A stretch of DNA of 64,000 nucleotides from Ktedonobacteraceae bacterium (GTDB lineage Bacteria > Chloroflexota > Ktedonobacteria > Ktedonobacterales > Ktedonobacteraceae): positions 124,001-188,000 of the forward strand of contig DASRBN010000042.1 of NCBI GenBank assembly GCA_035653615.1, in the 5' to 3' direction. How positions within the stretch are numbered: position 1 is the stretch's first letter; each line of letters starts with the position of its first letter. Shown here one piece after another: positions 1 to 64,000 of the stretch. Position numbers and translations under genes: made by a program. The notes beneath the pieces were generated by a model. It saw nothing but the letters and a program-made list of their open reading frames with translations. It was not told where the DNA came from and ran no database searches.

Positions 1-565
1 CCATCTGTATGCTCCGGTCAAGCAACGCATCGAGGCGGGTGCGCGTCTCTGGAGAAAGACGCTGCAAGGCGTTGGCAAACAGGGCTTGTTCATAGGTCGC
101 GCAGGCGGAGTGTATCAGACGCTCGATACGATCCGCGGTGGGAGGCTCGATCTTGCGTTCACGAAACTCGGTGAGTACCTTGGCTTTGAGATGATCGATA
201 TGCTGATCCCTCGACAAGTGCGTGTTGACGAGCCAGGCAGATATGGCATCGCTATCAGCAGCCGTGGCTTCGCGGAACCCCAACTCCTCTCGGATTTGAG
301 CACGATGCAATTTGATCGTGCGGCCCTCCCAGTCATACTGCTGGAACAAGGCCGCATCCAGTTTCAATTGGTGAGCAAGGTAGTCCACGACGGAGCGGGG
401 GATCTCATATTTCGCATGGGGAAAGCGCCCTTCCAGTTGAAAGCACTTGAGCAGGATGGCGCAGCCCAGGCGCGTTGCGCCAGTCTTATTCGTGAGAATC
501 TTCAGGTCATCTTCCACGAGCGTGAAGTGTTCAATCAATTCTTCAATGTCCCATTGGCGTTTCAT
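1..565 (-). CDS. tnpA: Tn3-family transposase TnpA, N-terminal part (runs off window)
   Basis: The reverse complement is open from an ATG at 565 to the window edge (188 codons). It begins [16 protein letters not shown], the same opening as the full-length TnpA at 19,953, and stays closely similar throughout (for example [49 protein letters not shown]). This is the N-terminal DNA-binding region of Tn3 transposases, which recognises the terminal repeats; the catalytic DDE part would lie off-window. No frameshift is seen in the visible part, so the gene may be intact. Confidence 0.9.
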   Translation of the reverse strand, partial: MKRQWDIEELIEHFTLVEDDLKILTNKTGATRLGCAILLKCFQLEGRFPHAKYEIPRSVVDYLAHQLKLDAALFQQYDWEGRTIKLHRAQIREELGFREATAADSDAISAWLVNTHLSRDQHIDHLKAKVLTEFRERKIEPPTADRIERLIHSACATYEQALFANALQRLSPETRTRLDALLDRSIQM

Positions 566-759
566 CTATCTCTCTCCATTTCTTGAGAAAACTTCCGTGG
601 GGTGGCTCCACAAACGTATTCGTTGCCTTCCAACCCGCATGTACTCTAGTGGGAAGAAACGCCAGAAGACAGGCATAGTGGAAGAGAAAAGGACTTTTTC
701 CTTACTGGTATCCCCTCGGGACAAGATACCTCAGCCAATACTTCATCATCATAGGTATA

Positions 760-807
760 AACTCGTAGCAGATGACAGCATCTGCTACGAGTTTTCTGGC
801 GCGAGTA
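760..807. repeat. Recombinase-site-like array in the partial transposon
   Basis: Perfect 15-bp inverted arms AACTCGTAGCAGATG (760-774) and CATCTGCTACGAGTT (779-793) surround a 4-bp spacer ACAG. A degenerate third copy, TTTCTGGCGCGAGTA (793-807), lies in the same direction as the right arm and shares one base with it. The same three-part layout occurs at both ends of the complete transposon. It is probably a binding site for a tyrosine recombinase of the TnpI type; that function is inferred. Confidence 0.7.
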
Positions 808-891
808 GATATTCCAAGAAATCTGTTTCATTTCCCATAAGAAGCTCGATGAACAAGGGTAAGAGGGAGAAAGCTGTGGATCGAGGAAGAG

Positions 892-931
892 GCTACCTTG
901 CCCCGTATGTCACCGTCGCGCATTTTACCCC
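892..931 (-). repeat. Terminal inverted repeat of partial Tn3-family transposon
   Basis: Read inward from 931 it starts GGGGTAAAATGCGCGACGGT and ends GCAAGGTAGC. It shares the GGGGT start and the ATGCGCGA, TGACAT and GCAAGGTAGC blocks with the terminal repeats at 19,648 and 27,900. Length (about 40 bp) and the GGGG tip are typical of the Tn3 family. Confidence 0.85.
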
Positions 932-1010
932 ATGAAGGGTAAGTCCTAAAAACTGTCTTGTAGTCTGGATTCAGGCTACGCGGCAAAAAACTGAATATTT
1001 GAGGTGACGT

Positions 1011-1409
1011 ATGGCAGATACGGGCGAGAAATCCGAGACAGGCATACCGGCCCTGGAGCAATACCAGAAGATGTGGGCCCAATCACTTGAAGAGTTTCAG
1101 CGAGTGGTAGAAGCGAATATGTCCTACCAGCAAAACTGGGTGCGTTCGTTGGAGCTATTCCAGAAGACACTCGCCGCGGGAGCACCGTACTTGAAGGCAT
1201 GGGTCGAATCAATGGAGCAGTTTCAGAAGACGATGCAGGCAAGCGCCCCTTACTTACAGACCTGGGCCGAGGCACTGGCACAATATCAGAAAATCATGGA
1301 AGCAGGCCAGTCATACATGAAGCCCTGGACAGACTTCGTAGAACAGTACCAGAAGGCGATGAGCAAAATGTTTCGACCCCACGACGATCATGCGGGCGAA
1401 GGATCCTAA
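1011..1409 (+). CDS. Phasin-like amphipathic helical repeat protein
   Basis: A 132-residue acidic protein made almost wholly of four to five imperfect repeats of about 22 residues. Each follows a pattern like W-x-x-S-L-E-x-F-Q-K then A-x-x-Y-x-x-W, and no signal peptide or membrane segment is visible. Such tandem amphipathic helices suit binding to a lipid or polymer surface. The next gene downstream is a PhaJ-like hydratase, so a phasin coating polyhydroxyalkanoate granules is the best guess. It is not assigned by a clear family signature. Start: ATG at 1011 preceded by GAGGTGACGT. Confidence 0.7.
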   Translation: MADTGEKSETGIPALEQYQKMWAQSLEEFQRVVEANMSYQQNWVRSLELFQKTLAAGAPYLKAWVESMEQFQKTMQASAPYLQTWAEALAQYQKIMEAGQSYMKPWTDFVEQYQKAMSKMFRPHDDHAGEGS

Positions 1410-1475
1410 GCTGGCCTCATTGAATCTTCCCTAACGTTCGCAGCCCTCGACTTCGCGAAAAAGCAAGTGAGGGCC

Positions 1476-1566
1476 TTGACTTTTTGTCCTTCTAGATGCA
1501 AAATGCATATAGATGAATTTGTCATTTAACGGTATGCTTCATGTAAGTGATAAATGCATCTAGATG
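1476..1566 (+). promoter_or_regulatory. Candidate promoter/operator upstream of the PhaJ-like gene
   Basis: TTGACT (1476-1481) and CAAAAT (1499-1504) make a weak promoter with 17-bp spacing. Overlapping and following it are three copies of one motif: TCTAGATGCA (1491-1500, inverted), ATGCATATAGATG (1503-1515) and ATGCATCTAGATG (1554-1566). Repeated near-palindromic boxes at this place suggest an operator. The regulator is unknown. Confidence 0.4.
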
Positions 1567-1620
1567 TGACCGGATAGCATAATGACGGTTGCGCTATCGA
1601 CGAACGATAGGAAGAAAAGT

Positions 1621-2040
1621 ATGCTCAGAGACTCAAAAAAACAGGCACCGCTGCCGGCAATTGGAATGCGCGCGGTACGAACGCGCACAATTAGAGAGGA
1701 GGATATCGTAGACTTTGCGGAGGTCAGTGGCGACCATAATCCGCTGCACCTCGATCAGCATTATGCGGCGCAAACTCCTTTTGGCGGGCGCATCGCGCAT
1801 GGTTTTCTGACGGCTTCCATCATCTCCGCCATCCTGGGCATGGAATTACCCGGTCCAGGAAGCATTTACCTGGGGCAGACATTGAAGTTTCTTGCCCCTG
1901 TGCGTGCTGGCGATACAGTGACGGTCAGTGTTGAGGTGATTGCCCTGCGGGAGGAGAAACGTATCGTGACATTGCGCACAGACATCGTCAATCAGGATGG
2001 CACGATAGTTCTCACGGGCGAGGCGACGGTCAAATGCTGA
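1621..2040 (+). CDS. phaJ: MaoC-like (R)-specific enoyl-CoA hydratase
   Basis: A hotdog-fold hydratase of about 139 residues. The hydratase-2 motif SGDHNPLHLD gives the Asp-x4-His pair (D38 and H43 from this start), followed by FGGRIAHGFL, the conserved helix of MaoC/PhaJ enzymes. The family adds water to trans-2-enoyl-CoA to give (R)-3-hydroxyacyl-CoA, which feeds polyhydroxyalkanoate synthesis from fatty-acid oxidation. The upstream phasin-like gene supports that pathway. An in-frame ATG at 1582 exists, but ATG 1621 has the better ribosome site (AGGAAGAAAAGT). A fatty-acid synthase-type dehydratase is an alternative. Confidence 0.82.
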   Translation: MLRDSKKQAPLPAIGMRAVRTRTIREEDIVDFAEVSGDHNPLHLDQHYAAQTPFGGRIAHGFLTASIISAILGMELPGPGSIYLGQTLKFLAPVRAGDTVTVSVEVIALREEKRIVTLRTDIVNQDGTIVLTGEATVKC

Positions 2041-2093
2041 AGAAATTCTTTTCCGAGCCTGAACGAAGCCAATAACAGCCATCGTTTGTTTGT

Positions 2094-2133
2094 ACCTTCC
2101 ATCGTGCGGCTGCCAGGCCGCACGATGGAAGGT
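2094..2133. terminator. Strong hairpin between convergent phaJ and HU genes
   Basis: A perfect 17-bp stem (2094-2110 with 2117-2133) around a 6-base loop sits between two convergent genes. No T-tract follows on the plus strand, so it may act as a two-way terminator or mRNA 3' stabiliser rather than a textbook intrinsic terminator. Confidence 0.6.
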
Positions 2134-2157
2134 CGTACTCGCCTCAGCGCTACTGGT

Positions 2158-2553
2158 CTAGTACTTCTTTGTACCTTTCTCAGTCGAGGACTTGTAAGTC
2201 GTGGATGGGGTTGAAGTTGTTTTCTTCATACCCGTGGTCGGGGCGGATTGAGCTGCCTGGGAGAGGACAGCGCCGACAGAGAAACCAACGCGCTTGCGAG
2301 CCGGGATAGTAATCTGCTTGCCACCGCGGATCGATTTGACCTTGCGCGGCGCGACATTGCGCAGGTTCCAGGTGCCGAATCCCATCAGGCGTACCTCGTG
2401 ACCCTCGGCAATATCCTCACGCACAACCTCAGTGAAGGCATCAATAACCTTACTCGTCTCTTTCAAGTTCATGCCAGCTTTAGCAGCTACCTGGTGGATG
2501 AGTTCGTCCTTACCAACGATGGTAGGACTCTTTTCGGGTGAAACGGTTGTCAT
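2158..2553 (-). CDS. hup: HU-family DNA-binding protein with basic tail
   Basis: A histone-like nucleoid protein of 131 residues. Residues about 12-100 form the HU/IHF fold: an N-terminal helical part (GKDELIHQVAAKAGM), the GFGTW turn and a basic DNA-binding arm (KVKSIRGGKQITIPARKRVGF). A 30-residue Ser/Thr/Lys-rich tail follows, unlike compact 90-residue HU, and is likely a disordered DNA-contacting extension. The ATG at 2553 is chosen over an upstream in-frame ATG because GAAGGAG lies just before it. Confidence 0.93.
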   Translation of the reverse strand: MTTVSPEKSPTIVGKDELIHQVAAKAGMNLKETSKVIDAFTEVVREDIAEGHEVRLMGFGTWNLRNVAPRKVKSIRGGKQITIPARKRVGFSVGAVLSQAAQSAPTTGMKKTTSTPSTTYKSSTEKGTKKY

Positions 2554-2770
2554 TTGAGTAAAAACTCCTTCTAACTTTTTCTGTAACAAGGGCACAATGG
2601 CTCTTGTCTGCTCGATATCGCAACGCGCATTTTCCTTGCGTAGAAGCTCCTCGTTCTTGTTGTGACTGGCTTCACCTGTGACTTGCGCGTTGGAATGGAG
2701 GTACCATTCACTCTCACTATACAGAGTCCCACCAAATGGTTTGCAAAGACTAACACACAGTAGTTATCTA

Positions 2771-2995
2771 TTAGTGTTTGGGACGCTTAAAGATGTACTG
2801 GATCCCCCATGTTACTTCAACCTGTTTTACTGTGGTGAGCCTTACCACGCTGACCAGTTCCCATCCTTCGGAGCCAAGCTGGGTAAGTTGTGCCTCAGTG
2901 AGAACACTTTGTCTGTAGCCCGTTATTCGTCCCCATACATCTGGGTCTATACCGTCTAGTCCCAGAAAGCAGGTTTTGTATTCCCATTCGTTCAC
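2771..2995 (-). CDS. Small DUF4177-like protein
   Basis: A 74-residue protein with the pattern EYKT...LTQLGSEGWELVSV, typical of the DUF4177 family of small soluble proteins of unknown function. It starts with GTG directly after AGGAGG. It lies 22 bp downstream of the membrane-protein gene at 3018-3512 in the same direction, so the two are probably co-transcribed. Confidence 0.75.
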   Translation of the reverse strand: MNEWEYKTCFLGLDGIDPDVWGRITGYRQSVLTEAQLTQLGSEGWELVSVVRLTTVKQVEVTWGIQYIFKRPKH

Positions 2996-3017
2996 GAATG
3001 ACCTCCTGATGCAGGCC

Positions 3018-3512
3018 TTATCTACGCTCTAGCCAGTTTTCCACGATGCCTAGAGTTCCACCCCAGATCACGTGGGAGGCAATCATCATGGCGTTGCGGC
3101 GACCCGGCTCATTGAACGCAGATTCGCGCATCTTTAAGGCGCTAAAGATGCCGAGATAATTTGCGGCCCATACAAGCAGCCCAAAAGCAATGCCTTTCAC
3201 AACTGGAGAGAGTGGCACTTTTTTCGCGACAGGGCTATAGAGGGCGCCCATGCTGGTTCCAAAGCCAAAATGAGAGACGAGCGTTGCTCCTAGACTCTGT
3301 GGCTTGTTCATATCCTCAGCTACTTCTGTTCTCTCAGCAATCTCGTTGGTCACTCTCTCAGGTGGCAGAGCATATTTCTGCCAGTCCGGGAGCAAACGAT
3401 GGGCAGCGAGCATAAACAGTGTCATTGGAATGGTGGCGATCAAACCGGCCATAGCCCCTTGTCTTAGAGGAAGGATGTTCAGTATCTCTCGTATATCAAA
3501 GTTTTGTGGCAT
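3018..3512 (-). CDS. Conserved membrane protein (DUF1440/DUF6789-like)
   Basis: A 164-residue inner-membrane protein with about four hydrophobic segments (GAMAGLIATIPMTLFMLAAH, a central glycine-rich helix, GIAFGLLVWAANYLG and MIASHVIWGGTLGIVENWL). The pattern resembles small bacterial families such as DUF1440 with no known biochemical role. The start is taken as the ATG before PQNFDIRE, which has AAGGAAC upstream; a GTG six codons earlier overlaps that ribosome site. It leads a two-gene unit with the DUF4177-like gene. Confidence 0.7.
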   Translation of the reverse strand: MPQNFDIREILNILPLRQGAMAGLIATIPMTLFMLAAHRLLPDWQKYALPPERVTNEIAERTEVAEDMNKPQSLGATLVSHFGFGTSMGALYSPVAKKVPLSPVVKGIAFGLLVWAANYLGIFSALKMRESAFNEPGRRNAMMIASHVIWGGTLGIVENWLERR

Positions 3513-3625
3513 GCATAAGTTCCTTTCCACCTTCTCAATAGGTGTGATAACGATTCACTTTATGTAACACGGATGAAGCGGCTTTAAAGAGAACACCGTA
3601 TTTGACTTGACATAACTATAAGATG

Positions 3626-4546
3626 TTAATATAGGTGGTCGGTCAAGCCGCTTTCCAGTTCATCAAGGACGTAATGCTTAGCGGTGGTATCGATTCGTTT
3701 ATGTCCCAGCGCCTTTTGTGCCTTGCGAATATCTACTTTGGCCAGTTGCGTGCCCAGGAACCTGCGTAAATCGTGAGGCTTGACATCTGAAAGTCCAATC
3801 ATGCTGGCGTAGTGGCAAACGACTTTCCAGAGTCCTACGCCGCTCATAGGCTGGTCGCTCAGCCTCTCGCCTCTGCCGCCGAAGGACGTAAACACATATT
3901 CGCTTGCTATAGGACGCGCTTGTAGCCATTGCTGGATGGCGTTATAGGCTTCGGCGGAAAGATAGGCATCGCGGTATTCGGCGTCATTTTTCCCGCGCAC
4001 CGATAAGAAATAGCCATTATCGCGATTGAAGATTTGGGAAATGCGAAGACTTGCAAGTTCGGCAATGCGTACGCCGCTGGATGCCAGTGTGTGCAGGATC
4101 GCTCTATCACGCAATCCGATCAATGTATCCGGGTCTGGTGCCATAGTAAGCCTGCGCATGTCTTGAGGAGAAATGCGTGTGCGAGCGTTTGGCTTCGTTC
4201 TGTTCTTCAGTGCTGTTATCTTGACGCCCTCGATGCGTTCAAAGCCGGCTATCTGTTCATAAGCGACATATCCCTGGACGGCTGCCTCTTTCATTAACCG
4301 TTTAACGGCTGCTAATTTCCGGTTGATAGTATTTGGTGACATCGTCGTTTCATCGGCCATAGAGGTTCGCCAACGTGCCAGAGTAGCGGGATCCAGCGCC
4401 TTTTCAGGAGTCACCGCGTAAGCCAGGTATGCCTCGAAATCTTCGCGATATTTGCGCAGCGAGGATGCGGATAGCTGTCCCGCGAGAATCGAGGTATCGA
4501 AAGCGATCTTGTTATTCTCGTTGGTAGTAGTTAGCTCCTTTGCCAT
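3626..4546 (-). CDS. Tyrosine recombinase (XerC/D-like integrase)
   Basis: A 306-residue site-specific recombinase with an N-terminal SAM-like core-binding domain (about 20-105) and a catalytic domain. All catalytic residues are present: R160 (SSGVRIAEL), K186, H258-x-x-R261 (HDLRR), H282 (LGHKR) and nucleophile Y292. It lies well outside the tip of the partial transposon at 931. It is only distantly similar to the recombinase inside the complete transposon, so it is not simply a displaced copy. No other mobile-element gene adjoins it. An inverted repeat lies 34 bp upstream. Confidence 0.9.
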
Positions 4547-4579
4547 GGTAACCTCGTTTTCTGTTTGTTGCCGGATTTC

Positions 4580-4613
4580 GATAGATTAAGATAACAACCC
4601 TTTCCTTAATCTA
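4580..4613. repeat. Inverted repeat upstream of the lone tyrosine recombinase
   Basis: ATAGATTAAG (about 4580-4589) and CTTAATCTAT (4604-4613) are perfect inverted arms around a 14-base centre, 34 bp before the recombinase start codon. It could be the recombinase's own core site, an autoregulatory operator, or part of its promoter. Confidence 0.45.
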
Positions 4614-5202
4614 TATTCTAGCCGTTTTACACGCCAAAAGCAAGAAGGCATTTCTTATAGACATAAAGAGGCGAGATATATGACCCTGGCAAAAACGTGT
4701 AGTGGAATAATCTGTTCCGCCAAATAGATATTGCATCTTTTGCATGGAAGACGCCGGGCTTTCAGAGCCGTTGAGTACGTATGAAGGCAAAGAAACAAAG
4801 GCCTTTGCCTGTTCTTTAGCTTCATATGCATGTGCTTATTCATTATCTCCAAATATCTGGAAGTAAATAAGTAAATATATCTACTTGACAAAAAATTAAA
4901 TATCATTTATACTATAAGAGATGAGATAAAATATAGTTCATGCATAAATCATACAGCGTTGTTGCGTGAACGTCCTCTATTTTGCATCCATCTGTTGGCC
5001 AATGGCTTGATTGCTCCGGGTCGATACTTTCCGCTTCATAGAGACTTTGATGCAGTTGCTGGGACGAGGAAGCCAGCCCATCGAACATTCGCTGTATCAC
5101 ACGTGAGCTTCGCTTTCTGTGTCAGGAGCCCAAAGGCGATGTTTCTTGTGCAAGAAGCTACTGAGGACATCGCAATACCTGTACACACGAGATCAAGCAA
5201 GA
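4614..5202. other. AT-rich intergenic stretch without a supported gene
   Basis: This stretch between the recombinase and the propeller gene is visibly AT-rich around 4,850-4,950. Short open frames on both strands lack ribosome sites and family signatures. An upstream extension of the propeller reading frame begins at 5119 but does not look coding. Confidence 0.5.
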
Positions 5203-6363
5203 ATGGGAAAAGACATGCAGCACCTTCACACACGGTGGCTCCACAAACCCCTGCTGATGGGAATCAGCATCGTAATACTGATCATGACCGGTGGAGGCGG
5301 TAGCTCATTGGCCCTGGGGAGGATCCATTCCTCCGTGGCAGCATCCGCTTCCATAGGGAGCAGCCTTTCAGCACAGCCGACACGCAGCCGTACCCTCTAT
5401 ATTGGTTCCAATGATGGCAATTTATATTCGCTGAATGCCAGCACGGGAGCTCTCAACTGGGACTATCCAACAGGGAAGTATCAGAGAATATTACTCTCCT
5501 CGCCTGTGGTGGTCGAAGGCCTGGTCTACTTTGGCTCGACCAATCACAATGTCTATGCCCTTAATGCCAGCACCGGCAAACGCGTCTGGCGCTACAAAAC
5601 GGGTGGCTGGGTGCCCACTACACCGGCAGTAGTCAATGGCATTGTCTATATCGACTCATTTGATGGCAACCTCTATGCGCTCAATGCGAACACCGGTACT
5701 CTCATCTGGCGCTACTACACAGGGAAATTCTCGTACTCCTCGCCTGCCGTGGCTGGGGGTATTGTCTACTTTGGCTCAAGCGACGACAATGTGTATGCCC
5801 TCGATGCCAACACAGGTACCCTTATCTGGCGCTACACTACAGGATCTCTTATATATGGCTCGCCTACAGTAGTCAATGGCATTGTCTATATCGACTCATT
5901 TGATGGCAACCTCTATGCGCTCAATGCGAACACCGGTACTCTCATCTGGAGTTTCAACACAGGGGGAGAACCACGCTCCAAACCCACAATAGCGGGGGGG
6001 CTGGTCTATGTTGGCACAACTTACTATAATCTCTATGCCCTCAATGCGCGCACGGGCGCTTTCGTCTGGAGCTATTCTTCGCCTGGAGGGTTTTCTTATT
6101 CCTCGCCCCAAGTGACCAAAGGCATACTCTATATCGGCGCATGGGAATCCAACATCTATGCCCTCAACGCGCGCACGGGTGTTCTCATCTGGAGCTATGC
6201 TACGGGTAGCAATGTGGACTCCTCGCCCGCAGTATCCGATGGCATTGTCTATATTGGCACATATGACCACAACGTCTATGCCCTCGATGCCACAACGGGT
6301 GTCTTCATCTGGAAATACACTACAGGAAACGAGGTAGACTCCTCGCCCATAGTGGTAGGGTAG
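5203..6363 (+). CDS. Exported eight-bladed PQQ-type beta-propeller protein
   Basis: A 386-residue protein with an N-terminal hydrophobic segment (LLMGISIVILIMTGGGG), probably a signal peptide or anchor. Eight blades of about 40 residues follow, each ending in a motif like LYALNANTGTLIWRY (PQQ_2/BamB-like repeats). Eight blades match the PQQ-dehydrogenase fold, but no catalytic domain is present, so it is more likely a binding or scaffold propeller outside the membrane. Two blades share 83 identical bases (5627-5709 and 5867-5949). Start ATG 5203 is uncertain; ATG 5215 is also possible. Confidence 0.8.
   Translation: MGKDMQHLHTRWLHKPLLMGISIVILIMTGGGGSSLALGRIHSSVAASASIGSSLSAQPTRSRTLYIGSNDGNLYSLNASTGALNWDYPTGKYQRILLSSPVVVEGLVYFGSTNHNVYALNASTGKRVWRYKTGGWVPTTPAVVNGIVYIDSFDGNLYALNANTGTLIWRYYTGKFSYSSPAVAGGIVYFGSSDDNVYALDANTGTLIWRYTTGSLIYGSPTVVNGIVYIDSFDGNLYALNANTGTLIWSFNTGGEPRSKPTIAGGLVYVGTTYYNLYALNARTGAFVWSYSSPGGFSYSSPQVTKGILYIGAWESNIYALNARTGVLIWSYATGSNVDSSPAVSDGIVYIGTYDHNVYALDATTGVFIWKYTTGNEVDSSPIVVG
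5627..5709 (+). repeat. Identical 83-bp segment, copy 1 (propeller blade)
   Basis: Bases 5627-5709 are identical to 5867-5949, exactly 240 bp (two 40-residue blades) away within the same gene. This points to recent duplication or gene conversion between blades. Confidence 0.9.
5867..5949 (+). repeat. Identical 83-bp segment, copy 2 (propeller blade)
   Basis: Second copy of the segment at 5627-5709. Flanking blade sequence diverges at once on both sides. Confidence 0.9.
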
Positions 6364-6459
6364 CCAACCTTTCAACAGGAAGACTGTGCGGCGGGACGTT
6401 GCAAACCGTGGGATCAGGAGTTACGTACATGTAGCCTGCTCCCACGGGGTTTCTAATGA

Positions 6460-6603
6460 AGTAGGTCCAGCGCTACGTAAGCTGCTCATGGGACGCAAAT
6501 GCTCATGGGACGCAAAGTAGTGGGCATTATTCACTTCGGCCTATCAGTGTGATCCTGACGAAAATACTTCTTCATGAGCAGCTTACGTAGCGCTGGACCT
6601 ACT
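6460..6603. repeat. 31-bp perfect inverted repeat with internal direct repeat
   Basis: Arms 6460-6490 and 6573-6603 are perfect inverted repeats of 31 bp (starting AGTAGGTCCAGCGCTACGTA) around an 82-bp centre. The centre begins with a 16-bp tandem direct repeat, GCTCATGGGACGCAAA (6484-6499 and 6501-6516). No coding frame is visible. It may be a miniature mobile element (MITE-like) or a large terminator-like hairpin after the propeller gene. Confidence 0.7.
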
Positions 6604-6706
6604 CATGATTTGATCTGTGCGATCTGTGGTTTGTTTGGCTATAAGAAACTTCTTTATAGATGCTTTTGAGAAGAGCATCGTATACTTTCCTAAAAAGGAG
6701 TCTTCC

Positions 6707-7078
6707 ATGTCCATCTTACTTCCATATCCCGGCACACCGCAGCACCAGAAACTCCTACAAGCTATCGTCTCTCACTATTCCAATGATCCGCGCATCCTCG
6801 CCATCATCGTCTTTGGTTCGCTTGGACATGGCAACTGGGACCCCTACTCCGACGTCGACCTCGATATAATTATTGCCGATACTGTCCCAATCGATATTTC
6901 TAAAGAGCTAGAACATTTGATCTATTCCTTCCCTGATACTCTTGAGACAGGTACGTTGATTATCCCCCATGAATCAGGCCTAAAACTTACGCAAGAGCTA
7001 CCGAGACTATACCCAGGGTCGTCCCCACGAAAAGACGCCCATCCGAGATCGTCGGCGTTACAAAGTGTGGAACAGTAA
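6707..7078 (+). pseudogene. Nucleotidyltransferase-domain protein, 3'-truncated
   Basis: The N-terminal 85 or so residues form a pol-beta-type nucleotidyltransferase fold. The GS motif (VFGSLGHG) is followed by the metal-binding acidic pair in YSDVDLDI (D49 and D51). Such proteins, often aminoglycoside-type, usually run past 200 residues. Here the frame passes into sequence antisense to the 3' end of the convergent propeller gene and stops after 123 codons, with a tail that looks non-coding. A deletion probably joined its 5' half to the neighbour. Start: ATG 6707 after AAAAGGAG. Confidence 0.65.
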
Positions 7079-8519
7079 TACCTAAGGCAAGCTGTATACG
7101 TACTTTGCCCGTAGCGAGATCAAGCGCATAGAGAGTACCCTCTTGATCGAGGCTGTAGACTGTGTTCCCTCCCACGACGGGAGGCAGAGCTATTTGCGGA
7201 AGGGCATGCCAATCAATCTTCAGCTTCGGTCCTGGCTCGACCTGGACGGAGCGCAGGCCATCGGAGCAAGGTACAATGATCTGCAAGCCGATTGTAGCAA
7301 CGCCACCCAGGGCCAGTCCATTGCAGATTTTCATCGTTGCCACCTGACCCCCTATCCCTCCCAGTGCGTTGGCATTCAGCAGGTAACCATCCCCGGATTT
7401 CCCTGCGGCGAAGACGTAGCCACCAGGCAGTAGTGCTGGCCCCATTGAGCCCAGGTCTTGATTGCCGGTATCCTGCATCCGCCAGTTGGCCGGGGCAAAA
7501 CTATCTTCGAGCTGTAGTGTGGGTGAGAGGCGCAAGACGGCATTGCTTAAATCCCAGTCCCAATCTTGAGTCATGTGGTCTTCATTGCCCGTCGTTACAA
7601 ATACCCTCCCATCCTGATCAATCACAGGACCAGAAGTCCCCCAGATACCGCCTGAATCGTGAGTTGGAACTTGATAGGAGAGTAATGGCCCCTCACCATC
7701 AGTCCGTGAAGCAACGAGCGTCCCATGGTACTGCCCACAGTCATCGGCAAGACCGCCAAAGGCGATGTAGATCATCCCATGCGAGATGGACAGTGCGGGA
7801 CGTTGTAAGTATATCCCTGGAGGCCTCATTTCCGGCACATCCACTCGGCGTCGGATGCGTACCTTGCCGGTGTTTACATCGATACCCACCAGTACATGCA
7901 TTGGCCCCGTGACCTCCGCAACCGCAAAGACCAGTCCGCTACCAGGGTCATAGACAGGAGTCCCAGTAATCCCAATCAGATTGATAGTTCCGCTACAGTT
8001 CAGCGTAGATAAAGGGACGGGACGCCCAACATTGGTTTGCCACTGTATTTCCCCCGTAAGAGCATCAAGAGAGTAGATGGTATCGCCCTCGCTGGCTACA
8101 ATAACGTGCCCACCAATGACCAGTGGCTCCGCATACACTGCATCACCCAGCGCTTTCGTCCAGCTCTGTATAAGTTGGTGAGGGTCAGGCTCATTTGCCA
8201 CATAACCAGTATGCATGCTGTTATTATGATAGCCTGTCCACTCAACATTCTTTGAAGTAGCATGTAAGGAAGATAAGGGACGTAGGGGTGGATCATTGCT
8301 TTGTGATTTGCTTCCATGAAGCAACAAAGTACTCAGTGCATTGTCGCTGCTAACAAATGCCAGGAAGAACACTACGGCGATCATCCAATAGATTGTCCAA
8401 TAGTTTCTCTTGTGCGAGAGCCTTTTCTGATGTGCGACCCACCACGGTAGACGAGTAATGACATAGGCGAAAAGGAGGCCAAGCAGTACAGCAATCACCA
8501 AAAGAACAAGACGAAGCAT
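6987..8519 (-). CDS. Membrane-anchored PQQ-type beta-propeller protein
   Basis: A 510-residue protein with two N-terminal membrane segments (about 1-20 and 45-62) and then a large extracytoplasmic PQQ-like propeller. Blade motifs such as IYSLDALTGEIQWQTN, LVGIDVNTGKVRIRR and LYALDLATGKVRIQ recur, and a conserved GTSGPVIDQDGRVFVTTGNE segment is present. No dehydrogenase active site is seen. It is similar in design to the propeller at 5203-6363 but more divergent. Its last 92 bases overlap the truncated nucleotidyltransferase frame. Confidence 0.8.
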   Translation of the reverse strand: MLRLVLLVIAVLLGLLFAYVITRLPWWVAHQKRLSHKRNYWTIYWMIAVVFFLAFVSSDNALSTLLLHGSKSQSNDPPLRPLSSLHATSKNVEWTGYHNNSMHTGYVANEPDPHQLIQSWTKALGDAVYAEPLVIGGHVIVASEGDTIYSLDALTGEIQWQTNVGRPVPLSTLNCSGTINLIGITGTPVYDPGSGLVFAVAEVTGPMHVLVGIDVNTGKVRIRRRVDVPEMRPPGIYLQRPALSISHGMIYIAFGGLADDCGQYHGTLVASRTDGEGPLLSYQVPTHDSGGIWGTSGPVIDQDGRVFVTTGNEDHMTQDWDWDLSNAVLRLSPTLQLEDSFAPANWRMQDTGNQDLGSMGPALLPGGYVFAAGKSGDGYLLNANALGGIGGQVATMKICNGLALGGVATIGLQIIVPCSDGLRSVQVEPGPKLKIDWHALPQIALPPVVGGNTVYSLDQEGTLYALDLATGKVRIQLALGITVPHFVTPTISDGRLFVGTTLGIVSVALA

Positions 8520-8788
8520 TTTTCAGTACTCCTTTATTTACACCCCTCAATTTAGGAGAAGGATAGTGCCGGTACAGTCTGAAGTGCATCCACTGTAGTA
8601 GAGGCCTCATTGCGTCTTCCACAACTGGCTGCATATTGTCCTCATTGGTGTTAAGAATAGGTGAGAAAGCGTCATGAAAACATTATGAACATCGTGACGA
8701 GAAATACTGCCAACCCCGACAAGAAGTCCTCGTCCGCATTCATAGAGCTTATACAGGATGCCGTTATGTCAACTGAGGATAGTGCTTA

Positions 8789-9604
8789 TCAGGGCAACTG
8801 GTCAGGCGCGGGGTCTACTTCCACCCTGGTGAAGGAAGCGGTCACTCCATCCGAGGTTGGGCTAGTGTGTACAAAAAGGGCGATCTGGCCGGTCGCGTAA
8901 TCGGTATCGGTAACGGTGCTCACGTTCGCCCCATTGATGAAGAGAACAAGAGTTGAACCTTTCAGCATGAGCGTCATTGTATTCTTCTGTCCTGGAGGAT
9001 GAATGGCCGGTGAGCTATTGGGGCCGTCGAGAAACACTGATTGCGATTGTTGCTTGCTATCTAAGTATTCTTTGGCGATATCAAAGGTATTATCGCTATT
9101 GAGGTCTACACGATAATCATGATCCAGGTTGCTATCACCACGCACATAAACACCAATACTATCGCCTGCACTAGCCTTGTCGATGGTAAAATCGGCGGAG
9201 AGCGTAAAATCATCAAAATCCTTCGTGGTCGGAAGACTTTCGATCAGTGTTGTTTTGGGATTTGTATCTGAAAGGATCAGCCTGTTGTCCACGATAATGC
9301 GCACATAACCGGTATTATTCGCATTACTCGTCACATTCCAGCCATGACTATTGTCGGCAAAAGTATCGAAGAAGAGGGCCTGTGGAGGTGGAGTAGGGGT
9401 TGGAATGGCCGGTGTCGGTGTCGCTGTCGGTGTCGCGTGATGACCTTTAGGAGCACTGGCACTTCCGCCACTTCTTATGAGAAAGAAGAAACTGCTGCCG
9501 ATGATTACCGAAAGTAATACTACGGCAGATATGAGGTATCTGGTGCGAGGGTTTTTCTGAGGGCGAGGATGCTGCTGCTGTGCTTTTCCCTCTGATACTC
9601 TCAT
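8789..9604 (-). CDS. Membrane-anchored LamG-like domain protein
   Basis: A 271-residue protein with a basic cytoplasmic start, one membrane helix (YLISAVVLLSVIIGSSFFFLI, about 23-43), a Thr/Pro-rich linker and an extracellular domain of about 190 residues. That domain has features of jelly-roll sugar-binding or DUF1080-like domains: LFFDTFADNSHGWNV at its start, then SIGVYVRGDSN, DYRVDLNSDNTF, and a final FINGANVSTVTDTDYATGQIALFV. The same architecture recurs at 28523-29770, so they are paralogues. Ligand and role are unknown. Confidence 0.75.
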   Translation of the reverse strand: MRVSEGKAQQQHPRPQKNPRTRYLISAVVLLSVIIGSSFFFLIRSGGSASAPKGHHATPTATPTPAIPTPTPPPQALFFDTFADNSHGWNVTSNANNTGYVRIIVDNRLILSDTNPKTTLIESLPTTKDFDDFTLSADFTIDKASAGDSIGVYVRGDSNLDHDYRVDLNSDNTFDIAKEYLDSKQQSQSVFLDGPNSSPAIHPPGQKNTMTLMLKGSTLVLFINGANVSTVTDTDYATGQIALFVHTSPTSDGVTASFTRVEVDPAPDQLP

Positions 9605-9772
9605 AACAATCTACTCCTGCCATTACCTCGATGGATGCCCGTTAAATCGTCCATTGCAAAAACGTAAAATATGGTATACCTTTTTAACGTATGACAAAAG
9701 GTCATTGTTACTTCAACGGTATTCCTGAACAAGGAAACAGCACGAAATGAAAGCGAGAAGAGAAACTGAGCT

Positions 9773-10849
9773 ATGCTTGCCGCTATGTTTTACGCTCCTA
9801 TGGATGTTCGCCTGCAAGAGATTTCTCTTCCTCAACCTGGTCCAGGAGAAATTCTGCTCAAAGTCGCGGCGGCTACCACGTGTGGCACAGATCTGAAAGC
9901 ATACCGCCGCGGGCATCCACTGCTTTTCCGTGAGACCCCGGCCAGGTTTGGACATGAGGTATCCGGAGTTGTTGAGACCATCGGAGCGGGAGTAACCCGG
10001 TGCAAAGAGGGCGATGCTGTAGTGGTAGCAAATTCTGCTCCCTGCCAGCGGTGTTACTACTGTCGACGGGGAAGTTACAGCCTGTGCGAAGACCTGCTCT
10101 TACTCAACGGGGCCTATGCCGAGTATCTGCTTGTGCCAGAACGCGTTGTACGCCAGAACCTCTACCTGCTTGCGCCTGGAACATCGTTCGTAGCCGCGGC
10201 CCTGACCGAACCGTTGGCCTGCGCGCTACATGGTATAGATGCCAGCCATATAGCGGAGGGGGATACTGCGGTAATACTCGGTTCTGGGCCCTTGGGACTT
10301 TTATTGGCGGCAAGCGCCAGGTTGCGTAATGCTCGTGTGATCGTGACAGGCCATGGAGAAGAGCGATTGGCTCTGGCACGTCATTTCGGGGCCGATATCG
10401 TTATCGATGTGAGCTCGATGTCCCCTCTTGAACAGAGAGAAGCAGTCCTGGAGCAAACAGATGCCCGGCGAGGAGCAGACATTGTGATAGAAGCAGTAGG
10501 CACACCTGAAACCTGGGAGCTGGCTGTAACCATGGCACGCCCGGGCGGTTTAATCAATTTCTTTGGCGGCTGTGCGTCAGGCACGCAGGTGAGACTCGAA
10601 ACACGCCCTCTTCATTACAGCGAATTAACGCTGAAAGGCGTTTTTCATCACACTCCTGCCTATTTCTCACAGGCGCTGGAGCTGATTCAGGGACGCCAGA
10701 TCAATGTCGAGGCTCTAGTTACCAGGCGCGTACCACTGGGATCTTTATTAGAGGTGCTGGAGCTTTTGCTGCACAAACAGGGAATCAAGTATGCACTGAT
10801 TCCCCCGGCATTTCAGCAGGAACTCCTATCACAAGCAACCCCTGCGTGA
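9773..10849 (+). CDS. Zinc-dependent medium-chain alcohol dehydrogenase
   Basis: A 358-residue MDR-family dehydrogenase. It has the catalytic zinc region (CGTDLKAYRRGH and the GHEVSGVVETIGAG signature), four structural-zinc cysteines in CQRCYYCRRGSYSLC, and a Rossmann NAD(P) site (ILGSGPLG). It oxidises an alcohol or polyol; the closest look is to threonine, sorbitol or galactitol dehydrogenases, so the substrate is open. Its 3' end overlaps the convergent TetR gene by 65 bp. Confidence 0.88.
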   Translation: MLAAMFYAPMDVRLQEISLPQPGPGEILLKVAAATTCGTDLKAYRRGHPLLFRETPARFGHEVSGVVETIGAGVTRCKEGDAVVVANSAPCQRCYYCRRGSYSLCEDLLLLNGAYAEYLLVPERVVRQNLYLLAPGTSFVAAALTEPLACALHGIDASHIAEGDTAVILGSGPLGLLLAASARLRNARVIVTGHGEERLALARHFGADIVIDVSSMSPLEQREAVLEQTDARRGADIVIEAVGTPETWELAVTMARPGGLINFFGGCASGTQVRLETRPLHYSELTLKGVFHHTPAYFSQALELIQGRQINVEALVTRRVPLGSLLEVLELLLHKQGIKYALIPPAFQQELLSQATPA

Positions 10850-11405
10850 TCATCTCACTATAGATATCGATCACCTGCTGCACGGTCAGGCGACCACCGG
10901 GCCGAAACCATGCCGCAACTTCCGTACACATAGCAATGATGGCGTAAGAGCAAATTTTTACGTCGCTTTCGCGAAAGACCCCCTGCTCCATTCCCTCGCG
11001 TAGCAGCGCCTGGAGCAGCGCCTCATATTGATCGCGTAGGGAAAGGATATAGCTGCGATTCTCCCCTTCAAGCGCGCGAATCTCGGTATCGATGATGAAG
11101 AACTCGTATTTATACGTTGTATGCAGGCGAATATGATTAGCAATAGCCTCGTATAAGCGCTGCCGAACGCCTGTTTTTTGGCGCATGATCTGTTCTAGAT
11201 TGGCATTCAGTTGGCGCATATGTGCCTCCATGATTTCGACCAGCAGCGCCTGTTTGTTCGCGTAATGGTAGTAAATACTGGCCGCCTGGATACCTGCGAT
11301 GCGCGCGATATCTCTTAAAGGGGCAGCGTGATAACCATATTCGGCAAAGAGCTGTACGGCAGCTGCCAGGACCTTTTCTCGCACTGATCGGTTATCAGAC
11401 TGCAT
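10785..11405 (-). CDS. TetR/AcrR-family transcriptional regulator
   Basis: A 206-residue repressor with an N-terminal helix-turn-helix of the TetR type (VREKVLAAAVQLFAEYGYHAAPLRDIARIAGIQAASIYYHYANKQALL, residues 8-55) and a helical ligand-binding domain resembling the lipid-responsive TetR_C group. It sits just upstream of the Kal-like gene's 3' end on the same strand and overlaps the convergent dehydrogenase. Target genes cannot be named. Start: ATG after GAGGAAAACAGGG. Confidence 0.9.
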   Translation of the reverse strand: MQSDNRSVREKVLAAAVQLFAEYGYHAAPLRDIARIAGIQAASIYYHYANKQALLVEIMEAHMRQLNANLEQIMRQKTGVRQRLYEAIANHIRLHTTYKYEFFIIDTEIRALEGENRSYILSLRDQYEALLQALLREGMEQGVFRESDVKICSYAIIAMCTEVAAWFRPGGRLTVQQVIDIYSEMITQGLLVIGVPAEMPGESVHT

Positions 11406-11525
11406 CCCTGTTTTCCTCTTCTCTGGTTAGCTATCCATTTAGCACGATTGCCCGTATAGAAATATTCTAACAGAAAACCGAGCCTTGCACGCAATCTTGC
11501 ACAATACTCTCCATCGGTATAGTAC

Positions 11526-11936
11526 TTACGCCGTGCGAGTCTTGCGTTGTTGCTCTGCCTTCACAACTGTTGTGCCAATTGCCCGGCCAACAACTATGGG
11601 AGGTTCTAACACGTCGGCAGCCGAATCGCTGATATCTCGCCGGGCCGCAATGACTTTACGAGCCTCAAACTCCATACGCCGGGAGGTACGGCCAATTCTG
11701 GTGATGCGCCCGGTCGCCTCCACAAAATCACCGGCATAGAGGGGCGCTAAAAATTCTACGTTTTCGTAGCCGACCAGCAGCCCTTCGTCTCCGTCGCACT
11801 GTATCGCCAGCTCCGTTGCCACGTCCCCGAAAAGCGCAAGCATATGCGCCCCGTTTACAAGATAGCCTCCATAATGCGCATCGCTGGCGCTCAAGCGTAC
11901 TCGAATTGTGGCAATGAACTCAGGAGTATCAGCCAT
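11526..11936 (-). CDS. kal: Hotdog-fold protein, 3-aminobutyryl-CoA ammonia-lyase-like
   Basis: A 136-residue hotdog protein with segments that closely recall Kal of lysine-fermenting bacteria: [53 protein letters not shown] and [20 protein letters not shown]. Kal removes ammonia from 3-aminobutyryl-CoA to give crotonyl-CoA. No other lysine-fermentation gene is adjacent, so it may act on another beta-aminoacyl-CoA or as a thioesterase. Start MADTPEF is chosen over an ATG nine codons upstream because AAAGGG lies 9 bases before it. The assignment rests on remembered family sequences. Confidence 0.7.
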
Positions 11937-12432
11937 GGTATATCGCCCTTTCTTCATTCTCAATATAGATATTATGTGACCTAAAGATTTCTTGCATCAT
12001 GGCGCTCCCACCAGGGAACTACATGATCTTTAATGATGTGGCAAGATGGGGCTGTTGGATTTCCTGTCATTGTAGGCTGGGCGATTTGACTTGTCAACAA
12101 TGAGATGCCGGTTCGGTGACAGATTGCTTTTGTGCAGTCTTCTCTGCCATAGGTTCCCTCCTATTCTTTCATACATCGTTGCTCCTGAAAGACACTTCTC
12201 AGCAGTGATATGTTTCACTCACGTAATAGCACGGACGCTTGAAAAAAAGGTGACAAACCGCAATTGTTCATGTTATAATTGGAAAAATTCCTCTCATCTT
12301 GCGCTCCTGGCAATATACCAGTTTGTAGAAAGGAGGTGAGGTAGCACCACACTGCATGGGGTTGCATCCCAGGTTTATTGATTATCCTTTTTCCAACCTT
12401 CATTCACCCGCTATTATCAAGGAGGATACTTC
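11937..12432 (+). promoter_or_regulatory. Intergenic region with candidate uraA promoter
   Basis: A GTGACA box (12,250-12,255) and TATAAT (12,274-12,279) with 18-bp spacing lie about 150 bp upstream of the permease start. A purine-rich AAGGAGG precedes its GTG codon. I looked for the conserved guanine/xanthine riboswitch loops and saw none. An earlier AAAGGAGGTGAGG at about 12,330 has no convincing reading frame after it. Confidence 0.5.
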
Positions 12433-13830
12433 GTGGCAACACAAACAAGTGAGAGACAGGGATACCTGACCGGGTGGACGCTGAAACAAGAGGGGATCAT
12501 TGCACCCGACGAGCGGCTTCCCTGGGGGCAAACCATTTTTCTTGGCTTGCAGCATGTGCTGGCCATGTTCGGTTCAACGGTGCTTGCACCCATCATCATG
12601 GGCTTCAATCCAAATACTGCCATTTTCTTCTCCGGCATCGGCACGCTGATCTTTTTCCTGATCGTGGGTGGCCGTGTCCCAAGTTACCTTGGTTCGAGCT
12701 TCTCATTCATCGCTGTGATCCTGGCGGCAACCGCTTACTCTGGAACAGGACTTAATCCTCGCATCGACGTTGCGCTGGGCGGTATCATCGCGTGCGGTGT
12801 CGTCTATGCCATCATCGCCGTCATTGTGATGCTTGCCGGCTATAAATGGATCGAGTACTTGATGCCGCCGGTCATCACCGGAGCGGTCGTCATGGTGATC
12901 GGACTGAACCTGGCACCTGTGGCAATCAATGACGCCAGCAGTAGTGGATATGATACTGTGATGGCAATTGTAACCGTTCTGGCAGTCGCTGCTGTGGCGG
13001 TCTATGCACCCGGCCCCTTGCGCCGGCTTCCCATTCTGTTGGGAGGAATCATCGGCTACGTCATCTACGTCATTTTCAGCAACGGCTTCGGCTTCGGAAC
13101 CCCCATTAACTTCACCGGAGTGAGCAAGGCCGCCTGGATTGGCCTGCCCCAATTTACAACGCCAACGTTCTCCGGTAATGCTATCAGCCTGATTGCCCCT
13201 GTCGCCATCATCCTGGTAGCAGAAAATACCGGTCACGTGAAAGCCGTCGCTGCAATGACCGGTCGTAACCTGGATAAATACCTGGGGAGAGCCTTCCTGG
13301 GAGATGCTATCGCAACCATAGTTGCTGGCTTCGGCGGGGGTACCGGTGTGACCACCTACGCCGAAAACATCGGCGTCATGGCTGTTACCCGCATTTACTC
13401 GACGCTCATCTTCATCATTGCTGCCGCTGTTGCCATCTTGCTGGGTTTCTGTCCGAAGTTTGGCGCATTGATAGCGACTATCCCGGGCGGCATTATCGGC
13501 GGACTTGCCGTCGTACTCTTCGGCCTGATCGCCGTGACAGGTGGCCGTATCTGGGTTGAAAATGGGGTCGATTTCTCGAAGAGCCGCAACCTGATCACTG
13601 CTGCTGTTGCTGTAACAATTGGCGCAGGCATGATCAGCGTGCGCGACGTCAGTTTTGGCCTGACCATCGGGAACTTCACCATTGGTGGTATTGGCGTCGC
13701 AACCTTTGGCTCAATCATCCTGTACCAGATTTTGCGTGAGCGCAATCCCCAGCCCGAAGAGGCCGTCAGCGCTGATTCGGCTGTTGGACTGGACCCCGGC
13801 GCCGAAACCCCGGCGGGGGCAGGCGAATAA
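12433..13830 (+). CDS. uraA: Uracil/xanthine permease (NCS2 family)
   Basis: A 465-residue inner-membrane nucleobase transporter with 12-14 hydrophobic segments. The NCS2 signature is complete: QHVLAMFGSTVLAPIIMGF in the first helix, then ENTGHVKAVAAMTGRN with the substrate-contacting glutamate, and GFGGGTGVTTYAENIGVMA. These fit proton-coupled uracil permeases (UraA/PyrP) better than xanthine carriers, which lack the TYAENIG version. It starts at GTG after AAGGAGG. No pyrimidine gene adjoins it. Confidence 0.9.
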   Translation: MATQTSERQGYLTGWTLKQEGIIAPDERLPWGQTIFLGLQHVLAMFGSTVLAPIIMGFNPNTAIFFSGIGTLIFFLIVGGRVPSYLGSSFSFIAVILAATAYSGTGLNPRIDVALGGIIACGVVYAIIAVIVMLAGYKWIEYLMPPVITGAVVMVIGLNLAPVAINDASSSGYDTVMAIVTVLAVAAVAVYAPGPLRRLPILLGGIIGYVIYVIFSNGFGFGTPINFTGVSKAAWIGLPQFTTPTFSGNAISLIAPVAIILVAENTGHVKAVAAMTGRNLDKYLGRAFLGDAIATIVAGFGGGTGVTTYAENIGVMAVTRIYSTLIFIIAAAVAILLGFCPKFGALIATIPGGIIGGLAVVLFGLIAVTGGRIWVENGVDFSKSRNLITAAVAVTIGAGMISVRDVSFGLTIGNFTIGGIGVATFGSIILYQILRERNPQPEEAVSADSAVGLDPGAETPAGAGE

Positions 13831-13849
13831 GCCTTTCTTCATGTCTCAG

Positions 13850-13894
13850 CACTTTCATCCTGTACCCTCAAGCAGGGCAGACGGGATGAAAGTG
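13850..13894. terminator. Hairpin between convergent uraA and uvrA2
   Basis: CACTTTCATCC (13,850-13,860) pairs with GGATGAAAGTG (13,884-13,894). The smaller CCCT/AGGG pair inside extends the structure. It lies between two gene ends and probably terminates both. Confidence 0.6.
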
Positions 13895-13910
13895 TCGTTC
13901 CTTCTAAAAA

Positions 13911-16457
13911 CTACAATATTTCCCTCAAGCCCTGTCCGGTGTAGGAACCAGGTGTCCGGGCAAGTTGCTCAGGTGTTCCCTGGGCAACCAGTTTGCCTCC
14001 TGCTGCGCCACCTTCCGGTCCAAGATCGATGACCCAATCGGTTGCTTTCACCAGTTCCAGATTATGCTCTATGACCAGCACAGTGTTGCCTGCATCCACG
14101 AGGCGCTGGAGTACTCCCAACAAACGAGCGGTATCAGCCAGGTGTAGTCCGGTGGTAGGTTCGTCGAGTAAGTACAGCGTACGGCCGGTAGTGCGCCGGC
14201 CCAGTTCCTTCGCCAGCTTAACGCGCTGCGCCTCGCCTCCTGAGAGCGTAGTAGCGGGCTGACCAAGTTGGAAATAGCCCAGGCCGACGTCCGATAGCAC
14301 CTGGAGCCGGGATCGGGTGGCGGGAACATCCTCGAATACTGCCAGAGCTTCTTCGACGGTCAAGTCAAGCACCTGCGAAATATCATGGTCGCGGTATTGC
14401 ACAGAGAGTGTCTCGCGAGTAAAGCGGCGTCCGTGACAGGCAGGGCAGCGCACTTCCATATCTGGCAGGAGTTGCATTTTGACGGTGAGGACCCCGGCGC
14501 CCTCACAACGTTCGCAACGCCCACCCGAGACATTGAATGAGAAGTGCCGGGCGGATAACCCACGCCGACGAGCCTCAGGAGTAGCTGCGAATACCTCGCG
14601 AATCGGAGTAAACGTATCAGAATATGTTGCCACATTCGAGCGTGGAATGCGGCCAATATGCTCCTGATCAATAGTGATGATCTTATCGAGATATTCATAA
14701 CCCTCAATGCCATCGTGTTCGCCAGGAGCCTCGCCGGAACTATAGAGGCGCTGGCGGATGGCATGATCCAGGATGCCGAATACCAGCGAAGATTTTCCTG
14801 ACCCGGATACGCCCGTCACAGCGACCAGCAGGCCAAGAGGTAAGCGTACAGTGATATCCTGGAGATTGTGATGGCGAGCACCACGAATGACAATAGCTTT
14901 GTCGTTTGGCGTGCGACGATGTTGTGGAACAGGAATAGATAGTCGTCCGGTCAGGTAATCTCCGGTGAGTGATCCCGGCTGCTCTGCGACTTCAGAAGGT
15001 GTACCGGCGGCTACTACCTGTCCGCCATACCTGCCAGCGCCTGGACCGAAGTCGATCACATAATCCGCAGCTGCGATCATTTCCAGATCATGTTCGATGA
15101 CGAGGACTGTATTGCCCAGATCGCGCAAGCGACGCAAGACATCGATCAGGCGACGAGTATCGCGATGGTGAAGTCCGATAGTTGGCTCGTCGAAAACGTA
15201 AAGAACACCACTCAATGCTGAGCCGAGCAGAGAAGCCAGGCGCAGACGCTGGGACTCACCAGCCGAGAGGGTCGGCGAAGAGCGTTCCAGGGCGAGATAA
15301 CCCGCTCCAACTTCAATCAGCCGCCTGATGCCCTCCTTCAAATTTGCCAGGATGGGTCCGGCAATCCCCATCTCATCGGAGTTAAGAGCGTCTGGGAGAT
15401 CATCCAGCCAGGTGCCGAGATCACTGAGCGGCAGACGTAAGAGAGCGATGATGCTCTGTCCGCTGACGGTCACAGCCCGGCTTTCAGAACGCAGGCGTGT
15501 GCCAAGGCAGTCGGGACAGGTTTGGGTGACCAGAAACTCTTCCAGCTTGTCGTGATAATCCGCCTCGTTAACATGTTCATGAATGTGTTCAGCGTACCGG
15601 CGAAGCAGATTAGTAGCTACTCCTTCGAAGCGACCCCGGCGAACTGTAGTTGGTGGCTCGATATCTGGAAAGTGATGACGAAAGCGGGGGCTTTCCACGC
15701 CAAAGAACAGCAAATCGCGCTGCGGCTGCGTGTAGTCTTTGACCGGCAGCGAGAGATCGAACTCAAAGCCATAATGGGCTGCCGCGGCCTGCAAAGTGGG
15801 GGTATAGTAGTTGATGTGAGCAAGTTCCCAGCCAGCAACGGCGCCATCCAGGACACTTTTTTGCTCATCGACCAGTCGCTTGAGATCGACCTGCTGTACG
15901 ATGCCCAGGCCGGTGCAGGTTGGGCATGCTCCGGCAGGTTTATTAAAGGAAAAATAAGCCATATTGATCTCTGGAACAGGCGCACCACAATGGGGACAGG
16001 GAAAGGTTTCTTCTGGCATGGAGGCATCGTCATCTGTGCCAGATTCGCTTTCCCATTCTGCGCCGGAGAAATCGAAGAGCGGGGGAACGTCTTTTCCACA
16101 GTTAGGGCACGGGCGGTGTCCCAGCCGCGCAAACAACACTCGCAGATAGGTGTAGACTCCGGTGACAGTACCCACTGTGGAACGCGGGCTGCGGTTGGTA
16201 ATATGTTGATCGATGCTGACAGAGGGAGAAAGCCCGGTAATAGCGTCGACCGGGGGTTTCGCCAGCCCAAAGGCAACTATTCCCAGTGCTTCCAGGTATT
16301 GACGCTGGCCTTCTTTATGCAGGATGTCGAAGCCGAGCGTGGACTTGCCCGAACCGGACAGGCCAGTCAGAACGACGAACTGGTTCCTGGGAATCGAAAG
16401 TGTGATATTTTTCAGGTTATGCAGCCGGGCGCCGCGAATGGTAATGTAATCAGTCAT
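13911..16457 (-). CDS. uvrA2: UvrA2-type excinuclease ABC ATPase
   Basis: An 848-residue UvrA paralogue with two ABC ATPase modules. Walker A motifs are GLSGSGKST (N-terminal) and GVSGSGKSS; signatures are LSAGESQRLRLASLL and LSGGEAQRVKLAKEL, each followed by a DEPT Walker B. Zinc-module Cys pairs (CPNC, CPHC, CPTC, CPDC, CERC, CPAC) are present. It is about 90 residues shorter than housekeeping UvrA, the usual size of class II UvrA/DrrC-like proteins linked to drug or DNA-damage tolerance. No uvrB or uvrC adjoins it. Start: ATG after AGGAGGTCAG. Confidence 0.88.
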   Translation of the reverse strand: MTDYITIRGARLHNLKNITLSIPRNQFVVLTGLSGSGKSTLGFDILHKEGQRQYLEALGIVAFGLAKPPVDAITGLSPSVSIDQHITNRSPRSTVGTVTGVYTYLRVLFARLGHRPCPNCGKDVPPLFDFSGAEWESESGTDDDASMPEETFPCPHCGAPVPEINMAYFSFNKPAGACPTCTGLGIVQQVDLKRLVDEQKSVLDGAVAGWELAHINYYTPTLQAAAAHYGFEFDLSLPVKDYTQPQRDLLFFGVESPRFRHHFPDIEPPTTVRRGRFEGVATNLLRRYAEHIHEHVNEADYHDKLEEFLVTQTCPDCLGTRLRSESRAVTVSGQSIIALLRLPLSDLGTWLDDLPDALNSDEMGIAGPILANLKEGIRRLIEVGAGYLALERSSPTLSAGESQRLRLASLLGSALSGVLYVFDEPTIGLHHRDTRRLIDVLRRLRDLGNTVLVIEHDLEMIAAADYVIDFGPGAGRYGGQVVAAGTPSEVAEQPGSLTGDYLTGRLSIPVPQHRRTPNDKAIVIRGARHHNLQDITVRLPLGLLVAVTGVSGSGKSSLVFGILDHAIRQRLYSSGEAPGEHDGIEGYEYLDKIITIDQEHIGRIPRSNVATYSDTFTPIREVFAATPEARRRGLSARHFSFNVSGGRCERCEGAGVLTVKMQLLPDMEVRCPACHGRRFTRETLSVQYRDHDISQVLDLTVEEALAVFEDVPATRSRLQVLSDVGLGYFQLGQPATTLSGGEAQRVKLAKELGRRTTGRTLYLLDEPTTGLHLADTARLLGVLQRLVDAGNTVLVIEHNLELVKATDWVIDLGPEGGAAGGKLVAQGTPEQLARTPGSYTGQGLREIL

Positions 16458-16871
16458 CTGACCTCCTGGGTAGAGATTGGAGACAAGGTAGGTCTTATTT
16501 CCATATTTATTCTATTCTCGCGCTTGCTGATACTGTCTTTCCGAGGCCCTCTTGAGGCGCTGCGCTTCGTTGGTGCTTTCCTCAATCTCACTCGTCTTCG
16601 TGTTGTTTGTGTTCATATGCTATCACAATGGCTTCTGAAATGGTATGCTCTGGTTCAGTTCAGTTTGTGTCTGTTTGTTTAGGATTGTTTTTGGTGTGTA
16701 ACTCATGGCTATAAGAAAGCACTTTTGAAAACCACTAATTGTCACATGTTTTCATTCATACTCTTCCATTCGGTCTGGTAACCTGCAATTGAAAACCACT
16801 AACGGCTTAATAGCGTGGTACAATCAAATTACACTTGCAACCCTTTTCATGCCATTAGATGGAGTCTTATC
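16458..16871. other. Intergenic region with a 14-bp direct repeat
   Basis: Between uvrA2 and the dehydratase gene, TTGAAAACCACTAA occurs at 16,725-16,738 and again at 16,789-16,802. The region must hold two divergent promoters. The paired boxes could be regulator sites for the dehydratase gene. No small gene is supported. Confidence 0.45.
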
Positions 16872-17840
16872 ATGTTACATTATCCAACTGCTCCCCAACT
16901 CAGCGGCGAATATATCGCGACTGTATGGGAAACGTTACCCTCCCATGTACGCCCAACATTGTTGCTGCCCAGCCCTATCCTCTCTGAGCAACTCAGTTGC
17001 GAATTAACCATTGCTACCGAAACCTTTCAATATACCGGCAGCTTCAAGTTTCGCGCGGCCTATAACCTGCTCTCCAGTATTGCACAGCAGCGCATCGTCA
17101 CTGCCTCTTCGGGAAATTTTGGGCAGGCAGTCGCCTATGCCAGCAAATTATTGGGGAAAACATGCACCGTCGTGATGCCTGATACATCCGCCCAGGTGAA
17201 AATCGCCGCGGTGCAATCCTATGGCGGTATCGTCGATCTAATCGATGTGCGAGAAATAAGCCGCGCCGACCGCGTACAGCAACTCCTCGCGGAACAGCCG
17301 GGTGCATTCCAGGCTCAGGCCTACGACGATTACCGGGTCGTTGCCGGAAACTCGACGCTGGGCAAGGAAATTTTATCCGCCGCGCAATTCGATGTACTCG
17401 TCGTGCCTGTTGGCGGTGGTGGCCTCTGTTCGGGACAGATCATCGCGCGTGACCACTTGCATTCACAAACAGAAATTATCGGGGCAGAACCACTGCCTGG
17501 CAATGATGCGGCACGTTCCCTGAAAAGCGGGCACCTCATTCGCAATGAGCATGAACCGGCAACCATAGCCGACGGAGCGCGAACCGTCAGCCTTGGCCAG
17601 CTAAACTGGGACATCATACGACAGGGTATCGCTGATATCGTCGAAGTGCCCGACAACCTGACGCTGGAAGCATTGCGTCTCTACTTCCGTTACGTCAATC
17701 TCAAGGTTGAACCGACGGGCGCCCTGGCACTTGGAGCGTTATTGGCCCAACCGGAACGTTTTCGTGACAAGCGTGTCTGCTGCATTGTAAGTGGGGGCAA
17801 TGTCGATCCGAAGGTGTACGCTGAGGCTTTGCTTGAATAG
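16872..17840 (+). CDS. PLP-dependent threonine/serine dehydratase
   Basis: A 322-residue fold-type II PLP enzyme. K59 in YTGSFKFRAA forms the internal aldimine, SSGNFGQAVA binds the substrate carboxylate, and PVGGGGLCSG binds the cofactor phosphate. The family removes ammonia from threonine or serine to give 2-oxobutyrate or pyruvate. There is no C-terminal ACT regulatory domain, so it resembles catabolic dehydratases; serine racemase is an alternative. ATG 16,872 is chosen because GGAG lies 7 bases upstream; the frame is open further upstream to 16,815. Confidence 0.87.
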   Translation: MLHYPTAPQLSGEYIATVWETLPSHVRPTLLLPSPILSEQLSCELTIATETFQYTGSFKFRAAYNLLSSIAQQRIVTASSGNFGQAVAYASKLLGKTCTVVMPDTSAQVKIAAVQSYGGIVDLIDVREISRADRVQQLLAEQPGAFQAQAYDDYRVVAGNSTLGKEILSAAQFDVLVVPVGGGGLCSGQIIARDHLHSQTEIIGAEPLPGNDAARSLKSGHLIRNEHEPATIADGARTVSLGQLNWDIIRQGIADIVEVPDNLTLEALRLYFRYVNLKVEPTGALALGALLAQPERFRDKRVCCIVSGGNVDPKVYAEALLE

Positions 17841-18038
17841 GAAGCAACAATTCAGCAACTCTTCTTCCTCAAGGGTCAGATCGAGAGCGCAGCAGCTCCT
17901 GCAGACCCCGAAGGCTGAACAATACATTGCAAGCCTCTTCCTTTTTGGCAAACTGCACCATATAATACGAGTTAGATGATATGATTGATCTTTACATCAG
18001 AATCACACTGATACGCCAAAGGAAGGTTAAAGAAAACA

Positions 18039-19382
18039 ATGTCAACTGCGAAGAACGACGGCGAAGAGACCGCCGCGGAAAAAGTTGCACCTGCCACTGG
18101 AAAGCTTGGGGTGATGGTGGTTGGTTTGGGTGCGGTGGCGACCACGATGATCGCCGGGGTTGAGGCAGTGCGCTGCGGATTGGCCAAGCCGATCGGTTCT
18201 CTCACCCAGATGGGAACCATCCGCCTGGGCAAGCGGACGGACAACAAGACTCCACGCATAAAAGATTTTGTGCCGCTCGCCGATCTGAACGATCTTGTAT
18301 TTACCGGGTGGGACATTTTTGAAGACAACGTGTATGAAGCTGCCACTCATGCTGAAGTGCTCGACAAGGCTACACTCGAAAAGCTGAAGCCATACCTCGA
18401 GGAGATCAAGCCTATGCCGGCTGTCTTCGATCAGCATTACGTCAAGCGTCTTCATGGTACATATGTAAAGAAGGGCAAGAACAAGCGCGATCTGGCCGAG
18501 CAAGTCATGGCCGATATTCGCAACTTCAAGAAGACCGTCGACCGCGTGGTGATGATCTGGTGCGGATCAACTGAGATATTCCTTGAGCCTTCAGCCGTAC
18601 ATGAATCCATTGCAGCGTTCGAAGAGGGCCTGGAATCCAACGATCCCGGCATAGCGCCTTCACAGATCTATGCGTATGCGGCATTGAAAGAAGGCGTGCC
18701 TTTCGCCAACGGCGCGCCCAACCTTACCGTCGATACCAGGGCGCTCATCGAGCTTTCCAAGGAGAATTCTGCACCGATTTGCGGTAAGGACTTCAAAACC
18801 GGCCAGACGCTCATGAAAACCGTACTCGCCCCCGCCTTCAAGGCGCGGCTACTCGGTGTGAATGGATGGTTCTCGACGAACATCCTCGGCAATCGCGATG
18901 GCGAAGTGCTTGACGAGCCGCAATCGTTCAAAACCAAGGAAGAGTCGAAGCTGGGCTCACTCGAATACATCTTCCAACCCGAACTGTATCCAGACTTGTA
19001 CCAGCACATCTACCATAAGATTCGCATCAACTATTACCCACCACGCGGCGATCAGAAAGAGGCCTGGGATAACATCGATATCTTCGGATGGCTCGGCTAT
19101 CCCATGCAGATCAAGCTGAATTTCCTGTGCCGCGATTCAATCCTGGCCGCGCCAATCGCCCTTGACCTGGTGCTGTTCCTCGACCTCGCTAAGAGAACGC
19201 CAGAACTGTGCTCCATTGGCATTCAGGAGTGGCTAAGCTTTTATTTCAAGTCGCCACAAACGACTGAAGGTCTCTCTCCAGAGCACGATTTGTTCATTCA
19301 GTCGATGAAACTGAAGAACACGCTGCGCCACATCATGAGCGAAGACCTGATCACGCACCTGGGTCTGGAGTATTATGACTGA
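18039..19382 (+). CDS. ino1: myo-Inositol-1-phosphate synthase
   Basis: A 447-residue NAD-dependent enzyme that converts glucose 6-phosphate to 1L-myo-inositol 1-phosphate. The N-terminal Rossmann segment is VMVVGLGAVATTMIAGVEA. Conserved parts of the family follow, including MIWCGSTEIF, FANGAPNLTVD, ICGKDFKTGQTLMKT, LGVNGWFSTNILGNRDG and the catalytic-domain stretch around 325-375. Length and motifs are complete. Products may serve inositol phospholipids or compatible solutes. It is the last gene before the complete transposon, which inserted 265 bp after its stop. Confidence 0.93.
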   Translation: MSTAKNDGEETAAEKVAPATGKLGVMVVGLGAVATTMIAGVEAVRCGLAKPIGSLTQMGTIRLGKRTDNKTPRIKDFVPLADLNDLVFTGWDIFEDNVYEAATHAEVLDKATLEKLKPYLEEIKPMPAVFDQHYVKRLHGTYVKKGKNKRDLAEQVMADIRNFKKTVDRVVMIWCGSTEIFLEPSAVHESIAAFEEGLESNDPGIAPSQIYAYAALKEGVPFANGAPNLTVDTRALIELSKENSAPICGKDFKTGQTLMKTVLAPAFKARLLGVNGWFSTNILGNRDGEVLDEPQSFKTKEESKLGSLEYIFQPELYPDLYQHIYHKIRINYYPPRGDQKEAWDNIDIFGWLGYPMQIKLNFLCRDSILAAPIALDLVLFLDLAKRTPELCSIGIQEWLSFYFKSPQTTEGLSPEHDLFIQSMKLKNTLRHIMSEDLITHLGLEYYD

Positions 19383-19642
19383 GTAGAACTCGAAAAGCGA
19401 GAAATCTCAGCAACAGGAAGCACGTCAAGAGATCGGGGGCCATCACCTTCACCCCAAAGATCACTATGACTGGTCCATTCGTGCTCTATCTCAAGCGACA
19501 GGAAGGCTGAGCAGTTCTGGCGAGATGTTTTGCTCGCCCCGTCGATGAGGTAGGAGCGCGGACGCTTTCGGCTTCCCGGGCCCGAACCTCGGTATCGCCG
19601 CAGACCACGAGCGAATGGCCCAGAGGAGTGAAACGTTCGTCC

Positions 19643-19647
19643 AAATA
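19643..19647. repeat. Target-site duplication AAATA, left copy
   Basis: The five bases immediately outside the left terminal repeat, AAATA, are repeated exactly outside the right terminal repeat (27,901-27,905). A 5-bp duplication is the hallmark of Tn3-family insertion and shows that both ends belong to one event. Confidence 0.92.
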
Positions 19648-19687
19648 GGGGTGATATGCGCGAAGCTGACATATAGTGCAAGGTAGC
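19648..19687 (+). repeat. Left terminal inverted repeat of the complete transposon
   Basis: Starts GGGGTGATATGCGCGAAGCT. The first 25 bases match the right end perfectly; over 40 bp only three positions differ. Confidence 0.95.
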
Positions 19688-19770
19688 CGCCTGTTTGCTT
19701 CCAATATCATCAAGAACAAACACCGCTGCGGTCCCCTCTCATCTGCTTCTTTCCGCATTGCGACCATATA

Positions 19771-19818
19771 AACTTGCAACAGAAAACTCGCAGCAGAAAG
19801 TGCTTTCTGCTGCGAGTT
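19771..19818. repeat. Recombinase-site array near the left end (tnpA side)
   Basis: Three 15-bp copies: AACTTGCAACAGAAA (19,771-19,785), AACTCGCAGCAGAAA (19,785-19,799) and, inverted, TTTCTGCTGCGAGTT (19,804-19,818), with spacer GTGC. The inverted pair extends outward into a perfect 20-bp-armed palindrome (19,781-19,822). An inverted core plus direct accessory copies is how TnpI recombinase sites are built in Tn4430-type transposons. It may also control tnpA, which begins 131 bp downstream of the extended palindrome. Confidence 0.75.
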
Positions 19819-19952
19819 TTCTCTGCCCCCCTTCATCCCAGAAGAGGTCTTCGCGAATCACTAGCATAAAAGTCCTCTCTTTCCTCACTTCTTGCGCGTC
19901 TTTCACGTTTGCTCTGATGAGAGAGAAAGAAGAACTGGAGAGCTGAAGACCC

Positions 19953-22952
19953 ATGAAACGCCAATGGGACATTGAAGAACTGATTGAACACTTTACCCTG
20001 ATTGCTGAGGATCTGGAATTCCTGGCCAACAAGACGGGCCCGACTCGTCTGGGCTGTGCGCTCTTGCTCAAATGCTTTCAATATGAAGGGCGTTTTCCTC
20101 CTGCCAAGCAGGATATTCCCCGCTCTGTCGTAGACTATGTGGCGCATCAACTCAAGCTCGATGCGGCCCTGTATACCCAGTATGACTGGGAGGGCCGCAC
20201 CGTGAAAGGCCACCGCACACAGATTCGCGAACATCTCGGGTTCCGGGAAGCCACCAACTCCGATACCGAGGAGATGACCACTTGGCTTGTTACCCACATC
20301 CTGGCCTCTGATCAACACCTGGAGCATCTCAAGGTGGTCGTGACCAAGCGCTTTCGCGAACTCAAGATCGAGCCGCCCACGACGGACCGCATCGAACGGC
20401 TGATTCGCTCCGGGTGTTACACCTATGAGCAGCAGTTGTTTGCCGAGATCATGCAGCGGTTGCCATCGTCCACCTGCACCTTGCTCGACGACTTGCTGGC
20501 GCGCAGTGTGGCCGTGGCCGAACAGGAAGAACAGGCTCAGGATGATGAACCGCCACCCGCCACAGCAGAGACACGGCGGGCTCCTGTCACCTGGCAGGAC
20601 TTAAAAACTAGCCCTGGAGCAGTGGGATTGGAAAGTGTGCTGCATGAAATTGACAAGCTGCGCATCCTCTTGCAACTCGCTCTCCCCGCCGATCTTTTTG
20701 GACAAGTCTCCCCGAAAGTGATCACCCTCTACCGGCAACGAGCGGCGACGGAAACACTCTATGAACTCCGCCGCCACCCGGATGCGACGCGCTATACACT
20801 TCTGGCCGCCTTTTGCCTGCAGCGAACGGGAGAAGTGACCGATAGCTTGGTCGATCTCTTGCTGCTGGTCATCCGCCGCATTGGGGCCAAGGCCGAAAAG
20901 CACGTCAAGAAGCAGTACCTCGATGAGATCCAAACAGTAGAGGGCAAGCAGCGGTTGCTCCGCCAGGTCGCTGAAGCAGCCCTAGCGGGGCCAGAGAAGA
21001 CCATCCGGGCAGGCATTTATCCCGTGATGAGCGAGGAGAAATGCAAAGCCATTCTCAAGGAATACCAGGCAAAGGGCGAGTATCAGGAACAGGTCTACCA
21101 GCGCATGCGCGCCTCCTACCGCGATCATTACCGGCGCATGGTGCCGCTGTTAGTCAACATGCTCGATGTGCGTTCCAACAACACGGCGCACCGTCCTGTC
21201 GTCGATGCGCTCACCCTGGTGAAACGCTATGCGGGGACGCCTGGTGTCTATTATCCGGTTGACGAAACGGTTCCCATTACGGGGGTGGTGCGCCCGATGT
21301 GGCGCGACCTGGTGCTGGAAAAAGACAAGGAGGGCGAGCAGCGGGTGAACCGCGTCAACTACGAACTCTGTGTGCTGGATGCGCTCCAGGAGAAGCTGCG
21401 CTCTCGCGAGTTATGGGTGGTCGGGGCCAATAAATACCGCAATCCCGATGATGACTTGCCCAAGGACTTCGACGACAAGCGCACGGAGTACTACCAGGCG
21501 CTCGGGCAACCGGAAAAGGCCGAGGAGTTTATCACCGCCCTGCGCCAGCAGATGATCGAGGCGCTGACCTCCCTTGACCGGGCTCTGCCCAGGCTCTCCT
21601 CTCAGGTGCGCATCCTCGATAAGAAGGGCGGCTGGATCAGCCTGACCCCGCTGGCTCCCCAACCGGAGCCGCAGAACCTGCGCCGCCTCAAGGCCGAAAT
21701 TACCAAACGCTGGGGCGTGACCTCGCTGTTGGATATTCTCAAGGAGGCAGAGTTGCGCATCGGCTTCACGAAGCACTTCAAAAGCCCTGCGGTGCGTGAG
21801 GTGCTTGAGCGGGAGGTCCTGCAGAAACGCTTGCTGTTGTGTCTCTACGGAATGGGGACCAATACTGGTCTCAAGCGCATCAGTCAGGGCGAGCATGGGC
21901 AAAGCTACAACGAGTTGATCTACACCCGCCGACGCTACATCCACCAGGAACATTTGCGGGCCGCCATTATCGACGTGGCGAACGCCATTTTTCAGGTACG
22001 CCAGCCCCACATCTGGGGAGAAGGCACGACAACCTGTGCCTCGGACTCCACACAGTTTGGGGCCTGGGATCAAAACTTGATGACCGAGTGGCACTTGCGG
22101 TACGGGGGCAAAGGGGTGATGATCTACTGGCACGTCGAAAAGCATGCCACCTGTATCTACTCCCAGCTCAAGACCTGTTCATCTTCCGAGGTGGCGGCGA
22201 TGATCAAAGGCGTGTTGCGGCACTGCACGCAGATGAAGGTTGAAAAGCAGTTTGTGGATACCCACGGGCAGAACGAGGTGGCCTTCGGATTCTGCCATCT
22301 GTTGGGTTTTCAGCTCATGCCCCGCCTCAAAAACATCTATGCCCAGAAGCTCGCTCGTCCGGTGAGCGGGGACGCGGACGCCTATCCCAATCTGCAGCTC
22401 ATTCTCAGCCGTCCCATCGACTGGGACCTGATCAAGGAACAGTACGACCAGATGATCAAATACGCGACCGCCCTGCGACTGGGAACAGCGGAGACAGAGG
22501 CGATCTTGCGCCGCTTTACGCAAACCGAATTACAGCATCCCACCTATCGGGCTTTTGCCGAACTGGGCCGGGCCATCAAAACGATTTTCCTCTGTCAGTA
22601 TTTACAATCAGAGGCGCTGCGCCGGGAGATTCACGAGGGCCTCAATGTCATCGAGAACTGGAACGGGGCCAATAGCTTTATTTTTTATGGACACAGCGGG
22701 GATTTCGCAACCAATCGCCTCGATGAGCAAGAGCTGGCCGCCCTCTCGCTTCACCTGTTGCAAATTTGCCTCGTCTACGTGAATACCTTGCTGATTCAGC
22801 GTGTGCTGGCAGAACCACAGCAGCTCCAGCGGATGAAGAAAGAGGACTTGCGAGCGCTCACGCCACTTATCTATAGTCACGTGACTCCCTATGGGCTGTT
22901 TCGCTTAGACCTCACGGAACGGATGAGGATCGAGGAAGAAGCATCAGCGTGA
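19953..22952 (+). CDS. tnpA: Tn3-family transposase TnpA
   Basis: A 999-residue replicative transposase that cuts at the transposon ends and joins them to the target, forming cointegrates. The length is standard for the family. The catalytic DDE triad is visible: D698 ([14 protein letters not shown]), D769 ([14 protein letters not shown]) and E901 (VIENWNGAN), almost the same positions as in Tn3 itself. The N-terminal part (1-150) matches the partial TnpA at the left edge. Start ATG 19,953 is shared with that relative. No frameshift or stop is seen. Confidence 0.96.
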
Positions 22953-23172
22953 GCAAACAAAGGAGCGACGGGAGGTATTGGAGAGAAAGGGTGAGTGAGA
23001 GGAGCAGCTGTCAAAGCTTGCAGTGGGAAGAGTTGGGCAAGGAGAGAACAATTCGTCGTAAATTGAAAATGCCTGATGGCAGAGTCAAAGTTTTTCCCCT
23101 CTGATCATGTCTACGTAAATAGGAGGGTAAGTTGAGGCTTTGGCAATTGGATCTTTAAAAAGGAGAGCAGAA

Positions 23173-23784
23173 ATGCGTGGCTCCGAAAAGCCCCCATTTC
23201 CATCCGATAGTATATCTTTATCGGAGGCTGTGGAACGTGCAAGGGCAAACGCGGAAGACATCGGTGCTTTCGCACGTATTTATTATGAGTTTAATGCAAC
23301 AATAAAAAGGTATTTATCGACGTATCTGAAAAAGGAAGATTTGGAAGATGTTTGTCAAGAGACATGGATACGTGCGTGGAGGGCTTTATCGAAACAGAAA
23401 CCAGAAGTCTTGCATATGAGGGCCTGGCTGATAGCGATAGCGCATAATACTTATGTGGATTATGTAAAAGAACGGCAGCATAACAATGTCCCTATTGATC
23501 AGGTAAATGAGGTGGAAGAACACTTATCGCTCGATTCCCTTATTCGGAGCGGGCCCGAGGAGGAGGTATGTGAAGGGGATTTGCTAGATCAAGCATTAGC
23601 ACAGTTGGCGCGAAAGCGCCCACAAGGCTATCGCTGCATGGAATTGTTCAGGGATGGTTACAAGCAAAACGAGATCGCCAAAATACTCAATATCACAGAG
23701 GGGACAGTTAGCCTGAATATTAGGCGTTGCCAAGAGGAACTTCGTAGCATTTTACAGTCTCTAGAAGGAGGAAAGGCTCGATGA
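23173..23784 (+). CDS. ECF-family RNA polymerase sigma factor
   Basis: A 203-residue sigma-70-family factor. Region 2 (IYYEFNATIKRYLSTYLKKEDLEDVCQETWIRAWRALS) recognises the -10 element, and C-terminal region 4 (GYKQNEIAKILNITEGTVSLNIRRCQEEL) recognises the -35 element; sigma-3 is missing, as in ECF factors. ATG 23,173 follows AAGGAGAGCAGAA; an earlier TTG frame start is less likely. The stop overlaps the anti-sigma start by four bases (ATGA), so the two are translationally coupled. Codon use is AT-richer than in tnpA. Confidence 0.9.
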   Translation: MRGSEKPPFPSDSISLSEAVERARANAEDIGAFARIYYEFNATIKRYLSTYLKKEDLEDVCQETWIRAWRALSKQKPEVLHMRAWLIAIAHNTYVDYVKERQHNNVPIDQVNEVEEHLSLDSLIRSGPEEEVCEGDLLDQALAQLARKRPQGYRCMELFRDGYKQNEIAKILNITEGTVSLNIRRCQEELRSILQSLEGGKAR

Positions 23785-24389
23785 AAGAGCCAATGAACAT
23801 ACCCACACCATGTGTAGAGTACGCAGACATGCTCGTAGTTCCTCTGGATCAACTTTCGGCTTCCGATCAGGCAGTTCTTGAAGCTCACATAGAGACTTGT
23901 CCAGGATGCTCATCTGCCTATAAGGACTACCAAAGAATATGGGATCTCATGCGGACACTACCACCACCTGATTTTTCCGCGCCACTTCCGTCAAGGTTAG
24001 TAGCATTGTGGGAGCAGGAAGGGTATATCACAGAGGACCCCACTCAAAAACCAAGTATTGGAAAGCGCTTCTTCAATGGCATAAAAAAGGTAGGTGTTGT
24101 TATCGCCGTAGCTGGTATAGGCATCGTGGCTCTAGGTATTAAAGCGGAACTCGCCTCCCGTCGGAATCTTCAATCTGAAGCCCGTCCTACTACAGATCGT
24201 CCTGGCTCATTTCTCCCAACTCATCATCAGCCAGTGGCGTCTACACATATAACTAATGTGCATCAGTCAGCGGCTGACCAGGGCAATTACGTGGTTGATT
24301 GGGGTCGGCTGGCATCTCAGCAGCGCCAGGTTGTGGCGGATATGGAACGTCAGGCCGGTCTGAGACATGTTGAGCGCAGCAGGAGGTAA
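23781..24389 (+). CDS. Zinc-finger anti-sigma factor, membrane-anchored
   Basis: A 202-residue partner of the ECF factor just upstream. Residues 36-43 form the zinc-binding H-x3-C-x2-C motif (HIETCPGC) of cytoplasmic anti-sigma domains. One membrane helix follows (about 103-121), then an extracytoplasmic tail of about 80 residues with no recognised domain, which would sense a signal or be cleaved. The usual logic is that it holds the sigma factor inactive until released. The gene overlap with the sigma factor supports a cognate pair. Confidence 0.85.
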   Translation: MKEPMNIPTPCVEYADMLVVPLDQLSASDQAVLEAHIETCPGCSSAYKDYQRIWDLMRTLPPPDFSAPLPSRLVALWEQEGYITEDPTQKPSIGKRFFNGIKKVGVVIAVAGIGIVALGIKAELASRRNLQSEARPTTDRPGSFLPTHHQPVASTHITNVHQSAADQGNYVVDWGRLASQQRQVVADMERQAGLRHVERSRR

Positions 24390-24497
24390 CCAGTAGGCTA
24401 CTCATTTGTGAAGTAATTGGTTTGAGGCTTCTTTTCTCTGCTCTAGACTTACGGCGTTCATTCATCGATTCTGTTTTTTATAGAAGGGAAGGCAATT

Positions 24498-26630
24498 ATG
24501 GTTAGTGAAGTCAATCAACGCTTTTTAAACTCCTACGTCCTTTTAGAGGAGATAGGGCGTGGCGGATTTGGAGTTGTCCGTAAAGCTCATCATACTATCT
24601 TCAATCGCGCCTGTGCAATCAAGTTTTTTCGCGCTTGGGACGAGTATGATAAAAACTTCTTTCTTAATGAAGCAAAAATGCACGTGCAACTTCAGCATCC
24701 TTATATTCTTCCCATTATAGATGCTGGTATTGACGATAATGGGTCACCATACCTCATTACCCTCTATGCTCCGGGGGGATCCTTGCGGGACCTCATTGAG
24801 CGCCGAACTTTAAATCCCTTGAAATTTGAAGATGCTTTAGCTATCCTTTTTCAAATTGGTGAGGCTCTTCACTACACTCATCAGCAGGAAATTGTGCATC
24901 GTGATCTCAAACCGGAGAATATCCTCTTCGATGAAAAAGGGAATGCCCTTCTTGCGGATTTTGGAATCGCAATGCAATTAAAAGACCTTATAACCACCCA
25001 CCCTGAATTTGTTGCTGGAACACGCGCATATATGGCACCAGAAGTGTTTGATGGCGAGTTTAGTACGAAAAGTGATCAGTATGCGTTGGCATGCATCGCC
25101 TTTGAACTCCTTACCGGACAAAAGCCATTCAACCTTCCCCCCAATGCTTCCAGCGATCTCTGGATAGCTTGGAAGCAGGTCCATAATGAAACGGTACCCA
25201 CTTCTCTGGGAGAGTTACGTCCTGAACTGCCCGCATATATACAGAGGGCCGTGCATATCGCCCTTTCAAAAAAGCATATTGACCGTTATGTAGATGTTGC
25301 AGCTTTTATGGCTGCTCTTAAGAATATCGATGGGCAAAGTACCATCCTTGATCCACACATGCCGGAGAGAAATGGGCAGATCGCTTCAGTAGGGGTATCT
25401 CCTGAAGAGGAGGTGACTCCTCTCGTCAAAAAGGCGATCGAGGAACTGGGGCATCCCAAATATGCTGTGAGAAAACAAGCCGTTGAGAAATTAGCACAGT
25501 CATCGCGGCGATCTCCTGCTGCACATGAGGTTTTGCTAAAAGGTCTGGATGATCCCCTGCTACCAGATGTACGAGTGTACTGCGCCCTCGCACTTTCTAA
25601 CGACCCCCGCGCTGTCTTAGGATTAGCTGAAGCATTGCGCTTCAGGCCTCCAACTCTCAAGGAAAAGATCAAAGTGGTGGGTGGTCTTCCACCTGACCCG
25701 ACAATCCGAATCAAAGCAGAAGCAGCATTATTAAAGTTGCGAGAAACGGCGATACCGATCCTACTTGGTGCCTTGAAGGACCAAGATAAGCAGATACGTA
25801 TTAACGCTGCTACAGCTTTAGCACTCTTTAGGGATAAAGCTACAACGCCTGGCTTACTGACAGCACTCATAGAAGATTCTAAGGTAGAGGTACGCCGTGA
25901 AGCCGCAAAGGCTCTAAAAGGGATTGGAGACCGTACAGCCGTAATAAGCCTGTTTAGAGCTTTGCATGACGTAGACGGAGAGGTTCGGATCACGGTTATT
26001 GAAACGTTGGGAAATACTGGAGATGTCAAGGTAATACCAAATTTACTTGAGGTACTATCTGATCTGGACGAGGAGGTGCGTAATGCGGTGAGCGATGTTC
26101 TCATAAAGTTTGGAAAGAAAGCGGTGTCAGGCTTACTCGAAGTGCTACATAGTAAGCCTTTTGCAAAAGCAAGAGCAGCCAAAGTGCTAGGGATAATCGG
26201 GGACCCGACAGCAGTTCCGGAGTTACTTACAGCATTGGATAATCAAGGTGATAAAGTGTTGCGCCGTGAGGCGGCTGTAGCTCTTGGACGAATCGGGGGA
26301 GATGAAGCAATATCAGGATTGCTTGGAGCATTACACGATCAAGAGTCATTTGTTCGGCAGGCAGCGGCTACAGCTTTGGGAAGAATTAAGAATCCGACAA
26401 CAATTCCGAATTTGAGTGCAGCTCTCCTTGAAAACCCGTATTCGTATGACGTCCAGCGAGCTATTATTGGAGCTTTAGAAAACTTTGAGAACCCCAGAGC
26501 TGCAATACCAGACTTGCAAAGAGCTTTGCACAAAGGTGACTTAGTGAAGGATGTGAAATCTAGAGCTGCCAGATTGCTCAGGCAGTTGGATGCACTTCCG
26601 CTGCTTTATCGATGGCTATATCGTGAATAA
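24498..26630 (+). CDS. Ser/Thr protein kinase fused to HEAT-like repeats
   Basis: A 710-residue protein. Residues 13-275 form a Hanks-type kinase with every key motif: glycine loop GRGGFGVV, K42, HRDLKPEN with catalytic D136, DFG (154-156) and APE (180-182). Residues about 305-700 are tandem HEAT/PBS-lyase-type helical repeats (units such as VRREAAKALKGIGD), a protein-binding solenoid. No membrane helix is visible, unlike most PknB-type kinases, so it should be cytoplasmic. It follows the sigma/anti-sigma pair, possibly in one unit, and may phosphorylate one of them; that is inference. Confidence 0.9.
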   Translation: MVSEVNQRFLNSYVLLEEIGRGGFGVVRKAHHTIFNRACAIKFFRAWDEYDKNFFLNEAKMHVQLQHPYILPIIDAGIDDNGSPYLITLYAPGGSLRDLIERRTLNPLKFEDALAILFQIGEALHYTHQQEIVHRDLKPENILFDEKGNALLADFGIAMQLKDLITTHPEFVAGTRAYMAPEVFDGEFSTKSDQYALACIAFELLTGQKPFNLPPNASSDLWIAWKQVHNETVPTSLGELRPELPAYIQRAVHIALSKKHIDRYVDVAAFMAALKNIDGQSTILDPHMPERNGQIASVGVSPEEEVTPLVKKAIEELGHPKYAVRKQAVEKLAQSSRRSPAAHEVLLKGLDDPLLPDVRVYCALALSNDPRAVLGLAEALRFRPPTLKEKIKVVGGLPPDPTIRIKAEAALLKLRETAIPILLGALKDQDKQIRINAATALALFRDKATTPGLLTALIEDSKVEVRREAAKALKGIGDRTAVISLFRALHDVDGEVRITVIETLGNTGDVKVIPNLLEVLSDLDEEVRNAVSDVLIKFGKKAVSGLLEVLHSKPFAKARAAKVLGIIGDPTAVPELLTALDNQGDKVLRREAAVALGRIGGDEAISGLLGALHDQESFVRQAAATALGRIKNPTTIPNLSAALLENPYSYDVQRAIIGALENFENPRAAIPDLQRALHKGDLVKDVKSRAARLLRQLDALPLLYRWLYRE

Positions 26631-26648
26631 GCAATCGCATTCAAGCAT

Positions 26649-27602
26649 TCATCCCTTCATCAATCGGAGCTTGTCTTTCACCTGAGCACGGCTGACCTGG
26701 GTATACCTGACGGTGGTTTGGATAGCAGGGGTTCCTTTCATGGTCACATGTCCCAGATAATAGGCGACCTCTTCGAGTGTCCATCCGGCCTCCCTTGCTC
26801 GATGCGCAAAATCGTGGCGCAGATCATGAAAGGAGAGATCAGCGATGAGTTCCCACTCCTCCTTATTGGCCTGCCGTTTGAGGGTGCGGAACCAATGGTG
26901 AATGCCGTCTTCCGACAGACGCGGACTTCGCTGCGAGGTGAAGACGTAGAGGCTCTCTGGATCGCGACCACCGTGCTGGATGTACTCATAGAGAGGACGC
27001 CGAGCTTCATTGAGCAGATCTATGTCGCGGAACTTTTCTCCCTTGTGTCCCACATGGAGCCAGCCAATCTTTGGACCCACATGGGTATGCTCTATAAGTA
27101 AATACGCGACATCACTCACGCGGCAGCCTGCCCAATAGCCCAACGCAAACAGCGCCTTGCCGCGCATGTCGTCGGCTTTCTCGACCAGGTTGCGCAGCAC
27201 AAAGCGTTGATCTGGTGAAAGAATACGAGGGGCGAGCGTCTGCTGTGCTTTGATTTCGATGCCGCTGGTCGGATTGCGCGTGAGGGCTTCTTTCTCATCG
27301 ATAAGCCACTGGCAGAAGTGTTTGATCACCGACTTGACCCGTGTACGATGGCTGACACTATACTTGTGTTCTTTCAGCAAGGAGAGATAAGCTTCCACCA
27401 CTGTAGCAGTGAGCTGGTCAGGCTGAAAGTGTTTGCTATGCCCGGGCCGCCTGGCAACCCATGCGGTAAATTGACGCAAAATGCGCGTGTAGGCATCAAT
27501 GGTCGCTTCGTCGTGCTTGCTGAGACAGGCCTGCTGATAGCTCAGAATCCACGCTTCATTTCCGGCATCGGGAAAAGGAACGATGTTTGACGGCTCCGTC
27601 AT
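26649..27602 (-). CDS. Transposon-borne tyrosine recombinase (TnpI-like)
   Basis: A 317-residue tyrosine recombinase with an N-terminal core-binding domain (about 15-105) and a complete catalytic set: R161 (GCRVSDVAYL), K190 or K187, H259-x-x-R262 (HDLRH), H285 (YLGH) and Y300. It converges on the kinase gene with 18 bp between stops. It begins just inside the right-end site array (27,628-27,776), so it is the obvious candidate to act there, resolving cointegrates made by TnpA. Most Tn3-family elements use a serine resolvase; tyrosine types form a minority (TnpI, TnpS/T). Confidence 0.92.
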   Translation of the reverse strand: MTEPSNIVPFPDAGNEAWILSYQQACLSKHDEATIDAYTRILRQFTAWVARRPGHSKHFQPDQLTATVVEAYLSLLKEHKYSVSHRTRVKSVIKHFCQWLIDEKEALTRNPTSGIEIKAQQTLAPRILSPDQRFVLRNLVEKADDMRGKALFALGYWAGCRVSDVAYLLIEHTHVGPKIGWLHVGHKGEKFRDIDLLNEARRPLYEYIQHGGRDPESLYVFTSQRSPRLSEDGIHHWFRTLKRQANKEEWELIADLSFHDLRHDFAHRAREAGWTLEEVAYYLGHVTMKGTPAIQTTVRYTQVSRAQVKDKLRLMKG

Positions 27603-27627
27603 TTGTTGTCATTTCCTCCTGGAAAAT

Positions 27628-27776
27628 TTTCTGCTGCGAGTTTTGCATCCTCATTTAGTGGCATTGCGGAACGCTCTCATGTCTCCCTGAGCATGAGCCG
27701 ATCGACTCAGACAGATCCATCCATCAGGAACTCGTAGCAGAAAGCATCTTCTGCTGCGACTTTTCTGCTACGAGTT
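27628..27776. repeat. Recombinase-site array near the right end (recombinase side)
   Basis: Four 15-bp copies. AACTCGTAGCAGAAA (27,729-27,743) and, inverted, CTTCTGCTGCGACTT (27,748-27,762) flank spacer GCAT. TTTCTGCTACGAGTT (27,762-27,776) abuts on the outside with one shared base. A lone TTTCTGCTGCGAGTT lies at 27,628-27,642, immediately upstream of the recombinase gene. One inverted core plus two direct copies equals the count in the Tn4430 resolution site. It is the mirror image of the array at 19,771-19,818. Confidence 0.75.
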
Positions 27777-27860
27777 AGTCTAGCAGCAATGGGTCCAAAA
27801 TGCAAGCGAGATGCAGTGCGGTGAGAAAGGTAGAGGATATTGTTATAGAAGAGCTACAGA

Positions 27861-27900
27861 GCTACTTTGCACTTCATGTCAGCTTCGCGCATATCACCCC
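27861..27900 (-). repeat. Right terminal inverted repeat of the complete transposon
   Basis: Read inward from 27,900 it starts GGGGTGATATGCGCGAAGCT, identical to the left end for 25 bases, then three mismatches to position 40. Confidence 0.95.
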
Positions 27901-27905
27901 AAATA
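27901..27905. repeat. Target-site duplication AAATA, right copy
   Basis: Exact copy of 19,643-19,647 directly outside the right terminal repeat. Confidence 0.92.
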
Positions 27906-28009
27906 ACGATGATACAGCCTGACCTTGCTTGAACACGAGAGAATACACAGGGATATATTCACCTCGTTTTCCATCATCTTTGAATGAAGCATGACAAGGA
28001 AGTGACACC

Positions 28010-28474
28010 ATGAGCGAAAACGCCGCGATTGTCCAGACGATCCTTTCTCAGGTACCCTACATTACGCTGGCAACCGCAACAAACGATGGAATACCCTGGA
28101 ATACACCCGTGTATGCAGCCTTTGATGAGGCATACACCTTCTTCTGGGTCTCGGCAAAATATGCCCGTCATTCCCAAAACATCCGAGCGAACCCTCGCAT
28201 TGCCATAGTGGTGTATGACTCGATGGTTCCCCCAGGAACCGGAAAAGGAGTCTATATGGAGGCCAGGGCCTATGAGTTGACCGATAGCCGGGAATGCAGC
28301 CACGCATTAGCCTGTTTGCATCGCCGGGGATGGGAACATCCTCCTGCTGTAGACATGGTGCTTGGGACAACCCTGCGCGGGGTCTATAAGGCGGTTCCAG
28401 AGAACATATGGATAAGCGCTGATGATGAGCATGGGCTTGATGGTCGTGTAGAGGTGGCTGTGCGAGGGATGTAA
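28010..28474 (+). CDS. Pyridoxamine 5'-phosphate oxidase-like flavoprotein
   Basis: A 154-residue split-barrel protein of the PNPOx-like superfamily. The opening strands YITLATATNDGIPWNTPVYAAFDE and the segment FFWVSAKYARHSQNIRANPRIAIVVYD match the FMN- or F420-binding core of these small oxidoreductases. The substrate cannot be told; true PdxH enzymes are longer. It starts at ATG after AAGGAAGTGACACC, 105 bp outside the transposon's right end. Confidence 0.8.
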   Translation: MSENAAIVQTILSQVPYITLATATNDGIPWNTPVYAAFDEAYTFFWVSAKYARHSQNIRANPRIAIVVYDSMVPPGTGKGVYMEARAYELTDSRECSHALACLHRRGWEHPPAVDMVLGTTLRGVYKAVPENIWISADDEHGLDGRVEVAVRGM

Positions 28475-28522
28475 TCCAGGTACGCGAGACGGGGAATTTA
28501 TGTCGGGACCTCGATATTCCGT

Positions 28523-29770
28523 CTAAGTGAGCGGAAAAATGGCCAGGTTTGAAAAAGTCGCCTGCGCCCCCGGAGGTGTCTGTGGCAGGTTAGAGACGAA
28601 CAGGGCTATCGAGCCACCTTTATAGCTGTCATCAGTGTACGTAGTGATTGTCTGCCCATTCACTTTAAAGGTCATAGTAGAACCGCGAGCAATGATCGTG
28701 ATATGGTTGGGATGACCTTCCAGTGCGATGGCTGCATTGGTCAGATAACCCTGCACTTTCATACTTTGAGTATTGCCACTACTATCCAGTGTTCCCTTGA
28801 AGATAGCATAGGTCCCATCACCATAAAGCTCGAATCGGTAGTAGACGCCCAGGTAGCTGTCCTGACTCGCGCCGGCACGAATATAGACGCCATACCCACT
28901 ATTTTTATCACCTTTTGTCAGCATGGCATCAAGCTCTAACTGGAAGTCGCCGAAACTTCGGCCGGGAACCACTTCTGGAAGGAGCTTATTTTCGTCATCC
29001 TCAAGCGTCAAACGCCCATTACCGATGGCAACAGAGAATTTTCCCGGAGCGCTTGTCAGATCCCAGCCCGCACTATTGTTGACAAATGTATCGCTGAAGA
29101 GTGGTTTCACCGTAGGAGTTGTAATTACCGGCGTCTTCGTCGACGAACTGGTAGTATTGTTATTGCGGGCACGATTTTGGACGAGAGCAGCTCCTAGAAA
29201 TCCTCCACCGACCAAAACGATGAGCAGCGCGATTACGCCGAGAATCAAACCTATTCTCGGTCCATGTCGCTCATCCTCTTCTTCGTCCTGGTCTGCAACA
29301 CCAGTGCCATTCATATATCCTGATTGAAAATTATCAGAAACGGCGGAAGAGGAGGGAGCATAAAAATTTTGCGCTGGGAAGTTGCCATAGTTATCAAGGC
29401 CAGGCTGTTGAAATTGTCCTGGACGCTTGAAATTCTGGCCCGAAGTGGTCAACGGCTGTGAGGGCCTCTGAAACTGGGATGGCGGCATTACATTATTGCC
29501 GGTGGGTATGTACTGTGGAGGTACTGCCTGAACGGGGGGCATCCCCGGAGGACCCCAGGGTCCCGATGGCCCCGGCGGATATTGTCCTGCCTGCGCACTT
29601 CCCCAGGGCGGGCCAAAGTTAGTATTGGGCGGCACCGGGCCATTCGGTTGAGGGATAGCATTATATGCCCCACATTGCCCGCAGTTTACCACATCTGGCG
29701 GCATTGGTATGCCACAGCGCGCGCAACGACGAGCGGGTAGCCCCCCGGGTGGCGGGTACATAGAGGACAT
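28523..29770 (-). CDS. Zinc-ribbon, proline-rich membrane protein with LamG-like domain
   Basis: A 415-residue protein. The N-terminus holds a zinc ribbon (CARCGIPM...CGQCG), followed by a long Pro/Gln/Gly-rich region (about 35-155), an acidic patch and one membrane helix (IGLILGVIALLIVLVGGGFLGAAL). The C-terminal domain of about 190 residues resembles that of the protein at 8789-9604 (LFSDTFVNNSAGWDLTS, GYGVYIRAGASQD, TFKVNGQTITTYTDDSYKGGSIALFV). The ribbon and linker lie in the cytoplasm and the jelly-roll domain outside. Start ATG 29,770 follows GGAGGTG. Function unknown. Confidence 0.78.
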   Translation of the reverse strand: MSSMYPPPGGLPARRCARCGIPMPPDVVNCGQCGAYNAIPQPNGPVPPNTNFGPPWGSAQAGQYPPGPSGPWGPPGMPPVQAVPPQYIPTGNNVMPPSQFQRPSQPLTTSGQNFKRPGQFQQPGLDNYGNFPAQNFYAPSSSAVSDNFQSGYMNGTGVADQDEEEDERHGPRIGLILGVIALLIVLVGGGFLGAALVQNRARNNNTTSSSTKTPVITTPTVKPLFSDTFVNNSAGWDLTSAPGKFSVAIGNGRLTLEDDENKLLPEVVPGRSFGDFQLELDAMLTKGDKNSGYGVYIRAGASQDSYLGVYYRFELYGDGTYAIFKGTLDSSGNTQSMKVQGYLTNAAIALEGHPNHITIIARGSTMTFKVNGQTITTYTDDSYKGGSIALFVSNLPQTPPGAQATFSNLAIFPLT

Positions 29771-29950
29771 AACAGCGCACCTCCGATACAAAATGACAGG
29801 TATCCGGTAGGCAGATTATCGCTCAGTTTCTGCCTGTATGTCTACTCGATAGTATTTTTGGGTAAACGTCATACACCTGCGGCACACCCCCACCAATGAA
29901 AATCAATGCGGCAATTTTTCAGAAGAATCCTATGAGATATGATCAGCCTG

Positions 29951-32344
29951 CTATCCACCCTGTTGTTCTTGCAATAGCTCAAAGAGTCTGTTCGGATGCA
30001 AAGGCATTTCACGTACACGCACTCCAAATGCAGAGAGCGCATCATCGATGGCCGACGCAAAGAGCGCAGGCACAGGAATAACACCAGCTTCACCGGCTCC
30101 CTTTACACCTAACGGATTGAGAGGCGAAGGAGTCTCAACATGATCAACGATGATCGGCGGAACCTCAGCTGCCGTTGGTAGCAGATAATCCATGAAACTG
30201 GCATTGATAATCTGTCCTTCTTCATTATATACCAGCCTCTCAAAAAAGGCCCCACCGATGCCCTGTGCTACACCGCCATGCACCTGGCCCTCCACGACTA
30301 CCGGGTTGATTACCTTGCCGCAGTCATGGACCGCCGCGTACTTCAGGAACGACACCATACCCGTCTTTGGATCGACCTCGATGATGGCACCATGAACGCC
30401 ACTGGCAAAACTCGCATGTGGTGGGCTGTAAAACTCGCTTGCTTCCAGGCCGGGACCGCCGCGCTCAGGCGGCAGGGCAGGACCAGGACGAGGCCCCGCC
30501 AGCTTCATGGACATCAGCTTGCGCGCATTTTCGCCATACGCGTAGCGCAAAGGATTCGCAGAAATCGCGACCTGGCCTAGCGTCAATGCCCGGTGCGGCG
30601 CATCCCTCACGAAGACTTTGCCATCTGCCAGCTCAATATCCTCAGGGGACGCCTCAAAAAGATCTGCCGCGACCTGTTTGGCTTTCTCACGCACCTTTTT
30701 AGCGGCAAGATACATGGCAGAACCGGCGACGGTCGCGGCGCGGCTGGCATAGGTACCCATACCCCAGTTGAAAGCCTGTGTATCACCGGTAATAACCAGC
30801 ACATCCTTCGGGTCCACGCCCAACTGGTCGGCGACAATCTGCGCGAATGTGGTAAAATGCGCCTGCCCCTGCGTCGTGATCCCGGTAGAAGCAAACACAC
30901 GTCCATCCGACTCCACGCGCACCTGCGCGCCCTCGTATGGCCCGATGCCGGTGCCCTCGACATAGCAACCAATCCCAATTCCCAGGCAGCGTCCCTGCTT
31001 GCGCGCCTCAGCCTGCATCGCAGGAAAATTATCGTAATCCAGCAGGGTTTTCAGCTTGTCAAGCCCGGCCTGGTAGTTGCCGCTATCATATTTCGTCGGC
31101 CCACCGTCTTGATAAACGAGTCCAACATCCCATGGAAACTCGTCCGGCTGGATGAAGTTGCGCGAGCGTACTTCCGCACGATCAAGGTGCAATTCCCGGG
31201 CAATTCCATCCATGATGCGCTCCATGATAAAAACGGCATGTGGTCGACCGGCGCCACGGTAAGGGCTGACCGGAACCTTGTTGGTATAGAGAACAGTAAA
31301 TTCGCTGTAGTAGTTCTTCAGGCGATAGGGACCGGGTAGCGTGCAGGCGGTGATAATGGGGACGATAATACCATAGGGAGTATAGGCGCCCGTATCATGC
31401 AAAAATGTATCGCGCACGGCCAGCAAAATACCCTGATCATCAAAGGCATATTCTACGTCGTGCGACTGGCTGCGCTCCTGGTTCGCTGAAATAAAATGTT
31501 CGCGCCGGTCCTCGATCCACTTGACTGGCCTATTCAACCGGATGGCCGCGAATGGAGTCAAAATCTCTTCCGGGTAGAACATCATGATCTTGGTGCCAAA
31601 GCCGCCGCCCACATCGGGCGCAATCACGCGCACCTTATGCTCCGGCAGCTTGAAGATGGCCGCTAAGCCGTTGCGGATAGGAATCGGCCCCTGGGTCGAA
31701 ATCCAGCAGGTAAGCGAACCTTCCTGCGGTTCCCAACGCGCGACCACTCCGCGGCACTCCATCGGCATGGCCGCGCCCCGGTCAATGACAAAATGCTCTC
31801 GAATAACGTGCGGTGCGTTCGTGAATACTGTATCAGGATCACCGACGGTCTGTACAAGGTGCGCCGCGACATTGCCGGGGACATCGACATGCACAAGTGG
31901 TGCGTTATCCATAGCGGCGACTTCCAGGCTGGAAACCACCGGTAGTGGTTCATATTCCACATCAATCAGGTCGAGCGCATCTTCAGCAATATAGCGATTC
32001 TCCGCCACTACCATGGCGACTGCTTCACCAACATAATTGACCACATCTCGCGCCAGAGGTAGTTGCGTCCGCGGCTGTGTCAAGGCATGGTGTGGCACGA
32101 GCAGAGGAGAAGGCTCCAATAATTCACCCAGATCGCCGGCGGTCAGCACAAGATGAACACCGGGAAGCTCACGCGCGGCACTGGTATTGATGTGGACGAT
32201 GCGCGCGTGCGCGTAGGCGCTGCGCAAGAAGGCGGCATGGAGCATCTCCGGCAGATCAAAGTCATCGACATAACTACCACGCCCGCGCAGGAGACGGGGG
32301 TCTTCCGTGCGCTGTACGGGCGCGCCAAACCAGCGTGTAGCCAT
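29951..32344 (-). CDS. coxL: Molybdenum hydroxylase large subunit (CoxL-like, form II type)
   Basis: A 797-residue xanthine-oxidase-family subunit carrying the molybdopterin-cytosine-dinucleotide site. It has the opening RTEDPRLLRGRGSYVDDF, VAPDVGGGFGTKI, and the active-site loop PYRGAGRPHA. True aerobic CO dehydrogenases (form I) have AYXCSFR there; AYRGAGR marks form II, whose natural substrates are mostly unproven. So this is a CO-dehydrogenase-like hydroxylase, not proof of CO oxidation. The final gene of the coxMSL operon: its ATG overlaps the coxS stop (TGATG). Confidence 0.88.
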   Translation of the reverse strand: MATRWFGAPVQRTEDPRLLRGRGSYVDDFDLPEMLHAAFLRSAYAHARIVHINTSAARELPGVHLVLTAGDLGELLEPSPLLVPHHALTQPRTQLPLARDVVNYVGEAVAMVVAENRYIAEDALDLIDVEYEPLPVVSSLEVAAMDNAPLVHVDVPGNVAAHLVQTVGDPDTVFTNAPHVIREHFVIDRGAAMPMECRGVVARWEPQEGSLTCWISTQGPIPIRNGLAAIFKLPEHKVRVIAPDVGGGFGTKIMMFYPEEILTPFAAIRLNRPVKWIEDRREHFISANQERSQSHDVEYAFDDQGILLAVRDTFLHDTGAYTPYGIIVPIITACTLPGPYRLKNYYSEFTVLYTNKVPVSPYRGAGRPHAVFIMERIMDGIARELHLDRAEVRSRNFIQPDEFPWDVGLVYQDGGPTKYDSGNYQAGLDKLKTLLDYDNFPAMQAEARKQGRCLGIGIGCYVEGTGIGPYEGAQVRVESDGRVFASTGITTQGQAHFTTFAQIVADQLGVDPKDVLVITGDTQAFNWGMGTYASRAATVAGSAMYLAAKKVREKAKQVAADLFEASPEDIELADGKVFVRDAPHRALTLGQVAISANPLRYAYGENARKLMSMKLAGPRPGPALPPERGGPGLEASEFYSPPHASFASGVHGAIIEVDPKTGMVSFLKYAAVHDCGKVINPVVVEGQVHGGVAQGIGGAFFERLVYNEEGQIINASFMDYLLPTAAEVPPIIVDHVETPSPLNPLGVKGAGEAGVIPVPALFASAIDDALSAFGVRVREMPLHPNRLFELLQEQQGG

Positions 32345-32874
32345 CAGTCCATCTCGCTTTCTGATTGAAATGCTCGCATACGTTCAGCCGCGAGTTTGAC
32401 AGCCTCAACGATATTCTGATAGCCGGTGCAGCGACAAATATTGCCCGAAAGTTCGTGGCGAATCTCTTCCTCGGTAGGATTGGGATTATCTCGCAGCATA
32501 GAATGCACGGTCATGATAATGCCGGGGGTACAGAAGCCACATTGCAAACCATGCTTTTCCATAAACGCTTGCTGAATTGGATGCAGATCGCTGTTGTTAC
32601 CGGCCATACCCTCAATAGTCGTGATAGCCATACCATCAGCCTGTACTGCGAACATGAGACACGAGCGAATCGCTTCGCCGTTCAAGAGGACCGTGCAGCA
32701 GCCACAGACACCATGTTCACATCCGACATGCGTACCCGTGAGATGCAGTTCATGGCGCAAAAAATCCGAAAGCAGCTGGCGTACCGGAACGCGCCTTTCG
32801 TAACTATGACCATTGACGATCACTGCAATATCGCTTTCCTCAAGGAAGGCCGGAGCCTCTTCTTGTTCTTGCAC
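32344..32874 (-). CDS. coxS: Molybdenum hydroxylase small [2Fe-2S] subunit (CoxS-like)
   Basis: A 176-residue iron-sulfur subunit with two [2Fe-2S] clusters. The plant-ferredoxin-type cluster is bound by CEHGVCGCC and a later Cys (SCLMF); the second by CGFCTPG and CRCTGYQ. It passes electrons from the molybdenum site in CoxL to FAD in CoxM. It starts at GTG after AGAGGG, 14 bp downstream of coxM, and its stop overlaps the coxL start. An N-terminal extension of about 15 residues is unusual but small. Confidence 0.93.
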
Positions 32875-32888
32875 GATCTACCCTCTTT

Positions 32889-33761
32889 CTATGATTGACG
32901 GCGGTCCCAGGCAGCTTTCAGCACGCGCCTGGTTAATTCAGCGGTCAGCGCACGGCGGTATTCAGTTGTGGCATGCACATCGCTCATATCTTCAGCGACG
33001 ATTGAGCGAGAAATTTCAGCGGCCCTATCCCGAGTAACATCGTCAAGCGCGGTGCCAATAACAACACTCTCGACAGCACGAGCACGAATAGGAGAGCCTG
33101 CAACGCCGAGATAGGCAATATGTGCCGTCATACAACGGTCATCCTGGTCGGGAGTCAGGATGGCAGCCGCGCCCACCAGCGCATAGTCTCCCGACCGGCG
33201 GGCAAATTCCAGAAATGCCCATCCTGCCCGGGGCGGTATCCAGGGGAAGCGAACCTCGGTCAACATCTCACCCGGCTCAAGAGCGGTCGAGAGATAGCCG
33301 GTGAAGAACTCTTCTGCTTTTATGACCCGTTCGCCTTTCACGCTCTGCGCCAGCACTTCACCGTTGAGACATGTAAGCAGCGCTGGTAATTCGGCGGCAG
33401 GGTCGGCATGCGCTATACTGCCCACGACTGTACCACGATTACGTATCTGCATATGTCCGATATGCTGCACGACCTCAATCAGCAGAGGGAGCCGGTCCTT
33501 TACCAGCGCCGAATGCTCGACCTGGCGCTGGCGTACTGTAGCGCCAATTGCCAGGTAGCCATCCTCGGGTTCGATGTAGTGGAGTTCAGAAATATGATTG
33601 ATGTCCACGAGGTAGGATGGCCCTGCCAGGCGCATATTGAGTAGGGGAACCAGGCTCTGGCCGCCCGCCAATACTTTAGCTTCTTCACCATGCTGGTCAA
33701 GCAACGCAATCGCCTCGTCGAGGATGCGAGGGGCTGCATACTGGAAACGTGGTGGTTTCAT
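32889..33761 (-). CDS. coxM: Molybdenum hydroxylase FAD subunit (CoxM-like)
   Basis: A 290-residue FAD-binding medium subunit. AGGQSLVPLLNMR and TVVGSIAHADPAAELPA are the two FAD-binding signatures of the family; the C-terminal third is the CO_deh_flav_C domain. It leads the operon in the order M-S-L, the usual order for aerobic CO dehydrogenase-type enzymes. No accessory coxD/E/F or XdhC gene is seen nearby, although maturation would need one elsewhere. Confidence 0.93.
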   Translation of the reverse strand: MKPPRFQYAAPRILDEAIALLDQHGEEAKVLAGGQSLVPLLNMRLAGPSYLVDINHISELHYIEPEDGYLAIGATVRQRQVEHSALVKDRLPLLIEVVQHIGHMQIRNRGTVVGSIAHADPAAELPALLTCLNGEVLAQSVKGERVIKAEEFFTGYLSTALEPGEMLTEVRFPWIPPRAGWAFLEFARRSGDYALVGAAAILTPDQDDRCMTAHIAYLGVAGSPIRARAVESVVIGTALDDVTRDRAAEISRSIVAEDMSDVHATTEYRRALTAELTRRVLKAAWDRRQS

Positions 33762-33956
33762 GGTCTCCGCTTCCCTGTCTAAAAATTTTTGCTCGCAGTT
33801 GGGAGCATAGTCAACTTACTTTTCATCCTGTGATCCGAAGATTATGGTTGGATACAGTAGCTGACTACCTATTCCCTGCAAGGAATAAGCAATAGACTAC
33901 TGCTGATGACGGGTTCTGTCAAGCCCTTTCCCCCAAAAGATCGGAATACCACCACA

Positions 33957-35057
33957 TCAAGCAAACTCAATTTCAAACTTTGCTGCATCGTTTTCGATGA
34001 AGCGGATAAGCGCCTCTCCCTCCTGCTCCAGATCAGAGCGAAGCCGGTCCGAAAGTGGTATAAACGGCTCGATGAGGAGCTTCGCCACATCCCTCTTGCG
34101 CTCACTTCTCCATACTCCACACACGAAGCCGTCCACAAGAAAGGTGGCCCGTACTCGCCCAGCTGATAGATAGATTGCTTTGCGATATTCGTCAGGTACG
34201 ACGCGCCGGCGGTCAGCATGAGAAAGTATCAGATTATCGAATTCCGGGAGAAATCGCGGGGGTACAGTAATGCTTTCTGAAGGAAGAGGGCCATTAGAAA
34301 GATCAAGTAATTCTTTCCCTTGTTCGTCCCGGAAACGACGCAAATCCGGTTTCAACGCTTCAACTGCCTCTTGTAGTTGCGTCAATCCCGACCATACCTG
34401 TATATCCTTGACAGTAGCCGGTCCAAATGCTGCCAGATAGCGCAGGATGAGGTGACGCAGACCTTCTGGTGATGCGACAAGTGGACGGCCAAGCCACGTT
34501 TCTGCCAGAACATGAGCCGGGCTGCCTGAGAAACTCCACTTGCTGTTCGTGGGAACTTGTACAAGCGGCAGGTGCGTGCGTACAGTGTATGCCAGGAGCG
34601 CAGGATCAACGGAAGGGAAAAGCTCTGTAAGCCAGGAGCGTATCTCGACGAAAGTACGCGGCTGTTCCTGTATAAAGGTGCGAGCGCTTGAGACAATTTG
34701 ATCAATATCAATCTCCCTTGCATGTGCGCTAAAAAACGAATGCATGGCACGAGTAAGCGCAGGTTGGAGAAGGGGACGCAGGAGAAGATAATCGTCCGCG
34801 GTCATAAGATGAAGCGTGGAGCGCATCATCGTTGCCCTCACAACCTGCCTTTGCTCAAGCAGCTGTGCCAGGTCTTCGCCGTGAAATGATCGCAGGCGTG
34901 ACCATAAACCGATATAGGGTGGAACTTGCGCCTGTGCCTGGAGACCAGCTACTTGCCGGATGGCCTCGAGAGCAGAAATTGATGCTCGATCCAGAAGCAG
35001 TTGGCGCGCAAGTAATGCTCGATTTAGCTCGCGCAGGATCAGGGTTCGTTCAGCCAT
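33957..35057 (-). CDS. AlkZ-like winged-helix DNA glycosylase-family protein
   Basis: A 366-residue protein of the HTH_42/AlkZ family. It has the family opening (LILRELNRALLARQLLL), the QxQ motif Q40-A-Q42 (GLQAQAQVPPYIGLWSR) that matches the catalytic QxQ of AlkZ-type glycosylases, RSTLHLMTADDY, and VPPRFLPEFDNLILSHADR near the C-terminus. AlkZ excises interstrand crosslinks and bulky alkyl adducts; relatives often sit in natural-product clusters, but no such cluster is visible here. Activity on DNA is inferred from family. Confidence 0.82.
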   Translation of the reverse strand: MAERTLILRELNRALLARQLLLDRASISALEAIRQVAGLQAQAQVPPYIGLWSRLRSFHGEDLAQLLEQRQVVRATMMRSTLHLMTADDYLLLRPLLQPALTRAMHSFFSAHAREIDIDQIVSSARTFIQEQPRTFVEIRSWLTELFPSVDPALLAYTVRTHLPLVQVPTNSKWSFSGSPAHVLAETWLGRPLVASPEGLRHLILRYLAAFGPATVKDIQVWSGLTQLQEAVEALKPDLRRFRDEQGKELLDLSNGPLPSESITVPPRFLPEFDNLILSHADRRRVVPDEYRKAIYLSAGRVRATFLVDGFVCGVWRSERKRDVAKLLIEPFIPLSDRLRSDLEQEGEALIRFIENDAAKFEIEFA

Positions 35058-35419
35058 ACTATTTGTAATCCCTCATTAGAAAGAAAAGAAATAGGTAGAC
35101 CAGGCAAGTCGTCAGTCAGGATGGCTTGAAGTATACTATAGGTGATGACCATGTCAAGGCCCGCATGGTCATGCTCATCGCTTCCTTTTGCAGGAACATC
35201 AGAGGATGATAGGAAACGAACAGGCCGCGTCCAATGGTAGAACCAGACCAGGCTTCTGTTTCGAAATCTCTTTTTTGAACGTAGTATATTTCAGTGGACT
35301 CCCCCATAGAATATCCTGGCATCATAGGAGTATCGACTTTTCCACCGTAACATTTAACCAGCATATGATACCGGTACCGGTAAAACGGTTCGGTGAAGAA
35401 ACATAAAGAAAGGCACATC

Positions 35420-35926
35420 ATGGAAGTATTTGATACAGTTCGTACAGTTCTGGCAGTACGCCGATTTCAGAACAAGCCAGTTCCCGAACCGCTTATCCGC
35501 GAGATCGTCGAAGCAGCGCGCTTGACTGCAAGCAGTAAAAATGATCAGCCCTGGCATTTCATCATCGTTCAGAATAAAGAGATGTTGCAAAAACTTGGCG
35601 TGCTCGCTCCGACAGGTTCCTATATCCCGCAAGCGCCCATGGCGATTGTCGTTTGCATGGAAAAGAGTATCTTCGCGGTTTCAGACGCGAGCCGCGCCAT
35701 TCAATCGATGATTCTAACGGCCTGGTCGCATGGCATTGGCTCAAACTGGGTTGGCTTCAATAACCTGAAACAGGTCAACCGGGTACTGGGCATTCCCGAA
35801 GAGATCGACATCCTGGCCATCGTTCCTTTTGGCTATCCAGTTGCTTCTATCGGCAAGGGCAAAAAGCGACGCAAGCCGCTGGGAGAAGTGGCATATCGCG
35901 AACGTTGGGGGATGCCTTACGAATAA
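35420..35926 (+). CDS. Nitroreductase-family FMN oxidoreductase
   Basis: A 168-residue nitroreductase-fold protein. Signature parts are TVLAVRRFQNKPVPEPLIREIVEAARLTASSKNDQPWHFIIVQ (phosphate-binding Arg residues and the SxxNxQPW segment), then ILTAWSHGIGSNWVGF and the final YPVASIGKGKKRRKPLGEVAYRERW. It uses FMN to reduce nitro compounds, quinones or similar acceptors with NAD(P)H. ATG 35,420 is preferred (AAAGG upstream) over the ATG at 35,393. Confidence 0.87.
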   Translation: MEVFDTVRTVLAVRRFQNKPVPEPLIREIVEAARLTASSKNDQPWHFIIVQNKEMLQKLGVLAPTGSYIPQAPMAIVVCMEKSIFAVSDASRAIQSMILTAWSHGIGSNWVGFNNLKQVNRVLGIPEEIDILAIVPFGYPVASIGKGKKRRKPLGEVAYRERWGMPYE

Positions 35927-35953
35927 GGATTTGTTGCTTACCAATTTTACAAG

Positions 35954-35988
35954 AGAGCCACCCCGGTTGAAGAAAATCGGGAGGCTCT
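35954..35988 (+). terminator. Terminator-like hairpin after the nitroreductase gene
   Basis: AGAGCC (35,954-35,959) pairs with GGCTCT (35,983-35,988), extended inward by CCCCG/CGGG. It lies 28 bp after the stop codon. Confidence 0.5.
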
Positions 35989-36056
35989 GATTCGTCTATC
36001 ACAATTTGAGCCGGAAAAGCAATCCCGGAATGATCACAATTTAAATTGCTCTTTGC

Positions 36057-36953
36057 TCAACCATTGCAATGCTCCGTCCAGTAGTGATAGGTTTTTGCGA
36101 CCACCGTAACCACGTTCTTGATCTCTTTTTCAAGGCGGAAGGACGGCCCGGCGGGGAAGTACAGGATGCTTCCCTCTCGGCGCACGCAAATGTTTTCAAT
36201 TACGATAGCGCGCAGCAGCCAGAGAGCCGCCTGCTCATCTTGACAATTCAGGCCTACCCAGCCAGGATTCTTGCTGCGTACTGTTGGCAGTCCTGTAACC
36301 AGGCGCAATCCGCGCTCGATTTCGGCCACGACTCGCTCGTAAGATGCCTGATCGGTCATAATTTCTTCAGGAGAAACGGGTTCTAATAATGTATCGCGAT
36401 GTGGAGGGCCACCTGCCAGCGCCAGGTCACAGAACGTCGTCCACATCTGATCCCATGCTACCTCTCCATCGTCGTTATAGACCATAGGAGCAGTGCCCAT
36501 GGGAGCGGAACTAACAGTTTTACCGTTACGGTAACGAGGTGGAAGAATAGCTTGCATGGTCTCGCTATGGAGATGGGCAAGCCCGTATTTTGGTAAAAGA
36601 GCTACATCGAGGTCTTGCCAATCAATCTCCGTCACCTTGCCCCCCGTAATGGTCACAGATTGGCCGGGAACGCACCAGATGTTGTAGTCTCCTTCGGGCA
36701 GGGCAAGAAAAAGGGCGGCATACGTTGAAAGTCCATCGATCCGGCGCTCTCGGACTTCAGTATGCGTTTTTTGCCTGTGGTTGTCTTTCGGACTGACTTC
36801 AATCTCCTTGCCGCAGAGTTCTGCAGCGGTATAAATGACCAATGCCCCGATATTCTGCCCAATATCAAGCACCGCGTGACCGGTCGAAACACGATTCGGG
36901 CCTTGCTCCTTCTCACACGGAATACTTCTCTGCGCCATTCTTCTCGCAAGCAT
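36057..36953 (-). CDS. Conserved protein of unknown function
   Basis: A 298-residue soluble protein I cannot assign with confidence. The N-terminal half has a small domain pattern (VLDIGQNIGALVIYTAAELCGKEIEVS, then a beta-rich stretch ending GGKVTEIDW). The C-terminal half looks strongly conserved in style (WDQMWTTFCDLALAGGPPHR, LVTGLPTVRSKNPGWVGLNC, FPAGPSFRLEKEIKNVVTVV). No signal peptide or membrane helix is seen. A long unbroken frame and GGAG before the ATG support a real gene. It stands alone between a nitroreductase and the DUF4331 unit. Confidence 0.75.
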   Translation of the reverse strand: MLARRMAQRSIPCEKEQGPNRVSTGHAVLDIGQNIGALVIYTAAELCGKEIEVSPKDNHRQKTHTEVRERRIDGLSTYAALFLALPEGDYNIWCVPGQSVTITGGKVTEIDWQDLDVALLPKYGLAHLHSETMQAILPPRYRNGKTVSSAPMGTAPMVYNDDGEVAWDQMWTTFCDLALAGGPPHRDTLLEPVSPEEIMTDQASYERVVAEIERGLRLVTGLPTVRSKNPGWVGLNCQDEQAALWLLRAIVIENICVRREGSILYFPAGPSFRLEKEIKNVVTVVAKTYHYWTEHCNG

Positions 36954-36975
36954 CTGTGATGTTCTCCATCAAGAG

Positions 36976-37005
36976 AGGTCTGGCGACGTTGGAGCCGCCA
37001 GACCT
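36976..37005. terminator. Hairpin after the DUF4331 unit
   Basis: AGGTCTGGCG (36,976-36,985) and CGCCAGACCT (36,996-37,005) form a perfect 10-bp stem between the DUF4331 stop and the next leftward gene. It probably ends the DUF4331 transcript; the T-tract is on the opposite strand, so its direction is uncertain. Confidence 0.5.
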
Positions 37006-37041
37006 TTTGAACCAGTACCGTTATTGCTCTTGCATCAGCAC

Positions 37042-38415
37042 TCAATGACCGGGATAGTCAAATCCATCATACGGCACACCAAGGTACGGGAAGCTATTCA
37101 AGTAGGGACTTGTGATGTTGCTGGGCGTCAAGCCATCCGTGACCTGAGAGGCTGCCGGGTCAGGGGTATATGAGGGGTCAACCAGCGGAATGGTGACACC
37201 CGCGATGGCCCGCAGCTCAATGGTGAACACGTCGTCTAAGAAACGCCGACCATTGGGATATCCGGCAAGATCACCACCGAGTATGCCATAGATGTTTGGA
37301 TTGTTCGAGGGGGGAATAGCCATGTTCAGGCGCAGCATATCCGACTGGACTTTTCCGGTATAATTCTGGAAGCCCTTGATGATCCCGGATGGTATGCCAG
37401 TAAGCAGGATAGCAACCAGGTCCGCACGCGGTTTGCTGTAGCCCGCCAGATTCGGGAAAACGCCTGGATAGAGGCCGGGTAACAGTTTGGCAACCTCGGG
37501 AGAGGTGTAGTATTGGGCAAACTGGCTGTCATCTTTTGGCAGGGTAGCGTTCCAGTAGTCCTTCTTGCCAATCGGTATCACGGCTTCATTGATCAGTGGG
37601 TTACCGAGGCGCGAGACCTGCACCCATGGCCCGCTCTCCTTGGAGCCACCTTTCCCTTTTTCGAGGATACGCGCCTTCTGGCGGCTTGCCGTTGCCCAGA
37701 CGCCGATGACCGACTTTTTGCTGTTCGGGTCTTTAGGATTAGAGCCGTCGCGTGTGAGATCGGTCTTCGGTACCTGGATCGCGATGGTATGGACGTTGAG
37801 CTTATCGGTACCATTGACGCCAGGAGCGTTGGGCATGGGATTGAAGAATAAACTCTGGAACGGACGCAGATCGAGGAGATCGAAGACCGAACCAAGGTCA
37901 ACATAGAATCCTTCGGCCCTCTGACCGGCGAACACGACCTCACCGCTCTTCAGGGTTTGAACGGCCGGCTGAGCAAGGTTAGCGGCATAGTTGGGCGTAG
38001 ATGTCGGACCAATGTTACATGGTGGACAGGGCAGGCCGCTTCCCAATACCGTTGAAAAACCATGCTTCACCTTCGTCACCGAATAGGTTTGAGGTCGATT
38101 CCAATTCGGGTCATTCAGCGAGCTGATCGGGCCAGTATTGTACAAAAAGGTGTTGGGGTTGCGGGTCTGCGTCTGGAATTGAAACCGGTAGGTGATCTCC
38201 GCGGCCCCATCTCCATCATTGTCGATATTGATCTCGTACAGCACATCATCGCCAAATTCATAGAAATTTGGGCCACCTGCCGGTCCCTCCAGCGGAACAA
38301 AGTTAGCGATCATAGTAACGGTGTTGGGCCTGTCCGGGCTGACAAAAGCGTATACGTCGGTATTGTCGGCTACCGGGTCCTTGGAAATGTCGGGGGCTTC
38401 GCGATGGGATGACAT
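37042..38415 (-). CDS. DUF4331-family protein
   Basis: A 457-residue protein with the family's characteristic opening MSSHREAPDISKDPVADNTDVYAFVSPD, then FYEFGDDVLYEINIDNDGDG and FAGQRAEGFYVDLGSVFDLL. DUF4331 proteins are large beta-rich proteins of unknown function, often exported or in oxidative-stress contexts. No signal peptide is visible here, while the gene upstream in the same direction encodes a small Tat-type protein, so the pair may be exported or act together. Start: ATG after GGAGGTAAACTA. Confidence 0.88.
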   Translation of the reverse strand: MSSHREAPDISKDPVADNTDVYAFVSPDRPNTVTMIANFVPLEGPAGGPNFYEFGDDVLYEINIDNDGDGAAEITYRFQFQTQTRNPNTFLYNTGPISSLNDPNWNRPQTYSVTKVKHGFSTVLGSGLPCPPCNIGPTSTPNYAANLAQPAVQTLKSGEVVFAGQRAEGFYVDLGSVFDLLDLRPFQSLFFNPMPNAPGVNGTDKLNVHTIAIQVPKTDLTRDGSNPKDPNSKKSVIGVWATASRQKARILEKGKGGSKESGPWVQVSRLGNPLINEAVIPIGKKDYWNATLPKDDSQFAQYYTSPEVAKLLPGLYPGVFPNLAGYSKPRADLVAILLTGIPSGIIKGFQNYTGKVQSDMLRLNMAIPPSNNPNIYGILGGDLAGYPNGRRFLDDVFTIELRAIAGVTIPLVDPSYTPDPAASQVTDGLTPSNITSPYLNSFPYLGVPYDGFDYPGH

Positions 38416-38455
38416 TAGTTTACCTCCGTTAGGATTGCGCGCCTCTCGAAGTTGC

Positions 38456-38737
38456 TTATGGCAACACTCTAATCAGGCGCATCATAAGCTCAGGATCGCG
38501 AAAAATGATTTCCTGAGTGCCGGACATCACACTGATCTCGCCCGTAGCGAAATCGCGCACATGTGCTACCAGGGTTTCACCAAGCTGGGCGGCGGATGTT
38601 TCTTCCACTGACAGGTCTGTCGCCGCTGTTTCAGGCGCGTCAGATATCGCCGCCAGAGGCGCTGCGGCCAGCACTCCAAGTGTGGCCACACTCACCGATG
38701 TTTGCTTGATAAACCCACGGCGGGTCATCTTGGCCAT
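38456..38737 (-). CDS. Small Tat-signal protein paired with DUF4331
   Basis: A 93-residue protein beginning MAKMTRRGFIKQTSVSVATLGVLAAAPLAA, a twin-arginine signal peptide (RRGFIK) with a hydrophobic stretch. The mature part is about 60 residues with no recognised domain. It lies 40 bp upstream of the DUF4331 gene on the same strand and is probably co-transcribed with it. It may carry or escort the partner across the membrane. ATG 38,737 follows GAGAGGAGCATAAA. Confidence 0.7.
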   Translation of the reverse strand: MAKMTRRGFIKQTSVSVATLGVLAAAPLAAISDAPETAATDLSVEETSAAQLGETLVAHVRDFATGEISVMSGTQEIIFRDPELMMRLIRVLP

Positions 38738-38971
38738 TTTATGCTCCTCTCTTGTGAATCCATGCGATTCGCTCATGAGTACGATCCCGGGCTATATCTG
38801 GATCATCGGGCTTTGATTATTCTCATTACGTTGATGAACTACCACGTAAACAATGTTTTTCCAGCGATTACTTCAGCCCGGGATCGCTAAAGATGGCTCT
38901 GCTTAGTAGTATGCCTGCGGTAGAGGGGACTTACCATGCCAACAGCTCACCATTTCCATGCCAGGGAAGAA

Positions 38972-40393
38972 TCATCTACTTGCGGTTCTTTTGCATAGCC
39001 GCAAACTATCAGAAGCTCTTAGCGCACGTTCAGACCAGAGGTGTTGCGTTTCCGCATTCATAGTATCGCGTAGCACTGCCTGAACAAGACAATGAAGCGC
39101 GAGGGTCCTGGTACCAGTATTGCGGCGCAACAGGGAATGGGTCCGCAGAACTGCGATAGCTGTATCGAACATGAACGGGTCGGCAGCTAAGGGCTGGAGG
39201 ACAGGACCGAAGTCTACATCATCCTCCATCAGTATGGATTCGGGAATGGCGTCTGGCTGTAGGAAGGCGCAGAGCCGCAGCAGTTCTACCGCGGCCGGGT
39301 TCGCGCGCTCGACCGATTCTAAGGCATGGGTAAATGTAGCAGTCACCGATTGGGGATGGGTTGTACTCACCCCGCCGCGAAAATCGCGCAGACTGAGCAG
39401 CGCAGGGCGTCGTTTCTGATAGCGTTCAAGGTAATCAGATAAGCTGCATGCAGTTTCTTCGATGTATGCTCCCGCTTGATCGAGCGCCAGGGGGAGCCCA
39501 CCCATCATGCGGGAAATTTCTCTGGCAATACTGCGATCAGCCGATGACGCATCCTCAAGAGAAGCATCACACTCTATGCGCACAGAACGGCGCAGGAGCA
39601 AGAGCGCTCCCTCATCCGGTTCCATCTGCTCCAGGTTGATACGATGTGCAAACGTCCTTGTTGACTGCGTGCGCGTTGTCAGCAGAATAGCACCTCTACT
39701 ACCCGGAGGGATAAAGTCCTGGAGGATGCTCAGATCATCCATATTGTCGAGGATCAGCAGCCAGTTCTGATTGTTATTGAGCCAGCGCTTCACCGCGTTG
39801 ACTTGCTGTTCCTCATCCGATTGGCCCTTATCCGGTAGCTTCAAAAGCGTTGCGAGCTTGACGAACCCGGAGTATAGAACCTCTTTTGTTTCGGCCTGCG
39901 ACCAAAGAACTGCCTGATACTCGTTTCTGTAACGATAGGCATATTCTACTGCCGTCTGGGTTTTGCCAATGCCCCCCAGACCACAGAGGGCCTGTATACG
40001 CTCTAGAGCACAGGTATTACCTGTATGCAACAGAGTATGTAGATGCTGGATGGCATCTTCACGCCCTGTAAAAAACGGATTCTTCCCATACGGAACATAC
40101 CAGAACTGCGAGTTTACATATGGGCCAGACGATACAACCTGCTGGATTTCCTGGAACTCTTCGGACAGGCTGTGATTATCGGCGCGTGTATTCTCTTGCA
40201 AAAACCCAAGTTCTTCGGCGCTCTTCCCGAAGAGTTCGCAGAGTTTCTGACGAAAATGCAGACCTGGAAATATATTGCCTCGCTCCCATCTGCTCACGCT
40301 GGGAGCGGTCGTCCCGATCATTTCGGCCACCTGCTCCTGTGACCACAGGCGTTGCTCGCGTTCCTGTTTCAGACGTTGGGCGAATCCTTGCAT
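38972..40393 (-). CDS. XRE helix-turn-helix STAND ATPase (NB-ARC), C-terminally short
   Basis: A 473-residue protein. An N-terminal Cro/C1-type helix-turn-helix (about 5-60) is followed by a linker with FFTGREDAIQHLH and an NB-ARC ATPase: Walker A GLGGIGKTQ, Walker B LLILDNMD, then LLTTRTQS and GLPLALDQAGAYI. Most relatives in this phylum add a long TPR sensor region after the ATPase; here the frame stops soon after the winged-helix part, so the sensor is missing or was lost. Its probable role is a signal-responsive regulator. Start ATG 40,393 is chosen over one 14 codons earlier. Confidence 0.82.
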   Translation of the reverse strand: MQGFAQRLKQEREQRLWSQEQVAEMIGTTAPSVSRWERGNIFPGLHFRQKLCELFGKSAEELGFLQENTRADNHSLSEEFQEIQQVVSSGPYVNSQFWYVPYGKNPFFTGREDAIQHLHTLLHTGNTCALERIQALCGLGGIGKTQTAVEYAYRYRNEYQAVLWSQAETKEVLYSGFVKLATLLKLPDKGQSDEEQQVNAVKRWLNNNQNWLLILDNMDDLSILQDFIPPGSRGAILLTTRTQSTRTFAHRINLEQMEPDEGALLLLRRSVRIECDASLEDASSADRSIAREISRMMGGLPLALDQAGAYIEETACSLSDYLERYQKRRPALLSLRDFRGGVSTTHPQSVTATFTHALESVERANPAAVELLRLCAFLQPDAIPESILMEDDVDFGPVLQPLAADPFMFDTAIAVLRTHSLLRRNTGTRTLALHCLVQAVLRDTMNAETQHLWSERALRASDSLRLCKRTASR

Positions 40394-40608
40394 GACATCT
40401 TCTCTTTCCCCCGGTATGTTTTGATAGTTCACCAATGAATACGCAATGCAAGAGGTATTGGATGATTCGCCGGTACCTTCATTTCACGGTTCGTATCAAT
40501 CAGGACAGAAATCTAATTTTGTCTTATAATCAGTTTTGGATATGAATGAGCCATTTCGCCGCAAGATTTCTTTAATTTTCATATCTGTCTGAAGGAGATG
40601 TATTTCTC

Positions 40609-43200
40609 ATGCCCTGGACACCATTAGCCGAGCGCTTTTCTCAGTTGCCACTCATTCTCGCCGGACCTATGCTTCGTCGTGTTGAGCCTGGGTCTGTCAC
40701 CGTCTGGCTTGCATTGAGAGAGGCCAGGATGGTAACACTGCGTGTGTATCGCAAGGATGAGGATGGAAAGCTGGTCGAGCAGATCATTGGGACACGCCGG
40801 ACCGCCCGCCTCGGTGATTATTTGCACATCGTCGCGGTAACCGCCCATGCACGTGAGGGTCAGCAACTTGCCTGGGGCGATCTCTATTACTATGATGTAT
40901 TCTTTCAGGCGGATAATGCTGAAGATCACGCGGCATCAACGGCAGATCATCTCAATACGCCTGGTATTCTGACTGCTGATCCCTCTTCAGCAGAGCCGGT
41001 GCATCGTTTAATCTACCCTGGACATCCACTTCCCAGTTTCGTACTGCCCCCTGAGGACCTGAACCGGCTGCGCATCTTGCATGGATCGTGTCGCAAGCCG
41101 CATGGAACCGGCAAAGAAATGCTGGCCGCCCTTGATAGCATATTGGAAACCATACTGTATGATGCAAGAAAGCGGCCTCAACACCTCTTTCTGACCGGAG
41201 ACCAGATTTACGCCGACGATGTGGCCGCTCCTCTCCTATGTGCCCTCATGGATGCCGGGGATTTTCTGCTGTCAGGAAACCAGATAGAGATACTCCCCAT
41301 TGTTGGCGTACCGGCACGTAATTTACCACCAGGATGCCGGGGACGCGTGGTGCGAAACCAGGCAATGTTCACAACAACTACACCCAAGAATCAGCTGTTA
41401 TCCCTGGCCGAATACGTTGCCATGTATCTTTTTGTCTGGTCGGATGTCCTCTGGCCGGATGAACTGCCTGAGATGAAGGAAATACAGCAAAAGTATGCCT
41501 TTGTAGAAAATGAAGATGTTCCCGGTGAGTCGCAAGAGCAATATGCGGACAACTTAAACAAATTGCGCCAGTTCCGTGCTACACTGCCAAACGTGAGGCG
41601 ATTGCTGGCAAATATTCCACTCCTTACGGTCTGTGACGATCATGATGTCACTGATGACTGGTATCTTGATGGGGCCTGGTGCCAGCAGGTCTTGAACAGC
41701 AAACTTGGGCACAGGGTTGTTCGCAATGCCTTGCTTGCCTATGCGCTTTTCCAGGCCTGGGGCAATACCCCCGATCAGTTTGAGCAACCCCAGGGGCAAG
41801 CCTTTCTAGATGCTCTCAACGAGTGGCGTGGAGAGGAGTCGGGCCCTCGCGCAACTACCATCACTACCATGCTCGATATACCCGATTCTTTTGATGGAAA
41901 AGGGATATTACCGCATAGGGAACACGCATTCAAATGGCATTATGCCTATTCGGGTCCGCGCTACCAGGTTATCGTCATGGATACGCGAACGCATCGTCTC
42001 TATCGCACTCCCACCTCATTTCCCGGCCTGCTGTCTCCAGAGGCATTAAAAACACAGGTGGCTCATGCCATGCGCAGGGATGTGGATGTCACAATCATCA
42101 TCTCTGCCACTCCCGTCATTGGTCAGAATTTTGTTGAATCGCTCCAATTCTGGAGCCATTGGAGCCTTAGAAATAATTATGCCTTAGATCGAGAGGCCTG
42201 GGCCCTGGATTGGGATACCTTCCAGCCTTTCCTTAAAACGCTGGCGGCAATGAAACGGGTCGTTATCCTCTCGGGAGATGTCCATTATGCTTTTGGCTCC
42301 AGCCTGGATTACTGGAGCCGTAAAGAGCGGACAACCGCTAAAATAGTCGATTACACTTCCAGCGCCCTGCTCAATGAGGTATCGGGTCCTGAAATAGCCG
42401 TTCTCACCACTATCTATCCGCAACTTGCCAGATTGATACGAGCCGAGGATTCGGCACAGCAAGATTTTTTCGCCTGGGATGTGGACCGTGTTCTTCATCA
42501 TCATCACGTCCTGAGAACAATACTCAGAATTGTGATGTGGCGCATATATCTTATCTGGTGGGCATTGCCCAAATTGATCGACGCGCGCCGTGCAAGCACA
42601 GAGATTGTTTTGCCCGCACATGGATGGCCCCCGGGAGCATTCAATACCATCCAGCCAGATCGTAGTTACCGCGTACACTATTTACGCGATCAGCTTGATA
42701 GTACTAAACCCAGGAGCGCAGCTCTGAAAAAAAGGCGTACATCGCACTTGAGACTGCCTGGATGGCTACTCAAGCTGGGGCGTGCGGCATTGAAAGTTCT
42801 TACAATATCTGAAACCCGGGTAGGAAGGGCGCGCAGGAGAATAGGGAGAAGGGCTATCAGGTATGTGCAAAAACCGGGATCACACGTGCGAAAACGCTCC
42901 GCATATAGCGCGATAAGGGGAACAGATCTTATGGAAGCCAGGCTGGAAAGACACAAGGTTACGTTGGGAGAGGCAATATTCCATCATCAGCAGTGGCTTC
43001 AACAGTGGAAGGCGGGCTCGCATATCATCGGCTATGCGAATGCCGGAGAGATTGTCTTCAACTGGAAGAACGATCAACAGGAAGTAATTCAGCGTCTGTG
43101 GTGGTGGCCGCCCGATCAGCCTGATCAGCCAGCTCTTGCCTCTGAATTTCATGAAACGCTCAAATTGCCTTCGCCCGATGATGCTCCTTCATTGCCATGA
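40609..43200 (+). CDS. PhoD-like metallophosphatase
   Basis: An 863-residue metal-dependent phosphatase or phosphodiesterase. The PhoD-like metal motifs are LFLTGDQIYADDV, LLTVCDDHDVTDDWYLDG and VVILSGDVHYAF. An N-terminal beta domain (about 15-140) precedes the catalytic part. There is no signal peptide, so unlike classic PhoD it may be cytoplasmic. The C-terminal 250 residues, basic and rich in Arg/Lys, are not part of the known domain. It is divergent from the STAND regulator gene, 215 bp apart. Start follows GAAGGAGATG. Confidence 0.85.
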   Translation: MPWTPLAERFSQLPLILAGPMLRRVEPGSVTVWLALREARMVTLRVYRKDEDGKLVEQIIGTRRTARLGDYLHIVAVTAHAREGQQLAWGDLYYYDVFFQADNAEDHAASTADHLNTPGILTADPSSAEPVHRLIYPGHPLPSFVLPPEDLNRLRILHGSCRKPHGTGKEMLAALDSILETILYDARKRPQHLFLTGDQIYADDVAAPLLCALMDAGDFLLSGNQIEILPIVGVPARNLPPGCRGRVVRNQAMFTTTTPKNQLLSLAEYVAMYLFVWSDVLWPDELPEMKEIQQKYAFVENEDVPGESQEQYADNLNKLRQFRATLPNVRRLLANIPLLTVCDDHDVTDDWYLDGAWCQQVLNSKLGHRVVRNALLAYALFQAWGNTPDQFEQPQGQAFLDALNEWRGEESGPRATTITTMLDIPDSFDGKGILPHREHAFKWHYAYSGPRYQVIVMDTRTHRLYRTPTSFPGLLSPEALKTQVAHAMRRDVDVTIIISATPVIGQNFVESLQFWSHWSLRNNYALDREAWALDWDTFQPFLKTLAAMKRVVILSGDVHYAFGSSLDYWSRKERTTAKIVDYTSSALLNEVSGPEIAVLTTIYPQLARLIRAEDSAQQDFFAWDVDRVLHHHHVLRTILRIVMWRIYLIWWALPKLIDARRASTEIVLPAHGWPPGAFNTIQPDRSYRVHYLRDQLDSTKPRSAALKKRRTSHLRLPGWLLKLGRAALKVLTISETRVGRARRRIGRRAIRYVQKPGSHVRKRSAYSAIRGTDLMEARLERHKVTLGEAIFHHQQWLQQWKAGSHIIGYANAGEIVFNWKNDQQEVIQRLWWWPPDQPDQPALASEFHETLKLPSPDDAPSLP

Positions 43201-43354
43201 GCAAATCTCGCCCGGATACTTTACAGATCCGTGCAGTGAGACTGACAGATAACCGCTGACAATGTGCAATGAGGCTTCGGCGTTTCGCTTACATGTCTTA
43301 TGGCTCTTCAAGCAGAGGAGGCTGAATATACCGGGTCTGTTTTCGCCATTGTTT

Positions 43355-43915
43355 TCAGGGAGCAGTCTGGGAGATGTTTGGCTGACGCCACATCGTCTCA
43401 TCGAGTTCCCAAAGCTGGCCTTGCGGTGAGTGATAAGGCGTCTCGAAGCGTTTGGCTTCCGGCACCTCTTTGAAATGCTTGTGATCCGGCTGATAACGGA
43501 CGGTATATTGCGCCAGTGGGATCTCTTCGTATTCGACAGTGAGCGCATCCCCATGCAGCCAAACCACCGCAGGCTGGCGAGCGCTTCTTCTCCATAGAGT
43601 TTCCAGCGACGAAAATGGACGTAGCCCAGACGGCTCAAGCGGCGGAGAAAGCGCGTTGCGTAAAAAATTCGGTGGAATTGCTCTGGGGTGAGCAGTTTGT
43701 TGGTCACCCATCCTAAGACTTCTGCAGGACTGAAGCGGTTGTCATCCCGCTTGCGGTGCGCCCAATGTGGTTGCGCATTGTAGTCCGAGCTGCTTGAGAG
43801 CGGTATACATCCGAAACTCGCCGAGCAGCGGATTCTCCTCTTGCTTCTTGCGGATGAGATTCCGTGTGGGCAGATCAACCCCTGGCCTACCGGTAGTGGA
43901 ATACATGGGACAATA
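43355..43915 (-). pseudogene. Decayed DDE-transposase remnant
   Basis: Pieces of one transposase in different frames. The first (about 43,790-43,915) reads TTGRPGVDLPTRNLIRKKQEENPLLGEFRMY, the helix-turn-helix end. It joins directly to a C-terminal piece (PHWAHRKRDDNRFSPAEVLGWV and RIFYATRFLRRLSRLGYVHF), then shifts frame to VEYEEIPLAQYTVRYQPDHKHFKEV before a stop. The whole DDE core is deleted. No terminal repeats were found. Recognition of the parent family is from memory of integrase-type transposases in this phylum. Confidence 0.65.
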
Positions 43916-43919
43916 GCCG

Positions 43920-44423
43920 CTATTTGAGAATAAACTGCCCCGTTTGCTCGTAGCACTCAAGATCCGCGAGTGTTTCTCGGTAGAGCGCGGGCAGATCCTT
44001 GGGAAGCTCATCGGGGGCAAAGAAGCGCGCATGAGTCGTTTCATCAGTTGCGGCTACGAGGGTTCCCTGCCAACGATCAACCCGAAAGGCTACTGCAAAC
44101 ATCTGGATCTGGTCGCCAAAGGCTGTGGTAAAAGCAAAGCGTGGCTCGGTATACAGAGCAATAGGCGTAGCTTGCAAGACTTCCAATCCAGTTTCTTCCC
44201 AGATCTCACGCTTGAGACAGTCGAGGATCGATTCCTGGAGTTCGAGCCCTCCAGCAGGCAAACCCCAGATACCGTTATCACGCCGGCGAATGAGTAAAAA
44301 GCGTCCGTGTTCATCTCGAATGATGGCCCGTGCGCCAGGACTAATCAAGGGCCGTGAGCCGACAAGTTTGCGTAATTGTCCTAAGTATGTTTCTTCAAAG
44401 GTGCGTTTCTCTAGTGGTGGCAT
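43920..44423 (-). CDS. Nudix hydrolase
   Basis: A 167-residue Nudix protein with a complete Nudix box, GLELQESILDCLKREIWEETGL (G-x5-E-x7-REUxEExGU, read here as GLELQES...REIWEETGL). The preceding GRFLLIRRRDNGIWGLPAGG is the usual substrate-side strand pair. It cleaves a nucleoside-diphosphate linked compound; substrate unknown. ATG 44,423 follows GAGGAG. It lies 14 bp after the second Nudix gene in the same direction, so they form a tandem unit. Confidence 0.92.
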   Translation of the reverse strand: MPPLEKRTFEETYLGQLRKLVGSRPLISPGARAIIRDEHGRFLLIRRRDNGIWGLPAGGLELQESILDCLKREIWEETGLEVLQATPIALYTEPRFAFTTAFGDQIQMFAVAFRVDRWQGTLVAATDETTHARFFAPDELPKDLPALYRETLADLECYEQTGQFILK

Positions 44424-44437
44424 GGTCTCTTTTCTCC

Positions 44438-44947
44438 TCACTCACGGGCTTTCTGGGAGGCCTGCGTGATCTCATCAAACACCACATGCTCAGGGACGAG
44501 AGGAAGTACCTGCAATGCAGTCGGCAAAAAAGCAGGATAAAGGGCAATATTTTTCAGCTCATCGAGTTTGAACCATCGAAAGATGATATCTATCCCTCCA
44601 TCTTCTACTGCTTGAATGGTTCGCTCCAAATGGTAGAGATGAGGAGTCTCAAGAGGGGTAATCAAGTAGTAAAAGCCAATACCGTGATGGGCTTTGCCAC
44701 CGTCATCCGAGACAAAGAAATGTTCAACAACCCAAAGAAGTCGCTCGATCTGGACAGAAATCCCTAATTCCTCTTGCATTTCCCTCTGAAGAGCTACGTG
44801 GGACGGCTCAAGCAGTTCGATACCGCCACCGGGAAGCGTCCAGAAGGTTCGTTGTGGTTCGCCTTGCAGAAGAATAGCACGGTCATGGATGAGCACCCCT
44901 GCTGTACGGCAACGAAAGCTGAGATTGCTTTTCTCGCAATAGGTCAA
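44438..44947 (-). CDS. Nudix hydrolase (second of a tandem pair)
   Basis: A 169-residue Nudix protein with the box GGIELLEPSHVALQREMQEELGI, preceded by RTFWTLPGGG. It is clearly different from its neighbour at 43920, so the pair is not a recent duplication. It starts at TTG after GGAGGAAGC, 37 bp downstream of the ctaA-ctaB gene, and may be transcribed with it. Substrate unknown. Confidence 0.9.
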   Translation of the reverse strand: MTYCEKSNLSFRCRTAGVLIHDRAILLQGEPQRTFWTLPGGGIELLEPSHVALQREMQEELGISVQIERLLWVVEHFFVSDDGGKAHHGIGFYYLITPLETPHLYHLERTIQAVEDGGIDIIFRWFKLDELKNIALYPAFLPTALQVLPLVPEHVVFDEITQASQKARE

Positions 44948-44983
44948 AAGCTTCCTCCAACATCTATCAAGAAAAGCTGTGTT

Positions 44984-46795
44984 TTAGTGAACGACCCGGT
45001 CGATCACCATGATGGCGAAAAGCGCCGCCAGGTACATGTTCGAGTACCAGAAGAGCGTTTTTGCCCACTTTTTGGATTTTTCATGCCACAGGCGAATCGC
45101 CAGGTAGACCAGCCCACCACCAAGCAACAAAGCTCCGACAAGGTAGAGGTAGCCCATCGTACCCATCACGAAGAGGGCAAGCGTGATGGCCAGTAGGAGA
45201 ACTGAATAGAGCAGGATTTGCCGCCGTGTCTCCGCCTCGCCCTTCACTACAGGTAACATGGGTATCTTCGCCTTCTCGTAGTCTTTCTGGATCAACAGTG
45301 AGAGCGCCCAGAAGTGCGGCGGAGTCCAGAAAAAGATGATGGCAAAGAGCCAGATCGCGGGTAAGCTCAGGCTATTCGTGATGGCCGCCCAGCCGACCAG
45401 CACCGGTACGGCACCGGCAGCGCCACCGATGACGATATTCTGCGTCGTAGTGCGCTTCAGCCACAGCGTATAGATGAACACGTAGAAGAGAATAGCGGAA
45501 AAGGCCAGCACTGCGCTGAGCAGGTTGACGAATACGTAGAGCAGAACGAACGAAGCCATCGCCAGGATGATACCAAAAACCAGCGCCTGTCGTGGTTCAA
45601 CACGACCGGATGGCAGCGAACGACGCTGCGTGCGTCCCATCACCTGGTCAATGTCGCGGTCGATGTAGCAGTTGATACAATTCGCGCTACCTGCCGCCAT
45701 TGCCCCACCAAGTAGCGTCGGGATGAGCAATGAAAGAGGTGGTAAGCCCTGGTTAGCAATCGACATCGCCGCCGCCGTTACTCCCAGCAACAATACCGTC
45801 ACATGCGGCTTCATCAGATCGACGTAATTCGAAATAGTCTGGCGCACCAGGCTGACTTCTTTTTTCTTCTCGGCCTCCGCCAGTTCCATCTTCTCAATTT
45901 CCTGTTGCGCAGGAGCCGCCCGCAGTTGATTGGCAGCCAGAGCTGCCAGGAGAACCAGCGTTCCCCAGACGGCGGTCGATAGCGCAAGATGGAATCCTGC
46001 TACGAATGCCGGGTCGTTGAGCAGGACAAGCAGGCCACCGGCAATCGCCTGGCATACGAAAAGAACGCCGCCAACTACCGCGACAATCGCCTGTCCCGGA
46101 GCAACATGCCGGCGGCGTAGAGCAGCAATAACCGTCCAGAGCATGACCAGGCCAACGAAGACCGCGTACACACGGTGCAGGATATTGATATTGGCCAGGT
46201 GATTGCTCACTGCCCATGAAGCAGGCGTACAGAACGGCCAGCCCGGACAGGCCATTGCCGCGCCGCTGCCGGTCACATAAGAACCGAATAACATCAGGAT
46301 GTAGACCAGCACCGCGTTGCTGACGGCGAGTTGCGCGAATTTGCGCGTTCTGGCGGGAAGCTCTCTACTGGTTTGTGGCTTGCTACTCAGAATAGCGATA
46401 GTAATAACAACGGCAAAGATTGCCATCGCTGTACCCAGATGCGCTGTAATAATCTGCTGTGGCAGCTTCCAGAGTACCGTCAAAGCTCCCAGCACTATCT
46501 GGATTGTCAATAGCACCGGAGCAGCAATTGCCAGGGTAAGCAAGGTACGGTCTTTGCGTGCCCAGGCAATGATTCCGGTTACCAGCAGCACGATTAATAT
46601 ACTGAGAGCTACAGTGGTAAAGCGGTGAAACTGTACGAAAAACGCACCTGTTCCGGCGAAATAGGCCTGACCATTGCAAAACGGCCAATCGGGGCAGCTT
46701 AGACCAGAGTTGGTGGCAAGAACAGTGCCACCGAGCATGATCAGTACATAGGTCATGATGGTTGCTGCCCATGCGACGGGGCGAATGAACTTCAT
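44984..46795 (-). CDS. ctaAB: Fused heme A synthase / heme O synthase (CtaA-CtaB)
   Basis: A 603-residue membrane protein joining two consecutive heme-modifying enzymes. The first half (about 1-300) is CtaA/COX15 with its paired four-helix bundles and heme-ligand His residues (FVQFHRFTT, IITAHLGTA, ILHRVYAVF, AGFHLALS) and cysteines in SCPDWPFC and ACPGWPFC. The second half (about 320-603) is CtaB protoheme IX farnesyltransferase (MKPHVTVLLL, NCINCYIDRDID). Together they turn heme B into heme O and then heme A for the oxidase encoded upstream. ATG 46,795 follows CAGGAG. Confidence 0.93.
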   Translation of the reverse strand: MKFIRPVAWAATIMTYVLIMLGGTVLATNSGLSCPDWPFCNGQAYFAGTGAFFVQFHRFTTVALSILIVLLVTGIIAWARKDRTLLTLAIAAPVLLTIQIVLGALTVLWKLPQQIITAHLGTAMAIFAVVITIAILSSKPQTSRELPARTRKFAQLAVSNAVLVYILMLFGSYVTGSGAAMACPGWPFCTPASWAVSNHLANINILHRVYAVFVGLVMLWTVIAALRRRHVAPGQAIVAVVGGVLFVCQAIAGGLLVLLNDPAFVAGFHLALSTAVWGTLVLLAALAANQLRAAPAQQEIEKMELAEAEKKKEVSLVRQTISNYVDLMKPHVTVLLLGVTAAAMSIANQGLPPLSLLIPTLLGGAMAAGSANCINCYIDRDIDQVMGRTQRRSLPSGRVEPRQALVFGIILAMASFVLLYVFVNLLSAVLAFSAILFYVFIYTLWLKRTTTQNIVIGGAAGAVPVLVGWAAITNSLSLPAIWLFAIIFFWTPPHFWALSLLIQKDYEKAKIPMLPVVKGEAETRRQILLYSVLLLAITLALFVMGTMGYLYLVGALLLGGGLVYLAIRLWHEKSKKWAKTLFWYSNMYLAALFAIMVIDRVVH

Positions 46796-46886
46796 AAAGG
46801 ACTCCTGACCGTTGCTTTCCAAATCCTGGAGACCTGGAAATATTGAAAGAATATGTAAATAATGGCTATAGCTTCCTCATCAACCC

Positions 46887-47579
46887 CTAAGACTTCGGCA
46901 ACCACTGCTTCATGCCATCTTCAAGGCCGATTTCCTGGCTCTTGATATCGGCCTGCGCGTTTGAGTCAAGCGTCTCATAATAGAGGCGCTCATGTCCGGT
47001 AGCATCGATGATGAAAGTGATAGGGTCATGCTCGACCGCATTGTTTGAGCTTACCTGGACATAGACATTGTACAGGTGATAGACGACATTAAGCTGCTGC
47101 GGCGTACCTGTGACAAACTCCCACTGGTGCAGCATACCATGCTGGATCGACCAGGATTGCACCGCGGTGACACTGGTGGCTGTCGGATTGGCATTGACAG
47201 CCACCAGGTCGATCTGACTGGCAGCCGCGGCATCCAGCTGTGATTTGGCATAATACATAATCTGGGCAGTCAGCGGGCAGAGTGTTGTACAGCGTGCATC
47301 GACGAATGCCAGGACAATCTCATGGCCGCGCAACGAAGAAAGCTTGAATGGCTTACCGAACTGATCCGTCAGCTGGAAGTCAGGCGCCAGATTGCCTGAC
47401 ATTGGAAAGCCGCCAATAGCGTAGTTCGATGGGTTCGGCTGCAGTGTGGCAGCCTGACTAACGCCGCGAGATGCTGCCAGACGCTGGATTCCCCAGATAA
47501 TCGCGGCAATTATCACAAGTGCTGAGGTAGCAATCAAAGCAGCACGAGCGAGTTTCTGGACACCATCCGTTTGCCGCAT
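46887..47579 (-). CDS. sco: Sco1/SenC-family copper chaperone
   Basis: A 230-residue protein with one N-terminal membrane helix (about 12-30) and an extracytoplasmic thioredoxin-like domain. The copper ligands are the CxxxC pair in ARCTTLCPLT and the distal His in VEHDPITFII. Sco proteins deliver copper or electrons to the CuA centre of cytochrome oxidase subunit II. It lies between ctaG and ctaA-ctaB in the leftward oxidase cluster. Confidence 0.9.
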   Translation of the reverse strand: MRQTDGVQKLARAALIATSALVIIAAIIWGIQRLAASRGVSQAATLQPNPSNYAIGGFPMSGNLAPDFQLTDQFGKPFKLSSLRGHEIVLAFVDARCTTLCPLTAQIMYYAKSQLDAAAASQIDLVAVNANPTATSVTAVQSWSIQHGMLHQWEFVTGTPQQLNVVYHLYNVYVQVSSNNAVEHDPITFIIDATGHERLYYETLDSNAQADIKSQEIGLEDGMKQWLPKS

Positions 47580-47710
47580 GGTTATTTTCTACTCCTGATC
47601 ATCTTATCTGAATAAGAAGCCTGGTACCAGGCTCTTACATTCCTCTATTCCCGACAAAGCGCAGGCGCCAACTGGAAGATTTGCCGGATTGCATACTTCA
47701 TTCACGCATT

Positions 47711-48640
47711 TCACGCGCTCTGTTTTTTCCCAACACTCAGTTCCGGCGCATCATCCATCACAGAGCTAAGCCACCGGTGTACTAATGTGGCAAAAGCAAT
47801 CCCGAAAGGAAGATCGCCGAATGTCCACATGATGCCTGCCCCAAGTTGCTGATCTTGCACGGCGGAGAAACCGCCCAAACCGGTAACCACGTGCGCATAG
47901 GGCGCGTAGAGAGGCACCTGGGAAAATCCGATCAGCGCCGCGAGGACAACATTTTGTGCCATCGCGAAACCTACACATCCGAGACGGCCCATATAGCCCA
48001 GGCGAGGGCGAAGCGGCGGCGATGGTATAAGCTGCGTCCAAAAAAGAAAACTGACCACCAGAAATGTCGAATGTTCTAACCAATCGTGGACGGTGACATT
48101 GGTCAATGCCAGATCATAGAGCGGTGGCCAGTGCCATCCCCAGAAACCGGCAACCAGGAGAGCGCACGAGATAGCAGGCTGCCGCAACCAGCCCCCTGCA
48201 CGAAAGAGGCCTCGCCTGATATTCAGTCTCACTACTACTTTAATAAACTTGCGAACACCGCGAGGCAACCCCAACCAGATTGGGATGAAAGGAGCCCCGG
48301 CCACAAGTAGCGGTGCCATAACGACCATTATGAGCAGGTGCTGGATCATGTGCATCCAGAAGAGCCGGCTGGAAAGTATATCTATGGGCGCGGAAGATGC
48401 CAGAAGAAAAGTAAAGATCGCGCCGAGGAAGTAGCCAGCGCGCCAGAGCCAGCTATCCAACCGGAATTGAGCGGTGTGAGAACCGTTCAATCCAGAATGA
48501 TTGCTGGCCCTGGCAGCCCTTCTCTGCTCCAATTTGAAGAGGAGACGCCATCCACGAAAGTACAGGACTTCGACAAGTGCGCATACAAGGAGCACCAGGG
48601 GTGGAACGGGCCACCCGTTTGCATCAACCCAGATGTTCAT
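47711..48640 (-). CDS. ctaG: Caa3-type oxidase assembly protein CtaG
   Basis: A 309-residue inner-membrane protein with about seven hydrophobic helices and the Caa3_CtaG signature: MHMIQHLLIMVVMAPLLVAGAP, GFWGWHWPPLYDLAL, HDWLEHSTFLVVSFLFW and the final LGAGIMWTFGDLPFGIAF. Such proteins are needed to assemble caa3-type oxidases, probably in CuB insertion. It starts after GGAGG, 27 bp downstream of subunit III. Confidence 0.9.
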   Translation of the reverse strand: MNIWVDANGWPVPPLVLLVCALVEVLYFRGWRLLFKLEQRRAARASNHSGLNGSHTAQFRLDSWLWRAGYFLGAIFTFLLASSAPIDILSSRLFWMHMIQHLLIMVVMAPLLVAGAPFIPIWLGLPRGVRKFIKVVVRLNIRRGLFRAGGWLRQPAISCALLVAGFWGWHWPPLYDLALTNVTVHDWLEHSTFLVVSFLFWTQLIPSPPLRPRLGYMGRLGCVGFAMAQNVVLAALIGFSQVPLYAPYAHVVTGLGGFSAVQDQQLGAGIMWTFGDLPFGIAFATLVHRWLSSVMDDAPELSVGKKQSA

Positions 48641-48667
48641 TGCAGCGCCTCCATCTAGCGACGGGAT

Positions 48668-49267
48668 TCAGATAGCAACCAGGCTGAATATCCATAGCAG
48701 GATACTGGAAACGACAATGTAATACCACCAGTAGCCACCAGCCTCGATAAGGTAGGCCTGCCCCGTCAGCCTGCCGCGCAGGATACGCCCGCCCAGTAGT
48801 ATGCCTACAATCACAGTCAACAGAAGGTGGAGTGCTGTAAACCATGTTATGAGTAGAATCATGCTTTCATAGGCATGGATAGGAATGCCATAGCGCAAAG
48901 CGGCGCCTATCCAGGTCTCAGCCACCCCTGCTGCAAGCATCAGCACCAGGGAAACCAGGAAGAAAGCTGACTGACCTTCCCCATTATTCCTGCGCGCTCC
49001 GCGTTCCCACCCAAAGTAGGCAAGCCCGCTCAGCAGCAAGACGATCATGATTATCAGATTCGCCACGAAAGGCGGAGCAAAGTCTCCGGCTACTTTAAAC
49101 TGATTCTCCGTATTCAAGGCGCTCAGGTAACCGCCTGCTGCCAGGATTGCGAGGACTGACAAGGCATCCGATATAATCAGCATCAGAACGCCGGCTTTCG
49201 CTCGGGCCACCTTGACCTGCGGTTCCAGTTCGAATGGATGCTCACTATGCTCTAAGGCTGTTTCCAT
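48668..49267 (-). CDS. ctaE: Cytochrome c oxidase subunit III
   Basis: A 199-residue heme-copper oxidase subunit III with five membrane helices. The conserved acidic helix regions are recognisable (MLIISDALSVLAILAAGGYL, WFTALHLLLTVIVGILLGG and YWWYYIVVSSILLWIF at the end). It stabilises the oxidase core. It starts after AGAGGAGG, 12 bp downstream of ctaD. Sequence is divergent from mitochondrial-type subunits, as in many Chloroflexota. Confidence 0.87.
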   Translation of the reverse strand: METALEHSEHPFELEPQVKVARAKAGVLMLIISDALSVLAILAAGGYLSALNTENQFKVAGDFAPPFVANLIIMIVLLLSGLAYFGWERGARRNNGEGQSAFFLVSLVLMLAAGVAETWIGAALRYGIPIHAYESMILLITWFTALHLLLTVIVGILLGGRILRGRLTGQAYLIEAGGYWWYYIVVSSILLWIFSLVAI

Positions 49268-49279
49268 AGTTTCCTCCTC

Positions 49280-51229
49280 TTACTCCTGTCCTTGTGGCTG
49301 TATAGGAGCCTGTGTCATGGCACCTGAAATGTCTACCGCCGGGGTTGGACGTTCAGGCGTAGGCGAACCGTAGTCATAGGGCAAGGAGGTTACTACCGGC
49401 AACTCCCCTTCGAAATTCTCAAGCGGTACTGGTGTTGGCACTGTCCACTCAAGAGTTTTGGCGCCCCATTCGTCGGCAGCAGCAGGCTCACCCCTTACAA
49501 GCGTAAGAATCACGTTGTAAGCGGCAACAAACACCGAGGCTGCAATCAGGATAGCAAACAGGCTGGCGATGGTATTAGCAGTCGCGAATGGCGGAGCAAC
49601 ATTTGCCGACCAGCGGGGTTCACCCTGCAGGCCTGCATAGAACAACGCTCCAAATGTCCCGACAAAACCAATCTCAAACAGCCAGAAATGGAGCCTGCCA
49701 AGTAGAGGATCGAGACGCTTCCCTACCATCTTGGGGAACCAGTAGTAGAATCCGGCGAAGAAGCCAAAGACCATACTACCCACGATAGTGAAGTGGAAGT
49801 GTGCTGTAACAAACATGCCACCGTGCAAAATTTCATCGGTGGGCAGATCGGCCAGGTAAATGCCGGTAATTCCTCCGATAACGAAGTTGACCAGCAGGCC
49901 GCATACAAACAGCAAGGGAACAGTGGCCCAGACTTTTCCTCTCCAGAATGTACCTACCATACACAGGAAGAAAACGCCGGTAGGAATAGAGATCAACTCG
50001 GTATCGAGCATGTAAGGGGCGGCCAGGGCATTTTCTGAACCACTCGTATAGAGGTGATGTCCCCAAACGATAACACTCAGTACAGCAATGCCGATCAATC
50101 CACTTAGCATAAAGCGGTAACCGAAGAGGGGTTTGCGAGTGAACACCGTGGTTACTTCAGCCGCCACTGCCAGGGCGGGTAAGGCGATTACATACACTTC
50201 GGGATGCCCCATGAACCAGAACAGGTGCTCATACAACCAGTTGCTACCGCCAGAGGCAGCAAGGAAGAAAGAGGTATTGAAGACCCGGTCCATGACAACC
50301 ATGATCTGGGAGACGATGAACGAAGGGAAGGCCGTTAAACTCAGAATTACTGAGAGTACAACGCCCCAGACGAAGATCGGAAGTCGCCCCCACGTCATGC
50401 CTTTCGTGCGCATGACCAGCACGGTCGTCACGATATTCATGGCCGCTACTGTTGTTGAAGTGGCAAAGACCAGGATGAGGAAGCAGTACGCATCCATGCC
50501 GGGAGTCAATTCCTGCACCGATAGAGGTGCATATCCAGTCCATCCTGTTGGAAACCCACCAAGGAATACCGTGGAGAGGAAGATAGGAATAGCGGTGAAC
50601 AGCAGCCAGTAGCTCAGCGCGTTGAGCCGTGGAAAGGCCATATCGCGCGCCCCAATCATGATGGGGAGGATGAAGTTGCCAAATGGACCGCTGACCATGA
50701 TGATAGTGGTGGCAATCATGAGCATCCCATGCATACCCACGATGGTGTTATAGGTGCTGGGATCGAAGAAGATGGCGCCGGGCCTCGATTGCTCCAACCG
50801 GATCATGAAAGCCCCCATCGACCCCAGGAAGAACATAATCAGTACCGTGAACAGGTACTGCATCCCCACCACTTTATGATCGGTCGTCCAGCGGAAATAG
50901 CGCCAGAGTCCCTGACCCTTGCCTGCCAGTTCCATTTCTTCAGCAAATGTTGGCTCGTGGCGACCGAAGCCCCACTTGAAGATGCCGTTGAAAGCTCCTA
51001 TGCCAATAAAGAAGAAGAGCAGCCAGCCTAAATAGACAGACACGGTAACGGCATCGTCATTCGGGACCATGTCGGGGCTATAGGCAGTTGTTATCTTGTT
51101 AATCACCACACCGAAGATGGCAGCGCCTATTACACCGAACACTATTCCAGAAACGACGCTTGGGAAAAGCATATTGATGAGATTTGGCCGTCTCACCTCA
51201 GTTGCGGTTGTACTTGCTGTGCTGCTCAT
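49280..51229 (-). CDS. ctaD: Cytochrome c oxidase subunit I
   Basis: A 649-residue heme-copper oxidase core subunit with 12 or more helices. It holds the low-spin heme and the heme a3/CuB site: MHGMLMIATTIIMV (heme ligand His), WFMGHPEVYVIALPA with the Tyr of the His-Tyr crosslink, GHHLYTSG (CuB ligands) and HFHFTIVG (both heme ligands). It reduces oxygen to water while pumping protons. Its ATG overlaps the subunit II stop by four bases, so translation is coupled. The extra N-terminal region (about 90 residues, two helices) is longer than usual. Confidence 0.96.
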   Translation of the reverse strand: MSSTASTTATEVRRPNLINMLFPSVVSGIVFGVIGAAIFGVVINKITTAYSPDMVPNDDAVTVSVYLGWLLFFFIGIGAFNGIFKWGFGRHEPTFAEEMELAGKGQGLWRYFRWTTDHKVVGMQYLFTVLIMFFLGSMGAFMIRLEQSRPGAIFFDPSTYNTIVGMHGMLMIATTIIMVSGPFGNFILPIMIGARDMAFPRLNALSYWLLFTAIPIFLSTVFLGGFPTGWTGYAPLSVQELTPGMDAYCFLILVFATSTTVAAMNIVTTVLVMRTKGMTWGRLPIFVWGVVLSVILSLTAFPSFIVSQIMVVMDRVFNTSFFLAASGGSNWLYEHLFWFMGHPEVYVIALPALAVAAEVTTVFTRKPLFGYRFMLSGLIGIAVLSVIVWGHHLYTSGSENALAAPYMLDTELISIPTGVFFLCMVGTFWRGKVWATVPLLFVCGLLVNFVIGGITGIYLADLPTDEILHGGMFVTAHFHFTIVGSMVFGFFAGFYYWFPKMVGKRLDPLLGRLHFWLFEIGFVGTFGALFYAGLQGEPRWSANVAPPFATANTIASLFAILIAASVFVAAYNVILTLVRGEPAAADEWGAKTLEWTVPTPVPLENFEGELPVVTSLPYDYGSPTPERPTPAVDISGAMTQAPIQPQGQE

Positions 51230-52008
51230 AGGTGCCCTCCTTGGCTTTGTATCCAGGAATTGAACGAATCAACACTCACTACTTTTACCGATTCCCACAT
51301 AAAGGAATGAAGGAGCCCGCATAATTCTACACATCTCACCGCGTATGTTCCAATCTGTGTAGGAGTCACAACCGCTGTATTCGTCGTCCGGCCCGGATTC
51401 GCATCGACACGTATTCCAAACTCCTCAATAGCAAAGCCATGCAGGACATCCAACGAGGTGACGTAGAATTCCACAGGGCGATTTACCGGCAGTTCAATGA
51501 GCTGCGCGCCCTGGCTGGTCGCACTATACTGTGGGTAACTAAAGGTCCACTGCCATTGCTGCGCGGTAACATTAACGATCAAGGTGTTAGTAGTTGAGGC
51601 CGCTGAAGTTTCCTGGTAAAAGGCGAAGAGTCCCCAGATGACAAGAAACAAGCATAGTATTGATGTGATGCCTATCCAGCTAATCTGGAGTGCCGGCCTG
51701 GGCAGCAAAGGAACACCATCTTCTGTAGGCCTACCACGAACTCTGAAGGAGAAGAGACTATAGCCAATAAAAACGAAAACGAACATGGCCACCGGTATGG
51801 ATATGATGGTCAGCATGCTGAATGTGAAACTATCGGCTACGGCAAGTGAAGTCGCAGCCGTTGGCAGAATAAACTGGGATACCGGCACCCAGATCGCGAT
51901 CAGAATCACAGAGAGCACCACCCAGAGGATAATGGCGCGAAGCAGGTGATTCGGCTCTCTCGGTGGCACAGTGTTCCCCGCGTTTCCTTCGATGTTTGGT
52001 TCTGACAT
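51226..52008 (-). CDS. ctaC: Cytochrome c oxidase subunit II (CuA)
   Basis: A 260-residue subunit with an N-terminal hydrophobic anchor, a second helix pair (about 60-130) and an extracytoplasmic cupredoxin domain. The binuclear CuA site is complete: an upstream His (LDVLHGFAI) and CVELCGLLHSFM with both Cys, His and Met. It receives electrons and passes them to subunit I. No fused cytochrome c domain is present, so a separate donor is needed; the cupredoxin encoded 9 bp upstream is a candidate. Confidence 0.93.
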   Translation of the reverse strand: MSEPNIEGNAGNTVPPREPNHLLRAIILWVVLSVILIAIWVPVSQFILPTAATSLAVADSFTFSMLTIISIPVAMFVFVFIGYSLFSFRVRGRPTEDGVPLLPRPALQISWIGITSILCLFLVIWGLFAFYQETSAASTTNTLIVNVTAQQWQWTFSYPQYSATSQGAQLIELPVNRPVEFYVTSLDVLHGFAIEEFGIRVDANPGRTTNTAVVTPTQIGTYAVRCVELCGLLHSFMWESVKVVSVDSFNSWIQSQGGHL

Positions 52009-52017
52009 GTTGCCCCC

Positions 52018-52782
52018 TTAATAGTTTGTTACAGTGATCGTCCCGGCCATATACCCGGTGGTAGACATTGGCCCGCTAAACCCATAGGGCGTTTCGCGAT
52101 CATTGCCACAGGGAACATAGCAGTGCCAGACGTAGGTATGACCTGCTGGACCGGTCTTGAACTGGAACTCGATGACGTTAGGAGCAGGATACTGGTACTG
52201 GTTACCATCATTGCCAAGCACATTGGTGTTACTGGAAGCATCGTCAGGGACGCCAATGAGCGGAACACTGACAAATATCGGGCTTGTTGTATCGTCGGGT
52301 TCCGACTGAATGGTAAACGTATGAGCAATGTCATCCATCGGAACCTGGCTCTTGGGACCGTTGTATGTCCCCGAATTCGTTTTACCAGTGTAGGTTGCCG
52401 TCCCACCAAGCGTACCCTGCACGGTTTGGAAAAACCCGTTGTACAGGCCAGTAGCGCTGTCGTATTGCTTGATGATGACGGTGATGGTACTGTTGGCGGG
52501 CAATTCCCAGGTTGTGCCATGCTCATTGTTTGTCCCTGAACAATAAGTTACCCAGCCAATTTGGGGGTTCGGTGCGCCGGGATGACATACCTGACTGTCG
52601 GGAAAAGTGGCGATGTTGAGGGTCGCGGAGTCAGGTCCCGTTTTGGGTACCTGATACACGGCAGGTTCGTAGCCAAGGCCGCTCGCGGATTGAAAACCCA
52701 GCGCGACTACAGCTACTATGCCGAAACCTAGGACGAGTGCTACTACGAGGCCAATGATAAATCCTGATGAATGCTGTCTCAA
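52018..52782 (-). CDS. Membrane-anchored cupredoxin-like protein
   Basis: A 254-residue protein with an N-terminal helix (FIIGLVVALVLGFGIVAVVALGF) and an extracytoplasmic beta domain ending in a copper-site-like pattern: AHTFTIQ supplies a His, and YVWHCYVPCGND...GPMSTTGYMAGTITV supplies His, Cys and Met candidates. It heads the oxidase operon, so it may carry electrons to subunit II. The start is taken as TTG 52,782 (AAGGAGG 8 bases upstream) rather than the unsupported frame start at 52,872. Copper binding is inferred. Confidence 0.75.
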   Translation of the reverse strand: MRQHSSGFIIGLVVALVLGFGIVAVVALGFQSASGLGYEPAVYQVPKTGPDSATLNIATFPDSQVCHPGAPNPQIGWVTYCSGTNNEHGTTWELPANSTITVIIKQYDSATGLYNGFFQTVQGTLGGTATYTGKTNSGTYNGPKSQVPMDDIAHTFTIQSEPDDTTSPIFVSVPLIGVPDDASSNTNVLGNDGNQYQYPAPNVIEFQFKTGPAGHTYVWHCYVPCGNDRETPYGFSGPMSTTGYMAGTITVTNY

Positions 52783-53305
52783 AGCCGACCTCCTTATCTG
52801 CGATTTTGTTACAGGAGCCGACAAAAGCGACCTACCCCCTCGCTGTCGGACTGTGAATGTCGCTACATGCATTACACCGGATGGACGTCGTGCCGCTTAT
52901 GATATGAGGATATCTGGAATAAAATAATCATAATGCAGACATCCACTGTGATTGAAGACTTCTCGATCTCCCATATTTCCTACCACACTCCGGGAACTGG
53001 AAAAAATCGAGGTGATCAGACAGATTACTCTCCTTTCTAAGGAAACTTACATGGTGTAAGTATACCATAAGCAAACCATAAAATGAAGTGTTTATGACTT
53101 TTTGTTCCCTAAAAGTTATAAGTTGCCCACAAAAAAAGCATTCTTCAGCCGCCTTCAGAGCATCATTGCGAAAGTTGTGATTACTCTATAATGCACAGAG
53201 TGAGATACTCCCAATCCCCTTGCCTCTGATGAACCCTACTGGGTATACTTTGAGGCATGGAAAAGTTTAAAAGTTCCCATACAATTTTCCAGGCTTTCTC
53301 TGTAC
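52783..53305. promoter_or_regulatory. Divergent promoter region of the oxidase operon
   Basis: Between the leftward oxidase operon and a rightward propeller gene. On the minus strand, TGGTATACT (complement of about 53,059-53,067) is an extended -10 box that could drive the oxidase operon. No clear -35 box is seen. The stretch around 53,080-53,150 is AT-rich. No small gene is supported. Confidence 0.4.
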
Positions 53306-54529
53306 TTGCGGAAGGGATGTTGTGAATTGATTGCTATCGTGCGTATCTTCTATCTTTGTTCCCTATCGATGCTTCTTTTATTTGTAGGGGTATCCGCCTC
53401 AGCAGCTCATGCAGATGGCGGAGCCCCTCAACTGGCCTATGTTGCCGGAACAGCCCGGGGTATTAGCATTATCGATATAGCGCAGCGGCGTATAACCGGG
53501 TCAATAGCGCTGGCAGGTGACCCGCACACTGTTTTGCTCAGCCCAGACGGCTCTATGCTCTATGTTTCTCAACCATCGCTGGGTCGGGTTGCGGTGATCG
53601 AAACGCAAACAAAGAAGATTCGCTGCATCGCCAACCTTCCCGGCCAGCCATCGCTGCTGGCACTGAGCCTGGATGCAACGGTTCTCTACGCGGCAGGCCA
53701 GGGAGATACGAGTGCGCGTGCCATTAATCCGGCAACCTGTGCTATTGAGCATACTTTCGAGACGCAGCAACCTGTTTATGGTTTGGCAGTCGCGGCATCG
53801 ACCGCCCCTAACGCAACTCCTTCAACACCCAATCAACTCTGGATTACCGGAACCACATCGCTGACGGTCTACGAGGTCAATGGCCACCTGCTGGGTTCCA
53901 TGCCTATTGCCGGCGGTCCGCAAAATATTTCCATCCCCGGCGGCTTTACTGCTTACGTCACGACACGCCAGGGAACAGTCGTCGCGATTGATCTCTATAC
54001 ACGTAAGGTAATCGGCACGCTCCTCACCGGTGGAACTTTCGGTTCGATGGATTATAACGCTATCACGGGCGAGGTTTACGTGCCTGATGAGCAGCACAAT
54101 CGGCTGGATGTCCTGGTTCCTGTCACATTGGGTACAACCCCGATACCGCACAAACCAGCCCGTATCATCCCTCTAAGCGGTTCCCCATTGTCAGTCGCCA
54201 TCACCAATGATGGACAGCTAGGATTCGCGGCGCTTTCTAACGGTCAGGTAATCATGCTCGACATTCCTGGACGAAGCACTGTTGCCAGTATCGCAGTCGG
54301 TGGAACTCCGCATTTCATCATTACCGGCCTCTATCCCCCGGCAAGTGGTTCTACCGCTACGATAGAGCATACGAGTTCTTCCTCGTCGCCGGCTTTGCCC
54401 ATGAATATTTACCTTTTCATCGTTGTGATCGTGCTTGTGGTGGTGCTTGCATTCACTACATTCTGGTTCCTCCGGCGTCTCCACCAGAAGCGGTATACTG
54501 GCAGCCATGCTTTGCGCAAGCGTCTTTAA
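53306..54529 (+). CDS. Exported YncE-like beta-propeller with C-terminal anchor
   Basis: A 407-residue protein with an N-terminal signal peptide (YLCSLSMLLLFVGVSASAAHA), a seven-bladed YncE/YVTN-type propeller (for example ISIIDIAQRRITGSIALAGDPHTVLLSPDGSMLYVSQ) and a C-terminal helix (IYLFIVVIVLVVVLAFTTFWFL) with a basic tail. It is fixed in the membrane with the propeller outside. The start is uncertain: the frame opens with TTG at 53,306, and TTG 53,327 or GTG 53,339 are alternatives. Function unknown. Confidence 0.8.
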   Translation: MRKGCCELIAIVRIFYLCSLSMLLLFVGVSASAAHADGGAPQLAYVAGTARGISIIDIAQRRITGSIALAGDPHTVLLSPDGSMLYVSQPSLGRVAVIETQTKKIRCIANLPGQPSLLALSLDATVLYAAGQGDTSARAINPATCAIEHTFETQQPVYGLAVAASTAPNATPSTPNQLWITGTTSLTVYEVNGHLLGSMPIAGGPQNISIPGGFTAYVTTRQGTVVAIDLYTRKVIGTLLTGGTFGSMDYNAITGEVYVPDEQHNRLDVLVPVTLGTTPIPHKPARIIPLSGSPLSVAITNDGQLGFAALSNGQVIMLDIPGRSTVASIAVGGTPHFIITGLYPPASGSTATIEHTSSSSSPALPMNIYLFIVVIVLVVVLAFTTFWFLRRLHQKRYTGSHALRKRL

Positions 54530-54647
54530 CATCTTTTCCAGCACAAGCTGAGGAAGTGAGAAGCCAATGAGCTTGACATAGCCTGATGCCTGCACAATAA
54601 TGGTGTTGGATTGCTACTGATCCGGATGAGATGGCATATCTGCAGAA

Positions 54648-55259
54648 ATGGACTCTTACATGGCTGAACTTGCTGAAAGTACTCCCATTCAAGGGCAAGT
54701 ACAGAAGAATAAGCGCCAGCGCAGAATAATTATATTTAGCGTAGTGAGCCTGATAAACCTGGGCTTACTTGCGTTTCTTGTGACACAATTGCTGACACCA
54801 GCATCACAGGCTCCCTCAGACCCCCTTATCGGCCATCCTGCACCGAATTTTTCACTGGCGATACTCAGTTCTAATCCTCACAAGGAGATGATTTCGCTCT
54901 CAAATTATAAGGGTAGGCCGGTTGTCTTAAACTTCTGGGCCTCGTGGTGCGACCCTTGCCAGCAGGAAGCACCGCTACTGGAGAATGCCTGGAAACAGGC
55001 ACAGGGGCAGGGAAAAGACCTGGTCATCCTGGGAGTTGACTTTCAGGAGCCTACAAAAGACGGCCTCAACTTCTTGCAGCGTTATAACATCACCTACCCG
55101 ACGGTTGAGGATGCCGATGGGTCTGTAACCAGCAAGTACGATGTAGCAGGTTTACCGGCTACTATATTCATCAATCGCGACGGGGTGGTTGCGGGCACAG
55201 TTCGACAGCAGCTAACCAGCCAGGCTTTATCGAGCAATCTGAAGCTGGTTATGTCGTAG
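54648..55259 (+). CDS. TlpA/ResA-like membrane-anchored thioredoxin
   Basis: A 203-residue protein with one N-terminal membrane helix (IIIFSVVSLINLGLLAFLVTQLL) and a thioredoxin-fold domain outside. The active site is WASWCDPCQQEAP (CxxC), and VAGLPATIFINRDG holds the cis-proline. ResA/CcmG-type proteins reduce disulfides in apocytochrome c or copper-site proteins. Closeness to the oxidase cluster fits a role in its assembly. ATG 54,648 or ATG 54,660 could be the start. Confidence 0.88.
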   Translation: MDSYMAELAESTPIQGQVQKNKRQRRIIIFSVVSLINLGLLAFLVTQLLTPASQAPSDPLIGHPAPNFSLAILSSNPHKEMISLSNYKGRPVVLNFWASWCDPCQQEAPLLENAWKQAQGQGKDLVILGVDFQEPTKDGLNFLQRYNITYPTVEDADGSVTSKYDVAGLPATIFINRDGVVAGTVRQQLTSQALSSNLKLVMS

Positions 55260-55293
55260 AAGAAATAAGAATATCATTGAAAGGTAATATTCA

Positions 55294-55770
55294 ATGGATG
55301 CGAACCTTAAAAAGCAAGTCTTACGTACCTTCACCTACGGCCTGTACGCGGTATCATGCGCGAATGAGGGTGAAGTGAACATATTTACGGCCAACTGGTT
55401 GACGCAGGTATCTTTCGACCCACCCTTGATAGCCGTTTCCGTTGAGAACGACTCGAAGTCACTGGGCATGATCCTGCGCAGCCGCGTTTTCACAATAAAC
55501 GTATATCGTGCTGGCGAGAGGGAGCTGGCAGGCAAACTGGGGAAATCGGCCATTCAACATCCTGACAAGCTCAATGGAGTTGAGTTTACGCTGGGAGCAA
55601 ACGGCTGCCCTATCCTGCATGATGCCCTGGCGTGGGTCGCATGTGAAGTACGCCATACTGCTCCTGCCGGCGATTCAACCCTCATCGTCGCCGAGGTAGT
55701 GGATGTGGGAATGCAGGGCGAAGGGTCAGCTTTGACCATGTCTGAGGCAGGTTTTCGTCATGCCGGGTAG
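55294..55770 (+). CDS. Flavin reductase-like FMN-binding protein
   Basis: A 158-residue split-barrel flavoprotein. The opening GLYAVSCANEGEVNIFTANWLTQVSFDPPLIAVSVENDSKS and the segment FTINVYRAGERELAGKLGK match the flavin reductase domain family. It binds FMN and may supply reduced flavin or act as a small oxidoreductase. Start ATG follows AAAGG. It is one of four closely spaced rightward genes. Confidence 0.87.
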   Translation: MDANLKKQVLRTFTYGLYAVSCANEGEVNIFTANWLTQVSFDPPLIAVSVENDSKSLGMILRSRVFTINVYRAGERELAGKLGKSAIQHPDKLNGVEFTLGANGCPILHDALAWVACEVRHTAPAGDSTLIVAEVVDVGMQGEGSALTMSEAGFRHAG

Positions 55771-55806
55771 ATTTCTACTGCCTGCTAGATCTCAGGTGAC
55801 TCATTT

Positions 55807-56427
55807 ATGAACTGCGCCTTTTGCCAGCGTGAGGATATTTCCCACATATTCAAAGAGACTCCGCATTTTTTCCTGGCCGCCGATCATGCTCCTCTGGTTG
55901 AGGGGCATCTGCTTATCATCCCGAAACATCACTATACCTGCTACGGTGATGTTCCGGCAGTACTTGATGATGAGTTGTTTGCCTTAAAGCACGAGGTGCA
56001 GGAGTTTTTTACTCGATATTATGCTCCGCCAGTCTTCTGGGAACATGGCATCTTCCGGCAAACCGTCTTTCACGCCCACTTGCATTGTTTCCCCTGGGGA
56101 TCGACAGGCTATGATCTCTCCGAAGGATTACACTCCAGGATCGTAAGTTCCCAGGAAGACGTGCGCCAATGGTACCTTTCCCAGGGTCATTACTTCTATA
56201 TGGAGGATAGCTCGGCAGCGCTTCTATTCGAGCCTGAAATGGAGCGTTACCTGAGCATCATCAAGAGCGTATTCCGGCGCGGCATTGCCGCGCGTGGTGG
56301 TTCCGCTGAATGGCGTTCACCACAGCAACGCTATGAAGAAGGTGTTCCGCTCATCCAGGCAGTTATAGAGAAGTGGCAGGTATTCCAGGAGGGCTCGGAT
56401 TTCGTTAATGAGGCTGCTACGTCCTGA
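55807..56427 (+). CDS. HIT-family protein
   Basis: A 206-residue HIT-fold protein. The N-terminal FCQREDISHIFKETPHFFLAADHAPLVEGHLLIIPKHHYTCY is typical, and the histidine triad appears as FHAHLHCFPW. The family hydrolyses or transfers nucleoside monophosphates from dinucleotides or similar compounds. It is longer than classic HIT proteins (110-150) through a C-terminal helical extension. Substrate unknown. Confidence 0.88.
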   Translation: MNCAFCQREDISHIFKETPHFFLAADHAPLVEGHLLIIPKHHYTCYGDVPAVLDDELFALKHEVQEFFTRYYAPPVFWEHGIFRQTVFHAHLHCFPWGSTGYDLSEGLHSRIVSSQEDVRQWYLSQGHYFYMEDSSAALLFEPEMERYLSIIKSVFRRGIAARGGSAEWRSPQQRYEEGVPLIQAVIEKWQVFQEGSDFVNEAATS

Positions 56428-56613
56428 ATATCTGCTCACAATCCTCCCCAACTTCTTAATGCTGCCATATGAGCCTTAAGAGGATTCTGGGGTCACCGGT
56501 CACATGTGCCTGTGTTATAATCCTCCTATAGACTATTTGTTGCTCTCCACGGTCGCCTTTGGGCGTCAATCCCTTTCCAGGGCCGGATGATCGCAGACTA
56601 GAAGGAGCGGGCG

Positions 56614-57492
56614 GTGTTAACAAAACCAATACACGATGAATATATCGTCGCTGGAGATTTAACCTTTCATTATGTCCAGTGGGGGGAAAAGGGTAAGCCA
56701 CTCATCTGCGTGCATGGCATTACGGCGAATGCATACTGCTTCCAGGCACTTGCCGATGGGCTGGCAAACGATCACCAGGTCTTTGCCTATGACCTGCGTG
56801 GGAGAGGAGATAGCGATAAGCCCGAAAGCGGCTACAGCATTTCCATACATGCGGCGGACCTGGCGGCTATAATCGATGAGTTGGGGTTAGACCATCCTGT
56901 CATCATCGGACATTCCCTGGGAGCATTTATAGCGCTCTATTTTGCCGCACACTATCCTGGGAAGCTGAGTAAACTTGTGCTGATCGATGCAGGAGCTCCG
57001 CTACCCTGGAATACAGTAGAAGAGCAACCGGCCTGGCTTACCGCGTCGATTGCCCGGCTCGGCGTTCCCGTCGCCTCGTTTGACGAATTTACTCAGCGCC
57101 TGAAGGTAGCGCCGTTCCTTGGGCCTTATTGGAACGACTACATCGAGACGTATTTTGAACACGACGTTTATCGCCACAGCGATGGATCGGTTGTCTCTAA
57201 AGGCTCCCGGCAAGCGATCCTGGAGGAGCAGCGTAACCAGCAGCAATTCAAGCCTGAGGAGCAATGGGCAAAGGTGAAAGTGCCAACGCTTCTGCTGCGC
57301 GCAGGTCTAGGGCTGTTTACTGAGAGCGATCAGCTACTCCCCGAGGCCTCAGCTGCCGCTATTCAGCGTGGCATTAAAAATTGTAAGTATGTGAATTTCC
57401 CGAAGCTGAATCACTATACCATTATTTTCGGCGTATCCGGTGGTCCTGCTCGGGCGATTCGTGAGTTTGTTGATGGAGATAAGGAGCAATAG
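56614..57492 (+). CDS. Alpha/beta-fold hydrolase
   Basis: A 292-residue hydrolase with the oxyanion-hole strand ICVHGITAN, DLRGRGDSDKP, nucleophile elbow GHSLG, and a late His (KLNHYTIIFG). Substrate is not evident; esterase, lactonase or epoxide-type hydrolases share this pattern. It starts at GTG after AAGGAG and ends 3 bp before the 3-hydroxybutyryl-CoA dehydrogenase gene, so the two form an operon and may act in one degradation route. Confidence 0.88.
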   Translation: MLTKPIHDEYIVAGDLTFHYVQWGEKGKPLICVHGITANAYCFQALADGLANDHQVFAYDLRGRGDSDKPESGYSISIHAADLAAIIDELGLDHPVIIGHSLGAFIALYFAAHYPGKLSKLVLIDAGAPLPWNTVEEQPAWLTASIARLGVPVASFDEFTQRLKVAPFLGPYWNDYIETYFEHDVYRHSDGSVVSKGSRQAILEEQRNQQQFKPEEQWAKVKVPTLLLRAGLGLFTESDQLLPEASAAAIQRGIKNCKYVNFPKLNHYTIIFGVSGGPARAIREFVDGDKEQ

Positions 57493-57495
57493 ACT

Positions 57496-58356
57496 ATGGC
57501 TATAAGAAAAGTCGGAGTCGTAGGCTGCGGTCTCATGGGAGCCGGAATTGCGCAAACCTGCGCGCAATCCGGCTATGAAACCGTTGTGCGCGAGGTAAAC
57601 CAGCAGCTTCTCGACAAGGGGATGGCTCGTATTAAAGGCGCCTGGGAGATGATGGCCGGCAAGGGCAAGATCACGCAGGGACAGGCGGAAGAGAATCTTG
57701 CTCGCCTGCATGGCACGCTTGACCTGGCGGATTTCTCCGATTGCGACCTGGTCATCGAGGCGGTGATCGAGAATATGGAAGAGAAGTTACGCCTCTTTCC
57801 AGCGCTCGATAATATTCTTAAGCCCGAAGCCCTCATTCTCACCAACACTTCATCCTTGAACATCACCCAGATGGGCGCGGTGACGAAAAGGCCGGATAAA
57901 GTCTGCGGGCTGCATTTCTTCAATCCGGCTCCCGTAATGAAGCTGGTGGAGATTGTGCGCACCATTTCTACCTCGGACGAAACCATTGAAACAGTTAGAG
58001 CATTCGCAATTTCGCTCGGCAAGACTCCTGTACTGGCGAAGGATACGGCCGGTTTTATCGTCAACTTCCTGTTGATCCCCTATCTACTGGCAGCGGTCCG
58101 CATGTTGGAAAACGGACAGGCCTCACGAGATGATATTGACACGGCAATGAAGCTGGGCTGCGGCTATCCCATGGGGCCATTCACGCTGCTTGATTACGTT
58201 GGGCTTGATACGACGTTGTGGGCAGCCGAGGCTATTTACGAGGAATACAAGGATCCGCTCTACGCGCCACCGCCGCTGCTCAGGCGCATGGTGCAATCAG
58301 GTATGTACGGCAGGAAGAGCGGCCAGGGCTTTTACGACTATCGAACGAGCATGTAA
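57496..58356 (+). CDS. hbd: 3-Hydroxybutyryl-CoA dehydrogenase
   Basis: A 286-residue enzyme with an N-terminal NAD site (VGVVGCGLMGAGIAQ), the catalytic segment LHFFNPAPVMKLVEI (His) and DTAGFIVNFLLIPYLLAAVRM with the C-terminal 3HCDH domain ending GRKSGQGFYDY. It interconverts acetoacetyl-CoA and (S)-3-hydroxybutyryl-CoA. It belongs to short-chain acyl-CoA metabolism. It follows the hydrolase gene by 3 bp. Confidence 0.93.
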   Translation: MAIRKVGVVGCGLMGAGIAQTCAQSGYETVVREVNQQLLDKGMARIKGAWEMMAGKGKITQGQAEENLARLHGTLDLADFSDCDLVIEAVIENMEEKLRLFPALDNILKPEALILTNTSSLNITQMGAVTKRPDKVCGLHFFNPAPVMKLVEIVRTISTSDETIETVRAFAISLGKTPVLAKDTAGFIVNFLLIPYLLAAVRMLENGQASRDDIDTAMKLGCGYPMGPFTLLDYVGLDTTLWAAEAIYEEYKDPLYAPPPLLRRMVQSGMYGRKSGQGFYDYRTSM

Positions 58357-58383
58357 AAGAGAATAGATGTAAGTTTTGGATGC

Positions 58384-58420
58384 GCAATACGGCGGCTCAT
58401 CAAAGATGCCGCCGTATTGC
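58384..58420. terminator. Bidirectional terminator-like hairpin
   Basis: GCAATACGGCGGC (58,384-58,396) pairs perfectly with GCCGCCGTATTGC (58,408-58,420) around an 11-base loop, in the short gap between two convergent genes. Confidence 0.65.
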
Positions 58421-58441
58421 ATTCCGGCTGGATATGCCCTT

Positions 58442-60010
58442 TCATGCTTTAGTAGTCACATGTTGAGGAACCAATGTGTAATGCTTAGCGTCGAAATGGC
58501 GCGTCCGGTGCCGGAACTCAAAGGTAAAGCCAGGCCAGAGCGTCGTATTGCGGCCATGCGCGTCGAGGTACCAGCTTGCGCACCCCGAAGTCCATACAGT
58601 ACCCTGCATGCGCCGCTGTATCTCATTTTCGAACGCCTGCTGAGTTTCAGGTTGTACCTCGATAGCTCCCAACTTCTTCCTATCCATGGTACGCAAACAA
58701 TCCAGAATATACTTCAGCTGCGACTCGATCATATAGACCATACTGTTATGGCCAAGCCCGGTATTTGGACCGATGAGCAAGAAGAAGTTGGGAAAACCTG
58801 AAACAGCCGTACCCAGATAGGCACTCAAACCTTTCTCCCATCGTTGAGCAAGTGATTGACCCCCACGACCATAAATATACTGGTGGAGAGGCGCGTCGGT
58901 CACGTGAAAGCCTGTCGCACAGATAATCGCGTCGACCTCATGCTCCCTACCGTCCCCGGTCACGATACTATGTTCCCTCACCTCGCAGATCCGATCAGTA
59001 ACTACCTCAACATTGGGCTGCCCAACCGCCGGATAAAAATCATCAGATAACAGGACACGTTTGCAACCCATGATATAGTTTGGAGTGAGCTTCGCCCTCA
59101 GTTCAGGGTCCGCTACCTGCCTTTCCAGGTGACGCTTCGCCAGCTGCATGGCATTTTTGATCAATGCCGGGCGGTAGACAAATCCTACCGCCAGCAGTTC
59201 GTGCTGCCAGTACATTTTGGCACGCACGAAGCGCTGCGCAAGCGGCAGCACTCGATACAACTTGCGATGCCTATCAGGAATTGCACGATCCAGGCGCGGC
59301 ACAATCCAGGGTGGTGTGCGCATAAACAGAGAGAGCTGTTCCACTTTGGGCTGGATGTGTGGCACAAATTGGATGGATGACGCGCCCGTCCCAATTATAG
59401 CTACACGCTTTCCCCTAAGGTCGTAGTCGTGTTTCCATTGTGCCGAGTGGAAAAGCGTACCCGCGAAATTAGTGATGCCTGAGATAGGTGGAAGCGAGGG
59501 CTCACTGAGCGGACCGTTGCCCAGGACAAGAATATCGGCAAGTAGTTGACCCTGTAAAGTTTCAATATGCCAGCATTGCTCATCCTCTTTCCAGGTGGCA
59601 CTCAACAATTCGCAGTTCCACCGGATGTGGGGAAGAATGCCGTAGCGCCTCGCGCAGTCTCGCAAGTACTTCCAGATTTCCGGCTGCGGCGAGTATGTGC
59701 GCGTCCAATTGGGATTGAGCGCGAAGGAGAACGAGTACAGGTGCGAGGGAATGTCGCAGGCGCATCCAGGGTACGTATTATCGCGCCACGTTCCGCCAAT
59801 ATCTGCTGCCTTCTCGATCACCACAAAATCTTCCTGGCCTTGCTGCTTAAGCTTGATCGCCATCCCCAGTCCTGAGAATCCCGTTCCCAATATGGCTATA
59901 CGAACATGTTGGAGCGGCATGTGATCATCAGCCGAGTCATCTGATATACCAGTAGCATGATGGCTATAAGAAGTGAGATGGCTTCCACTGGCTGCAAAAT
60001 CCCAGAACAT
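58442..60010 (-). CDS. Flavin-dependent Baeyer-Villiger-type monooxygenase
   Basis: A 522-residue FAD/NADPH monooxygenase. Two Rossmann sites (ILGTGFSGLGMA and IIGTGASSIQFV) flank the Baeyer-Villiger fingerprint FAGTLFHSAQW (FxGxxxHxxxW). GGTWRDNTYPGCACDIPSHLYSFSF is the family's substrate-side segment. It inserts oxygen into ketones to give esters or lactones, or oxidises heteroatoms. ATG 60,010 has GGAG upstream; an internal ATG at 59,920 is an alternative. The nearby hydrolase could cleave such esters, but the genes converge rather than share an operon. Confidence 0.9.
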   Translation of the reverse strand: MFWDFAASGSHLTSYSHHATGISDDSADDHMPLQHVRIAILGTGFSGLGMAIKLKQQGQEDFVVIEKAADIGGTWRDNTYPGCACDIPSHLYSFSFALNPNWTRTYSPQPEIWKYLRDCARRYGILPHIRWNCELLSATWKEDEQCWHIETLQGQLLADILVLGNGPLSEPSLPPISGITNFAGTLFHSAQWKHDYDLRGKRVAIIGTGASSIQFVPHIQPKVEQLSLFMRTPPWIVPRLDRAIPDRHRKLYRVLPLAQRFVRAKMYWQHELLAVGFVYRPALIKNAMQLAKRHLERQVADPELRAKLTPNYIMGCKRVLLSDDFYPAVGQPNVEVVTDRICEVREHSIVTGDGREHEVDAIICATGFHVTDAPLHQYIYGRGGQSLAQRWEKGLSAYLGTAVSGFPNFFLLIGPNTGLGHNSMVYMIESQLKYILDCLRTMDRKKLGAIEVQPETQQAFENEIQRRMQGTVWTSGCASWYLDAHGRNTTLWPGFTFEFRHRTRHFDAKHYTLVPQHVTTKA

Positions 60011-60559
60011 ACTTGCTATCTCCGGTATTCTAGCTGGTTATACGGATGTTGATAAGCATTATACCATGAACGGCCCTGAGCTTGCGCGTGGATCCATGCC
60101 AACTGAGAAAAGCAGAACCTTGCGTGCCAGAAAACGGTCAATTGTAAGATGCCGAGCGGAGAGAGGAAACGACGCTTGACAGCCAGAAACGCCCTGTGAT
60201 AAAGTGAACACATCTTTTCAAAAAGCAAATAGCAAGTATACCACAGCAAATATATCGATGAAGCAAGGGTGAAGCGCTGACAACTCCTCCAACAAATCTT
60301 CATTGTCAGCGTTCTTGCTCATCGTACGAATGTGTTTTCGCCCCATGTGGCGCACGGCGAGGAGAGAGAGCAACAAGAGAAGCTCTGCCATAGCCCATTC
60401 TTTTTGGGGCAAAAACCATTTCTTGTCCGTGAAGACCATTCGTAAACAGGTGTGCAGCGTATCTACCGCGCGAGAAAGCTGGGACTTGTTTGAAAAGATT
60501 CATGCTCCTCCTTCACATGTGGAGGAGGATAGAATTTTTTACAAAGGTAGAACACTTCC
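60011..60559. other. Intergenic region upstream of the MFS gene
   Basis: No gene is clearly supported. A 73-codon leftward frame (60,218-60,439) has a hydrophobic stretch and reasonable codons but no ribosome site. The right part carries a hairpin leader before the transporter gene. The region must also hold the promoter of the monooxygenase gene. Confidence 0.45.
60505..60540 (+). terminator. Attenuator-like hairpin before the MFS gene
   Basis: CTCCTCC (60,505-60,511) pairs with GGAGGAG (60,521-60,527), followed after 7 bases by six T residues (60,535-60,540), 20 bp before the transporter start. The order stem then T-run is that of an intrinsic terminator in the leader, which suggests attenuation of the pump gene. 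Confidence 0.5.
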
Positions 60560-61855
60560 ATGAACAAATCAGCTGGTCCTACAAACACGTCTGTAGGACG
60601 CACGTCTCTCGTGCTTCTCCTCGTTATCGCACTTTTGAATACGATAGGTATCACGATCATTGTCCCTATTGTTCCGTTTCTCACGCTACGGTACCTGGCT
60701 GATCCGAATAATCTCGCGGCTATTGTGGGATGGCTGTTCGCAGCCTATGGGATCTGCCAGTTGATCGCCGCGCCAGGTTTAGGCGTGCTTTCCGACCGTT
60801 TTGGGCGACGCCCCATGCTCTTCATCTGTCTACTTGGTTCCGTGTTTGGCTATCTTATCTTGGGCCTGGGCGGTGCGCTCTGGTTGCTCTTCCTCGGACG
60901 CATCATCGATGGCTTGACAGGCGGCAACATCAGTATCTTGTTTGGCTATGTCGCTGATATCACGGAACCAAAGGACCGTGGCAAGTACTTCGGCATGCTC
61001 GGTGCTGCGGCAGGGGTCGGTTCTCTCATTGGCCCTGCTGTTGGTGGACTGCTGGCAACGATCAACTACAGTGCCCCATTTCTTGCCGCCGCTGGCCTTC
61101 TCCTGCTTACCCTCGTCTGGGGGTATTTCTGGTTGCCAGAGAGTTTGGAGAAAGAACACCGCATCACCTCGATTGCTGTAAGCGAACTCAATCCCTTGAA
61201 ACAACTGGTGTCCATGTTTCGTTGGGCAAACTTGCGCTGGTTACTGCTGGCCTGGTTCTTCTATGCTTTCCCAGTAGGCATGTTGCAAGCGACGCTTACG
61301 GTCTTGATGAAAGACAGCCTTGGCTTCAATGTCACGCAGGCCAGTCTCGTGATCACCTTACTCGGCGCGGTAGACATTCTCGTCCAGGGTGTACTGGTTA
61401 GCTGGTTGCTTTCCAGGCTGGGAAATATCCGGCTCGGTCTCATCGCTTTAGTGCTGGTCGGCATCAGCTATCTTGTACTCGGTTCCATCGCGTTTCTCGC
61501 CGCACCAATTCTCTTGCTTGCCGGTATTATCCTTTTCGCAGGGTCGGGGAGCCTTGTTGAAAATGCTCTGCGAGGTCTCATTTCTGAAACGGTTGGACGG
61601 CGCGAACAAGGTCGTGTGAGTGGAACGACGCAATCGTTGCAATCGCTTGGATGGATTGTCGGACCCCTTCTTGGCGGTTTCATCTATACCGCCTGGGGGC
61701 ATTTTCAAGTCTATGCCTCAGCTTCGTTCATTATTGTCCTCGCCATTGTGTGTGTATGGATCGCTCTTCCTCTTGTTCAGAGGCACCAGGCGAAAAAGCA
61801 AACGCCTGGTGCCTCTGAACAAGAGGCCGCATTGCTCCCGAATGAAGAGAACTGA
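60560..61855 (+). CDS. MFS efflux transporter, Tet(A)-like
   Basis: A 431-residue major-facilitator protein with 12 helices. The motif-A loop GVLSDRFGRRPMLF is intact, as are LLFLGRIIDGLTGGNISILFGYVADIT and the motif-C-like GAAAGVGSLIGPAVGGLLA. This pattern is that of the DHA1 drug/H+ antiporters closest to tetracycline efflux pumps. No TetR gene is beside it. The last 30 codons contain a long perfect inverted repeat (61,769-61,826), so the tail may be altered. Confidence 0.9.
   Translation: MNKSAGPTNTSVGRTSLVLLLVIALLNTIGITIIVPIVPFLTLRYLADPNNLAAIVGWLFAAYGICQLIAAPGLGVLSDRFGRRPMLFICLLGSVFGYLILGLGGALWLLFLGRIIDGLTGGNISILFGYVADITEPKDRGKYFGMLGAAAGVGSLIGPAVGGLLATINYSAPFLAAAGLLLLTLVWGYFWLPESLEKEHRITSIAVSELNPLKQLVSMFRWANLRWLLLAWFFYAFPVGMLQATLTVLMKDSLGFNVTQASLVITLLGAVDILVQGVLVSWLLSRLGNIRLGLIALVLVGISYLVLGSIAFLAAPILLLAGIILFAGSGSLVENALRGLISETVGRREQGRVSGTTQSLQSLGWIVGPLLGGFIYTAWGHFQVYASASFIIVLAIVCVWIALPLVQRHQAKKQTPGASEQEAALLPNEEN
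61769..61826. repeat. 24-bp perfect inverted repeat in the 3' end of the MFS gene
   Basis: Arms 61,769-61,792 and 61,803-61,826 (starting CCTCTTGTTCAGAGGCACCA) are perfectly complementary around a 10-base loop. It lies inside the last codons. It may act as a terminator-like hairpin or be the scar of a foldback duplication. Confidence 0.8.
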
Positions 61856-61878
61856 AAAAATTTTCCTTTACAATAGTG

Positions 61879-63045
61879 CTAGGAAACCTGCAAATCAAAT
61901 CCCCTTTTGCGCAGCTCCTCCACAAACCTTGACCCGGGAATCGCAAGTTCGACGGGAACTGCGCCACGTGGTGTCTGGCCACGAACCACAAAACCCGCCA
62001 TAATTGCGGCATGCCAGCCCGTTGTCCGTTCCATAGCCGTGAAGCCTGTCGATTCGTCATAGTAATCGAGCAGATCAATAACTATCTCCTTTTCCTGCCC
62101 ATTCTTGAGACCACGTGCAAGCACGCGCACTATGACCATATCACGGTCGTCTGGGCGAGCAAGAAGCTGGGATTCCAGAAGCGCATGAAGCACGTGTCTT
62201 GGCACAACAGGCACACCATCCACCATCACCGGATCGAGTCCGATCAGACCAGCGTCATTGAAGGTCTTCCACTGAGCATAGTGTCCGGGCCAGCGCAGGG
62301 TTTTGTTTTGCAGTGTGCGCAGTTTTCCGGCATAGGTCCAGGGCATCGTACTCGTACCCCCGGCAGTGGTGAAAGCCTCGAGCTGACCGATGGGCGCAGG
62401 AAAGTCGAGCAGTTCGTACTCTTCAAAGCAGGGCATTTCAATCTGCTTGCCATCTCTCAAGAAGAGCGTTGTACCAAAGTACTCGTTGGTAAGTCCTTCG
62501 ATATTGAAAGTCAGGATATAGTTCCAGGGCGGGCGGGGATGCTGCGGAATGCCCCCATCGTACATGATGATATCACGCGGCTCATCAAAAAGCGTCATCG
62601 CGTAGGCACAGAGCGATGTGCCTAATCCGGGAACCTGCCCGCAATCAGGAATCAGTGTGATGCCGGCAGATCTGGCTTCGGCGTCGAGCGCCAGTTGCTG
62701 TCTCACCTGAGCGGTATTGCCACCAAAATCGCACATGCTGGCACGAGCGCGAATAGCAGCCTGAGCCAGATTCAGGTTATAGAAATAAGGCACTCCCGAA
62801 ATGAACGCTTCAATTCCAGCATCCCTTAATAAGCGCACAACCGCATCCTCATCCCTCACCTCTACCTGCATGGGAGCAGCTATCTGCTTACCCACCAGCT
62901 GATTCACGCGAGTGGAGGCACGTTGGGCCTGCGCAAGAGATTGATCTGCCAGCAATATCTCTCCGGCATCTCCAAAACGAGCAAGGTCGTAAGCGGCAGC
63001 CGTGCCCTGCCGGCCTGACCCTATAATAGCGTAGCGATAACCCAT
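61879..63045 (-). CDS. Saccharopine dehydrogenase-like / lysine 6-dehydrogenase-like protein
   Basis: A 388-residue NAD(P)-dependent protein. The N-terminal Rossmann site is YAIIGSGRQGTAAAYDLARFG, and the core CDFGGNTAQVRQQLALDAEARSAGITLIPDCGQVPGLG is characteristic of the saccharopine dehydrogenase superfamily, closest in pattern to lysine 6-dehydrogenases. The true substrate is not evident and no lysine pathway genes adjoin. Start: ATG after GGGAGCATAAG. Confidence 0.83.
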   Translation of the reverse strand: MGYRYAIIGSGRQGTAAAYDLARFGDAGEILLADQSLAQAQRASTRVNQLVGKQIAAPMQVEVRDEDAVVRLLRDAGIEAFISGVPYFYNLNLAQAAIRARASMCDFGGNTAQVRQQLALDAEARSAGITLIPDCGQVPGLGTSLCAYAMTLFDEPRDIIMYDGGIPQHPRPPWNYILTFNIEGLTNEYFGTTLFLRDGKQIEMPCFEEYELLDFPAPIGQLEAFTTAGGTSTMPWTYAGKLRTLQNKTLRWPGHYAQWKTFNDAGLIGLDPVMVDGVPVVPRHVLHALLESQLLARPDDRDMVIVRVLARGLKNGQEKEIVIDLLDYYDESTGFTAMERTTGWHAAIMAGFVVRGQTPRGAVPVELAIPGSRFVEELRKRGFDLQVS

Positions 63046-63353
63046 GATTTCTTATGCTCCCATTCTGGCTTACAAATCGCGGTCTTAGAAGGCTCTATAT
63101 CTTATTATAGCCTGTTGTCTCATCAAGAAGGCAGCTTTTCGGGTTTTCTATATATTTCATGGCTATATGAAATGATTGAATTTATAAATCTCTGTCTTAA
63201 GATTAAGAATTTGTAACAGATTTTTTCAATATTACGTGATCTAAATAGTTAACCTTTTGGAGATGTAGGCTCCTGAGAAAGTGGTCTACTATCCAAGCAA
63301 ACTCCCGTTGGACATGTTTTTTAGCAGGTGACGAATCACAAGGAGGTTCGATC
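63046..63353. other. AT-rich intergenic region
   Basis: Upstream of the terminal gene, between divergent starts. It is AT-rich from about 63,100 to 63,250 and must hold both promoters, but I see no clear boxes. AAGGAGG at 63,340-63,346 is the ribosome site of the next gene. Confidence 0.5.
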
Positions 63354-64000
63354 ATGAGACGTTTATTTCTACGCTTTGCCCACGGGATAGCCATATCCCT
63401 GCTGGTAGCAACCACATTGTTATTCTTTTCAACATCCAGTGTAGGAGCAGCGGGCTTCGCATTCAGTACGTTTGAGTTGAGCAGTACACCGGGAGTAGTT
63501 TGCCCGCAGAAAAAAGGCACCAGTTGTACCAATACCGCGGCTGAACCTGCCATCCGCGCCGACAAGACCGGGCATTTCTATGCCTCATCAGAGAACGGGC
63601 TGGGCGCAGGTACGGATGCCTGGAGAGGATCCAATAACGGGTTGCACTACACGGCCCTCCAGTCTCCCGATTCTGTCTCCAACAACAATGGTAACGGCTT
63701 TGCTCCAGGTGGTGGCGATACTGACCTGGCAGTGGCACCGGCCAAGAACTCGCAAGGAAACTACAACGTCTACGTTGCCAGTCTCAACCTTGCCAATGTT
63801 GACGTGAGTACCAGCACCGATAAAGGTCAGACATGGAGCCTTAATCCGACCAGCGCTACCATTCCGGGTGATGATCGCGAATGGATTGCCGCCGACCAGG
63901 CCTCCAAGGTCTGCATCTCGTACCACGATGTAGCGACCTTCAATATCGATGTGGACTGTAGCTTCGATGCAGGAAAGACATTCACCCAGCTAGGCGAAGC
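63354..64000 (+). CDS. Secreted sialidase-like (BNR) beta-propeller protein, partial
   Basis: A frame open from ATG 63,354 (AAGGAGGTTCGATC before it) to the window end, 215 codons. It begins with a signal peptide (AISLLVATTLLFFSTSSVGA). The mature part has Asp-box-like features of sialidase-type propellers: VSTSTDKGQTWSLN, DREWIAADQ and CSFDAGKTFTQL. Such proteins are extracellular glycosidases or binding propellers. The C-terminus lies off-window, so activity cannot be judged. Confidence 0.85.
   Translation, partial: MRRLFLRFAHGIAISLLVATTLLFFSTSSVGAAGFAFSTFELSSTPGVVCPQKKGTSCTNTAAEPAIRADKTGHFYASSENGLGAGTDAWRGSNNGLHYTALQSPDSVSNNNGNGFAPGGGDTDLAVAPAKNSQGNYNVYVASLNLANVDVSTSTDKGQTWSLNPTSATIPGDDREWIAADQASKVCISYHDVATFNIDVDCSFDAGKTFTQLGE

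Follow-up and report, generated by a model that had tools for sequence, protein, structure and literature searches.

A Tn3-family transposon of Ktedonobacteraceae with a TnpI-like recombinase at its far end and a predicted recombinase array at each end

The locus studied here, a transposon whose transposase gene and tyrosine recombinase gene sit at opposite ends and face each other, raises the question of how such an element would resolve its cointegrates, and at which site or sites. The window is the 64,000-nucleotide stretch G000:C42:124001-188000, on contig C42 of a 6.59-Mb genome. We judge it probable (roughly 75%) that the element is a Tn3-family unit transposon of a TnpI-like variant, in which the recombinase resolves cointegrates at two sites per element.

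Boundaries, genes and relatives of the element

Window positions 19648-27900 hold an intact 8,253-bp Tn3-family element (element A). Specifically, its 40-bp terminal inverted repeats (left, 19648..19687, plus strand; right, 27861..27900, minus strand) match at 37 of 40 positions, with 3 mismatches, and have the length (~38-40 bp) and GGGG tips of Tn3-family repeats; a pattern describing these ends matches 3 sites in the window, where shuffles give an expectation of 0.00. The 5-bp target duplication of the family is present as AAATA on both sides (19643..19647 and 27901..27905). None of the five main genes (tnpA, ECF sigma factor, anti-sigma factor, HEAT kinase, and tyrosine recombinase) has an interrupted reading frame. 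The exact ends and intact genes claimed in the preliminary description therefore stand, as does the layout that it called unusual.

The tnpA gene (19953..22952, plus strand) encodes a 999-aa protein, within the size class of the ~1,000-aa DDE transposases of the family, that scores 904 bits against the NCBIfam Tn3 model (cut-off 500). Its proposed catalytic residues, D698/D769/E901, fall in line with D679/D751/E881 of Tn4430 TnpA in an alignment read by eye (Tn4430 numbering from PMC9579193), bearing out the preliminary assignment. Convergent with tnpA at the other end is the gene for a 317-aa tyrosine recombinase (26649..27602, minus strand), TnpI-like by sequence comparison. Between them, all on the plus strand, lie genes for an ECF-type sigma factor (23140..23784), a probable anti-sigma factor of the zinc-finger HC2 type (23781..24389), and a Ser/Thr protein kinase with HEAT repeats (24498..26630). 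The kinase has no match at E <= 1e-100 among the 28 other genomes of Ktedonobacteraceae; a role as a defence gene was considered and rejected, PADLOC having returned generic kinase and HEAT matches only. We conclude that element A is a real, intact Tn3-family transposon with a TnpI-like predicted resolvase at its far end.

Two diverged elements of the same layout, B and C, which the preliminary description had not recorded, lie within 38 kb upstream of A. Element B (C42:115777-124931) is reversed, and its tnpA end, likewise new, occupies window positions 1..931 (minus strand; terminal repeat at 892-931, array core at 761-792), the remainder lying outside the window; element C spans C42:105878-113143. 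Identity to A is 83% (B) and 76% (C) for the recombinase, and 78% and 67%, respectively, for TnpA. Element B is flanked by ATGGA/ATGAA and element C, whose left tip is worn, by ATGAA/TACGA; of the three, A alone has a perfect target duplication. A broader end pattern found exactly five good ends in the genome, all on C42 and all derived from A, B, and C (reversed control, 0), and at its threshold no solo ends or miniature derivatives appeared in the genome. All three copies fall within 46 kb of one contig (G000:C42:105878-151900) despite their mutual divergence, which argues against simple local hopping as the origin of the cluster.

Relatives of element A are present in other genera of the family. 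With the own genome included, 9 of 29 genomes of Ktedonobacteraceae have a recombinase match (E <= 1e-60) and 11 of 29 a TnpA match (E <= 1e-100), some of these matches not being complete elements; in a draw of 400 Chloroflexota genomes, family included, one of the ten matching genomes lies outside Ktedonobacteraceae. One record among the relatives is named, a Ktedonobacterales MAG (DAIDJF010000128.1). The relative G014a (~17.2 kb) has the convergent layout of A and a 5-bp duplication, TTGAT; its tnpA-side terminal repeat is split by an insertion with a large serine recombinase gene (L077:17143-18849). In G003, a close relative, tnpA is interrupted at a contig break, and the insertion there reads as IS21-like. 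A 37-kb candidate in G014, in which a single contig carries widely separated tnpA and recombinase genes, is not claimed as one intact element, its recombinase-side outer end being missing. The layout thus recurs with related terminal repeats and different cargo; the preliminary description had proposed a search for copies with the same gene order. The same genes in the same order without terminal repeats, the finding that it had named as fatal, were not encountered among relatives. An empty site, which it had proposed as a check, did not emerge: in relatives the joined flanks were matched only in part, and no match extended across the site.

A TnpA tree, built from sequences other than the Tn4430 and Tn5401 transposases, and a recombinase tree group the same elements with moderate to strong support. 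The agreement of the two trees lends no support to an exchange of the recombinase in the G014/G007 lineage, which its lower identity had suggested. Outside Ktedonobacteraceae, relatives of the recombinase are either stand-alone plasmid genes, 57-64% identical, on Nostoc, Bacillus, and Paenibacillus plasmids, or part of a colinear tyr>tnpA> transposon in Rubrobacter. Palindromic cores lie near the three plasmid recombinase genes that were checked (Bacillus, L095:7283-7314; Paenibacillus, L096:7871-7902; Nostoc, L093:3000-3031), in the Bacillus case ~660 nt upstream of the gene; their similarity suggests a shared plasmid-resolution module.

When the DNA of A is compared pairwise with that of B, C, and G003, homology is confined to tnpA and to the recombinase together with its end; the region separating them shows none, and its boundaries fall within ~20 bases of the two stop codons. 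The cargo between tnpA and recombinase is unrelated in each element compared (lipase-like protein in B, WD40 protein in C, NACHT ATPase in G003) and has a GC fraction of 0.45-0.48, versus 0.51-0.57 for the module genes. The NACHT ATPase of G003 is 681 aa long (L042:2409-4454), and its matches to defence models are weak.

Recombinase arrays at both ends

Each end of element A contains a subterminal array of putative recombinase sites, a feature absent from the preliminary description. At the tnpA end, a direct half-site (ACTTGCAACAGA; 19772..19783, plus strand) precedes a core (19786..19817) whose two 12-bp arms form a perfect inverted repeat around an 8-bp spacer, AAGTGCTT (19798-19805). At the recombinase end, a core (27730..27761; inward-read spacer AGATGCTT) is accompanied by a direct half-site (ACTCGTAGCAGA; 27764..27775, minus strand), and a further half-site lies just upstream of the recombinase start (27628..27641, minus strand). 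An inward recombinase promoter, TTGCAT-N17-TAGACT (27777..27805, minus strand), is predicted by consensus match.

The same end module, comprising terminal repeat, direct half-site, and a 12-8-12 core ~139 nt from the tip, is present at every end examined. Among 17 ends chosen for their adjoining tnpA or recombinase genes, all 17 carry an array, and none of 300 dinucleotide shuffles per end scored as well. The half-site is constantly 14 nt ahead of the core at all 17. Four of the 17 lack a usable tip; in 12 of the 13 with an uninterrupted tip the core starts at nt 136-140, the exception being the tnpA end of C (nt 116). Within the window, 13 occurrences of the half-site pattern compare with an expectation of 1.6; ten of them belong to the arrays of A and B. 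A promoter-like hexamer pair, 17 nt apart, lies just outside the array at 13 of 17 ends; this 17-spaced promoter is absent at the tnpA ends of A, B, and C. Half-sites at the two ends of one element resemble each other more closely than under most permuted pairings, of which 3 in 120 do equally well, a comparison over five elements that is statistically weak. A tyrosine recombinase, a core of inverted arms, and direct half-sites, the combination that marks the TnpI group, are thus all recognisable in the sequence, and site-specific activity of the recombinase is predicted.

The spacers, read inward and given as recombinase end/tnpA end, are AGATGCTT/AAGTGCTT in A, AGGTACCT/TGCTGTCA in B, AAGTAGTT/AAATGACA in C, TACGTGGT/TACTGAGA in G014a, TACGTGGT/TACTTGAA in G014b, and AGATGCTT/AGATGCTT, equal, in G003. 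Five of the six elements, A, B, C, G014a, and G014b, accordingly have a left spacer unlike the right one, with mismatches at 2-4 of the 6 central positions. Because tyrosine recombinases generally require both overlaps to have the same sequence, inversion of the element on itself is expected to be disfavoured in these five.

Proposed resolution at two sites and its alternatives

We propose that TnpA pastes and copies the element into new targets, which would yield cointegrates, and that the recombinase would resolve them by crossover between two left cores or two right cores. Left cores are expected to be identical to each other in the daughter copies of a cointegrate, as are right cores, so either pair could resolve it; ready self-inversion would not be expected with unlike left and right spacers in one element. 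Recombinase bound to the arrays probably represses its own promoter, and also that of tnpA where a promoter has been kept. The space between the convergent stop codons would serve as the cargo slot, occupied in A by the sigma/anti-sigma/kinase trio.

The second array could instead be something other than a resolution site: the recombinase-end array would be the sole resolution site, while the tnpA-end array, never recombining, would act as an operator or assist the binding of TnpA. Tn5401, where one full irs is supplemented by one TnpI half-site close to either end (PMC7157771), offers a precedent, and at 13 of 17 ends the array and the predicted promoter start overlap. Yet the core at the tnpA end is complete and includes a spacer, unlike a lone half-site, in A and B its arms form a perfect 12-bp inverted repeat even though no promoter is recognisable there, and the ends of G003 resemble the product of a crossover at a tnpA-end core. 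We regard an operator-only role as possible but rather unlikely. That two sites serve to make the interior invertible, switching the gene that faces the promoter-bearing end, seems highly improbable to us: the two cores of one element are indeed inverted relative to each other, and in A, B, and C the 17-spaced promoter is at the recombinase end only, but the spacers mismatch in five of six elements and A, B, and C all have the same orientation relative to the promoter. There is likewise little to recommend viewing the recombinase as a plasmid-type multimer-resolution gene carried as cargo and unconnected with transposition. The stand-alone plasmid relatives, with core-like palindromes beside the gene in three of three checked, invite that view; against it, both transposon ends carry recombinase arrays at a near-constant distance from the tip, the recombinase and TnpA trees agree, and in Rubrobacter a Tn3-family transposase gene has a 62% identical relative immediately upstream. 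Resolution at two sites per element remains our preferred reading.

Two-site resolution would also permit occasional crossovers between a left core and a right core of different elements, which can be expected to swap whole ends. The two ends of G003, which are on different contigs and constitute a single case, are as expected after such an end-to-end crossover, which should leave the outer ends alike, a discontinuity at the core, and flanks that do not match. In particular, they differ at 5 of the first 166 nt (97% identity as far as the core), divergence sets in at the inner arm of the core, and their flanking 5-mers, AAGTT and TACCT, are unmatched. The same pattern could also arise by gene conversion that extends to the point where homology ends. 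More speculatively, ends may be exchangeable modules: site-specific crossover between the left core of one element and the right core of another would swap terminal repeats, promoters, and flanks while tnpA, cargo, and recombinase are kept, and the resolvase would drive transposon evolution beyond the clean-up of cointegrates. We hold this wider idea to be doubtful, if worth stating.

Comparison with known systems

The preliminary description knew of no Tn3 element with this layout. In its simple form that claim is too strong. In Tn4651 and Tn4652, tnpA and the tnpS/tnpT recombination genes are reportedly at opposite ends with cargo between, an opposite-end placement that A shares, together with a tyrosine recombinase as resolvase, a role predicted in A. 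A plasmid element of Nostoc sp. NIES-3756 (L112:6723-10741; 4,019 bp, near-identical ends) has convergent tnpA> <tyr genes and a TnpA 56% identical to that of A, but differs in having no cargo and a short recombinase ~30% alike over 111 residues; a palindromic site was looked for at its ends and none was found. The Tn4651 group further differs in that it requires a helper, TnpT, with the rst site between divergent tnpS and tnpT (PMC7157771); neither TnpT nor rst is seen in A, and the gene list and annotation contain no divergent partner gene beside its recombinase.

In a published set of 190 Tn3-family elements, TnpI is found in Tn4430, Tn5401, and TnBth4 only (PMC7157771). Element A resembles Tn4430 in its DDE transposase with three aligned residues, its tyrosine recombinase as predicted resolvase, and its core of inverted arms with direct half-sites. 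In Tn4430, tnpI and tnpA are adjacent and colinear, with one irs beside tnpI and no known cargo (PMC7157771), whereas in A the two genes converge from opposite ends and enclose the cargo, and both ends carry an array; the adjacent, colinear tnpI and tnpA and single irs upstream of tnpI that otherwise characterise the TnpI group are not found in A. Tn5401 and TnBth4 have a TnpI resolvase, the counterpart of that predicted in A, and Tn5401 also has, besides its irs, a TnpI half-site near each end; they differ in having colinear tnpI>tnpA> genes, one full irs, only half-sites at the ends, and toxin-antitoxin cargo outside both genes (PMC7157771). For Tn5401 it is established that TnpI binds its site and represses or modulates tnpI and tnpA (PMC7157771). 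The Rubrobacter radiotolerans plasmid transposon (L094) has a recombinase 62% identical to that of A adjoining a Tn3-family transposase, but its tyr> tnpA> genes are adjacent and colinear and its TnpA is very distant in the tree.

What survives of the novelty claim is the full layout with two arrays: in the open-access literature, to which our search was confined, we found no description of a full recombinase array at both ends. The architecture makes testable why two sites are kept, whether spacer mismatch guards against self-inversion, and whether transposons are reshaped by the exchange of ends. Its basic machinery is already known, and the new part seems to be the TnpI-like recombinase at the far end together with a complete array at each end; the group, found mainly in Ktedonobacteraceae, would represent a second TnpI-like architecture, in which both ends carry sites and the cargo slot is cleanly delimited.
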